From a virus, in the IMG/VR virus record IMGVR_UViG_3300008266_000175, positions 1 through 38,046 of that record: a DNA stretch of 38,046 nucleotides; one strand, given 5' to 3'. This document shows, one piece after another, positions 1 through 38,046 of the stretch. The notes under the pieces were generated by a model. That model did no database searches, was not told where the DNA came from, and worked only from the letters and a program-made list of their open reading frames with translations. How positions within the stretch are numbered: the stretch's first letter is position 1; every line of letters starts with the position of its first letter. The translations under genes were made by a program, and so were the position numbers.

Positions 1-137
1 GCTTTGCAGCCCGACAGAAGATTTTACTTTCGTCCATGCCAGAGGAGGACAAGCAGGCTTTGCTGGTGGACATAGGCCGGCTGGCTGAGGCGGACTATAC
101 CCAGATCATTCCCGATGAAGCGGACAAGACCGCTTAA
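1..137 (+). CDS. C-terminal part of a 49-residue protein spanning the window ends
   Basis: The codon frame runs in from the left edge (full codons from position 3) and stops with TAA at 135-137. It overlaps the large terminase start by 23 bases, which suggests translational coupling. If the last bases of the window are joined to the first, the frame is kept and an ATG at 38034 gives a 49-residue protein with an acidic C-terminus (motifs MPEEDKQALL and IIPDEADKT). The position directly before the large terminase is where a small terminase usually lies, but 49 residues is too short for that family, and no helix-turn-helix is visible. Function unknown. Confidence 0.6.
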   Translation, partial: FAARQKILLSSMPEEDKQALLVDIGRLAEADYTQIIPDEADKTA

Positions 138-2046
138 CCGAGTCTGGGCTGGCTTCTGTGCGGGCTTCCCGCCCATCCCTGCGCTAAAGCCTAGCGAGTG
201 GGCAGCGCAGTATCGCGTTCTGCCGAGGGAGGGGAGCCAGCGGAGCGGGCGGTGGACCAGCTTGCCGATGCAGGTCGAGCCGATGGATGCCTTTGTTGAG
301 CCGGACGTTTCCGAGGTCTTGCTGATGTGGGCGGCACAGGTGGCGGGCAAGACGGAGATTCTGCTGAACGTGATAGGCTTCTTTATCCATGCGGACCCAT
401 CGCCGCAACTGATGGTCCAGCCTACGGAGAAGCTGTCAGAGGATTTCAGCAAGGAGCGGCTCAACACGACGATCCGAGACACCCCTGTTTTGCGGGAGCT
501 AATTAAAGACCCGCGCAGCCGTGACAGTAACAACACGCTTTTGAGCAAAGCCTATCCAGGCGGGAACATTGTGCTGATTGGGGCGAACGCCCCTAGCGGG
601 TTGGCTGGCCGTCCCCGGCGCGTGGTCTTGCAGGATGAGATTGACCGTTATCCCGACAGCGCGGGAGCGGAGGGCGACCCGTCAGCGTTGGCCGACAAGC
701 GTGCGGAGAGTTACAGCAACGCCGTGAAGGGCAAGACCAGCACGCCCACCCTCAAGGGATTCAGCAAGATCGAGGCTCGCATGGCGACGAGCGACTACCG
801 CAAGTGGCATGTCTGCTGCCCCAAGTGCGGCCACGAACAGGTGTTGATGTGGCGGCAGATCATCTTCTCTTTCAAGGACGAGGCCGGCAAAGAATACCAA
901 GACCCCAGCAAGGCTTACTTGGAGTGCGAGGGATGTAAGGCCCACCTCACGGACGAGGACCGCATTGCGATGGTGAAGGCCGGCAAGTGGAAGGCGACCC
1001 AGCCCTTCCAAGGTATTCGCGGCTACTGGCTGAACGGGCTTAACATCCTTTTCCCGGCAGGCAAAGGCTACAAGAACCGCCTCCACCAATTCGCCCAGGA
1101 GTTCCTGTTTGCCAAGAAGAACGGGCCGGAAGCCCTAAAGACTTGGGTGAATACCTTCCTTGCCGAGACATGGGAGGAGGCGGGGGAGACGCTTACCCCA
1201 CACCCCATTATGGCGAGGCGGGAGCACTACGGCCCCAAGATTCCCAAGCATTGCGTTTGCCTTATCGGGAAGGCGGACGTGCAGGGTGACCGCATTGAAG
1301 CCGAGATTGAAGGCTACGGGCTGGGGCAAGAAAGCTGGGGCATCCGTTATCAGATCATTATGGGACCGCCCAACATGCCTGACGTTTGGAAACAGTTGGA
1401 CGAGTTCTTCCTGCAAACCTTTGAGCACGAAAGCGGGGCAACCATGAAGGTCAGCATTGCCCTAGTCGATGCCGGCTTTGAGCAAGACCTGGTTCTGCAA
1501 TACACGAAGCCCCGCGAAGCCCACCGCATCTATGCCGTGAAGGGGTCGAGCACCCCGCTTGCCCCTATCGTCACCCGTGGCACCCGTAACAACCAGCAGC
1601 GGGCGATGATGTTCCCGGTGGGTGGCAACGCTGCCAAGGATTTGATCTTCGGGCGGCTGCGGATCAACGAGCCTGGAGCCGGCTACTGCCATTACCCCAA
1701 CGGCTACGGGTATGACGACGAGTATTATTACCAACTGACCGCCGAGAAAGCGGTGAAGCGTTACCACGCTGGCAATGCTGTCCGGGTTTACGAAAAGACC
1801 CGCCAGCGCAACGAAGCCCTCGACCTAAAGGTTTACGGGGTGGCGGCTTTGCACATCCTCAAGCCTGACCTCATGGCTTTACACAAAGAGCTTAACGGGG
1901 AGGGGGAGAAGGAAACGGAGGAGCCGGAAGAAAAGGTTGAATTAACCAAACCGTCTAGGCAAGTGCCGGCCCCGCCCCCCGCTGAACCGGAGAAGCGCAT
2001 ACCCATAAGCCAGCGGAGAAAGCTGGGCGGCTACTCTATCACTTGA
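115..2046 (+). CDS. Large terminase subunit, lambda gpA type
   Basis: 643 residues, the usual length for gpA-type terminases. The protein packages DNA into the prohead: an N-terminal ATPase drives translocation and a C-terminal nuclease cuts the concatemer. Visible features are a Walker A-like segment AAQVAGKTE (about residues 73-81), a Walker B segment VVLQDEID (170-177), two CxxC zinc pairs (235-238 and 271-274) typical of the gpA family, and an acidic nuclease motif around GKADVQGDR (385-393), followed later by ALVDAGFEQD. The ATG lies inside the end of the preceding small gene. The C-terminus is proline- and glutamate-rich. Assignment to the gpA family is firm; gpA relatives usually work with cos-type ends, but no cos site is obvious to me here. 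Confidence 0.93.
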   Translation: MKRTRPLNRVWAGFCAGFPPIPALKPSEWAAQYRVLPREGSQRSGRWTSLPMQVEPMDAFVEPDVSEVLLMWAAQVAGKTEILLNVIGFFIHADPSPQLMVQPTEKLSEDFSKERLNTTIRDTPVLRELIKDPRSRDSNNTLLSKAYPGGNIVLIGANAPSGLAGRPRRVVLQDEIDRYPDSAGAEGDPSALADKRAESYSNAVKGKTSTPTLKGFSKIEARMATSDYRKWHVCCPKCGHEQVLMWRQIIFSFKDEAGKEYQDPSKAYLECEGCKAHLTDEDRIAMVKAGKWKATQPFQGIRGYWLNGLNILFPAGKGYKNRLHQFAQEFLFAKKNGPEALKTWVNTFLAETWEEAGETLTPHPIMARREHYGPKIPKHCVCLIGKADVQGDRIEAEIEGYGLGQESWGIRYQIIMGPPNMPDVWKQLDEFFLQTFEHESGATMKVSIALVDAGFEQDLVLQYTKPREAHRIYAVKGSSTPLAPIVTRGTRNNQQRAMMFPVGGNAAKDLIFGRLRINEPGAGYCHYPNGYGYDDEYYYQLTAEKAVKRYHAGNAVRVYEKTRQRNEALDLKVYGVAALHILKPDLMALHKELNGEGEKETEEPEEKVELTKPSRQVPAPPPAEPEKRIPISQRRKLGGYSIT

Positions 2047-2062
2047 CGGTTGAAACCTATTT

Positions 2063-2320
2063 ATGTCCGCCGAAACCGATGCAGCGAAGCTTGCCCGATG
2101 GAGAACCGAACTTGCCCAAGCAAGGGCAACCCGTGACCGGCTAGAGGTCAACGGCCAGTCCGCTTCGTTTGGCGGCGTCAACTTCTCCGGTGTTCAGTAT
2201 GAAGCTATCCTTAAGCGCGTTGCGCGCCTGGAAGCGCAGATTGACGGCATGGAGGAGAAGATTGCTGACTCCTCAATTCGCCCCGGCGTGAACCTTATCA
2301 ACATTGTCTCAGACCAGTAA
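2063..2320 (+). CDS. gpW-like head-tail joining protein
   Basis: 85 residues between the large terminase and the portal, exactly where lambda carries gpW. An N-terminal helix (AAKLARWRTELAQARATR) is followed by a short region that looks like a beta-hairpin (SASFGGVNFSGVQYE) and a second helix (LKRVARLEAQIDGMEEKI). This helix-hairpin-helix layout is the gpW pattern. In lambda, gpW binds the portal and completes the head before the tail attaches. The upstream leader (TTGAAACCTATTT) has no Shine-Dalgarno box. Identification rests on size, layout and position, not on a diagnostic motif. Confidence 0.65.
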   Translation: MSAETDAAKLARWRTELAQARATRDRLEVNGQSASFGGVNFSGVQYEAILKRVARLEAQIDGMEEKIADSSIRPGVNLINIVSDQ

Positions 2321-2321
2321 C

Positions 2322-4226
2322 ATGGAAAAGAAAAAGGCGGGTAACTTTATCGTGCCGGCGGCTTCTGAATTTTCCATGCGCAAGGCGCGGGAGATGCGGG
2401 AGACTTCTGACAAGATCAACTTCCAGTATGCGGGGGCCAAGACCACGCGCTTCCGTGACTTCCTGGGCTACAAGGGGAGCGAGACTGAAAGCCAGCTCCT
2501 CCCGTATTATGACCGACTTACGATCATCACCCGACTGCGCCAGCTTGTGCGGGATGACCCTTACTGCGCCTCCCTGCTTACGGCCTACGCCACCCAGATG
2601 GGGACTAGCACCATGTCCTCCGTTGCGGGTGAGGATGATGACGCGGCCTTTAATGACCGGCACGAACGGCTGTGGTATGAATACGCCAAGCGGGTGGAAT
2701 ACACGGGGCTTTCTCTTTCTGAGGTGGAGGCGATTCTATGGCGCGAGGATTTGATTTCGGGCGAGTTGTTTTTCTTGAAGCTCAAGAACGGGCGTTTGCA
2801 GATGATCCCGTCAGAGTTCTGCTTTAGCGATTACGCGAACATCCTGCCGGACTCCCCCGAGGCTGACGGTGTGGTGGTGAAGGACGGTCTGGTGACGGGC
2901 TATCGGTTCGGCTACCGGGACAAATACGGCACGCTGCAACCTGGCAAGGAAATCACCCCGGCAGAGAACGTCATTCATTTCTTCTTTCAGGACCGGCCCG
3001 AGCAGCGGCGCGGCGTCCCTCGCCTGTCGTCGGTGCTGAATGTCCTCCAAGACATTTACGAGATTTGCAATGCGAAGGTGAATCAGGTCAAGACACAGAG
3101 CTTTATCAGCGGTGTGGTGACGAAGAACTACGCCCCGGCAGATACGGCTGACATGATGCGCTTGACCAACAGCGACGGCACGCGCAGCGATTATCAGGAT
3201 TTGCGCGGGGGCACGTTGTATTACATGGAGACGGGCGAGGACATGAAGCCGTTTCAGTCGTCGATCAACGCGACTGATTTTGATGACTTCCTGAAGTCGC
3301 GGCTTGAGGCGGTGGGCGGTGCTATCGGTATGCCCCCCGAGTGCTGGATTGAGGGCTTCCGTGACAGCAATTACTCGTCAGCCCGTGCGACGGTTTCGAC
3401 TTGGGTGCGGACGGCGGCTGCGCGGCGTGGTCATTGCGTGGCTCGCTTCCTTGAGCCGGTGCATGACTTCTTCTTGGACAAGCGCCCCGGCGAGTTCCCC
3501 GACAAGGACGAAGCGGAGGAAGTTATCTTCACCTTCCCGGCTGTGCCGGCGATTGATGAGGGGAAGCAGAACGAGTCGGACGCGAAGGCGCTGGCGGCGT
3601 GCCTGACTTCCTACCAGCGGGTTTACGGTTCGCGGGGTCAGTTTTGGGACACGGAGTTCAAGCAGATTGCGCGGGAGAAGCAGCGCATGGAGACGCTGGA
3701 CATTGCCCCCAACTTCGCCCCCAACGCAACGGCAGGCACGCCCAGCAAAAGCCAGCAGGCCAAGCAGCAAGAGGACGCAGCCAAGGAAGCTAAGGAGGAG
3801 GAGATGCGCCACAAGGAAACGATCATCGCCTTGTCCGCGAACCGCCCCATTGTGCCCCCGCCCCACCAGATCACGGTGATGCCCCCGAATGTTACGGTTT
3901 CCCCTTCGACGGTGAACGTCCCGGCCCCCGTGGTTAATTTCGAGATGAAGCCCAGCACGATCAACGTCGAGCCGGCCCAGGTGAACTTTACCAACGCCAC
4001 CCCTACCGTAAACGTGGCGGCAGCGGAAGTGAATGTTCCGGCCCCCGTGGTGAATGTGGCGGCGGGTGCGGCTCCGGTGGTGAACTTTGAAGCCCCGGCC
4101 CCGGTGGTGAACGTGACCACGCCGGCCCCTGTCGTTAATGTAACCGTTCCTCCGCTCAACGCCCGCGTGACCTTCGACAAGGACCGCACCGGCAAGATCA
4201 GCGGGGCGGACATTAAGGACGCTTAA
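2322..4226 (+). CDS. Portal protein, lambda gpB family, with a repetitive C-terminal tail
   Basis: 634 residues from ATG 2322, one base after the preceding stop; a TTG at 2304 would add six residues but overlaps the preceding gene. The portal forms the twelve-subunit ring through which DNA enters. Family features include the region with LRQLVRDDPYCASLLTAYAT, a conserved acidic core (YDRLTIITRLRQLVRDD) and the downstream segment with GMPPECWIEGFRDSNYSSAR, which is characteristic of lambda-type portals. After residue ~470 there is a glutamine/lysine/glutamate-rich helical stretch. Residues ~522-612 then form an unusual low-complexity tail of repeated VNV, PAPVVN and similar units, ending in a segment with spaced aspartates (FDKDRTGKISGADI). 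The core is an ordinary portal; the tail is treated separately as a finding. Confidence 0.92.
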   Translation: MEKKKAGNFIVPAASEFSMRKAREMRETSDKINFQYAGAKTTRFRDFLGYKGSETESQLLPYYDRLTIITRLRQLVRDDPYCASLLTAYATQMGTSTMSSVAGEDDDAAFNDRHERLWYEYAKRVEYTGLSLSEVEAILWREDLISGELFFLKLKNGRLQMIPSEFCFSDYANILPDSPEADGVVVKDGLVTGYRFGYRDKYGTLQPGKEITPAENVIHFFFQDRPEQRRGVPRLSSVLNVLQDIYEICNAKVNQVKTQSFISGVVTKNYAPADTADMMRLTNSDGTRSDYQDLRGGTLYYMETGEDMKPFQSSINATDFDDFLKSRLEAVGGAIGMPPECWIEGFRDSNYSSARATVSTWVRTAAARRGHCVARFLEPVHDFFLDKRPGEFPDKDEAEEVIFTFPAVPAIDEGKQNESDAKALAACLTSYQRVYGSRGQFWDTEFKQIAREKQRMETLDIAPNFAPNATAGTPSKSQQAKQQEDAAKEAKEEEMRHKETIIALSANRPIVPPPHQITVMPPNVTVSPSTVNVPAPVVNFEMKPSTINVEPAQVNFTNATPTVNVAAAEVNVPAPVVNVAAGAAPVVNFEAPAPVVNVTTPAPVVNVTVPPLNARVTFDKDRTGKISGADIKDA

Positions 4227-4228
4227 CC

Positions 4229-5887
4229 ATGAGCGTCACCTTTCAGCCCAATGTGCTTGCGACACCTCCGCAAGACACGGCCATAGCTACCGACCAGCAC
4301 AGCGGGGTGGAGTATCAGGTTGTTAAGCTGGCCGGCGAAACCGACAACGGTTTGCCCAAGAAACTGGCGAGCACGCCCGAAGGCCACCTAGAGGTTGCCA
4401 TTCATGGACCGCGTTTGCCTTTTGGCGAGGTTTCGGTGGAGTCGCTAGAGCCGGTGTTTCAGGCCGATGCGGTGTATGGTCTGAACAGCGCGGAGATTCT
4501 TGCCACGACTGACGGCATCAGCGGCACGGCCACCGCCGCCAGTAATTTGTTTTCGGTTGGCACCGGGGGAACGGTTGCCGGTTATTTCGGCTCCATCCAG
4601 TCCCGCAAGCGGCTGCGCTACCGCCCCGGCCAAGGCGTCATGTCGCGCTTTACGATGCTCTTTACTCAGGGCATCGCCAACAACATTCAGGTGGTCGGGG
4701 TGGGCACAGGTGAATCCACCTATGCCTTTGGGTATAACGGCACCTCCTTTGGTTTGCTCCACTCGACGGGCGGCGTGCGCGAGATACAGACGCTCACGGT
4801 GACGGTGGGTGCGGGCGGGGCCGAGAACGTCACGGTTAAGCTGAACAACGTGGACACGGTGGTTGCGGTGGTGGCGGGCAGCACTACCTCGACGGCCTAC
4901 CAGTTGAGCAAGGCGACATACGCCGGATGGACCGCAGAACAGCGCGGGGCAACGGTGGTGTTCCTTGCTAATTCGGTAGGCAACAAAGCCAGCACGTTCT
5001 CTGTGGCTTCCACGGGCACTACGGCGGGCACATTTGCGGAAACCCTGGCGGGGGTTGCGGCCACCGACACTTGGATTGCCCAAACCGCATGGAATGGGGA
5101 TGTGATGGACGGCACCGGCAGCGCGTCTAATCCTTCGGGCGTTTTGCTCGACCCGACTAAGGGTAATGTCGGCCAGATTCAGGTGCAGTATCTCGGGTTT
5201 GGCGCGGTCACTTTCCAGATCGAGGCGGGGCTGACCGGGAACAACCCCGATTTCATCAACGTCCACACCCTCAATTTCCCCAACACCCGCACTGCAGTAA
5301 CGGTCACTCAGCCGAGTTTCCCCTTCCTGCTTTCTAGCTACAACACGGGGACGACCACGGGCGCGGTCACGACCAAGGCAGGCTCCTTTGCGGGATTTAT
5401 CGCCGGCAAGAAGAAGCTAACCGGCCCGCGCATGAGCTACTTCGTGAACACGGGGATAACCACCTCGACCTCCGCTTATGTGCCGCTTTTCACGGTGCGG
5501 AACGAGATTGTCTATGCCGCCAGCGGCACGGTGCGAGCGAATCAAGCGGTGGTGAACCTGCTATCCGCCTCGGGTGCCACCAAGGGTAACGCCAACAGTA
5601 TCACAACCTTTTTCCTAGTTCGAAACGCCACCCTGACCGGCACGCCCAACTTTACCGCATGGGACGCGACCTCTTGCACGTTTGTCGATACTGCGGCGAC
5701 GGGGTGCTCGTTCACCAGCAACGGACAGGTGATATGGTCCGACACGGTGACTCAGGATGGCGATTTCGTGTTCAGCTTTACGGACGAGATTTCGCTTCAG
5801 CCGGGAGAAACCATCACCCTTTGCGCCCGTAGTATCTCAGCCACCGCGACGGCCATAGGACAGATCAACACCCGCGAGGACCAGTAA
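4229..5887 (+). CDS. Virion structural protein, beta-rich
   Basis: 552 residues, starting three bases after the portal stop. The protein is rich in threonine, serine, glycine and valine with many predicted strands and no membrane segment or enzyme motif. The N-terminal ~75 residues look like an attachment region, with sequences such as VEYQVVKLAGETD. The middle contains GNVGQIQVQYLGFGAVTFQIE-type text found in phage virion proteins, with segments such as LDPTKGNVGQIQVQY. Position between portal and protease suggests a head decoration fibre or similar accessory head protein. The exact role is unknown; a tail fibre is the main alternative. Confidence 0.6.
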   Translation: MSVTFQPNVLATPPQDTAIATDQHSGVEYQVVKLAGETDNGLPKKLASTPEGHLEVAIHGPRLPFGEVSVESLEPVFQADAVYGLNSAEILATTDGISGTATAASNLFSVGTGGTVAGYFGSIQSRKRLRYRPGQGVMSRFTMLFTQGIANNIQVVGVGTGESTYAFGYNGTSFGLLHSTGGVREIQTLTVTVGAGGAENVTVKLNNVDTVVAVVAGSTTSTAYQLSKATYAGWTAEQRGATVVFLANSVGNKASTFSVASTGTTAGTFAETLAGVAATDTWIAQTAWNGDVMDGTGSASNPSGVLLDPTKGNVGQIQVQYLGFGAVTFQIEAGLTGNNPDFINVHTLNFPNTRTAVTVTQPSFPFLLSSYNTGTTTGAVTTKAGSFAGFIAGKKKLTGPRMSYFVNTGITTSTSAYVPLFTVRNEIVYAASGTVRANQAVVNLLSASGATKGNANSITTFFLVRNATLTGTPNFTAWDATSCTFVDTAATGCSFTSNGQVIWSDTVTQDGDFVFSFTDEISLQPGETITLCARSISATATAIGQINTREDQ

Positions 5888-6073
5888 ATGCTCTTGCTGT
5901 TCGCAGGTGTGCGCGGGCGTAGGCCAGTTCAGCCGCTGCCAGAGTTGCCCGTTTATGACGAAACGGACGACATTGCCGTTGCGTTGACCCTGCTTTTTAC
6001 TGCCCACCGGCAGGCGGGCCACGTTGACGTTCCCGAAATGGGAAATGGCAACCGCTCAAGCTCCCAGGACTGA
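5888..6073 (+). CDS. Small protein of unknown function
   Basis: 61 residues; the ATG follows the preceding TAA with no gap, and the end overlaps the next gene. It begins MLLLFAGVRGRR, then has a short acidic middle (VYDETDDIAVALTLLF) and a hydrophilic end. The hydrophobic start is too short to be a convincing membrane segment. Small proteins of this kind often follow head structural proteins in phage genomes, but I recognise no domain. Support comes from tight spacing and the absence of another gene here. Confidence 0.5.
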   Translation: MLLLFAGVRGRRPVQPLPELPVYDETDDIAVALTLLFTAHRQAGHVDVPEMGNGNRSSSQD

Positions 6074-7142
6074 ATTTCGTTTCTCGTTTCAAGCCGCCTT
6101 CGGCCAGATTGACGCCGACAAGGGCGTTCTCCGTGACGTGTCCCTGATGACCGAGGGGGAGGCTTTGGGGCATGGGGTGTGGTGCGATACCAAGACTTTG
6201 CAGAGTGTTTTCGCGCTGGCGCAGAAGTCGCCCGTCAAAGCGTATCTCACGCATGGCGATTTCTTTCAGCCGGATCGTCTGGGCGATGAAGTCGGCCTTT
6301 TCTCCGGTCTGTATATCGAGGGCAACCAGCTAAAGGCCAAGCAGTTCAGCTTTTTTAAGTCGTTCAAGGACGGCGAAAACAAGAAGTATAACGCGCTCAT
6401 GGAGTTGGCTTCGGCTGACGCCTCCATGTTTGGCGTTTCGCTCTCCTTCTCTGGTAAGCTGGCCTGGGTCTTGGAGGACGGCAGCGACGTTCCCGCCGAT
6501 GAGGAGGACGAGATGCCTATGAACGCTGTCCGCGATATGCCCAGCGTGCGCGTCACCCGTGTTTACTCGGCTGACTTCGTCAGCGATCCCGCCGCCAACC
6601 CCAACGGGCTCTTTGATGCGCGACTCCAAGCCGCTGCCAAGCTCCTCGGCATCCCGCTTCCCTCTCTGGCTTCCCCTCTCCTTCTCAAGAAAGAGGATGC
6701 TCAACCCGTTGACAGCAACGAAAACAAGGAAACCCAAACTGATTTTACCATGATCAAAGAACTCCGTTCCAAGTTTAGTGACCCCGTGAAGTTCGCCCGT
6801 GCGTGCGAGCTTCTTTCCGACAACGAGAAGATGACCGTTGCCGACATTGAGGCCAAGCTGTCCGCCGAGGCGGAAGCCGCCCGCGTCCAGAAGCTTGAGG
6901 CTGACTTTGCCGAGATGCAGAAGCAGCTCGCCGCCAAGGACGAGGAAATCGCCAAGCTCTCCAAGGAGAAGGACGCTGCCGAAAAGGGCGCGGCCCCGAT
7001 CAACCTCGGTGCGGGCGAGTCCGCTGTCGATTCCGGCGCTAAACTCTTTGAGGAGTGGAGCAAGCTGGGCGGCAAGGACGCCACCCTGTTCTGGAACAAG
7101 AACCAGAACGCCCTCCGCGCCTACAAGGCTTCGCTCAAGTAA
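6045..7142 (+). CDS. Prohead protease fused to scaffold-like domain
   Basis: 365 residues from ATG 6045; an upstream in-frame TTG at 6024 would add seven. The N-terminal ~200 residues resemble phage head-maturation serine proteases: AYLTHGDFF places a candidate catalytic histidine at residue 70, FGVSLSFSG gives candidate serines at 132/134, and YSADFVSDPAANPNGLF (174-190) matches the conserved ending of this domain. The C-terminal part (about 255-312) is a charged coiled coil (KLEADFAEMQKQLAAKDEEI) like a scaffold, placed directly before the capsid gene. A protease that carries its own scaffold is known from P2-type GpO. The catalytic residues are inferred, not proven. Confidence 0.8.
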   Translation: MATAQAPRTEFRFSFQAAFGQIDADKGVLRDVSLMTEGEALGHGVWCDTKTLQSVFALAQKSPVKAYLTHGDFFQPDRLGDEVGLFSGLYIEGNQLKAKQFSFFKSFKDGENKKYNALMELASADASMFGVSLSFSGKLAWVLEDGSDVPADEEDEMPMNAVRDMPSVRVTRVYSADFVSDPAANPNGLFDARLQAAAKLLGIPLPSLASPLLLKKEDAQPVDSNENKETQTDFTMIKELRSKFSDPVKFARACELLSDNEKMTVADIEAKLSAEAEAARVQKLEADFAEMQKQLAAKDEEIAKLSKEKDAAEKGAAPINLGAGESAVDSGAKLFEEWSKLGGKDATLFWNKNQNALRAYKASLK

Positions 7143-7175
7143 CCAATCAACATTCAACCCTAACTTTTTACTACA

Positions 7176-8063
7176 ATGGCTACTCTTACCAATGTTAATG
7201 ACAAGATCATCGCCCAGCGGGCGCTTGAAGGCTTTACCGAATACCTTCACCCCATGAACCTGTTCTCCACGTCTTATTCCGATGAGACGAAGAACAAGGG
7301 CGACACCATCATCGTTCCCCTCGTGGGCACCCTGACGGCCACCACGTTCAACCAGGATTACCAGGTCGGCGGCGGCACCCTTACTGCCGTGACGATCAAC
7401 CTGAATGTCCACAAGATCGTTCCGCTCTCCCTGACGGACGTTCAGTTTGCCAATTCCTCGGTTGCCCAGCTTGAGAAGTGGGGCTTCCAGGCCGGTCAGG
7501 CGCTCGCCACCGCGATCACCCAGCACGTTTTCAGCTACGTCACCTCTGGTTCGCCGTCGTTCTTCAACACGGCTTACACCTATCCGGTTGCGTCGTGGAA
7601 CGTGTCCCGCATCGCCACCATCCGCCAGGCGATGACCGTTGCCAAGGTTCCGATGGACAATCGCAGCCTGTTCCTCGACCCGACTGCCTACTCGCAGACC
7701 CTGTCCGACACCAACATCTCTTACGCGATGTATGCCGGCACGAATGATGCGCTGCGCGAAGGTCGTGTTCCTCGCGTCTATGGCTTCGACATCCGCGAGA
7801 GCAACCTGATTCCCACCACGGACACGATGTATGGCTTTGCTTGCCATCCTTCGGCCCTCGCTCTGGCGATTCGCGCCCTCGCTCCGCAGGCTCCTTCGGC
7901 CTACGAGGCGGCTGGCGTCGTCACCAACGCGGAGACGGGCGCTGCCCTCGGTATGCGCCGCCACTACCAGCCCTCCAACGGCACCCACTACCTCAATTTC
8001 GAGGCCATCTTTGGGGCGACCTACGGTATCACGGCTGGTCTGTCGCGCATCGCTTTCCGTTAA
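7176..8063 (+). CDS. Major capsid protein, HK97-fold type
   Basis: 295 residues, directly after the protease/scaffold and followed by a strong terminator, as expected for the most highly expressed head gene. The sequence has an N-terminal segment with FTEYLHPMNLFSTSYSDE, a beta-rich region (GDTIIVPLVGTLTATTF), a long helix (LEKWGFQAGQALATAITQHV), and a C-terminal half with SLFLDPTAYSQTL and YGFDIRESNLIP, which is the usual order of HK97-fold coat proteins. No delta domain is apparent at the N-terminus, consistent with the coiled coil being supplied by the preceding protein. The leader before the ATG (CCTAACTTTTTACTACA) has no Shine-Dalgarno box. Confidence 0.9.
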   Translation: MATLTNVNDKIIAQRALEGFTEYLHPMNLFSTSYSDETKNKGDTIIVPLVGTLTATTFNQDYQVGGGTLTAVTINLNVHKIVPLSLTDVQFANSSVAQLEKWGFQAGQALATAITQHVFSYVTSGSPSFFNTAYTYPVASWNVSRIATIRQAMTVAKVPMDNRSLFLDPTAYSQTLSDTNISYAMYAGTNDALREGRVPRVYGFDIRESNLIPTTDTMYGFACHPSALALAIRALAPQAPSAYEAAGVVTNAETGAALGMRRHYQPSNGTHYLNFEAIFGATYGITAGLSRIAFR

Positions 8064-8089
8064 TACGGAAAAGTCGGTTATTCATGTGG

Positions 8090-8126
8090 GAGGGGTCACT
8101 CGAAAGGGTGGCCCCTCTTGCTTTTT
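8090..8126 (+). terminator. Rho-independent terminator after the capsid gene
   Basis: Arms 8090-8099 and 8108-8117 pair over ten positions with one G-U pair, around an eight-base loop (TCGAAAGG), and are followed by a T run at 8122-8126. It lies 27 bases after the capsid stop and would limit read-through into the glycosyltransferases. A closely similar hairpin occurs at 33987-34014. Confidence 0.85.
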
Positions 8127-8168
8127 GGGGTTGCCAAGTCCTAAAGGAGTGGCTTCTTATTTGGGCAC

Positions 8169-9944
8169 ATGAATCAGCCCCTAATTTCGCTGTGCATGAT
8201 TGCCGGAAATGAATCAATGCACGTTAGACGGTGTTTAAAGACGTTCTCGCCATGTGCTGACGAGATTATTGTGGTCCGGGCGATAGGTTCGCTCACCCCT
8301 GACGACACGCTAGACATTGCCAAGAACGAGTTCGGGGCGATCACCGCCGAATACAAGAACGGGGTGGGGCGGGAGGACTGGCCGCATGTGGACAACTTCG
8401 CAGCCGCTCGCAACATGGCTTTTGACCTGGCGAATGGAAAGTTCCAGCTTTGGGTGGACTTCGACGACATCGCGGAGCCGGATCACGTCCTTGGAATCAA
8501 GGAAGCGGCTGAGGATTGCGCGGACGGAAAGACCGATTGGGACATTTTTCACTTTGGCTACGTCATTCCTTACAGCGGGGCGAAGCCCTTGCGGGAGCGG
8601 CTTGTGCGGCGGGGTGCTGGACGCTGGCAGAACGCAGTCCATGAGTGCATTACCGACCTGAAAGACGGGTGCAAACAGGCTTACAACACGCAGCTTGAAA
8701 TCGTCCACGCCCCGATGGAGAACAAGGTGAAGATGGGGACTAGCTCCTCCCGCAACATCCGCATCCTCGAAAGCATTGAGAAGAAAACGCACGGAGAGGC
8801 TTTCTTTTACTTCATGGAGCTTTGCGGGACTGGCCGGCGAGCGGACGCCCTAGAAGCTGGCAAGAAAGCCCTGTCTTACACCGACCTTGGGGACGCGGAA
8901 CGGTATGAGGTCTTTATGAACCTCGCCAGCATGGCCGAAAAGAAGGAAGTGCGGCGGGCGTTCCTGTGGGAAGCGGTCAAAATCTCACCGGAGCGGCGGG
9001 AGGCGTTTGCCTTGCTTTGTGGGGACGCCACTAACTGCCACGAGCCTGACCTAGCCTTGGCCCTTGCAAGGCTTATGAAGGCACTTCCTAGGCCCGTGGT
9101 GAGGCATTACACGCACCGGGATAACGTCTATGGCTTCGGCGGGGATTTGATCCATGCGGGGGCTTTGCGGCTGAATGGCATGTTTGCGGAGGCGGACAAG
9201 CTAGAGGTGGACAATTTCGAGGCCAACGGGGCGAAGATTTCCCTCCTCCATGCCACTCGCGGACGCTTCCAGCAAGCCGCCCTTGCGCGGAAGTATTGGT
9301 ATGACACCGCGATTGAACCGGGGGCGATTGAGCACATCTTCGCCATTGATGAGGACGACAAGGAGAGCTTTAACGCCCTTGGAACGTTCCGCCATGTGAA
9401 GGTAAAGGCGGGCGGGGGGTGTGTCGCAGCCTGGAACGCAGCGGCGGAAGCCTCCCGTGGGTCTGTCCTTATCCAGCTTTCCGATGACTGGATTCCGCCT
9501 ATCGGGTGGGACAAGGAAATCTTGAGCCGCATCGGCAACGTGAAAAAGCCTGCCGTGCTGGCGATCAGCGACGGCCATCGCCGGGACGGGCTGCTTTGCA
9601 TGGCGATCCTGACCCGCTGGCGTTACTGCGAGCAAAAGGACGAGGAGGGGAAGCCCTACCTTTTCCACCCCGAGTTTAAATCCATGTTCTCGGATACCTA
9701 CTTTAGCTGGAAAGCCTACAAGGACGGGGTGGTGATCGACGCTACCGACTTCGTAATTGAGCACCGGCACCCCCTGTTTGATACGTCCATCCCCGAGGAT
9801 AAGACCTATGCGGAGAGCAACGCACCGGAGCGATACGAGCAGGGCGGGAAGATTTATGAGCGGCTGACGGGCGAGAAACTCCCGCCCCCGCCCAGCAAAG
9901 AGGAAGCGGCGAGGATGCTGGCCGAAATGAGGGCGAAGAAATGA
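8169..9944 (+). CDS. Two-domain family 2 glycosyltransferase
   Basis: 591 residues. The N-terminal ~200 residues form a GT-A fold of the GT2 type: SLCMIAGNES at the start, DEIIVV, and a metal/nucleotide-binding acidic motif LWVDFDDI. The middle (about 215-330) looks helical and repeat-like (EALEAGKKALSYTDLGDAER), as in TPR-containing glycosyltransferases. A second GT-A-like part follows (IEHIFAIDEDDKESF, then AWNAAAEASRGSVLIQLSDDW, about residues 390-450). Such enzymes move a sugar from a nucleotide sugar to a glycan or protein. It is the first of three adjacent glycosyltransferases and overlaps the next by four bases. Donor and acceptor cannot be read from the sequence. Confidence 0.85.
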   Translation: MNQPLISLCMIAGNESMHVRRCLKTFSPCADEIIVVRAIGSLTPDDTLDIAKNEFGAITAEYKNGVGREDWPHVDNFAAARNMAFDLANGKFQLWVDFDDIAEPDHVLGIKEAAEDCADGKTDWDIFHFGYVIPYSGAKPLRERLVRRGAGRWQNAVHECITDLKDGCKQAYNTQLEIVHAPMENKVKMGTSSSRNIRILESIEKKTHGEAFFYFMELCGTGRRADALEAGKKALSYTDLGDAERYEVFMNLASMAEKKEVRRAFLWEAVKISPERREAFALLCGDATNCHEPDLALALARLMKALPRPVVRHYTHRDNVYGFGGDLIHAGALRLNGMFAEADKLEVDNFEANGAKISLLHATRGRFQQAALARKYWYDTAIEPGAIEHIFAIDEDDKESFNALGTFRHVKVKAGGGCVAAWNAAAEASRGSVLIQLSDDWIPPIGWDKEILSRIGNVKKPAVLAISDGHRRDGLLCMAILTRWRYCEQKDEEGKPYLFHPEFKSMFSDTYFSWKAYKDGVVIDATDFVIEHRHPLFDTSIPEDKTYAESNAPERYEQGGKIYERLTGEKLPPPPSKEEAARMLAEMRAKK

Positions 9945-10744
9945 CCAAGATTACCTGCTGCATCTTGACTTACAACGAAGCGGAGCGAATCCGTATAGCC
10001 CTGACCCATGCCTTCAAGTGGGCGGATGAGGTTTGCGTGATCGACAAGGGGAGCACGGACGAGACGCGCACCATCGCGGAGAACCTGGGGGCTAAGGTCT
10101 ATGTGATGAACTACACCCGCCAAGGGCATGAGGACTTGGTGCAATACTCCTCCTTTGCATCGAATGACTGGCTGTGGTGCTTCACCCCCGGCGAGGTTCC
10201 GACCAAAGCGTTGATTGAACGGGGGCGGGAGTTGGTTTATTCCGGCAAGTATGACCTGATTCGCGTGCCGATGATGTATTTTTCGTTTGGCATCCATCAC
10301 GAGAAAAGCCCGTGGTCGTGGTCGTTGCAGCCTCGCCTCTACAACCGCAAGCACGTTGTTTTCTCTGGGCAGGCGCACAATCCAATCGGGGCGGAACGGT
10401 TCTTCAACATTGAGCCCACCGAACACATCTACGTCCTCCATCAGACCCATTCAGACGCGCAGGGATTCATGCGGGCGCACGCCGATTACATGATAAACGA
10501 GGCCAACCAAGGCACGCCAGAGGAGGCAATGGCTCGCGCTATGGCTTGGATCGGGCGATTCGACGAAGCGTTCAAGGCCAATCAAGAACTTATCCCGCAG
10601 GCTTGGGGGTGGAAAATCTACTGGCTGGGCGTCCTCCTCCATGCGTGGGAACGGCAAGCCCCTAGCGTAAAGAAGCAATACAAGGAGCGGGCAGAGAAGT
10701 TCCTTGTAAACGAGTGGGGCGGAATCCAAACGGCAACCGACTAA
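9941..10744 (+). CDS. Family 2 glycosyltransferase, WaaE-like
   Basis: 267 residues; starts ATGA-overlapped with the preceding gene. The N-terminus CCILTYNEAERIRIAL is the classic opening of GT2 enzymes, followed by WADEVCVIDKGSTDETRTIA, where the aspartates of the nucleotide-binding strand are visible. WCFTPGEVPTK takes the place of the usual WxLxxDADE segment, so the metal-binding DxD is not clear. PRLYNRKHVVFSGQAHN is the expected acceptor-side region. The closest familiar type is the WaaE/KdtX group that adds hexose to lipopolysaccharide cores, but its acceptor here is unknown. The altered acidic motif could mean changed chemistry. Confidence 0.82.
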   Translation: MTKITCCILTYNEAERIRIALTHAFKWADEVCVIDKGSTDETRTIAENLGAKVYVMNYTRQGHEDLVQYSSFASNDWLWCFTPGEVPTKALIERGRELVYSGKYDLIRVPMMYFSFGIHHEKSPWSWSLQPRLYNRKHVVFSGQAHNPIGAERFFNIEPTEHIYVLHQTHSDAQGFMRAHADYMINEANQGTPEEAMARAMAWIGRFDEAFKANQELIPQAWGWKIYWLGVLLHAWERQAPSVKKQYKERAEKFLVNEWGGIQTATD

Positions 10745-11343
10745 TGACACCAGAACTCTCCATCCTTATTTGCGGCACCCCCTCGCGGGCGCGTGACAAG
10801 GCACTTCCCTTGATTGAAAAGCTGGAAAAGCAGTCCCTTTTCCTGCCGGTGGAAATCCTCTATCTGCTGGACAACAAGAAGCGATCCGTAGGGCAGAAGC
10901 GGCAGGCTTTGCTCGACATTGCGCGGGGGCGATACGTCGCGTATGTGGACGACGACGATGACGTAAGCGAGGATTACATTGATTGCCTGCTGTCGGTTAT
11001 CCAGGCGGACGAGTGGAGCGGGAAAGCCCCTGACGTTATCACCTTCGACCAAGCCTGTGACATTGCCGGCAATTTCGGGGTCGTGCGCTTTGGGCTTGGC
11101 AACCCCAACCACGACTTCGTTCCCGGTCATATCACCTTGCGGAACGCTTGGCACGTTTGCGCGTGGAAGCGTGAACTAGCTAGGACCGCCCGCTTCCCCA
11201 ATATGATGGATGGGGAGGATTGGGCGTGGGCGGAACAGCTTTGCGTGCGGGCGCAGACCTCGGCCCATATTGACAAGGTTCTTCACCTTTACCGCTTCAA
11301 CCCCGCCACGACAGAGGCTACCGGAAAGGAGAATCCGACATGA
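10744..11343 (+). CDS. Family 2 glycosyltransferase, short
   Basis: 199 residues from ATG 10744, whose A is shared with the preceding TAA; an upstream in-frame start at 10714 would lie inside the preceding gene. It opens with LSILICGTPSRARDKA, then KRQALLDIARGRYVAYVDDDDDVSEDYID, which in pieces shows a GT2-type strand ending in five aspartates (metal and nucleotide binding). A later region DGEDWAWAEQL fits the catalytic (D/E)-D-x segment of GT2 enzymes. It is the third member of the glycosyltransferase set. Substrate unknown. Confidence 0.82.
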   Translation: MTPELSILICGTPSRARDKALPLIEKLEKQSLFLPVEILYLLDNKKRSVGQKRQALLDIARGRYVAYVDDDDDVSEDYIDCLLSVIQADEWSGKAPDVITFDQACDIAGNFGVVRFGLGNPNHDFVPGHITLRNAWHVCAWKRELARTARFPNMMDGEDWAWAEQLCVRAQTSAHIDKVLHLYRFNPATTEATGKENPT

Positions 11344-11504
11344 GAAACAAGATGCGCGTTTTGGTTCAGATGGTGGGCGATGACCGCTGGTTTTTCGGCA
11401 AGGTGGTGAACGCCCGCAAGCGTCAGATCAGGGTGGAAAACGGCCCGTGGGCTGGCATGGTGGCCGACCCTTACACCTACTTTGCGTGGCGGCGGACCCC
11501 TTGA
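11340..11504 (+). CDS. 54-residue basic protein, unknown
   Basis: ATGA overlap with the end of the third glycosyltransferase. The sequence begins MRNKMRVLVQMVGDDRW and contains WFFGKVVNARKRQIRVE and DPYTYFAWRR. Short alternating strands suggest a small beta-barrel (SH3- or KOW-like), but this is a guess. There is no membrane segment. It stands between the glycan genes and the connector genes, and its coupling to the former suggests co-expression. Confidence 0.6.
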   Translation: MRNKMRVLVQMVGDDRWFFGKVVNARKRQIRVENGPWAGMVADPYTYFAWRRTP

Positions 11505-11519
11505 CGTAGCTAGGTAGGC

Positions 11520-11834
11520 ATGAGCGAAAGCCTTGCTGACGGGATGACGACCACCCTTGCCTCCCTTGCCAAATGGACGGGAGACAAAATCTATTATCAG
11601 GGGCGGAACTTCGACGTTATCAGCGGTCCTATGGTGCTGATCGACGGGTCGGACCTGACCGGCTCCCTCCCCGGCAGGCTTTATCAGCGGTCCATCCAGA
11701 AGAAGGACTTCCCCGGTGGTCCGCCCCCCGAGGGGGCCAAGATCAAGATTAACGGCATCGAATACACGGTGCGGGGCGACACCCAGGAAGATTCCCTTCA
11801 CTACGTCATCACGCTGGCAAAGCACGGGGCTTAA
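11520..11834 (+). CDS. Head-tail connector protein, gpFII-like
   Basis: 104 residues. The start is preceded by TAGGTAGGC, which contains a weak ribosome-binding purine stretch. The C-terminal half (PPEGAKIKINGIEYTVRG followed by SLHYVITL) is the beta-strand pattern common to small head-completion and tail-attachment proteins such as lambda gpFII relatives. The order portal, capsid, this gene, gp10-like gene, tail-completion gene matches siphovirus neck modules. It probably forms a ring between the head and the tail. Identification is by pattern and position. Confidence 0.6.
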   Translation: MSESLADGMTTTLASLAKWTGDKIYYQGRNFDVISGPMVLIDGSDLTGSLPGRLYQRSIQKKDFPGGPPPEGAKIKINGIEYTVRGDTQEDSLHYVITLAKHGA

Positions 11835-12667
11835 TGGGCTTCGCCAAAGCACAGGTCAATTTCATCCAGTTCAACCGCGCAATGGTTGATTTGCAGCGCG
11901 TCACGGGTCAGACCATGAAGCAGGTTGTCAGGTCTGAGGTTGGGCATATTCTCAAGGAGTGCGCGGCCAAGACGAAGGTTGCCACGCAAGACTCGGTTCA
12001 GCGCAAGGCTCAACTGAAAGCCATTAAGAGTCTGAATTACACCCAAGCCCCAGACCGGGGCGATGTTTCCGTTAATTCTGGTTGGCGAAAGAACTCACCT
12101 TATGGGCGGGTCTGGATAAAGGTCCGCTCCGGTTCTGGCCGGAAGAACTATATTCTGGCGCGTGGACCAAACTTTGATTTCCCGGCTGGGTCTGCCACGC
12201 TTGAGCTAACGCCTGGAAGCCGGACGGGCACTAATCGTTGGATTGCTAACGTGCGTTTGGCCGTTGGCCGTGTCGTTCCTGCCGTTGAGGAAACCTTTGA
12301 AAAGGCCATCAAATCGGTTGGCCTTGCTCGCCAGAGTTGGGTGCAAATTGCGGACTCTCTCAACATTCGCTTGGAGAATGTTCCCGGCACAAACCTAACG
12401 GCCCAAGGACTAGCGAAGGCACGGGCGGCACTTGCTTCCGATGGTGTCGCGTATATCAACGGAACGGCGAGGGAATACGGTGACGCCAAAAAGTTTATCG
12501 TCCAGATCATTAACAAACTGCCGTATGTCCGGCGCGTTAAGATGGACGCTGTTCTAGCTAGGGCGATCAATTCGCGGACGACCAAGTTTTACAAGGCCGC
12601 GCAGCAGGGCGTTTTCAACAGCGCGAAGAAAACCTTGTCAAAATATCCCGGTCTTTTCGTTAGCTGA
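11834..12667 (+). CDS. Neck or minor tail protein
   Basis: 277 residues, with the ATG sharing its A with the preceding TAA. The N-terminal half is helical (NRAMVDLQRVTGQTMKQVV), and a basic middle has SGSGRKNYILARGPNF. The C-terminal part includes LPYVRRVKMDAVLARAINSR, a layout like HK97 gp10-type neck proteins but longer than the usual ~110-150 residues. It probably acts in head-tail joining. Its last eight bases overlap the end of the antisense ligase-like gene. Base composition looks somewhat less GC-rich than the flanking genes. Confidence 0.5.
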   Translation: MGFAKAQVNFIQFNRAMVDLQRVTGQTMKQVVRSEVGHILKECAAKTKVATQDSVQRKAQLKAIKSLNYTQAPDRGDVSVNSGWRKNSPYGRVWIKVRSGSGRKNYILARGPNFDFPAGSATLELTPGSRTGTNRWIANVRLAVGRVVPAVEETFEKAIKSVGLARQSWVQIADSLNIRLENVPGTNLTAQGLAKARAALASDGVAYINGTAREYGDAKKFIVQIINKLPYVRRVKMDAVLARAINSRTTKFYKAAQQGVFNSAKKTLSKYPGLFVS

Positions 12668-13190
12668 CGCCGGCAGGCTTCACCTTGAGCCAGTTACGGG
12701 AGCGCCCGTATTCGTAGAAGTGACCGGGGCGACGGAGCATAAGACCCTCGCCGCCGCCCTTCACGACACGGGCAAATTCGGTGTGGAGTTGCAGCATGGA
12801 CTCGACCCTGACCTGCGGGGCCAACTGGACAAACTCGCCGCTGATCCGTCCGCTTGCGTTTAGCTGGCGCTTTTCAAAGGGGACGGAATCGGTGTTGGGG
12901 GCGTCGAAAGCCATGAACTTGACCCGCTTCCATTCGTTGCTGTCGGCGCGGGGGAACTGAACCAGAACGCGCATAAGCTGGAAGGTCTGACGACCCGCCC
13001 ACAGTTCCCCGTCTAGCGCCTTTCCTTTAGGCATAGAGGCCGTGAACCATTCGGGGGCGGCAATGGGTAGCCAAGAGCGGGTGCGGAGGCAGGAACCGTC
13101 CCAGAAAGCGCGGCATCCGTCATACTTTTCAGACAGCCACCAGCCGACCACATTCTGCCCTTGATATGTCTCTGCCAGCATCATGCCCAC
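12660..13190 (-). CDS. ATP-dependent DNA ligase-like protein, LigE type, lacking the OB domain
   Basis: 176 residues, read against the late operon and meeting the neck gene tail to tail. It carries the nucleotidyltransferase motifs of ATP-dependent ligases in order: motif I SEKYDG (lysine 22), motif III ALDGELW (58-64), motif IIIa FMAFDAP (92-98), motif IV GEGLML (147-152) and motif V NWLKVKP (166-172). The wording around them (GWWLSEKYDGCRAFWDG, APEWFT) is that of the small LigE group. LigE proteins continue with an OB-fold of roughly 70-100 residues; here the protein ends four residues after motif V. There is no signal peptide, whereas many bacterial LigE proteins have one. It may still adenylate and seal nicks with a partner, or act as a stand-alone adenylyltransferase. 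Confidence 0.85.
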   Translation of the reverse strand: MGMMLAETYQGQNVVGWWLSEKYDGCRAFWDGSCLRTRSWLPIAAPEWFTASMPKGKALDGELWAGRQTFQLMRVLVQFPRADSNEWKRVKFMAFDAPNTDSVPFEKRQLNASGRISGEFVQLAPQVRVESMLQLHTEFARVVKGGGEGLMLRRPGHFYEYGRSRNWLKVKPAGVS

Positions 13191-13242
13191 AGCTTACCAT
13201 GACCCTCATTACAAAGCCACGTTGACCTTTCCACGGTAGGAA

Positions 13243-14289
13243 ATGGCAGCGCCCGACCTAGCAACCTTATTTCAAGTAGAGGAACAGCTTAACGAGGCTT
13301 TCACGGGGGTCTTAAATGGGGCTGCGCCTTCGTTTTACGCCCATTCCACGGAGCAACGCCCCGCCGATCATATCAACGTGGTCACGGAACTAGGGGCGGC
13401 AACCGGCCAGCTTTACAGCAACCGGGAGTGGTGCGTTTGGAGTTTCCGCCTTCGTGTTACGGTAGTTACAGAGCGGGACCGGAGCGAGCCCACCCCCATC
13501 AGGCACGGGGCGACCAAGGCCAAGGTCCGCAGCCTGCTTTCTCGCCTGTCGGCCAAGTTCTCCACGGCAAACCTCCCTTACCTGCAAATCGCCCTCCTCC
13601 GTCCAGAGAATACCCAAGTGTCGTTTGATAACGACCAGCAGAGGGCGCAGGACGTAACGACCTTGGAGTATGCAGGGCAGGTTGCCATCCTGAACACGGC
13701 TTGGCCTACCGTCACGGCCAACTCCATAACGCCGACTTACTCGCCGGCCCCTGACCTGGTGGCCCTGTTCTCCCAAGAGGAGCAACTAAACTCAGCGGTG
13801 GTGGGGGTGCTCGACTCGGCTTGCCCATCCTTTTACGCTCACGACACCCGCGAACGCCCCAAAGACCACATCTCCGTTGTCTGTGAGCTAGGGGCGGCTA
13901 ATGGGCAGGTTTTTACCAATCAAGAATGGTGCTCCTGGGACTTCCGTTTGCAGGTAACGCTCCGCACGGAGCGGGACCGGAGCGAGCCCAGCCCCGCCCG
14001 CCATGCTGCAATCAAGGGGGAAATCCGTTCTAGGCTTTCCCGCCTTACCGGCAACTTCACCACGGCGAATCTGCCTTACCTTCAGATCACCCTTTTACGC
14101 CCCGAGAACACAGCGGTTTCTTTCGAGAACGACCAGAACAAGGCAGAGGACGTTACGGTTATGGACTACGCCGGTCAGGTGGCGATCCTTAACACCGCTT
14201 GGCCTACCGTTGCGGCCCCCGTTGGTCTGGAAACCTTTGCCGGGGATATGATGGTCAGCTTTGCGGGGGATGAGTTGGTGACGTTCTAG
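13243..14289 (+). CDS. Tail-completion-type protein made of two fused copies
   Basis: 348 residues. Residues 4-159 and 170-323 are two copies of the same domain, alignable without large gaps, each opening PDL-x-x-LF and closing with AGQVAILNTAWPTV. Shared inner motifs include ERDRSEP, NLPYLQI and LLRPENT. A short extra tail (LETFAGDMMVSFAGDELVTF) follows. Position, after the neck genes and before the tail-tube candidate, fits a tail terminator/completion protein (gpU or gp11 role), which is normally a single ~130-170 residue domain forming a six-membered ring. Function is inferred from position; the duplication is seen directly. Confidence 0.6.
   Translation: MAAPDLATLFQVEEQLNEAFTGVLNGAAPSFYAHSTEQRPADHINVVTELGAATGQLYSNREWCVWSFRLRVTVVTERDRSEPTPIRHGATKAKVRSLLSRLSAKFSTANLPYLQIALLRPENTQVSFDNDQQRAQDVTTLEYAGQVAILNTAWPTVTANSITPTYSPAPDLVALFSQEEQLNSAVVGVLDSACPSFYAHDTRERPKDHISVVCELGAANGQVFTNQEWCSWDFRLQVTLRTERDRSEPSPARHAAIKGEIRSRLSRLTGNFTTANLPYLQITLLRPENTAVSFENDQNKAEDVTVMDYAGQVAILNTAWPTVAAPVGLETFAGDMMVSFAGDELVTF
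13252..14211 (+). repeat. Tandem intragenic duplication, unit about 498 bases
   Basis: The two units (13252-13719 and 13750-14211) encode homologous domains offset by 166 codons. At the DNA level a 22-base block is identical at 13471-13492 and 13969-13990, which suggests that the duplication is fairly recent or homogenised. Confidence 0.85.
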
Positions 14290-14316
14290 CCCCGTTGACG
14301 GCAGCGGAATTTCCAA

Positions 14317-14730
14317 ATGGCAGACCTTTCCATCACGGCGGCAAGTTTCGTTCCCGGTGCGAACGCCAAATACCGGCAGGGCGTAGCCGGCGAGACGGTC
14401 ACGCAGGGGCAACCCCTTTACCTCAGGACCAGCGACAACCGTCTTTACAAGGCGGACGCTGACGCCAGCGCGGAGGCTGCGCTTGTCGTTGGCATCGCCG
14501 CCAATGCGGGGAGTGCCGGCCAGGTGATCGACTACGTTTACGAGGACGACGACCTGACCGTAGGCGCGACGATGACTATGGCGAACGTCTATGTGGCGAG
14601 TGGCACGGCGGGCGGGATTGCCCCCTTTGCCGACTTCGCAAACGGCGATTACCTGACCGTCCTTCTCGTCCCCAAGAGCACGACCAAAGCGGTCTTGAAG
14701 CTGGTGGCGGCTGGCGCTGCTGCTGCCTGA
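14317..14730 (+). CDS. Small beta-rich structural protein
   Basis: 137 residues. The sequence shows repeated short strands with turns (GETVTQGQPLYLRTSDNRLY, then QVIDYVYEDDDLTVGATM) and an alanine-rich end. This is the style of capsid cement/decoration proteins, such as the DUF2190-like group, and of small tail-associated proteins. It has no enzyme motif, membrane segment or coiled coil. Position among tail genes makes either role possible. The leader carries GGCAGCGGAATTTCCAA without a good Shine-Dalgarno match. Confidence 0.5.
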   Translation: MADLSITAASFVPGANAKYRQGVAGETVTQGQPLYLRTSDNRLYKADADASAEAALVVGIAANAGSAGQVIDYVYEDDDLTVGATMTMANVYVASGTAGGIAPFADFANGDYLTVLLVPKSTTKAVLKLVAAGAAAA

Positions 14731-14771
14731 CGTTGACGCCCTCCTTTTTTCTAATCCAACCAACCTAATTT

Positions 14772-15107
14772 ATGGCTTTCCAAGACGGCTCCAATCCTTT
14801 CGGCAGTTTCGTGATGACCACGGGTGGCCTCGGCTATGTCCTTGAGTCCGCTGACATCACCCAGCCCACCAATGACATTGAGGTGAACAACGCCGTGGGC
14901 GAGCCCTCTGGCTGGATTTGCCTTCCCGGCTTTATCACTGGTCGGGCCACCGCCCAGCTTGCCACTTCGACCTATCCGGTCCCGACCCTTGGCGCGGTGT
15001 TCACTTATTCCAGCGTCACCTACGTCATCAAGAACGTGGGCCAGGTCTTTGCCCAGCAGGACATTTACAAGGTCAATGTCGAGTTCCGGAAGCGCGTTAA
15101 TAGCTAA
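14772..15107 (+). CDS. Putative tail-tube protein
   Basis: 111 residues, short for a major tail protein but correctly placed just before the chaperone-position gene and the tape measure. It is beta-rich, with DITQPTNDIEVNNAVGEPSG, then FITGRATAQLATSTYPVP and TYVIKNVGQVFAQQDIYKV. Strand order and the final VEFRKR fit a tube-type subunit. The leader (TTTTTTCTAATCCAACCAACC) is pyrimidine-rich, lacks a Shine-Dalgarno box and resembles the leader of the capsid gene, which argues for high expression. No direct family match is claimed. Confidence 0.45.
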   Translation: MAFQDGSNPFGSFVMTTGGLGYVLESADITQPTNDIEVNNAVGEPSGWICLPGFITGRATAQLATSTYPVPTLGAVFTYSSVTYVIKNVGQVFAQQDIYKVNVEFRKRVNS

Positions 15108-15130
15108 CGCCGGCCCGACTAAAACGGGCC

Positions 15131-15724
15131 ATGCAAGAGCAACCACAGATTCCCGGCCTCGCAGAAGCTATCGACCAAGAGCAGACGCGCAGACAGTTGG
15201 CCTTTGCTGACACGCTCTTGCCGATTGGCGGGGTATGGGTGAAGCAGTTCACCCCGTCGCATTGGGTTTCCCTTGGGCTGATCCGTTCGCCGTTTCTTGG
15301 CGGGGATTCCGGCAGCGTATTTTCTACGGTGGCCGTCTTGGAGTTCCTTTGGATTTGCTCACCCGAGTATCGCCCCGGCTCGTTCTGGCGGCAGCTTTTC
15401 TTTTACGCCAAGAACTACCGGCGCATTAAGCCCGTGACCGCAAACCTGATTCTTGATTACTTGGAAGCGGCTTTCATGGACCGCCCAGGCGGGCGCGTGG
15501 GGTCTGCTGAAATGCGTAGCTATTACGCCGGGGTGACTTCTATTTGTGACTTCTTTGCCAAGGAATACGGGTGGGACGACGCTGTGACCATGGGTAAGCC
15601 CATCGCCCGCCTTTTCCAATATTACAATTGCATCCGTGGGCGCACGGAGGCGAAAGCAATTCTCTTTAACCCACTGTCGGATCGTGTCCGGTCTGAATGG
15701 GTCCACAAACGTCATGCCGGCTGA
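15131..15724 (+). CDS. Tail assembly chaperone candidate
   Basis: 197 residues, mostly helical, lying between the tail-tube candidate and the tape measure, the standard place for tail assembly chaperones. Visible features are an N-terminal Q/E-rich helix, a hydrophobic middle (WVSLGLIRSPFLGG) and FWRQLFFYAKNYRRI. It ends in a basic segment (SEWVHKRHAG). The end overlaps the tape measure start by 11 bases. I looked for the -1 frameshift extension usual for G/GT pairs and found neither an extended frame nor a canonical slippery heptamer. Role is inferred from position only. Confidence 0.5.
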   Translation: MQEQPQIPGLAEAIDQEQTRRQLAFADTLLPIGGVWVKQFTPSHWVSLGLIRSPFLGGDSGSVFSTVAVLEFLWICSPEYRPGSFWRQLFFYAKNYRRIKPVTANLILDYLEAAFMDRPGGRVGSAEMRSYYAGVTSICDFFAKEYGWDDAVTMGKPIARLFQYYNCIRGRTEAKAILFNPLSDRVRSEWVHKRHAG

Positions 15725-17039
15725 CCCAGCAGTAAAGGTGAACATCGGCGGCGATGCCTCGGGGCTTATCTCTGCCATTGAGCAATCCAAGCAAGCCGTT
15801 TCCAACTTCGGAAGCGCGGCGGCTAACATCCTTGAGCGCAAGCTTGGCTTGAAGGACGTATTTAAGGGCGTCTTGCAGGGCGTGGGTATTGCCAGCGTAA
15901 ACCAGATTGCGGAGAAGCTTACCGTTCCTTTTAAAGAAGCTGCCGAGTCTGCGCAGAAAATAGAACAATATACGGCGCGTGCAGCCGATGCCACAGAGCG
16001 TTTAATCAAGGCTAGGCAGAACGATAATCAGCAGCTTGCCACAGCAATCAAGCAGATGGAGCGGTTCCAAAAGGAGGCGGAACGCGCTGCAAACGCGCCC
16101 ACCTCTAAAAAGTTTTTTGGCTTAATTGAACGCGGCTCCGGAATTGATAAGCTCTTTGGCTTTAGCGCCAGAGAGGACGCAAAGAAACAAGAAGCCATTG
16201 CGGAAAACACGGCCTTAGCCGCCGAAAAGGCGGTTGAGATAGAACAAAAGAAATCACAGATAAAGGCCAAGAATGATTCTGATGAGTTAAGGGGTTTGCG
16301 CGAAATCGCCTCCGAGGATGAAAAGCGTAAGGCATCCAAGGAAAAGCTTGCCGAGTTTGAGAAGCAGCGGGCAATGGAGAAGATGGACGCCGACCAAAAG
16401 CTGTCCACGCTGGCCGTTGATAAAGCCAAGATTGACCAGCAGATTGCCAAGTATGCCGAGTTCACACGGGCGGGCGGCGAGCTTACCAATCAGGGGCAGG
16501 AGGAGCTTCTTGCCCTAAAGAACAAGCAGCTAGACCTTGAGAAAGAAATTGCTGTCGTCACCAAGGACAAGGCCAACGCTGAAAAGCTGATCGGTGAAAC
16601 CATTGTCAGCAATACCGCCGAGTGGCAGAAGTTCAAAGCCACGATCACCACCACCGGCAAGGGGGACAAGGAGCTTTCAGACCGCGAGCTTGAGAGAAAG
16701 ATTCAGAACATCAAGCAAGCCCTATTTGTCAGCGAGGTAAACCGCGTTGGTCGCGTCGGTGTTGGCAATGAGCGCGGAGAAGATCCTTTCGGTTTTATCA
16801 ACGCCAACAACCTAGCGCAAGCCCAGGCTGAACTTGCCCTTCGTCAAAAGGTCCGATCCTTCACGGCCTCATTCGGTGAGGAACGTGCGTTCAAGATGCT
16901 CCCCGGCGTGAGTGAGCAACGCTTTTCCGAAATCAACAACACTTCTACCCAACTGGACAAGATTTCCAACACGCTGGAAAAGTTCAGCCAGCAGTTTAAC
17001 AAGGGAATCCCGGTTGTGTATCAGGGAGGGGACACCTAA
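15714..17039 (+). CDS. Tape measure protein, short
   Basis: 441 residues from ATG 15714 (an in-frame TTG at 15636 lies inside the preceding gene). It starts VKVNIGGDASGLISAIEQSK, the typical tape-measure opening. A short hydrophobic region near GVLQGVGIASVNQIAEKL follows, then long charged coiled coils up to about residue 330. With the usual ~0.15 nm per residue the tail would be about 65 nm, a short siphovirus tail. The end (SEINNTSTQLDKISNTLEKF) is helical. No lysozyme or peptidase domain is present. The stop overlaps the next start by one base. Confidence 0.8.
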   Translation: MPADPAVKVNIGGDASGLISAIEQSKQAVSNFGSAAANILERKLGLKDVFKGVLQGVGIASVNQIAEKLTVPFKEAAESAQKIEQYTARAADATERLIKARQNDNQQLATAIKQMERFQKEAERAANAPTSKKFFGLIERGSGIDKLFGFSAREDAKKQEAIAENTALAAEKAVEIEQKKSQIKAKNDSDELRGLREIASEDEKRKASKEKLAEFEKQRAMEKMDADQKLSTLAVDKAKIDQQIAKYAEFTRAGGELTNQGQEELLALKNKQLDLEKEIAVVTKDKANAEKLIGETIVSNTAEWQKFKATITTTGKGDKELSDRELERKIQNIKQALFVSEVNRVGRVGVGNERGEDPFGFINANNLAQAQAELALRQKVRSFTASFGEERAFKMLPGVSEQRFSEINNTSTQLDKISNTLEKFSQQFNKGIPVVYQGGDT

Positions 17040-18856
17040 TGGCATTTACTGACGGCACATTCACCACGGCAAAGCAGAACGGACCACGCCGGAAGGCGTT
17101 CCCGTTCATGCAGTCCGCCACCCCTGACATCACCGCATGCGTCTATGATCGCAACATGGTGGTTTATCCCGTCACCAGCTACTCGCCAGGGCTGGCAGAC
17201 CGGACCAGCGTAACGAACCTCCTGACCTACTCGGAGGCTTTCGACAATGCGGCATGGACCAAGACCAGCGCGACGGTAAGCGCCAACACCGTGGCGAATC
17301 CGATGGATGCGGCGACCACGGCGGACAGCTTGCTTGAGGCGGCGGCGAGCGCTGAACATACGATCACCCAAGCCGGGACGATTGCGGCAAGTGCGGCCAC
17401 CTTCTCCGTGTGCGTGAAAGCGCTTGGGCGGAACTATTGCCGGCTCAAGATCACCGACAGCGCGGCGTCAGCCAAGGCGGCTTTCTTCGACCTTTCGACG
17501 GGCGTGGTGGGCACGGTGGACAGCGGGGCGACCTCTGCCATTGTCCAGGTTGCAAGCGGCTGGTATCGTTGCAGCATCACGTTTACCTCCCCGGCAGCGG
17601 GGGCGGCGACCTGTTCAATCCAGCCCAGCACGGACGGGTCCACGGTGTCCTACCTTGGCACGACCTCGACGGGGCTTTACCTGTTTGGGGCTCAGTTGCA
17701 GCAGCTTTCGAGTGCGAGCGCCTACGCTGCGACGACCTCGGCCACCCGCACCATCTCCGCCCCCAACCTTGAGATTAACGAGACGCTAGATGGGAGTGAC
17801 CCGTTCGCCTATCTGGTAGGGGAGAGCGAAGTGGATGCGGCAAGCGGGGTGGGCTACTTCCGCCGCACTCACGCCCGCATCCCCGGCTCGCAAACCAATT
17901 ACCCCGGCTCGCGCTATATTGGCTTCCCCACCATAACAAACAAATACGGGTCCAGTTCCACGCTTACCGTTGGCATACTCCCACAAGGACCGACTGGCAC
18001 TTCGTTTGGGGCGGGCTATTACATGAACGGGTCGGCCTACACCTCGGGCGACAATAAGCTTTACCGCACGAAGCTTATCACCGGGACCGTCTATGCCAAG
18101 GCAACTGCCGGCACGTTTACGATCACTTACGGGGCGAACACGACTGCCGCCCTCAACTACAACGACAGCGCGGCGACGATCAAGACGGCGGTGGACGCGC
18201 TTGCGTCTGTCACGGCAGATGGAATCACAACGACATGGGTAAATAATTTATCCACGAACGGCACAATGGCGATAACCATTACCATTGTCGGCACCATCCC
18301 GACGAATTGGCCGAAGTATTTCACCATGACTGCGACGGGGCTAACCGTCAGCACCTCCAAGAATCCGGTCACGACTATCGTAACAGGAAACCTCCAATAC
18401 ATCTATTTGCCGGATCATCATACGATCACTTCCCACGGATTCGACACGGCGAAGCGGCTGGTCCTTGGAAACAACGGGACGAACCTTGCCGTGGCTGAGT
18501 CCGGCAGTTGGGGCAGCATAGACGCAAACACCATCTGGTTTGCGACTGTTGGTGGAACAACTACAGGGTATGCCTCGTTTGCCGGCGACTTCACCGCCGA
18601 CATTGACCCCTCCGGCGTGCGGCTGGTCCGCACCCGCACCGTTGAAACCTTCTCCCTTCCTGGCGTCACGACGGGCATCACTACCCCGGCAGACATTACG
18701 GTGAGCACTGGGATGCAAAACCCGACCGACTTCTACTACGCGCTTGCCAACTCGACGGGCTGGCAGACCTACGAAACGCAGGGTCCGGCAAAGTGGAATG
18801 ACTCGCAAATCTACCGACTCGAAACCACCGAAGTAAACCTTAGCGACTTCTACTAA
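17039..18856 (+). CDS. Tail-tip or receptor-binding protein with jelly-roll-like domain
   Basis: 605 residues; TAATG overlap with the tape measure. Residues ~57-240 (NLLTYSEAFDNAAWTKT, then YCRLKITDSAASAKAAFFDL, SGWYRCSITFTSPAAG, LYLFGAQLQQL) match the carbohydrate-binding jelly-roll domain commonly seen in phage tail proteins. The next part is beta-rich with many threonines, and a late segment (NLQYIYLPDHHTITSHGFDT) may be a tip domain. It lies where distal tail proteins normally lie, but no Dit/Tal signature is visible. Likely role: attachment to a surface glycan. The domain call is from pattern recognition. Confidence 0.7.
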   Translation: MAFTDGTFTTAKQNGPRRKAFPFMQSATPDITACVYDRNMVVYPVTSYSPGLADRTSVTNLLTYSEAFDNAAWTKTSATVSANTVANPMDAATTADSLLEAAASAEHTITQAGTIAASAATFSVCVKALGRNYCRLKITDSAASAKAAFFDLSTGVVGTVDSGATSAIVQVASGWYRCSITFTSPAAGAATCSIQPSTDGSTVSYLGTTSTGLYLFGAQLQQLSSASAYAATTSATRTISAPNLEINETLDGSDPFAYLVGESEVDAASGVGYFRRTHARIPGSQTNYPGSRYIGFPTITNKYGSSSTLTVGILPQGPTGTSFGAGYYMNGSAYTSGDNKLYRTKLITGTVYAKATAGTFTITYGANTTAALNYNDSAATIKTAVDALASVTADGITTTWVNNLSTNGTMAITITIVGTIPTNWPKYFTMTATGLTVSTSKNPVTTIVTGNLQYIYLPDHHTITSHGFDTAKRLVLGNNGTNLAVAESGSWGSIDANTIWFATVGGTTTGYASFAGDFTADIDPSGVRLVRTRTVETFSLPGVTTGITTPADITVSTGMQNPTDFYYALANSTGWQTYETQGPAKWNDSQIYRLETTEVNLSDFY

Positions 18857-19722
18857 TGGCGCGGCGGGTTGCAAAGTCGGGCATGGGCTTTTTCAGGGCC
18901 AGCGGCACGGCTCTTATCCTGTCCTTGCCTAGTCGCCCCGCTGGGGTGATTGGGCGGGTGCTGCTGGTCGGCGGTGGCGGTGGCGCAGCGGTGGGCGGTG
19001 GTGGCGGCGGTGGCGTCGTCCAGCTTTCCAATTTCATCTTCTCATCCCCTCCCTACGCGATCACCGTCGGCACGGGTGGGGCAGGGGCGGTTGCTTCGAC
19101 CTCGGGGAATAAGGGCGCATCCGGCACAGACACGACAGGCTTTGGGCGGACTGCCCTTGGCGGCGGCGGTGGTGGTAACACGGGCAACAATAGTCAGGAC
19201 ACGGGCGTTTCTGGCGGTTGCGGTGGCGGCGGTGGTGCTTACTCCGTGGCGATCACCCTTGGCGGCGCTGGCTTGCAGGGCGGTGGTGGTGGTGGTAACG
19301 GCGGGCAGCTTGCTTCTCCGTTCCCGGCTGGCGGTGGCGGTGGTGCTGGCGGGGGCGGCTATTCTGCAACGGGTGCGTCCGCCCCTGGCAACGGTGGCAA
19401 CGGCCTTCTTTCCGACATTAGCGGAACGGCGACTTACTACGCAGCGGGCGGCGGCGGGTGCTCATTCAGCAACGGCTTAGTGTTCGGCACGGGCGGCACG
19501 GGCGGCGGTGGCGACGGTGGCAACTCTGGCAGCGCCGGAACGGATGGACTCGGCGGCGGCGGTGGTGGGCGAAGCACAGGCAACGCCGGATGGGACGGCG
19601 GCGACGGCGTGGTGATCGTCTCTTACCCAGGCTCGCCCCGCTTCACTGGCGGAACCATAACGGAAGTAAACGGTAACACCATTCACACGTTCACCAGTTC
19701 CGGCACGCTGGCCGCTGGTTGA
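18856..19722 (+). CDS. Glycine-rich tail adhesin-like protein
   Basis: 288 residues; TAATG overlap with the previous gene. From residue ~38 the protein contains many runs of four to seven glycines (VLLVGGGGGAAVGGGGGGG and others) separated by short variable segments such as SATGASAPGNG and TATYYAAGG. It ends with a DGVVIVSYPG segment and a final beta-strand region. Glycine-rich sandwiches of this kind (polyglycine-II) form receptor-binding tips in several phages. The N-terminal ~35 residues would be the attachment part. Position among receptor-binding genes supports an adhesin role. The codons are dominated by GGC/GGT repeats. Confidence 0.65.
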   Translation: MARRVAKSGMGFFRASGTALILSLPSRPAGVIGRVLLVGGGGGAAVGGGGGGGVVQLSNFIFSSPPYAITVGTGGAGAVASTSGNKGASGTDTTGFGRTALGGGGGGNTGNNSQDTGVSGGCGGGGGAYSVAITLGGAGLQGGGGGGNGGQLASPFPAGGGGGAGGGGYSATGASAPGNGGNGLLSDISGTATYYAAGGGGCSFSNGLVFGTGGTGGGGDGGNSGSAGTDGLGGGGGGRSTGNAGWDGGDGVVIVSYPGSPRFTGGTITEVNGNTIHTFTSSGTLAAG

Positions 19723-19782
19723 CCTTTGCGCGAAATGATAACGAGCCAAGCGGAAACCCGCTGGGCAGATAAACCAAACACA

Positions 19783-19962
19783 ATGAATAACAAACCTACC
19801 CCGACAGACGCCCTCCGCATCCTTGATTCCGCCACGCATCCGGCCAACGCCGGAAAGCTTACCCGTGCGGATTATGCAAACGTGAACCTGGCGCTGATGG
19901 TGCTGGCGGACTTCGTGGACGCCCACCCCCCGATTCCAGAGGAACCTAAAGACTCTCCCTAA
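19783..19962 (+). CDS. Small protein between tail-fibre genes
   Basis: 59 residues from ATG 19783; an in-frame ATG at 19735 would add 16 residues, and the choice is uncertain. It contains a helical segment (YANVNLALMVLADFVDAH) and a proline-rich end. The stop shares its last base with the start of the following fibre gene (TAATG), so it is part of the same transcript. It could be a fibre-assembly helper, but no family is recognised. Confidence 0.6.
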   Translation: MNNKPTPTDALRILDSATHPANAGKLTRADYANVNLALMVLADFVDAHPPIPEEPKDSP

Positions 19963-22289
19963 TGGCTACTAACTTCGGTCAGTTCACCCTCTCAGCGTCT
20001 CCCACCACTGCGGAATACCTCGTTGGCTATGCCACGGCGGTTTCGGGTGGGGAGAGGCGCTGGACGCTGGCCGATGTGCTCGACCTTTACAGCGCCCGCA
20101 CGGCGACGCTGACCAACAAGACGATAAACGGGGCGAGTAACACGATCACGAACGTCTCGCTGACCGCTGGCATTACCGGCACGCTGGCGATTGGTAATGG
20201 CGGCACGGGGGCGACCACGGCGGCGGATGCGCGGACGGCGCTTGGCCTTGGCACGCTCGCCACCCAGAACGGCACCTTTTCAGGGACTAGTTCAGGCACG
20301 AACACGGGCGACCAGACCAGCATTGTAGGCATCACGGGCACGATTGCTCAGTTCAATACGGCCCTCACCGATGCCGATTTTGCCACGGGTGGCGGAACCG
20401 TCACGGGCACAAGTTCAGGGACCAACACGGGCGACCAGACGATCAGCCTAACCGGCGATGTGACCGGCAGTGGCACGGGCTCGTTTGCTGCCACCCTTGC
20501 GACGGTAAACTCCAACGTGGGGAGCTTTGGTTCTGCCACGGCTGCGCCCGTGTTCACGGTGAACGCCAAGGGGTTAATCACGGCGGCTAGTTCCTCGACG
20601 ATCACCCCTGCCGTTGGCAGTATCACGGGGCTTGGGACTGGAATTGCCACGGCCCTGGCGGTGAACACCGGGGCGGCGGGTGCGCCCGTCCTGTTCAATG
20701 GTGACGCCGGCACTCCCACCGCTTTGGTTGGCACGAACATCACCGGCACGGCTTCGGGCCTGACTGCTGGCAACGTGACGACAAACGCCAACCTGACGGG
20801 CGACGTGACGAGCGTAGGCAACGCCACGACCCTTGCCACAGTGAACTCTAATGTCGGCAGCTTCGGCTCCTCAACGTCGATCCCCAGCTTTACCGTGAAC
20901 GGCAAGGGGCTTATCACCGCCGCCTCGGGCAACGCTGTGGTTGCCCCCGCTGGCACCCTGACCGGCACGACGCTGGCCTCTGGCGTGGTGACCTCCTCCC
21001 TAACTACGGTGGGAGCCCTGAACTCTGGCAGCATCACCAGCGGCTTCGGCAGCATCGACGTGGGAGCTGACAGCATCAGCGGCGGGGCGATTTCGGGGAC
21101 GACCATTGGCGCAACTGGCGTCATCAGCACGACTGCTGGCCTGAACGCGCTCACGATTAACAACGCTGGAGCGAATCAGGTTAATCTGCTCGCGCAGAAC
21201 ACAGCGGGTTCTCTTGAGGGCGGCGTGTTTGCCAGCGGCGTCGGTTATATCGGAACGACCAGCGCGGATAACTTTGAGATTTACGCGCACAACGCAAAGC
21301 AGGCCACCTTCACCAGCACCGGCCTGAACTCCACCGTCATCGGCGCTACCACCCCGGCTGCTTTGAGCGCGACGACGGGGACGTTCAGCGGGGTAACAAG
21401 CATCAGCACCAACGACACGGCTTTCCGAGGCCGCGAATCTGGCGGAAATTATCGCAGTCTCGTAAAGGTGAACGCCAGCAACGTCATCGAAATTGGTGAT
21501 GCCAACAACACGAACACGGTGCCGGTGGCGACGGATGCGGCTAGTCTGTCGGTAGCCGGAACCGTTTTCTCGGGCGGCGTTGCCATCACCAAAAAGCTCT
21601 ATGTGGGCGACAGCCTCGTAGGGGCGGCGGGCAGCTTTACGACGCTGTCGGCGAGTGGGCTGATTACCAGCACCAACTCAGGCCGTCTTTTCAATCGCGC
21701 CGGGGCCGCGACTGCCGAGCAGTATTTCCAAGTCGCAAACACGGGCGGCGACTTCTTCTGGGGTGTCAACGACAGCGCGGCAGCTTTTGCTGGTGGCACC
21801 GCCTACTCCCTTTTCCGCTACGCCCCGACTGGCCGCGTGATTCAGGACATTATTCAGGGCACGGCGATCACCACGACGAGTTCCACCGGCCTCGCCGTCA
21901 CGGGCACCGTCAGCGCGACGGAGCGCATCACTTCAACAGCTTCTGGCTTTTCGGCAACGGCTGCCGGAACAGGTCTTACCATTGGCACCGCAACAGACGG
22001 GAGCACGGGTCAGTTTGTCGCCGGTTCTGCCACTGACTCATATCTTGATTACCTCGGAACCCTGCACGTCAGAAAGCTGACGGGCGGGACTGCTGACGTT
22101 CTCACGTTAAGCACCACCGGCCTCGCCGTCACGGGCACCGTCTCGACCACCGACCCCGCTGGTGGCGCTGGCCCCGCTTGGAAGCTGGGCGTTGCGGCTT
22201 CCGTTTCGCCAACCTCCCCGAATCGCACCATCCGAATCGACATCGGCGGGACGAGCTACTACCTGCACGCCAAGACCACTAACGACTAG
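19962..22289 (+). CDS. Repetitive tail fibre protein
   Basis: 775 residues. The start includes ATLTNKTINGASNTITNVS and GNGGTGATTAADARTALGLG, both widespread in phage fibre shafts. Internal repeats are clear: SGTSSGTNTGDQT at 107-119 and a near copy at 148-160, and a 32-residue block (beginning LATVNSNVGSFGS) at 179-210 and 291-322. Several TGLAVTGTVS units appear near the C-terminus. The end (WKLGVAASVSPTSPNRTIRI, then SYYLHAKT) looks like a small C-terminal head domain. The protein is likely a trimeric fibre that binds the host surface. No chaperone-type autocleavage motif is visible. Confidence 0.85.
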   Translation: MATNFGQFTLSASPTTAEYLVGYATAVSGGERRWTLADVLDLYSARTATLTNKTINGASNTITNVSLTAGITGTLAIGNGGTGATTAADARTALGLGTLATQNGTFSGTSSGTNTGDQTSIVGITGTIAQFNTALTDADFATGGGTVTGTSSGTNTGDQTISLTGDVTGSGTGSFAATLATVNSNVGSFGSATAAPVFTVNAKGLITAASSSTITPAVGSITGLGTGIATALAVNTGAAGAPVLFNGDAGTPTALVGTNITGTASGLTAGNVTTNANLTGDVTSVGNATTLATVNSNVGSFGSSTSIPSFTVNGKGLITAASGNAVVAPAGTLTGTTLASGVVTSSLTTVGALNSGSITSGFGSIDVGADSISGGAISGTTIGATGVISTTAGLNALTINNAGANQVNLLAQNTAGSLEGGVFASGVGYIGTTSADNFEIYAHNAKQATFTSTGLNSTVIGATTPAALSATTGTFSGVTSISTNDTAFRGRESGGNYRSLVKVNASNVIEIGDANNTNTVPVATDAASLSVAGTVFSGGVAITKKLYVGDSLVGAAGSFTTLSASGLITSTNSGRLFNRAGAATAEQYFQVANTGGDFFWGVNDSAAAFAGGTAYSLFRYAPTGRVIQDIIQGTAITTTSSTGLAVTGTVSATERITSTASGFSATAAGTGLTIGTATDGSTGQFVAGSATDSYLDYLGTLHVRKLTGGTADVLTLSTTGLAVTGTVSTTDPAGGAGPAWKLGVAASVSPTSPNRTIRIDIGGTSYYLHAKTTND

Positions 22290-22291
22290 TC

Positions 22292-22834
22292 ATGGCGGAT
22301 CGGAACTACCCTCCCGGTGACTTCGCAGACCGCACCAACGAAGTGGTCGGCCCGCTGGTCCTTGCACCGGAGGAGGGTGGGGCGGGGTATGACGACGTAT
22401 GGAAGGTTTCAAATTGCTGGGGGTGCTCGTTCAACGGCATAGAGGTGGCGGCAGGGAAGCAGCGGGAGAACGCCCAAGACCTGAACCGATATTCCCTTGG
22501 CAACCGCTTCACCGGCCTAGTGCTGGACGCTGGCGGGCAAGGGGCCATCCTGGCGAAAGGCGGGTCGTCAGACAATACATGGGATGACGTGCTAATCCGC
22601 AAGGCTGGCGGGAACAGCGACGTGATGATCGGTGGTTACTCGCAGCAGTCCCGCGCCACCTCCAAGAATAACCGCTTCAACAACATCAGGCGGGAGGACG
22701 GGAAGCCGGTGCGCTACGCTTACACCTTTCTCCGCGCCCACCGCCCCCGCTTCACGAACAGCAAGGTGGAGTTTCAATTCTGGTGGTCCCTTGTGCGGAC
22801 GATCGACCAGGAGATTAAGTATCTGTTCGCATGA
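22292..22834 (+). CDS. Beta-helix-like tail protein
   Basis: 180 residues, starting two bases after the fibre stop. Repeating asparagine/glycine-spaced strands (NCWGCSFNGIEV, NRFTGLVLDAGGQGAIL, DNTWDDVLIRKAGGN, NNRFNNIRREDG) suggest a short right-handed beta-helix of the pectate-lyase type. It ends with a hydrophobic WW-containing segment (FQFWWSLVRTIDQEIKYLFA). No catalytic residues can be assigned. The likely role is an adhesin part or a small glycan-binding or degrading spike. It overlaps the next gene by ATGA. Confidence 0.55.
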   Translation: MADRNYPPGDFADRTNEVVGPLVLAPEEGGAGYDDVWKVSNCWGCSFNGIEVAAGKQRENAQDLNRYSLGNRFTGLVLDAGGQGAILAKGGSSDNTWDDVLIRKAGGNSDVMIGGYSQQSRATSKNNRFNNIRREDGKPVRYAYTFLRAHRPRFTNSKVEFQFWWSLVRTIDQEIKYLFA

Positions 22835-23526
22835 AGCGTGTGATTCCAGTCCTTGCCCTGCTGATTCTGGCGGGGTGCTCGACGGTTGCCCCTCAGCGGG
22901 GAGGGGTTGCTACCATCGGCAAAGCTATCCTCGCCCCATTTAAGGCGGTAGGGGAAGTCGTTAAACGCCCCATTGCGGGCAATCCTAAGCCCCTAGAAGG
23001 GGCGGGAGCGGGTGAAGTGGCGACTATTACCCAGCCGGACAACCCCGGCCAGCAATCGGCCCAGAATTACGAGACGACAAGGGAGGAGGAGATAACCTTC
23101 GCCCAGCCCACCATTCAGACCACGGAAGCGGGCGGGGTAAAGACCACCCTGCAAATCCCTGCCGGATCCAAGAAGGTCATACGGGAAGCCCAGAAGGTAG
23201 GCCAGACCCTTGGCGCAGCCCAGAAGGACACGGCACGGGCTGACGCAGCCTGGTTGGCTTCCTTCCAATGGGTGCAGGGCGTGGGCGTGCTGGTCATGCT
23301 GGTCGGCATTGTAGGCTTTGCCCACCCCGCCGCCCGCCTCCTTATCGGTGGCAAGGACACCGCCCTAATGGTGGCCGGTGCTGGTGCTGCGATGATCTTT
23401 GGTCCCGCTATCCTGCAACGCTATGGGAATTACTTCGCCTTGGCGATTGTCGTGGCGGCTGGCTACTGGTTCTTTTCCCGCGCCAAACACAAAGAGGGAA
23501 TGTTAGACGCACTCACCAAGAAATGA
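22831..23526 (+). CDS. Lipoprotein with three membrane segments, probable lysis or envelope protein
   Basis: 231 residues. The N-terminus MKRVIPVLALLILAGC is a lipoprotein signal with a lipobox (LAGC, cysteine at 16). The next ~125 residues are soluble and polar. Three hydrophobic stretches follow: around GVGVLVMLVGIVGF, TALMVAGAGAAMIFGPAIL and YFALAIVVAAGYWFF, ending with a basic tail. It comes just before a holin-like gene at the end of the late operon, where lysis genes are expected. It may be a spanin-like or holin-like protein, but the combination does not match the types I know. ATGA overlaps link it to both neighbours. Confidence 0.6.
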   Translation: MKRVIPVLALLILAGCSTVAPQRGGVATIGKAILAPFKAVGEVVKRPIAGNPKPLEGAGAGEVATITQPDNPGQQSAQNYETTREEEITFAQPTIQTTEAGGVKTTLQIPAGSKKVIREAQKVGQTLGAAQKDTARADAAWLASFQWVQGVGVLVMLVGIVGFAHPAARLLIGGKDTALMVAGAGAAMIFGPAILQRYGNYFALAIVVAAGYWFFSRAKHKEGMLDALTKK

Positions 23527-23729
23527 AAACCCTGGTCGATAACATCAACGCAAACCCTAAATACTTCGCTTGGGTGGGAACCGTAAGCGGGTGGCTGTCC
23601 TTCGACATGCTAAGGGCGGCACAATTTGGGGCGGCTCTGCTGGCCGGACTCGTTAGCCTGTGCGCCCTGATCTTGACGGGGCCGAAGGCTTGGCAGGAGT
23701 TCAAAAGCTGGTTCAAGAAAAAGCCCTGA
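23523..23729 (+). CDS. Holin-like small membrane protein
   Basis: 68 residues; ATGA overlap with the lipoprotein gene. One clear membrane segment (FGAALLAGLVSLCALILTG), possibly a weaker one before it (YFAWVGTVSGWLSFDML), and a strongly basic C-terminus (FKSWFKKKP). This is the profile of a small holin, and the location at the end of the late operon supports it. The alternative is an unrelated membrane protein. Confidence 0.6.
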   Translation: MKTLVDNINANPKYFAWVGTVSGWLSFDMLRAAQFGAALLAGLVSLCALILTGPKAWQEFKSWFKKKP

Positions 23730-23730
23730 C

Positions 23731-23793
23731 ATGCGCGGACCCGATACAGACGACATTGACGAGGACGACGAGGAGTTGCCCATAGAGACGTAA
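23731..23793 (+). CDS. Possible 20-residue acidic peptide
   Basis: An ATG one base after the holin-like stop opens a 20-codon frame rich in aspartate and glutamate (DTDDIDEDDEELPIE). Spacing fits the operon, but the length is too short for a confident call. Confidence 0.25.
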   Translation: MRGPDTDDIDEDDEELPIET

Positions 23794-23800
23794 ATGAAGT

Positions 23801-23831
23801 GGGCTGGTCGCCTCCCCCGAGACGCCAGCCC
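23801..23831 (+). terminator. Hairpin at the end of the rightward operon
   Basis: Arms 23801-23814 and 23819-23831 pair strongly (GGGCTGG with CCAGCCC, then CTC with GAG, with one bulge and one mismatch) around a CCCC loop. No T run follows, so it would be an imperfect or factor-assisted terminator. It lies between the two converging operons. The rest of 23832-23949 contains only two short TAGGGG repeats and small hairpins. Confidence 0.5.
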
Positions 23832-23949
23832 TGAGAGGTGCTTCTAAACCGCCGTCCCCAGCCGCTTAGACTTGCCCCGAGAAATATGGGGTTCGCCCTC
23901 TCTTGGGCTATTAGCTAGGGGCTTACTTAGGTAGGGGTCAAGCTTCTTT

Positions 23950-24060
23950 TTACTCGTCCTTCTCCCCCGCAAGCCGCTCCTCCACCCAGAACACGACCAA
24001 GACAAAAGCCCCCACAAGGGCGAACCAGGCAGCAGCCAGTAGGCTAGTCAGCGTTTTCAT
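23950..24060 (-). CDS. 36-residue membrane protein, last early gene
   Basis: The start overlaps the preceding gene by 17 bases. MKTLTSLLAAAWFALV is followed by GAFVLVVFWVEERL and an acidic end. One membrane segment fills most of the protein. It is one of several tiny membrane proteins in the leftward arm. Function unknown. Confidence 0.55.
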   Translation of the reverse strand: MKTLTSLLAAAWFALVGAFVLVVFWVEERLAGEKDE

Positions 24061-24190
24061 CGTTAAGGAGGTTGTCGATCTTCCCGCCCAGCCACTGCCT
24101 CCCCTCGGAGGCCACCCACTCAGCCAGCATCAGCAAGTAGTAGGTGGGGAACAGGGCCATACAGAGTAAGGTGGAGAGGAGGTTTTTCAT
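24044..24190 (-). CDS. 48-residue membrane protein
   Basis: ATGA overlap with the upstream winged-helix-like gene. It starts MKNLLSTLLCMALFPTYYLL, a hydrophobic segment of about 20 residues that could be a membrane anchor or signal peptide. The polar C-terminal half (EGRQWLGGKIDNLLNDENAD) looks like an amphipathic helix. Function unknown. Confidence 0.55.
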   Translation of the reverse strand: MKNLLSTLLCMALFPTYYLLMLAEWVASEGRQWLGGKIDNLLNDENAD

Positions 24191-24444
24191 GGGGTGGGGC
24201 GGTTGCGATACCAGACGCAGCGTTCCAGGCTATTGCCCTTGAACATCTGGCCTTCAAATCTTTCGAGGATGCCGGCCTTGATTCCCTCGCCCAGCTTGCG
24301 GCTTACCGTGCCGGCGTTCTTTAGGCCGGATGCAGCCACCCATTCCTGAAAGGGACGCCACCCATTGCCCTCGGGTAGCTTCTCCCCTTGGCGGGCTAGT
24401 GCGTTGCTGAACGCTTGCCAGAAGTCAGTAGGTTTTGATTTCAT
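24187..24444 (-). CDS. Small winged-helix-like protein
   Basis: 85 residues from ATG 24444. Helices around DFWQAFSNALARQ and FQEWVAASGLK are followed by NAGTVSRKLGEGIKAGILE, a possible recognition helix. The final strands (RFEGQMFKGNS, CVWYRNRP) would form the wing. This suggests DNA binding, perhaps late regulation, but no family is certain. It overlaps the upstream phosphoesterase by 20 bases. Confidence 0.55.
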   Translation of the reverse strand: MKSKPTDFWQAFSNALARQGEKLPEGNGWRPFQEWVAASGLKNAGTVSRKLGEGIKAGILERFEGQMFKGNSLERCVWYRNRPTP

Positions 24445-25168
24445 GTGCGAGGTTGAAAGAGTTGCCCACCCGCTTGGCCTGGAAAGCCTGATAGCTTCCG
24501 TCGCCATACAGCAGGCCATAGACCCACCCCTGCTGATGCCTCAGCTTGTTACACTGGCGGCTATTGTAGGGCATGTCGATGTAACAGAGGCATCCCGTGC
24601 CCATCGCCAGCGCAGGACCGCTCAGGTTCTCCACCGGCACAATGTCCTGACTATGCGTATGCCCGAATACGCATGAGCGATAGATGGTGGCGTGCTGCTT
24701 GGCCGCACCGATGCCCGACTTAAACCCGTGGATCACTTGCAGCTTCCCGATGCGATAGACGCCAAGGCGGGCGTCATAGGGGAGCATCTTCACGCCCCAA
24801 GACCGGAGCCGGCTGGACATTTCTTTGACCTTCTCCTCCGCGAACTGTTGCAAAACGCCGTCCATCTTGAATTGCAAATCCCACATGCGTTCGTCGTGGT
24901 TGCCCCGCAGAAAGACTTTCGTTTCTCCCTCGGCAAAGAACCGCTTGGCAAAGGACATGCCAGCGGAGTAATCGGGGGCCATGCTCTTGGTCTTTTCTTC
25001 CTGTGACGCACCGTTGCGGATTGCGGAGAAGTCGAACAAGTCGCCGCTGTGGATTCTGATTTCCGGCTTCCAGTCAGCCAGCCAAGAGAAGAAAGCCTTC
25101 TCGCACACGGGGTCTATCTGGTCGCCGTGGTTATCCCCGGCAATCACGAAGCGGCGGGGGGCGTTCAT
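24425..25168 (-). CDS. Calcineurin-like metallophosphoesterase
   Basis: 247 residues with the full motif set of the family: GDNHGD (11-16, the D-x-H metal ligands), GDLFD (42-46), GNHDE (89-93), HGF (147-149) and GHTHS (169-173). Enzymes of this fold hydrolyse phosphomono- or diesters with two metal ions. In phages they act as nucleic-acid end-processing, cyclic nucleotide or nucleotide phosphatases; the substrate cannot be read from the sequence. It is coupled by ATGA to a small basic protein upstream and lies one gene from the PP-loop protein. Confidence 0.88.
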   Translation of the reverse strand: MNAPRRFVIAGDNHGDQIDPVCEKAFFSWLADWKPEIRIHSGDLFDFSAIRNGASQEEKTKSMAPDYSAGMSFAKRFFAEGETKVFLRGNHDERMWDLQFKMDGVLQQFAEEKVKEMSSRLRSWGVKMLPYDARLGVYRIGKLQVIHGFKSGIGAAKQHATIYRSCVFGHTHSQDIVPVENLSGPALAMGTGCLCYIDMPYNSRQCNKLRHQQGWVYGLLYGDGSYQAFQAKRVGNSFNLAHEIKTY

Positions 25169-25335
25169 TTCTTCTTGGCCTTACGGTTACGCGCCCGCTT
25201 GACCACCTTCTTGGGCGGGAGGAGGCGGCGGGGCTCCAGGTGGGCGGCGAAGGGTGGACCGTCCGTGTAGAAGTCGGGGTAGGGGTTGAAGTGCATCGCG
25301 GCGTGACCGACTATTGGCTGTGGTTTGGTGGTCAT
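25165..25335 (-). CDS. 56-residue basic protein
   Basis: Starts MTTKPQPIVGHAAMHF and ends in a strongly basic tail (KKVVKRARNRKAKKK) that could bind nucleic acid. ATGA overlap with the phosphoesterase gene and three bases from the PP-loop gene stop. No fold recognised. The basic tail suggests an RNA- or DNA-binding helper for the neighbouring phosphoesterase. Confidence 0.6.
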   Translation of the reverse strand: MTTKPQPIVGHAAMHFNPYPDFYTDGPPFAAHLEPRRLLPPKKVVKRARNRKAKKK

Positions 25336-25338
25336 AAA

Positions 25339-26172
25339 TTAAACCCCGCACATTCCCTCGCATTCGTTGTGGAAGTGCAGGTTTCCTTGCGTGGTATCCT
25401 CGCTGAAATCTATCTGGTCTAGCGGAACCATTGAATTGTGCAGGAAGGGGGCTGATTGCCTCTTGCCTTCCGTTTTTACGGACGCATGGGTTTCTTGAAG
25501 TGCCCTTTCAAAGTTAACCGCTCCGATAAACTCATTCGGCTCATCGCGTTTAAGAAGCCTCCACTCAGCGTCAGACTTAAATGGGCAATAGACGCAGGCA
25601 GACCTAGGCGGAGCGGGGTAGCCATTGCGCTCCATCCAGCGCAAACAGTCGTGACGGCTCATCTCTAGCTCTATCAGCGGCCAACGATGAAGGCTCCAAG
25701 GGTCGCGGCTAGGCTTCATGCGGCTGACTTCGTCTAGGCTTATTCCAATCCACTGAATTACCCCAACGGATTTTTGCCCCCTCTTTATTTTACCAAGCTC
25801 CCGGCTTTTCTTAACAATGGGAACGATCTTGTGTCGATAGGTGCAGGTTCTGCCCAGCAGACCGCTCGTTCCATCTTCGTTTTTTGCATAAGCGGGAATT
25901 AGATTAGCGTAATACGGTTTGCCGGTAGTTTTGTTTGTGTGCCTTTTGAGGCTGGCAGAGGTAAGGCTTCCCGCCGTCACGCGATAGACCGGAAACGGAA
26001 GCTGCCCCTCTAGCCAGTCCAGCCACTTGTAAACGCTCGCTGGCTCGGCCCGCGTGTCGGCAAAGATCGCAGCGGTAGGCATCGGGCCAACCTCACACTT
26101 GGCTGCCATAAGAGCCAGGGTGCTGCTTTGCACGCCAGCCCCAAGAGAAAGAATGTGGATTGGTTCGCTCAT
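25339..26172 (-). CDS. PP-loop (PAPS-reductase-like) ATP-using protein
   Basis: 277 residues. The N-terminus HILSLGAGVQSSTLALMAA carries a PP-loop of the adenine nucleotide alpha-hydrolase fold, in the LGAGVQS form seen in many phage proteins annotated as PAPS reductase. FADTRAEPASVYKWL follows, as in that family. Cysteines appear at GRTCTYRHK, in CVYCPFKSD (a CxxC that could hold a metal or a sulfur), and in the last residues (CEGMCGV). Such enzymes activate a substrate with ATP, and several incorporate sulfur. A sulfate-assimilation role is unlikely in a phage; modification of nucleic acid or a nucleotide is a better guess. Base composition looks less GC-rich than neighbours. Confidence 0.8.
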   Translation of the reverse strand: MSEPIHILSLGAGVQSSTLALMAAKCEVGPMPTAAIFADTRAEPASVYKWLDWLEGQLPFPVYRVTAGSLTSASLKRHTNKTTGKPYYANLIPAYAKNEDGTSGLLGRTCTYRHKIVPIVKKSRELGKIKRGQKSVGVIQWIGISLDEVSRMKPSRDPWSLHRWPLIELEMSRHDCLRWMERNGYPAPPRSACVYCPFKSDAEWRLLKRDEPNEFIGAVNFERALQETHASVKTEGKRQSAPFLHNSMVPLDQIDFSEDTTQGNLHFHNECEGMCGV

Positions 26173-26366
26173 AATTCTTTACCGTCCTCATCGGCCAGGG
26201 TTTCGCGGGCAATGTCGTGTTCGTCGCCCTGCACGGTGCAGTTTTCCAGAACGGTGCCATCGGGGAGGTGAACATTGCACATCCACTCTCCCCAAGTGGG
26301 GGAGTCGCCTAGGTCGTCCATCAGTTCGACCATTTCAATTAGCAGACCGTCTTTGGTTTTAATCAT
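26169..26366 (-). CDS. 65-residue acidic protein
   Basis: ATGA overlaps on both sides. Contains EMVELMDDLGDSPTWGEWM and ends with repeated acidic residues (GDEHDIARETLADEDGKEL). Acidic small phage proteins may mimic DNA, but there is no specific evidence here. Confidence 0.6.
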   Translation of the reverse strand: MIKTKDGLLIEMVELMDDLGDSPTWGEWMCNVHLPDGTVLENCTVQGDEHDIARETLADEDGKEL

Positions 26367-26719
26367 AGGGGGGTTATTTCAATTAGAACGTGCTCTTGAT
26401 CTTTCCGCTTAACCTTTTGCTGACCCGTCTCGATTTTTGCTTGGCTAGGGTCGTCGCCTGATAGGAGGCCAGCGTATCGGCAGCAATCGACATGGTATTT
26501 TTCGCAGAGGTTATCTTCGTCGAGGAGTCGCACGCGGAAGCTCGTAACGCGGACAAGAACGCGGCCTGAATGTCCTTCTTTAGCTTTGCCCTTCCCCAAT
26601 GCTCCATCCCGCAAATCTGATTCCAGGACGGGAGCCTGCCGGGAATCTTTAGGGTGAAGCTGGGCGATGACTTGTCCATGAAGGTGGGCGGGGAGGTCGG
26701 TAAGGGAGAACGCCTTCAT
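26363..26719 (-). CDS. RusA-like Holliday junction resolvase
   Basis: 118 residues. The C-terminal half carries the RusA core: VRVTSFRVRLLDEDN, then KYHVDCCRYAGLLSGDDP, giving the D-x-DN...K...D...DD arrangement of metal-binding aspartates, and it ends with strands (KVKRKDQEHVLIEI). The first ~50 residues (MKAFSLTDLPAHLHGQV onward) are not the normal RusA N-terminus. The expected N-terminal motif is found instead in the overlapping frame 26383-26679. RusA resolves four-way junctions formed during recombination and fits the ERF protein in the same arm. ATGA overlaps on both sides support this start. Confidence 0.72.
   Translation of the reverse strand: MKAFSLTDLPAHLHGQVIAQLHPKDSRQAPVLESDLRDGALGKGKAKEGHSGRVLVRVTSFRVRLLDEDNLCEKYHVDCCRYAGLLSGDDPSQAKIETGQQKVKRKDQEHVLIEITPL
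26383..26679 (-). CDS. Overlapping frame with RusA-like N-terminal text
   Basis: 98 codons in a second frame entirely inside the resolvase gene. Its first 45 residues (FTLKIPGRLPSWNQI, GMEHWGRAKLKKDIQAAFL) read like the first strand and basic helix of RusA proteins. The rest looks like an out-of-frame reading of the catalytic core. It could be a separate overlapping protein, the first part of a frameshifted product, or chance. No ribosome-binding site decides the matter. Confidence 0.3.
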   Translation of the reverse strand: MDKSSPSFTLKIPGRLPSWNQICGMEHWGRAKLKKDIQAAFLSALRASACDSSTKITSAKNTMSIAADTLASYQATTLAKQKSRRVSKRLSGKIKSTF

Positions 26720-26901
26720 TTCTTCTTGGCACAGCGATAATGGCCCACGCTCGCCGGATCAACCTTTAATCCCACGGTGACGTTAGCCAGCACCCACTTT
26801 CTCTCGAAGGCGTCCCAGAACTCCGTGTCACTCTTTATCAGTGAGCCGGCCCGCAAGTATTGGTAGGCGGGGTCGTGGGGAGGATCGTCGTAGGTGTTCA
26901 C
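26716..26901 (-). CDS. 61-residue protein, unknown
   Basis: ATGA overlaps with both neighbours. The sequence includes DDPPHDPAYQYLRAGSLI, then DTEFWDAFERKWVLANVTV and a basic end (YRCAKKK). Mixed composition with no membrane segment or known motif. Confidence 0.6.
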   Translation of the reverse strand: MNTYDDPPHDPAYQYLRAGSLIKSDTEFWDAFERKWVLANVTVGLKVDPASVGHYRCAKKK

Positions 26902-27071
26902 TTCGCCCCCCTGATCGTCGAGGCCATCGAGGAAAGCCGACTCGGTTTCATCCCGTTAGCGTAGGCCAACTCCTTTAGGAGTCCATGCCGTTTATTGGGG
27001 TGGAGAACATAGTCCAGCGCCACCAGCCATTGCAGCGAGCGGCGCGGACCCTTGCGGAGTAATGTGTTCAT
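26898..27071 (-). CDS. 57-residue basic protein
   Basis: Start chosen at ATG 27071, which overlaps the methyltransferase stop (ATGA). The protein is basic and helical (NTLLRKGPRRSLQWLVALDY, then KRHGLLKELAYANGMKPSRL), with a possible helix-turn-helix in the last 30 residues. It might bind DNA together with, or regulate, the adjacent methyltransferase, but no family is recognised. Confidence 0.6.
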   Translation of the reverse strand: MNTLLRKGPRRSLQWLVALDYVLHPNKRHGLLKELAYANGMKPSRLSSMASTIRGAK

Positions 27072-27733
27072 AAAGCTAAAACCTCCTGGCCCATGCGGCG
27101 GGCGGCTATCTCGCAATACTTTTCCTCCCGCTCAATCATGGTGCATTTGCGGCCAAGGTCTTTGCAGGCGCGGCCAGTGGTCCCGCTGCCGGCGAATGGG
27201 TCGAGAACGGTTTGCGCGTCAGGGGCGAAGCCAAGGCACCATGTCATCAGAGCAAGCGGCTTCTGTGTGGGGTGCTCTCGGCCCTGTTCTTTTGCCATAA
27301 GGCCAGCCCCGCAATAGCGGAACATTTTAACGGAAACACCAGAAAGGGTCGACCACGCAAGCTCGGCGTCTGAATATGTGGGCATTGTTTGTTCCTTATC
27401 CCACACCAGCCACTTGCCTTGCGCCGTAAGCAGGTCCGCAAAATAGTTTCCTCCCCATATGATGTGTTGCTCTGCGGCCTCAAGTATCACCGCAAAAGTT
27501 TCTGCGCTTGGCCTTCCGTCATCCCAGCCGCCCGCGTAGGTTTTTGGCGTGCGCTTGGCTCCGTTACCAAACCCATCGTAACCACCGCCGCCCATGCCCC
27601 GATCCTGCTTAATCCCATACGGCGGGTCGATCAGGAGCAAATCAAACCGCCCCAACAGCGGCACAATCTCTCGGCAGTCCCCATGATAAAGCGTCACCGC
27701 ACCATCCTGATAATATGGTTTAGGCAGGCTCAT
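27068..27733 (-). CDS. DNA N6-adenine or N4-cytosine methyltransferase, beta class
   Basis: 221 residues from ATG 27733; longer in-frame starts run into upstream genes. The catalytic motif DPPYG (36-40) comes first and the SAM-binding motif DPFAGSGTTGRAC (178-190) near the C-terminus, the order of beta-class amino-methyltransferases. LYHGDCREI (15-23) and HPTQKP (154-159) are the other usual blocks. It probably methylates a specific site in phage DNA to evade host restriction. There is no cognate endonuclease nearby, so it is an orphan enzyme. Confidence 0.9.
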   Translation of the reverse strand: MSLPKPYYQDGAVTLYHGDCREIVPLLGRFDLLLIDPPYGIKQDRGMGGGGYDGFGNGAKRTPKTYAGGWDDGRPSAETFAVILEAAEQHIIWGGNYFADLLTAQGKWLVWDKEQTMPTYSDAELAWSTLSGVSVKMFRYCGAGLMAKEQGREHPTQKPLALMTWCLGFAPDAQTVLDPFAGSGTTGRACKDLGRKCTMIEREEKYCEIAARRMGQEVLAL

Positions 27734-27819
27734 TTGCGGAAGTCCTTGATAATCTCGACCAGGATGATGCCCAGCGCGAGGATGCAGGCCAGCAGGAGGA
27801 TTTGAGCGGGGTAGGTCAT
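27730..27819 (-). CDS. 29-residue membrane peptide
   Basis: Begins MTYPAQILLLACILALGIIL and ends IIKDFRK: one membrane segment with a short basic tail. ATGA overlaps on both sides (with 27816-28079 and with the methyltransferase) strongly suggest that it is translated. It is smaller than annotation pipelines usually keep. Function unknown. Confidence 0.6.
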   Translation of the reverse strand: MTYPAQILLLACILALGIILVEIIKDFRK

Positions 27820-28079
27820 AGTGCGTAGCCTTTAGCCTTGGCCTCCCCCTTGGTGATCCACTTACGGCGGGAGGGGTCTGTCTTGGGGCGGTTGCGCTTG
27901 GGGGTGGAGGAGGGCAGGCGGGCGATGCCGGCCTCCTCGGGTGTTTTGTATCGGTTGAGAATGAAGTGTGCCGCTGCATCCAGAACGGATTCGGTGAGAC
28001 GCTTTTCGGCCGCTTCGTTTCTGGCGATGATGCCGGCGCGCTCCGCATCCGATACGATCTGTTTAGGGTCTAGTGGCAT
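27816..28079 (-). CDS. 87-residue basic protein
   Basis: Start at ATG 28079. An N-terminal helical half (DPKQIVSDAERAGIIARNEA, then LTESVLDAAAHFILNRYK) is followed by a strongly basic second half (KRNRPKTDPSRRKWITKGEA). It may bind nucleic acid. It lies directly downstream of the inverted repeat at 28090-28161, which therefore sits in its leader. No family match. Confidence 0.6.
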   Translation of the reverse strand: MPLDPKQIVSDAERAGIIARNEAAEKRLTESVLDAAAHFILNRYKTPEEAGIARLPSSTPKRNRPKTDPSRRKWITKGEAKAKGYAL

Positions 28080-28089
28080 GGTTAAAGGG

Positions 28090-28161
28090 TGCCCCTGCCT
28101 GTGGTCACGAGGTTCGGACAAACACACACCTTGTTTGTTTGTGACTCGATGGGCAGGGGCA
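28090..28161. promoter_or_regulatory. Large imperfect inverted repeat in an operon gap
   Basis: Three nested paired segments: 28090-28099 with 28152-28161 (ten bases, TGCCCCTGCC), 28104-28108 with 28141-28145, and 28118-28124 with 28132-28138 (ACAAACA/TGTTTGT) around a seven-base loop. No T run follows on the minus strand, so it is not a standard terminator. It fills one of the few gaps in the early chain, and could be a leader structure, protein-binding site or RNA processing site. Confidence 0.65.
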
Positions 28162-28164
28162 AAT

Positions 28165-28425
28165 TCATTGGGCGAGAATGCACTCTAACTGCACCTGTAG
28201 ATTGTAGAGGTGGGCGCGCCTCAAGTGATAGCAGAGAGTTTCGTTTGAAAGCAGTTCGTGGGGTTTCTTCATATTTGCCACGCAACGGCACGCCCAGTCA
28301 TTGCACGCGCACCAGCCGTTTCCGTTTAGCGCGGTTAGATCGCACATGTATTCGACCTTTGGGTGCGTGCGGGATGCCACGCGATAAACAAGCGGGCGTC
28401 CCTCGACTGGATATACTCCATTCAT
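28165..28425 (-). CDS. SWIM-type zinc-finger-like protein
   Basis: 86 residues. A conserved-looking opening (PLVYRVASRTHPKVEYMCDL) is followed by GWCACNDWACRC and later LCYHLRRAHL, giving the CxC...CxH spacing of SWIM domains, which bind zinc and often DNA or proteins. ATGA overlap with the HNH gene upstream. A related but broken N-terminus lies on the other side of that HNH gene (29010-29104). Function beyond zinc binding is unknown. Confidence 0.6.
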   Translation of the reverse strand: MNGVYPVEGRPLVYRVASRTHPKVEYMCDLTALNGNGWCACNDWACRCVANMKKPHELLSNETLCYHLRRAHLYNLQVQLECILAQ

Positions 28426-28913
28426 GCGCTTTGATTATCTACATGTTTCCATCTTAATCCATTACGAACCAGATGAAACATTCTAAGCCCAACGCCTAGT
28501 TTCTTGGCTTGGGCAACGGTTCCCTCGGTTCTAGAAAACGGAATCACTTTTGTTGCCCTTATTTTTCTAACCAAATCGTCGGTCAGTTTAGACATCGGAT
28601 GCCTTTCTCCTCTAGAGGTTCGATCCTTTGCAACCATGTCGGCAACGTTTTGCTTTTGCGTTCCAAGAAATAAATGGTCCGGTCTTACGCAGCCAGGGTT
28701 GTCGCATTTATGGAGAACGCACACCCCCTTTGGAACCGGCCCGTTATGCATTTGCCATGAATAACGGTGGGCAGAATAAGTCTTAAACTTTACCCTAAAT
28801 ACACCATATGCGAGCAGTCTTGGATATTTAGACGTGTCTCTTTTACGCCCTATCCAATTCCAGCAATCGCCCGTTTTATCAACGCACAACCAAAACCTTT
28901 CTTCCGTGTTCAT
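28422..28913 (-). CDS. HNH homing-type endonuclease
   Basis: 163 residues from ATG 28913, which has a good ribosome-binding site (AAGGAAAGACAT before the ATG). An in-frame ATG at 29030 would add 39 residues. The middle has the HNH block VCVLHKCDNPGCVRPDHLFLG, followed by TQKQNVADMVAKDR, typical of phage HNH_3 homing endonucleases. CWNWIGRKRD lies near the N-terminus, and a C-terminal helix-turn-helix-like region (LTDDLVRKIRA, then AKKLGVGLRMFHLVRNG) probably binds DNA. Composition is noticeably more A/T-rich than the neighbours, a sign of recent acquisition. It is free-standing, with no intron boundaries seen. Confidence 0.88.
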   Translation of the reverse strand: MNTEERFWLCVDKTGDCWNWIGRKRDTSKYPRLLAYGVFRVKFKTYSAHRYSWQMHNGPVPKGVCVLHKCDNPGCVRPDHLFLGTQKQNVADMVAKDRTSRGERHPMSKLTDDLVRKIRATKVIPFSRTEGTVAQAKKLGVGLRMFHLVRNGLRWKHVDNQSA

Positions 28914-29009
28914 ATGTCTTTCCTTTGAACGTGTCTGAAAATGAGGTTGGCAGGCCGTCAGACATTCCGGCTTTTCGGGAGCTACCCTAGCCAACCCCAA
29001 AGTGATAGA

Positions 29010-29104
29010 AATTGAACGAAGGTCAATCATTTTACTGCCGTTGGATTGGACCGGCTCGACACCGTGAACTCGAAGGGCTGGCCCATGATCGCCTCGACTT
29101 TCAC
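29010..29104 (-). pseudogene. Broken N-terminus of a SWIM-like gene
   Basis: A GTG at 29104 overlapping the cytosine methyltransferase stop opens 25 codons (KVEAIMGQPFEFTVSSRSNP, then TAVK) ending in TGA at 29029-29027. An ATG overlapping that stop continues MIDLRS in the -1 frame. If the two frames are joined, the first 22 residues from GQP align without gaps to the opening of the SWIM-like protein at 28165-28425 (9 of 22 identical). The similarity ends shortly before the HNH gene, suggesting a disrupted copy. Confidence 0.5.
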
Positions 29105-29967
29105 TTTATTTCCCCTTCCTCGATTTGCCTGATCCAGTGGAAGAACGGCTCGACGACTTGCGGGACGATGGCGTTGCCGAGTCCTTTAAGGCGGTGTGTC
29201 CTATCGGGTATCCCATAAGCCACTCGACCCATTCCGGGTTCAGGGCTCCAGATTGCCCGCTCACTGATTGAGAGAGCATGATTTGCTTGCCTTTCTCGAT
29301 TCTCCTCTTGATGGCCGGACTGTCCCGATTGCCTCTGTCCCGATTGTCGCCGGCACATGGAGTCGGCCACAATCCGAGGCTGGCAATCCGCCTGGCAATC
29401 CGCCTGGCAATCCGCCCCCCCTTGTCCAGCCGCGCTAAACTGGTTGGGTTCGTTCCGCAATCGTTCGCTTCGCTCGCGCAGGGAGTGGGCCACAACCCAG
29501 ACCCGCTCTCGCTTGTGATGGGCATCGACGCCACAAGCCGGAACAACAAACGTCTGTGATTCGTAACCACCGGCCTCCAAGTCAGCGAGCACTTGGTCGA
29601 GGCCCAGTGAGATGATTCCAGACACATTCTCACCAATGATCCAAGCGGGCCCGACTTCTTCGATAACGCCAAGCATTGCCGGCCAGAGGTGGCGGTCATC
29701 TTGTGCGCCTCGCTGGCGTCCGGCTGTGCTCCAAGGCTGGCAGGGAAATCCTCCGGTGAGGACGGTGACGTTTCCAAGCCCAGCAAAAGACTGTCGTTTT
29801 CTAACGTCTCCGAAGTTTGGCACGCCTTGGAATCGCTCGCCAAGGACGCGACAGGCGTAAGGCTCGACTTCTGAGAAGCCAACCGTTCTAAATCCGGCTC
29901 GTTTTGCAGCAATGGCAAATCCGCCGATGCCGCTGAATAGGTCGAGGTGGGTGTGGTCATAGTTCAT
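29101..29967 (-). CDS. C5-cytosine DNA methyltransferase
   Basis: 288 residues with the ordered motifs of the family: motif I LDLFSGIGGF (8-17), motif IV GGFPCQPWS (72-80, catalytic cysteine 76), motif VI ENV (113-115), motif VIII HKRERVWVV (151-159), and motif X GLGNAIVPQV (262-271). The target-recognition region (about 160-245) is short and contains three tandem copies of a four-residue unit (ADCQ type). It probably protects phage DNA against restriction. ATGA overlap with the replication-type gene upstream. A second frame covering almost the whole gene is open (see 29106-29960). Confidence 0.93.
   Translation of the reverse strand: MNYDHTHLDLFSGIGGFAIAAKRAGFRTVGFSEVEPYACRVLGERFQGVPNFGDVRKRQSFAGLGNVTVLTGGFPCQPWSTAGRQRGAQDDRHLWPAMLGVIEEVGPAWIIGENVSGIISLGLDQVLADLEAGGYESQTFVVPACGVDAHHKRERVWVVAHSLRERSERLRNEPNQFSAAGQGGADCQADCQADCQPRIVADSMCRRQSGQRQSGQSGHQEENRERQANHALSISERAIWSPEPGMGRVAYGIPDRTHRLKGLGNAIVPQVVEPFFHWIRQIEEGEIK
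29106..29960 (-). CDS. Second open frame overlapping the cytosine methyltransferase
   Basis: 284 codons in another frame of the same strand, beginning seven bases inside the methyltransferase gene. Segments such as CSLTWRPVV, SGLWPTPCASEAN, LWPTPCAGDNRDRGN and ALNPEWVEWLMGYPIG resemble text that I know from proteins annotated next to or over phage cytosine methyltransferases. It could be a real overprinted gene or a conserved shadow produced by methyltransferase conservation. I cannot decide from one sequence. Confidence 0.3.
   Translation of the reverse strand: MTTPTSTYSAASADLPLLQNEPDLERLASQKSSLTPVASLASDSKACQTSETLENDSLLLGLETSPSSPEDFPASLGAQPDASEAHKMTATSGRQCLALSKKSGPLGSLVRMCLESSHWASTKCSLTWRPVVTNHRRLLFRLVASMPITSESGSGLWPTPCASEANDCGTNPTSLARLDKGGRIARRIARRIASLGLWPTPCAGDNRDRGNRDSPAIKRRIEKGKQIMLSQSVSGQSGALNPEWVEWLMGYPIGHTALKDSATPSSRKSSSRSSTGSGKSRKGK
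29381..29416. repeat. Three perfect 12-base tandem repeats
   Basis: TGGCAATCCGCC occurs three times in a row at 29381-29392, 29393-29404 and 29405-29416, inside the target-recognition region of the cytosine methyltransferase. The unit is a multiple of three, so copy-number change would keep the frame and add or remove four residues. Confidence 0.95.
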
Positions 29968-30572
29968 GCTTCGCGGAGGGCTTGGGTTGAATCAACCTCT
30001 TTGGCTACGGAGGTCATGGCTTTCGCTGCCATAGTTAGAATGATGTGCTGGCGGGATGCGTCGTCGATCTGCGCCCAGGTCTTGTCAGCGTGGAGGAAGT
30101 CAGGGAACTCCTCGCGCCAGCCGGCAGGCTCAGGCGGGGTGATCTTTGGGGCGGGGCCGGCGGTGCGTGCGCCGTGGCGTTTCCATTCGCGGGGGTCGTC
30201 GGCGTAGCGGCCAGCATTGAACCAGCTTGCGGGGTGCGGGCAGCGGTCCCCGCCGTCCTGAAAGTAACGGTAAGCAGACGGCCAGGATTCAACGCACTCC
30301 CTGAATTGGTTGGTCTTGTCCAGCAGGTAGGGGAGGTCGTGCTTCTTGAGGGCCAGGCTGATCGCCCGCAGCGCGTCCTCCTTGCCGACCTTTTTCGGGT
30401 AGAGGGCATAGACCTGTTCCGCATCTGGCAGGACTTCCGCCTTTTTGCGCCCCTTTATGGCCTTAGCGTGGCACTCACAGGCCAGCTCGACCACCTCCAT
30501 GCTGACAAGCCGCCGGCCCATGGCTTTCGCCTTGTCGGTGCAGGCGGCGATAAGTTGCTCGCGGAAGGCCAT
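29964..30572 (-). CDS. Putative replication-associated protein
   Basis: 202 residues. The middle (VYALYPKKVGKEDALRAISL, then CPHPASWFNAGRYADDPREW) matches a domain common in phage replication-initiation and helicase-loader proteins, where it is usually C-terminal to a DNA-binding winged helix. Here the N-terminal part is a short helical region without an obvious winged helix, so the protein may be a reduced form. It may recruit host replication enzymes, which would fit the absence of any phage polymerase or helicase. ATGA coupling to the cytosine methyltransferase. Confidence 0.55.
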   Translation of the reverse strand: MAFREQLIAACTDKAKAMGRRLVSMEVVELACECHAKAIKGRKKAEVLPDAEQVYALYPKKVGKEDALRAISLALKKHDLPYLLDKTNQFRECVESWPSAYRYFQDGGDRCPHPASWFNAGRYADDPREWKRHGARTAGPAPKITPPEPAGWREEFPDFLHADKTWAQIDDASRQHIILTMAAKAMTSVAKEVDSTQALREA

Positions 30573-30574
30573 TG

Positions 30575-30985
30575 TCAGGTGTCCAGACCGCAGCGGCGGC
30601 GGAGGTTGGCAATGTGGTCAATGTCGTCTGCAAACATCAAATTGCCGGGGCGGGGGAGGTGCTCCAAGTCCTCCGCGTTCTGCTGGTCGCGGTAGGCGAT
30701 GCACGAAACGGCAAAGTCGGTCATGGACGAACTCTTACTTTCCCAATGCTCGCGCCAGAGAGCCTTAACGGCCTCCTCATCCTTCTCCCGCTGCGTCAGT
30801 TCCTTCTTGGGCGGGGCGGGGAGGGTGGCGGGCTGCCAGTGGGTGATGTCGGGGTGAACCGTGTCGCCCTTCAGCTTCACATGAACCTCGTGGTTCCAGT
30901 CCTTGGCGAAAGCCCAAATCGGGAAATCCTCCCATGTCGGCTTCTGCTCGCTCATCTTAATCCATCCGTCGTTGTTTGTGGTCAT
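30575..30985 (-). CDS. Protein with DUF551-like segment
   Basis: 136 residues from ATG 30985. The segment DITHWQPATLPAPPKKE, following a tryptophan- and charge-rich N-terminus, resembles the THWxPLPxPP pattern of DUF551, a short domain frequent in phage early genes. The C-terminal part is helical (EEAVKALWREHWESK, then DFAVSCIAYRDQQNAEDL). No biochemical role is known for this group. It lies two bases before the replication-type gene. Confidence 0.6.
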   Translation of the reverse strand: MTTNNDGWIKMSEQKPTWEDFPIWAFAKDWNHEVHVKLKGDTVHPDITHWQPATLPAPPKKELTQREKDEEAVKALWREHWESKSSSMTDFAVSCIAYRDQQNAEDLEHLPRPGNLMFADDIDHIANLRRRCGLDT

Positions 30986-30998
30986 AAAGGGGTGGGGG

Positions 30999-31337
30999 TT
31001 AGACCAGCAGGCCGATTGCGCGGGCCTTAGCAGGGTTGGCGTGGACCCAGTTGTGAGCCTCGCGGCTGATCGCCATGAAAAGCGATTCATCATTAAGCTT
31101 GTCACCAATACGTCCGGCAAGGTGGTGCAATTCCGTAGCTCGCGGCGTATATTTCGCCAAGCTGGGCCAGATAATCCCCCAAGCCTCACAGAAGGGGTGG
31201 GCTTGCAGGTAGGCCACCCGCTTCTTGCGATAGATCGCCAGTTGCTTCGCCCTCTTGGTGGAGGTGGCGGGGATGCGCTTGCGCTTGGCCTTCCCCTTGG
31301 GCTTGCGGGCGAGCCAGGTTTTAAGATCGGGTTGCAT
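30999..31337 (-). CDS. HNH-like nuclease, recombination type
   Basis: 112 residues from ATG 31337. A strongly basic N-terminal third (RKPKGKAKRKRIPATSTKRAK in pieces) leads to YLQAHPFCEAWG, then ATELHHLAGRIG and EAHNWVHANPAKARAIG. The double histidine followed by a late histidine resembles small HNH-type phage nucleases found near recombination genes. Only one cysteine of the usual zinc pairs is visible. It could process DNA ends with the ERF protein. The nuclease assignment is moderately supported. Confidence 0.6.
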   Translation of the reverse strand: MQPDLKTWLARKPKGKAKRKRIPATSTKRAKQLAIYRKKRVAYLQAHPFCEAWGIIWPSLAKYTPRATELHHLAGRIGDKLNDESLFMAISREAHNWVHANPAKARAIGLLV

Positions 31338-31338
31338 G

Positions 31339-31560
31339 TTAGGGGGTGGGGAGCTTAATCCAGTCCTCAATTTCGTTGTGAACGTCTAAGCAATACATGA
31401 GGTGCTCGCCGTTGTCTCCGTCGCCACCTTTACGCCATTGAAAGTAATTATTGCCGTAGAGTTCATCTATCTCGCACAGCGTTTTGAATAGTTCAACAGA
31501 GCGGGGATGGTGCGGGATTCCCTGCTCCCATCGTTTGCCAACGTCTGTTTCAATAGGCAT
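31339..31560 (-). CDS. 73-residue acidic protein
   Basis: Start at ATG 31560; the stop lies one base before the next gene's start. Contains GKRWEQGIPHHPRSVELFKT, then a glycine/aspartate-rich turn (KGGDGDNGEH) and LDVHNEIEDWIKL. No known motif. The base composition is slightly richer in A/T than its neighbours. Confidence 0.6.
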   Translation of the reverse strand: MPIETDVGKRWEQGIPHHPRSVELFKTLCEIDELYGNNYFQWRKGGDGDNGEHLMYCLDVHNEIEDWIKLPTP

Positions 31561-31568
31561 AATTTTAT

Positions 31569-31754
31569 TTAGTTGATCGCCACGACCACAGCCCACGCCA
31601 TGCAGAAAAGCCCCCACCCCCAGAACACGCCGGCAAGCCGGTCGAGTTCCCTGTCAGTTTTCCAGCGGGTGAAGTAGGCTTGAGCCTCCAGGCAGAGGAA
31701 GCCAATGGAGAAGCAGGCTACGGCAAGGAGCATGAAGGGGAGAGGTGAGGTCAT
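31569..31754 (-). CDS. 61-residue membrane protein with two segments
   Basis: Two hydrophobic stretches (FMLLAVACFSIGFLCLEAQA and VFWGWGLFCMAWAVVVAI) separated by a charged loop (RWKTDRELDR) predict a helical hairpin in the membrane. ATGA overlap with the gene upstream. Possible roles are superinfection exclusion or envelope modification, without direct evidence. Confidence 0.6.
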   Translation of the reverse strand: MTSPLPFMLLAVACFSIGFLCLEAQAYFTRWKTDRELDRLAGVFWGWGLFCMAWAVVVAIN

Positions 31755-31999
31755 GGGGTGTATCCGTATTTGATGTTGAAGGCTTTGGTTTCCGCTTCCT
31801 CCTGCTCCCGCCTCTTACGATCTTCGGCTTCCCACATTTCAAGCAAGTCCTCGAAAGAACGAAGTTTGGCAAAAGCGGCGGGGCGGGGTGGGCGTGCGGG
31901 TAGTTCGGGCGGCAGGGGGGCAAAGCGGCGGTTGGCTTCCCGCTGGTCGGCGATGCCCCGCCAGTAATCGGTGTTTTTCTGATCGCGTTCGTTGCTCAT
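31751..31999 (-). CDS. 82-residue proline-rich and charged protein
   Basis: TAATG overlap with the ERF gene upstream, which suggests functional coupling. A proline-rich central part (PLPPELPARPPRP) is followed by a helix rich in glutamate and arginine (LLEMWEAEDRKRREQEEAE). It may be an accessory protein for the annealing protein; no family is recognised. Confidence 0.6.
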   Translation of the reverse strand: MSNERDQKNTDYWRGIADQREANRRFAPLPPELPARPPRPAAFAKLRSFEDLLEMWEAEDRKRREQEEAETKAFNIKYGYTP

Positions 32000-32763
32000 T
32001 AGAAAGGAACGTCCGCTTCCTCGCCACCGGGAGCCTTGGCGCGTGACTCGCCCGTCTTTTCGGCTTGTGCAGCGTCCAGCGCGGCGCGGAAATCCAGATC
32101 CTTTTGCGGGATGCTCCCCTTAAACTCCTTGGGGGTATAGTTCGCAGCCCACCACAGCAGATCCTTCTCGGCCATGTCGCCAAGGGTCTGGCCGGCGTAT
32201 TTCTTGATGAAGGGGGGAACCGTGACGGCCCGCCAGCCGTTCTCGTTTCCAGCCGGAGCAGGGTCGCGGGGAACCTGGACGGGCTTTGGCGGCGGGAGGT
32301 TATGCGACGAACCGGAGCCGGTAGCATAATGCACTTGCACGCTTGCCTGTGCGGGCTTGGCAGCAGGCGGGCGGCTCGCGGCCTCCCCGTCATCATCCTC
32401 GTCTGCCACGATGCCAAGGATTGCCGCTAATGAGTAGCGGCGGGCATACGTGGCGGCACTACCGGCCCCCTGCGGGTCTGCCTTGCTGGGCGTCATGCTG
32501 ATCGTCCCGGCAATCCACTGCCCGGAAGTGTGGAGAAGGGTGGTCGTCAGGTCGAGCCGATGCCCGTCCGTGGCCTCAAAGGTCTGCACGATGGACAGCC
32601 CGTTGGGGGCGAGCACCTCGCGGGCGGCATCCCATACGCTTTGCAGCGTGGCATACTGGTTGCGGAAGTGGGGGTTCGTCGCGTCCTTCTTGGCTGCGTT
32701 AAGGGAGGACTGAGCGGCAGCAAGAGCCTTCGCCAAGTCTTTGATTTCTGCGGATTGTGGCAT
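31999..32763 (-). CDS. ERF-family single-strand annealing protein
   Basis: 254 residues. The ERF core is clear: HFRNQYATLQSVWDAAREVL, then GLSIVQTFEA and GAGSAATYARRYSLAAILGI, with a DEDDDGEAA acidic stretch after it. This family anneals complementary single strands during phage recombination and replication. The C-terminal third holds a proline-rich linker, a second small helical domain (PPFIKKYAGQTLGDMAEKDL) and an end, EEADVPF, that looks like the acidic tip of single-strand-binding proteins. ERF proteins often pair with an exonuclease; none is recognisable here. Confidence 0.88.
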   Translation of the reverse strand: MPQSAEIKDLAKALAAAQSSLNAAKKDATNPHFRNQYATLQSVWDAAREVLAPNGLSIVQTFEATDGHRLDLTTTLLHTSGQWIAGTISMTPSKADPQGAGSAATYARRYSLAAILGIVADEDDDGEAASRPPAAKPAQASVQVHYATGSGSSHNLPPPKPVQVPRDPAPAGNENGWRAVTVPPFIKKYAGQTLGDMAEKDLLWWAANYTPKEFKGSIPQKDLDFRAALDAAQAEKTGESRAKAPGGEEADVPF

Positions 32764-32774
32764 GGTTGGTTGGG

Positions 32775-32996
32775 TTAAAGTTCAGCCGGACGACCCCGGT
32801 ATTCGTGGCGGTGGAGTTTCGAGAGGCGGGCCAGTTCATCCTGGACTGCCTTGGGGCTGGCGGTGGGGAGGGTCGTGGGGCGGGTGGTGAAGGTGTGCAA
32901 GTGACCGCAGGGGTGAGCCTCTAGCAGATACTCAAGGCCGATGGCCCAGCCCTCCCTTGCACATGGCGTCTCAAAGCTGTGCGTGGGGTGGGTCAC
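32775..32996 (-). CDS. 73-residue protein, unknown
   Basis: ATGA overlap with the winged-helix gene upstream. Histidine- and proline-containing N-terminal part (THSFETPCAREGWAIGLEYL, CGHLHTF) with two cysteines and several histidines that could bind zinc. The C-terminal helix is KAVQDELARLSKLHRHEYRG. No family recognised. Confidence 0.55.
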   Translation of the reverse strand: MTHPTHSFETPCAREGWAIGLEYLLEAHPCGHLHTFTTRPTTLPTASPKAVQDELARLSKLHRHEYRGRPAEL

Positions 32997-33211
32997 AGCG
33001 GAGCCTCCAAGCGGTAAAAACTGTGCCGGATGCCGTTTACCGTCTCCGTCTTGTTACGGATGTTGCAGCCCCGGTCCCGAAGCTCGCTGATACGCGAGTG
33101 GATCACATATGAGCCCGACACATCAGCCAGTCGCGGCATCGCCACCCACTCGCCAAGGTTGGCTTGCAGGCAGTCTAAGACCTTATCGGCCTGAGTAAGC
33201 GTTGCGCTCAT
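32993..33211 (-). CDS. Winged-helix DNA-binding protein
   Basis: 72 residues. An N-terminal helix (ADKVLDCLQANLGEWVAM) is followed by RLADVSGSYVIHSRISELRD (recognition-helix region) and a wing (CNIRNKTETVNGIRHSFYRL). This is the small winged-helix pattern found in phage early regulators. It may control the early operon in which it lies. ATGA overlaps on both sides. Confidence 0.65.
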   Translation of the reverse strand: MSATLTQADKVLDCLQANLGEWVAMPRLADVSGSYVIHSRISELRDRGCNIRNKTETVNGIRHSFYRLEAPL

Positions 33212-33318
33212 TGCTGGACCCTCCCCAGCCGAATGACCGCCGCCCAGCGTTGCGAAGCCTCGTAAGCAAGGACCAGCAGGGCCGGCCCGAAGGTGATAGC
33301 AAGGATCAGTGTGTTCAT
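33208..33318 (-). CDS. 36-residue membrane protein
   Basis: MNTLILAITFGPALLVLAYE forms one membrane segment; the rest (ASQRWAAVIRLGRVQQ) is a basic amphipathic helix. ATGA overlaps with both neighbours. Function unknown. Confidence 0.55.
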   Translation of the reverse strand: MNTLILAITFGPALLVLAYEASQRWAAVIRLGRVQQ

Positions 33319-33464
33319 GGTGTGGTGGTTTCGTTGCAGATTTTACGCAGGACTAGCCAAGCGTAGAAAGACTGGAGGAGGAGGGCGTGCTTGTCGCCCC
33401 GCTTCGCCCGCATCTTGGCGGCGATCCGCTCTAGGGCGGCGATGTGTCGGGTGGCGTTTTTCAT
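33315..33464 (-). CDS. 49-residue basic helical protein
   Basis: Start at ATG 33464, after the preceding gene's end at 33478. It is basic and helical (HIAALERIAAKMRAKRGDKH, then LLLQSFYAWLVLRKI). ATGA overlap downstream. Possibly nucleic-acid binding; no family match. Confidence 0.55.
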   Translation of the reverse strand: MKNATRHIAALERIAAKMRAKRGDKHALLLQSFYAWLVLRKICNETTTP

Positions 33465-33477
33465 GGGGTGAAATTAC

Positions 33478-33768
33478 TCAGGCGATTTTGCCATGTTGAA
33501 GCACAGTGGCAATGGCTCGCTCAAGACGCTTATGCGCGCCTCCCAAAACAATGCCGTTTTCGTCTGAAATTGTCCAATAAGCGAAATCCCTCCAACCGGA
33601 ATCGGGCCTCTTTCGTTTTGCGGTCCAGCCATTGCGTAGCCGATATTCGGAAAAGATTTGTCCGACACGCAAGCGAGTCTTGCCGGCGGCAAGTGCCAAA
33701 ACCTCTGGACTACTTTCCGAAAACTGCAATGCAGTCGAGGCATCGGGAGAATCCGTTTGAGTGGTCAT
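33478..33768 (-). CDS. First gene of the second early block, unknown
   Basis: 96 residues from ATG 33768. The N-terminal 30 residues are polar and serine-rich. The rest has mixed strands and helices (GKTRLRVGQIFSEYRLRNGW, DFAYWTISDENGIVLGGAHK, LERAIATVLQHGKIA). It is the first gene after the 627-base gene-free region, so it is likely expressed early from a promoter there. The fold is unknown. Confidence 0.6.
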   Translation of the reverse strand: MTTQTDSPDASTALQFSESSPEVLALAAGKTRLRVGQIFSEYRLRNGWTAKRKRPDSGWRDFAYWTISDENGIVLGGAHKRLERAIATVLQHGKIA

Positions 33769-33986
33769 GTGCCGAGAATACCACACCGCCCCGCCCCCGC
33801 CTAGTCGGGAGTTCTGCCCAATTTGTAATAGGGGGAATGCCCTAGTGCTTTGGGCTTGCGTTGGCCTGTGCGATTTGCTTTGTGCTGGCTTGCTGGTGGC
33901 GATGGTAGCGGAGCACAGGACCGGGAATCCCCAGTCGGCCCGCGAGAGTAGCAACGCCGGCCCAATTTCCCGATTAGCAGACAGGC

Positions 33987-34026
33987 GGGGCCACTCTCGA
34001 AAGGGGGTGGCCCTTCTGCTTGGTTT
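33987..34026 (+). terminator. Terminator-like hairpin similar to that after the capsid gene
   Basis: Arms 33987-33994 and 34007-34014 pair around a 12-base loop; a T-rich tail (TTGGTTTT) follows. Core wording (CCACTCTCGAAAGG, GTGGCCC, TGCTT) repeats that of 8090-8126. An alternative outer pairing GGCGGG/CCCGCC (33984-33989 with 34028-34033) is possible. Confidence 0.55.
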
Positions 34027-34043
34027 TCCCGCCGCAGTTCAAA

Positions 34044-34083
34044 CCTGGCTTGATCTATTGCACGCAAACCAATCAAGCACAGG
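34044..34083. repeat. Inverted repeat, 11 base pairs with one bulge
   Basis: CCTGGCTTGAT at 34044-34054 pairs with ATCAAGC plus CAGG at 34072-34083, with one unpaired A. The spacer is 17 bases. It could be an operator or a structural element of an origin. Confidence 0.6.
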
Positions 34084-34095
34084 CTCAGTCCTTAG

Positions 34096-34195
34096 TTATT
34101 TTGGCGTAGGTTTTGCGATAGCCCGTTTTCACTTTCTTTGCAGACCTTCCCCATAGGAGACTTTAACCCGAAAGGAGTATGCCACGCCAAAATAA
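34096..34195. repeat. Perfect 12-base inverted repeat, arms 76 bases apart
   Basis: TTATTTTGGCGT at 34096-34107 and its exact complement ACGCCAAAATAA at 34184-34195. The A/T-rich arms contrast with the GC-rich genome. The spacing suits DNA looping by a bound protein. Confidence 0.75.
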
Positions 34196-34395
34196 ATCTT
34201 GACGGGTGTTCCAGCCGCCCCGCAGCCTCGCGCGCATCCTTCCGCTGAAAGGTCATAAGAGAGAACGAGTCCTCGGCTCCGTAGCGTAGCGAAGGAACGA
34301 GGGCCAAGCGCAACCTGCCAGGATCGCCAGCCGGCAGAAGGTCCGCTGCGCGCTGGCAAGCGCTCGGAACACCCCCGCCGGCCAGCCTCCCCAGC

Positions 34396-34424
34396 AAAAA
34401 GCCCGCCCCAGCTAAGGGACGGGC
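34396..34424 (-). terminator. Strong terminator after the first early block
   Basis: On the minus strand GCCCGTCCC pairs with GGGGCGGGC (nine pairs, one G-U) around a six-base loop and is followed by TTTTT. Arms are 34416-34424 and 34401-34409; the T run corresponds to 34396-34400. It ends the transcript carrying 35458-34469. Confidence 0.9.
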
Positions 34425-34468
34425 CTAGATCGGGACGCCAGGGGGTCAGGAATCGCCCTGCGGGGTGC

Positions 34469-34795
34469 TCATGGCTGCTGCGTGATGGCGCGGAGCTTGG
34501 CGAGGGCGGACCTGAGCGAACCGGTTGCGGATGAATCCACAAAGCCGGGGGCCGCATCGTGCGCCGTTTCCAACTCCTCCACCGCCCCGCTGTCCCTGAC
34601 CATCCTCGCAGCCTCAAGTGCGGCGATGCGGCGGGCGGCGGTGAGGATGATGGCCTCACATTCTGTTCTATGGCGAGCAAGGGATTGCTCCCAGTTTTCC
34701 ATGAGGCTTTGGTTGTTAGACGATGTGCATTTATACACACAATCGCGGGCCGCCTCCTTGGCAATCTCCTCGGCGGTCTGGGGTGGGGTGCTCAT
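34469..34795 (-). CDS. 108-residue helical protein
   Basis: Almost entirely helical, with segments TAEEIAKEAARDCVYKC, LMENWEQSLARHRTECEAII and AARRIAALEAARMV forming a probable coiled coil. ATGA overlap with the preceding gene and the last gene before the terminator at 34396-34424. No family recognised. Confidence 0.65.
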   Translation of the reverse strand: MSTPPQTAEEIAKEAARDCVYKCTSSNNQSLMENWEQSLARHRTECEAIILTAARRIAALEAARMVRDSGAVEELETAHDAAPGFVDSSATGSLRSALAKLRAITQQP

Positions 34796-35022
34796 TTGGT
34801 TTTCTTGGGTTGGGTGATGCCGATGGCGGCGAGAGCCTTTTCTGCAATAACGCCAATTTCTCTCTCTGTGATGATGATTGCTACTTTTCTGGAATATGAA
34901 TTAACCTGCCCCTTAATCTGCTCAACCATCGCGTCGTAAGCCTCGGGAGTGGCGGGGATGTGCCAATACTCTCCCCCGCCTTGCGACCAGCACTTCATGG
35001 CCTTAACCTTCTTGGTGCTCAT
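34792..35022 (-). CDS. 76-residue protein, unknown
   Basis: Start at ATG 35022 with a good ribosome-binding site (GGGAGG six to eleven bases before). The protein is STKKVKAMKCWSQGGGEYWH, then a helix (PEAYDAMVEQIKGQVNSY) and a hydrophobic C-terminal part (KVAIIITEREIGVIAEKALA). No known motif. The initiation region repeats that of the preceding gene. Confidence 0.65.
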   Translation of the reverse strand: MSTKKVKAMKCWSQGGGEYWHIPATPEAYDAMVEQIKGQVNSYSRKVAIIITEREIGVIAEKALAAIGITQPKKTK

Positions 35023-35318
35023 GGCTTCGCCTCCCCGTAGATGGTGGCGAGCACGGCGCGGGCGTTGCTGGAATAAAGAAGCGGGTTGTCGCCGCACTCT
35101 GAGTAGCAAAGCGTCCAAGCCAGTTGCTCCACCTGCTCCTCCCTCGTCATGGAGAGAAACTTGTGGGCCTTCACCATCTGCTTCGCGTGGGCCTTGCTGG
35201 CGGCGGGGAGGACGGCGGAACATCCGCCCGTGCCTTGCTTAATGTCCTCGGCAAAACGAATGATTGTCGCCCTGTCCAGTTTAGGCAGCTTGGCGGGCGG
35301 TGGGGTGCGGGTGCTCAT
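35019..35318 (-). CDS. 99-residue protein, unknown
   Basis: Start at ATG 35318, preceded by AAGGAGGCGAAGCC, a strong ribosome-binding site. The protein has a basic proline-rich start (RTPPPAKLPKLDRATIIRF) and a helical middle (ASKAHAKQMVKAHKFL) and end (LYSSNARAVLATIYGEAKP). Both this protein and the preceding one end in EAKP because the next gene's ribosome-binding site is read as their last codons. Confidence 0.65.
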   Translation of the reverse strand: MSTRTPPPAKLPKLDRATIIRFAEDIKQGTGGCSAVLPAASKAHAKQMVKAHKFLSMTREEQVEQLAWTLCYSECGDNPLLYSSNARAVLATIYGEAKP

Positions 35319-35458
35319 GGCTTCGCCTCCTTGGGAAAGAAGTAGGTGACGGCGATCAAGCCGGCCCCGACCAGGACGCCCAGCAGGTTGCCCCCTAAGA
35401 GGCCATTGAGGGCGATCAACGCCCCCGCGATGCGGAATATGGATGCGACTATTTTCAT
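35315..35458 (-). CDS. 47-residue membrane protein, first early gene
   Basis: Start at ATG 35458. Two short hydrophobic stretches (IFRIAGALIALNGLLG and LLGVLVGAGLIAVTYFF) predict a membrane hairpin. It is the promoter-proximal gene of the leftward arm and so probably the first phage protein made. Candidates are a superinfection-exclusion or host-membrane-acting factor; no direct evidence. Confidence 0.6.
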   Translation of the reverse strand: MKIVASIFRIAGALIALNGLLGGNLLGVLVGAGLIAVTYFFPKEAKP

Positions 35459-35579
35459 GTGTATTGGGTTTTCGGTGGGGAATGTAACAGATTGCGAGCC
35501 CCCATAAAAGGGAAACATCCCCCTTGTTTTGTAATGAGTGCTTGACGCGCTGCCCCTGCACCCTTAGCAGTTCTCCTAC
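35459..35579. promoter_or_regulatory. Divergent start region for the two arms
   Basis: 121 bases between the first leftward and the first rightward gene. For the rightward arm, TTGACG at 35542-35547 is a good -35 match, with TAGCAG at 35565-35570 a weak -10 at 17-base spacing. For the leftward arm only a weak TACATT-like box is visible. A short palindrome GGGAAACATCCC is near 35510. The region must hold promoters for both arms, but exact sites are uncertain. Confidence 0.45.
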
Positions 35580-35693
35580 ATGAATAGGCCGTTATTTTGG
35601 ACAGTTACCGGGAGCGACTTTGGACGCTCTATCAAGTGGGCTAAGACTTGGCGCTCCCCACTCACTGAGGCAATCAAGAAGCTGCGCAAATGA
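35580..35693 (+). CDS. 37-residue basic protein, first late-arm gene
   Basis: MNRPLFWTVTGSDFGRSIKW is followed by a basic helix (TEAIKKLRK). ATGA overlap with the methyltransferase gene supports translation. Function unknown. Confidence 0.55.
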   Translation: MNRPLFWTVTGSDFGRSIKWAKTWRSPLTEAIKKLRK

Positions 35694-36328
35694 AATCCTG
35701 GCAACAGGTCGGTGGCTTCTTCAATTACCCTCACGTTTACGACGAGGCTATACTTCGCGCCAAGGACGGCGACACCATAGTCGAAGTCGGTTCATGGCTG
35801 GGTCAGTCAATGGCCTACCTCGCCCAAAACCTCACCGCCCGCAAGCAATGGAAGGGCAGACTCGTTGCCGTTGATACCTTCCGAGGGGAAACCAACCAAC
35901 CCGCCCATTATTCCGAGGTGGAGAAGCTAGGGGGAAGCGTTCGCCCCGCCTTTGAGCAAAACATGAAGGACTGCGGGGTGGCTGAAATGATCGAGGTTAT
36001 TGAAGGCGATTCCGCCCTGTCATCCGACCACTTTACAGACGGCGAGTGCTCCTTTGTGTTCATCGACGCTGCCCACGACACCGAATCCGTAGTGCGGGAC
36101 ATCCTCGCGTGGCTCCCCAAGATGAAACCTGGCGGTGTGATCGCCGGCCATGACTACCAAGCGGAGAGCGTTTACCGTGCCGTTTATGAGTGCTTGGCGG
36201 CAGTAGGGTATTACGTTTCCGGCCCCTGCTGGCTTATGCAGATGCCCCTGAACACCACCCCCGCCCAATGGAGAGAGGGAATCGAGAAGGGGAAGCAGAT
36301 ACGCGCAGCCAAGGGACTCACCCCATGA
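35690..36328 (+). CDS. Class I SAM-dependent methyltransferase
   Basis: 212 residues. TIVEVGSWLGQSMAYLAQNL is the SAM-binding motif I; LVAVDTFRGETNQP holds the acidic residue that binds the ribose. FVFIDAAHDTESVVRDILAW and GGVIAGHDYQ complete the Methyltransf_24-type pattern, which is often linked to glycan or cell-surface biosynthesis. It is ATGA-coupled to an FkbM-type gene. A role in methylating a sugar or glycan made by the glycosyltransferases at 8169-11343 is an inference. Confidence 0.82.
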   Translation: MKSWQQVGGFFNYPHVYDEAILRAKDGDTIVEVGSWLGQSMAYLAQNLTARKQWKGRLVAVDTFRGETNQPAHYSEVEKLGGSVRPAFEQNMKDCGVAEMIEVIEGDSALSSDHFTDGECSFVFIDAAHDTESVVRDILAWLPKMKPGGVIAGHDYQAESVYRAVYECLAAVGYYVSGPCWLMQMPLNTTPAQWREGIEKGKQIRAAKGLTP

Positions 36329-36936
36329 GTCAAACCATCTACTCACAGGCAGAGGAGCAGGAAGTGATCACCAATTACTTCGCCGGCAGGACTGGTCGCC
36401 TCCTGGACATTGGGGCACACGACGGAAAGCAGTATTCCAACTCCCTCGCGCTGATCGAGGCCGGCTGGGGTGGGGTGTTGGTCGAGCCAAACCCCGCCTC
36501 CATGACCAAGCTGATCGCCCTCCACGGGAAGAATGAGAAGCTTTGCCTAGTCAATGCATCGGTCACGGTGAAGCCCTACCTCCTACTTGAGTTCTGGGCA
36601 TCGGATTCCGCCGCCTCCACCGCAGTCGAGGGGTATAAGCAAACCTGGGAAAAGAAGCACAGCCTAGAGTTCGCCCCTATAATGATCCCGCCCATCACCC
36701 CAGAAACGCTTATCACGGTCACAGGGGTAGTGGATTTCGTCACGATAGACGTAGAGGATAACAACCTCGGGCTGGCGGAAGCGATGAAAGGCTACCTCTC
36801 CCGCGCCCAGATGGTTTGCGTCGAGCATAGCTCTTGCGGGAACACCTGCGCCCCTCGGATGCGTGAGATTTTTGAGAAGGAAATCGGCTTCACCATGCTC
36901 TTAATGACCGCCGAAAACTTCATCTTTGCCCGATGA
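36325..36936 (+). CDS. FkbM-family methyltransferase
   Basis: 203 residues from ATG 36325. RLLDIGAHDGKQYSNSLALI, then GVLVEPNPASMTKLIAL (SAM-binding motif and following acidic residue), and VVDFVTIDVEDNNLGL with CVEHSSCGN are the FkbM signatures. FkbM enzymes O-methylate sugars and other hydroxyl groups. ATGA overlaps link it to the methyltransferase before and the helix-turn-helix gene after. Confidence 0.85.
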   Translation: MSQTIYSQAEEQEVITNYFAGRTGRLLDIGAHDGKQYSNSLALIEAGWGGVLVEPNPASMTKLIALHGKNEKLCLVNASVTVKPYLLLEFWASDSAASTAVEGYKQTWEKKHSLEFAPIMIPPITPETLITVTGVVDFVTIDVEDNNLGLAEAMKGYLSRAQMVCVEHSSCGNTCAPRMREIFEKEIGFTMLLMTAENFIFAR

Positions 36937-37397
36937 GCAACAGCGAGACAAGGGGGGAACTCCACGAATACTACCGCATCCTTGGCCCCACCAAGGAGGA
37001 TGAAGCCGCCACCGCAATCAACGAGCTGGTCGCTGACCTTGGCCCCGCCGCTGTCGTTAATGGCGTTCACAATAGCAAAATCGCCACCCTCGTCAGCCAA
37101 ACCTCCCACTCCCAGAACGCCCAGGGAATCGCCGTGATGATCCTCGCCCGCATCATCGACGCCACCGACCCCCGCAAGGAAGCCGACATTATGGCCTTAT
37201 CTTGCGGCCTCCTCCTCCGCGAAGGCACGACCATGACAGACGTTGCCAAGAAATACGGGGTTACAAAGGCCGACATCTCCAAGTCTGCCGTCGAGTTCTG
37301 CGAACGTCTTGGCCTCCCCCCATCGCATGTCATGCTTTCTGAGGAGTCACGCGAACGCTACAAGATCACCAACCGCCGCAACCATGGAATCAAATGA
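36933..37397 (+). CDS. Helix-turn-helix protein, possible small terminase
   Basis: 154 residues. A helical N-terminal part carries EDEAATAINELVADLGPAAV. The C-terminal third has a clear helix-turn-helix (TDVAKKYGVTKADISKSAVE) like that of sigma-factor region 4 or small terminase DNA-binding domains. Its position, two genes before the large terminase across the ends, makes a DNA-recognition packaging role plausible. A transcription regulator is the alternative. Confidence 0.6.
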   Translation: MSNSETRGELHEYYRILGPTKEDEAATAINELVADLGPAAVVNGVHNSKIATLVSQTSHSQNAQGIAVMILARIIDATDPRKEADIMALSCGLLLREGTTMTDVAKKYGVTKADISKSAVEFCERLGLPPSHVMLSEESRERYKITNRRNHGIK

Positions 37398-38032
37398 GTA
37401 ACAGTAACCTAATCACCATCAACCAGGTCGTTTCCCTCGCCGGGGCTGACTTCACCCGCAATTCCCTCTCCATCGCCAAGGACGCCACCCCAAAGCAGCT
37501 TAAGCTCATCGGTGATTTCCTTACCCAAGTAGGGGACGCAGAGGACTGGTGGAAGGCTGACTATGCCAAGACCCTAGCAGACCGCAACGCCCCCGACAAA
37601 GCCCGTGTCATGTGCCAGGAACAGGGCATGGAGCAAGCCAGCTTCGACTTCTACCTGTCCGCCTCCACCCTGTTCCCCCTATCCCTTCGCCTCCCCTCCC
37701 TGTCCTTCGACCACCACAAGGAAGCACTCATAGGCACCGACTACAACCAAGCCCAAGCCCTTGAATGGTTACAACGTGCTGAGGCTGAGGAGTGGGACGT
37801 TCCCGCCCTCCGCAAAGCCATCCGCCAATCAAACGCCATTTACAAGCCAGACGCCCGCCCCCCCACTGGTAATGGCTATTCAGCTATGATCGATGCTGAA
37901 CGCTGGGCACGCACCCAGGCCAAAGAGATCGCATCTTATACCCCTGACAGGGCTAAGGCCATCCTCTCAGACATCACCCATCTAAGGGAGTTGATCGACA
38001 AGCTGGAGGCCATTGCCAATGCAGAGGGATGA
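37394..38032 (+). CDS. 212-residue helical protein, unknown
   Basis: ATGA overlap with the helix-turn-helix gene; stop one base before the next ATG. Nearly all helical, with LKLIGDFLTQVGDAEDWWKA, ALEWLQRAEAEEWDVPALRK and a coiled-coil end (LSDITHLRELIDKLEAIANA). The tryptophan-rich helix and following LRKAIRQS resemble the DNA-binding part of ParB-like proteins only loosely. It lies in the packaging block and might form part of the terminase complex. Confidence 0.55.
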   Translation: MSNSNLITINQVVSLAGADFTRNSLSIAKDATPKQLKLIGDFLTQVGDAEDWWKADYAKTLADRNAPDKARVMCQEQGMEQASFDFYLSASTLFPLSLRLPSLSFDHHKEALIGTDYNQAQALEWLQRAEAEEWDVPALRKAIRQSNAIYKPDARPPTGNGYSAMIDAERWARTQAKEIASYTPDRAKAILSDITHLRELIDKLEAIANAEG

Positions 38033-38033
38033 C

Positions 38034-38046
38034 ATGAGACAGAACA
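38034..38046 (+). CDS. N-terminal part of a 49-residue protein spanning the window ends
   Basis: ATG one base after the preceding stop; four codons (MRQN) plus one base remain in the window. The frame continues exactly at position 1 and stops at 137, see the entry for 1-137. Confidence 0.6.

Follow-up and report, generated by a model that had tools for sequence, protein, structure and literature searches.

The stretch of DNA analysed here (the window) is a linear IMG/VR record of 38,046 nucleotides whose plus strand encodes a gpA-type terminase large subunit (115-2046; PHROG 15, E 2.7e-212), a portal protein (2304-4226) and a major head protein (7176-8063). Downstream lie a head-tail attachment-like protein of 104 aa (11520-11834; PF05354, E 4.3e-4, below the curated cut-off) and a neck-region protein of 277 aa with no recognised fold (11834-12667), which is "gp10-like" by position and size only. 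Convergent with the latter, the minus strand carries at 12660-13190 a gene for a LigE-type nucleotidyltransferase (NTase) lacking the OB domain, 176 aa long from a GTG codon and recognised by profile and structure matches, homologues and an AlphaFold2 model. On its other flank, the plus strand encodes a protein of 348 aa (13243-14289) in which one domain occurs twice as an in-frame tandem duplication, with halves 69% identical over 157 aa (E 1.8e-86). Glycosyltransferases of PHROGs 13126 and 14945 are found between the major head and neck genes, both in the window (8169-11343) and in the phages described below as clade B (L035:4614-6902); in L035 two glycosyltransferases are fused with a methyltransferase. 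A search for a near DNA relative of the window found none, and a promoter and terminator scan predicted none.

The window holds antisense ORFs of up to 552 aa, longer than the ligase frame, and the length of the latter is therefore no evidence of a gene. Homology is such evidence, and it is by sequence comparison that the minus-strand ORF is confirmed as real. The ATG at 13184, two codons inside the GTG, is the more probable start, given that MML or MFML opens the sequences of the closest relatives, and it would give a protein of 174 aa. The product is matched by Pfam DNA_ligase_A_M (3.2e-10, above the curated cut-off), by PHROG 114, which groups ATP-dependent ligases (1.4e-28), and by the NCBIfam DNA ligase profile PRK09125 (1.9e-50, covering 31-202 of 283). 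Three solved LigE chains also match it by sequence at 2e-27 to 2e-25, and its identity to the LigE structures 4d05, 6gdr and 8u6x is 35-39% over the NTase domain.

Reading the gene codon by codon locates, all on the minus strand, motif I (KYDGCR, 13110-13127, with the nucleophile K22), motif III (LDGELW, 12999-13016), motif IIIa (FMAFDAP, 12897-12917), motif IV (GGEGLMLR, 12732-12755) and motif V (LKVK, 12678-12689), the last followed by PAGVS and the stop codon. In the alignment, the K, D, G and R of motif I are identical in 19 of 19 OB-less and 92 of 92 full-length relatives, as are the DGE of motif III and the E and next G of motif IV in all aligned rows; both motif V lysines are kept in 19/19 OB-less rows, and motif IIIa has F in 18 of these and Y in one. 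The stop codon overlaps the end of the convergent gene at 11834-12667 by 8 bases, so that no in-frame OB domain can follow. A preliminary description of this DNA had named K22 as the catalytic lysine, taken motifs I, III, IIIa, IV and V to be intact, assigned the downstream bases to the neck gene and regarded the OB domain as missing, and each of these points is borne out, the last by the absence of the LigE OB domain PF14743 from the protein. It was also right that the protein stops after motif V, but the end lies five residues past the last motif V lysine and not four. The cytosolic location it proposed agrees with an ORF that starts at most three residues before the conserved MLAETY and thus offers no N-terminal extension for a leader, and its view of the protein as LigE kin, either an unusual minimal ligase or an adenylyltransferase, is supported by the homology, the intact motifs and the absent OB domain.

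The fold was compared with LigE by structure prediction, as had been suggested together with that view. The AlphaFold2 model, computed from 39 input sequences and covering all 174 residues, has a pLDDT of 93.1 and a pTM of 0.88, and its best Foldseek matches are the LigE structures 4d05, 6gdr and 8u6x, with TM values of 0.90, 0.88 and 0.86 when scored by the model and about 0.62 when scored by the target. VIA-align superposes model residues 1-174 on residues 5-179 of the 4d05 chain with a Z of 25.3, and gives a Z of 20.1 against the Chlorella virus ligase 1fvi. Since the match spans the whole model, the protein as predicted is one single and complete NTase domain that ends where the linker to the OB domain of LigE begins.

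LigE, a periplasmic enzyme of bacteria (4d05 Psy-Lig, 6gdr Ame-Lig and 8u6x from Neisseria), is therefore the nearest known system in sequence and fold, and shares all NTase motifs with the window protein. The latter differs from it in lacking the OB domain (about 81 residues), in having no room for a leader and in being encoded by a phage within late or packaging gene clusters. Lig E has been defined by PF01068 plus PF14743, with a leader predicted for 69% of Lig E nodes (PMC8455567). The window protein possesses the PF01068 NTase domain with motifs I-V, the NTase fold and the closest sequence kinship to LigE, but PF14743 is found neither in the protein nor in the 38-kb record at E<=1, the score against NF006592 is 171.5 bits where the equivalog cut-off is 200, and no periplasmic leader is apparent as judged from the ORF start rather than from a leader predictor. 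Because the OB domain and the leader that mark LigE are both missing, the protein is not filed as LigE but as an OB-less relative of it; the NTase plus OB core that structurally defines a DNA ligase is likewise incomplete.

Other known enzymes resemble it only in part. Full-length LigE-like ligases of phages (L010/L041, L021, L033, L034 and L043) share about 40-47% NTase identity with the window protein, and that of L041 is also antisense among structural genes; unlike it, they carry PF14743 (8/8 records), and the jumbo-phage forms add N-terminal extensions. The minimal ligases of T7 and Chlorella virus have no extra domains and the same NTase fold, but both possess an OB domain, and only the laboratory-made single T7 domain resembles the OB-less form. 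T4 RNA ligase 2 truncated to residues 1-249 consists of the NTase domain alone, adenylylates itself and carries out step 3 (PMC3149579), but it is an engineered RNA ligase whose natural version has a C-terminal domain. The "NT-only" sequences of a network survey (PMC8455567) likewise have an NTase without a detected OB domain and fall in a LigE/viral cluster; that survey took sequences of 250-370 aa only and set these aside as apparently partial, whereas the OB-less proteins considered here are complete, under selection and 160-185 aa long.

The window protein is one of a family, whose counts are lower bounds as candidates were retrieved by short peptide patterns. The nearest relative, from an uncultured Opitutae metagenome-assembled genome (MAG) (L061), is 55% identical end to end and ends in KPAGID, and that of a 41-kb viral contig (L001) is 42% identical and ends in KPAGVD. 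Clade B comprises 32 viral contigs whose ligases end in KVKRLxxDxDRWQG or a close variant, 10-12 residues past motif V. Two further copies, L109/L142 and L162, are present in one Spartobacteria genome and another in the viral contig L046. None of the OB-less relatives found has a reading frame that continues more than about 15 residues beyond motif V. Among isolated phages, no OB-less homologue was seen in those whose ligase ends were read. Five clade-B pairs gave dN/dS values of 0.10-0.18, and the clade-B ligase is thus under purifying selection. Comparison of these sequences shows the OB-less form to be conserved among relatives and not an artefact of truncation. One clade-B-like ORF (L231:3001-3141) matches residues 12-58 only, followed by a motif-IV-like MLLR and a stop, and is perhaps a decayed copy with an apparent internal deletion.

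The possibility of a frameshifted or separately encoded OB domain was rejected, as PF14743 was detected at E<=1 in 0/17 OB-less viral records, several of them fragmentary and the 38-kb window included, against 8/8 records with full-length LigE that served as positive control; a divergent OB domain or some other DNA-binding fold would escape this search. Each OB-less viral record has one ligase gene. Two findings named in the preliminary description as able to overturn the OB-less assignment did not materialise. An OB domain in another frame finds no place, since the neck gene fills the downstream DNA and both L061 and clade B also lack it. As for a full-length relative at the same site, the antisense LigE of phage L010/L041 occupies a different one, between the large terminase and portal genes, and is not the closest kin.

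The ligase is antisense in L001, one gene earlier than in the window, and also in L046, two small genes past the major head gene. The clade-B ligases read in the same direction as the structural operon; the attachment-like gene adjoins them in 28 of the 32 contigs, and a neck gene of ~250 aa follows downstream in 27. The earlier notion of an antisense cargo gene is only partly supported: the gene is antisense in the window, L001 and L046, but in clade B co-direction and fixed neighbours in 27-28 of 32 contigs make the ligase a stable part of the head/neck module. Exceptions to the head-tail site within clade B are L204-L206 and L193: in L204 the ligase is flanked by the genes for the small and the large terminase subunits, its stop and the next start overlapping, and in L193 one small gene before the portal. 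The large terminases of the window, L037, L041 and L204 were examined and all belong to PHROG 15. The 277-aa neck protein has a marginal collinear profile match to its clade-B counterpart (E 0.013, probability 3.4%), and because the neck neighbours of the window, L001 and clade B are linked by such marginal matches only, the shared position of the ligase rests on gene order and size. In the Spartobacteria MAG (G259, contigs 112 and 126; L142, L162, L166 and L165) the two OB-less ligases differ from each other, and each stands directly behind an integrase gene of the tyrosine-recombinase kind; the element that holds one of them also encodes a D5-type primase and a terminase, which matches the gpA nuclease domain. 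L061 is the exception to phage settings, as its contig carries cellular genes; inspection of its chromosomal neighbours gave no functional clue.

The number of OB losses was addressed with a tree. In the best tree the OB-less rows do not fall together: the window groups with L061, clade B stands apart, and OB-less L001 joins full-length L041 (98/94). This tree needs 5 OB changes, of which the starred branches force 2. A single origin of the OB-less form passes the AU test when all rows are included (p 0.168) but fails it once the longest branches are left out (p 0.027). More than one loss of the OB domain is thus likely from the sequences compared.

How such a protein might work is tentatively explained by a selected LigE-type core that would be adenylylated on K22, obtain its grip on DNA from a partner and seal nicks or ends of phage DNA late in infection, around packaging. 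In this scheme, in which we infer the adenylylation, the partner, the nick substrate and the timing alike, K22 would take AMP from ATP in step 1, as expected from the conserved residues, and, the OB clamp being absent, a partner, probably one of the packaging or neck proteins, would hold the DNA in place during steps 2 and 3. The LigE OB domain bears DNA-binding lysines whose joint loss abolishes binding, which counts against sealing by an OB-less enzyme (PMC6144786); as steps 2 and 3 of LigE rely on these lysines, the NTase domain either holds DNA weakly by itself or is assisted by a partner. That the gene so steadily accompanies head, neck and terminase genes speaks for a DNA-binding partner encoded among them. 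One plausible need would be the removal of nicks before packaging, given that nicks stop the T4 motor from translocating short DNA (PMC3012670). The truncated T4 RNA ligase 2 illustrates that an NTase-only protein is able to adenylylate itself and to join ends already bearing AMP (PMC3149579). The clade-B neighbour, considered as candidate OB partner, gave an AlphaFold2 model with a pLDDT of 77.9 and no fold match (best Z 3.8). Gene location shows association and not function, and as the gene also occurs behind integrases in Spartobacteria and among cellular genes in the Opitutae MAG, packaging is not its sole setting.

Other readings compete with this partner-assisted sealing. A weak nick ligase that needs no partner, its NTase domain binding duplex DNA alone and going slowly through all three steps, is unlikely but has a precedent: the isolated N-terminal domain of T7 ligase is said to carry out slow ligation by itself (Doherty and Wigley, 1999). 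All catalytic residues are kept, including R161, which aligns with the DNA-contacting R203 of Ame-Lig, and single domains of T7 ligase bind duplex DNA (PMC6144786). The net charge of the window domain is +7, whereas that of the NTase part averages 1.8 in full-length relatives. In clade B, however, several of the proteins have no net charge or a negative one (L040 -2, L057 -3), so that a basic surface is no general trait, and the constant gene neighbourhood hints at partners. The charge of OB-less domains ranges from -3 to +9, and the idea that a basic patch generally replaces the OB domain was rejected. It is rather unlikely that ligation is never completed and that the protein acts as an adenylyltransferase, with AMP passed on to 5' ends, which would cap stalled nicks or cohesive ends, or else to a protein or another small target. 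This would account for the loss of the DNA-presenting domain while the adenylation site is strictly kept, and the isolated NTase half of T4 RNA ligase 2, which still performs steps 1 and 3, separates adenylylation of the enzyme from that of the donor (PMC3149579); however, every OB-less row retains both motif V lysines, which in LigE stabilise the DNA step-2 intermediate (PMC6144786), and the gene neighbourhood points to no target.

That catalysis is lost and the protein only binds or regulates, as a decoy, inhibitor or scaffold, is improbable: the gene persists in structural clusters and the activity of the OB-less form is a prediction, but a non-catalytic protein would not be expected to keep its nucleophile lysine and motifs III-V so strictly. 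Hardly credible is a decaying or mis-assembled full-length LigE, in spite of the full-length phage genes (L010/L041, L021, L033, L034 and L043) and the pairing of L001 with L041, since relatives down to about 40% identity share the same C-terminal ending, dN/dS in the clade-B pairs is only 0.10-0.18, the DNA past the stop belongs to another gene, and PF14743 is nowhere else in the records.

The partner-assisted sealing preferred above may be extended, more doubtfully, to a natural class of OB-less ligases that lost the OB domain probably more than once and use the packaging or neck machinery as clamp, which would couple ligation to packaging or to cohesive-end joining. According to a 2021 survey, NTase and OB domains are present in every DNA ligase (PMC8455567), and the literature searched for ligases without OB, in which few subscription papers were covered, reports no natural one. 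The conserved form described here runs counter to the textbook view that no DNA ligase can do without either half, and offers a natural experiment on whether a single LigE domain can bind DNA alone, a question posed in the LigE structure paper (PMC6144786). Such a complete and selected family, located mainly in phage head, neck and terminase clusters, would be hidden by length filters and "partial sequence" labels, and could either define the true ligase minimum or reveal an adenylylation step linked to packaging.

Variation was also observed among full-length enzymes. Although LigE counts as an essentially proteobacterial enzyme that stands alone, the LigE ligases in MAGs of Planctomycetota and Myxococcales carry a C-terminal WGR domain after the OB domain (L071:7998-9032 and L135:7998-9401; PF05406, 2.5e-19 and 9.5e-22), which by eye is also present in L075, L098 and L131. 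In large phages, the N-terminal extension of LigE has a conserved C-x-C-(7-10)-C-x-x-H pattern (L003:5710-6783, L009:5509-6750 and L011:5719-6813, in records of 485, 308 and 257 kb, respectively) that has no Pfam match there and by eye resembles a SWIM zinc finger.
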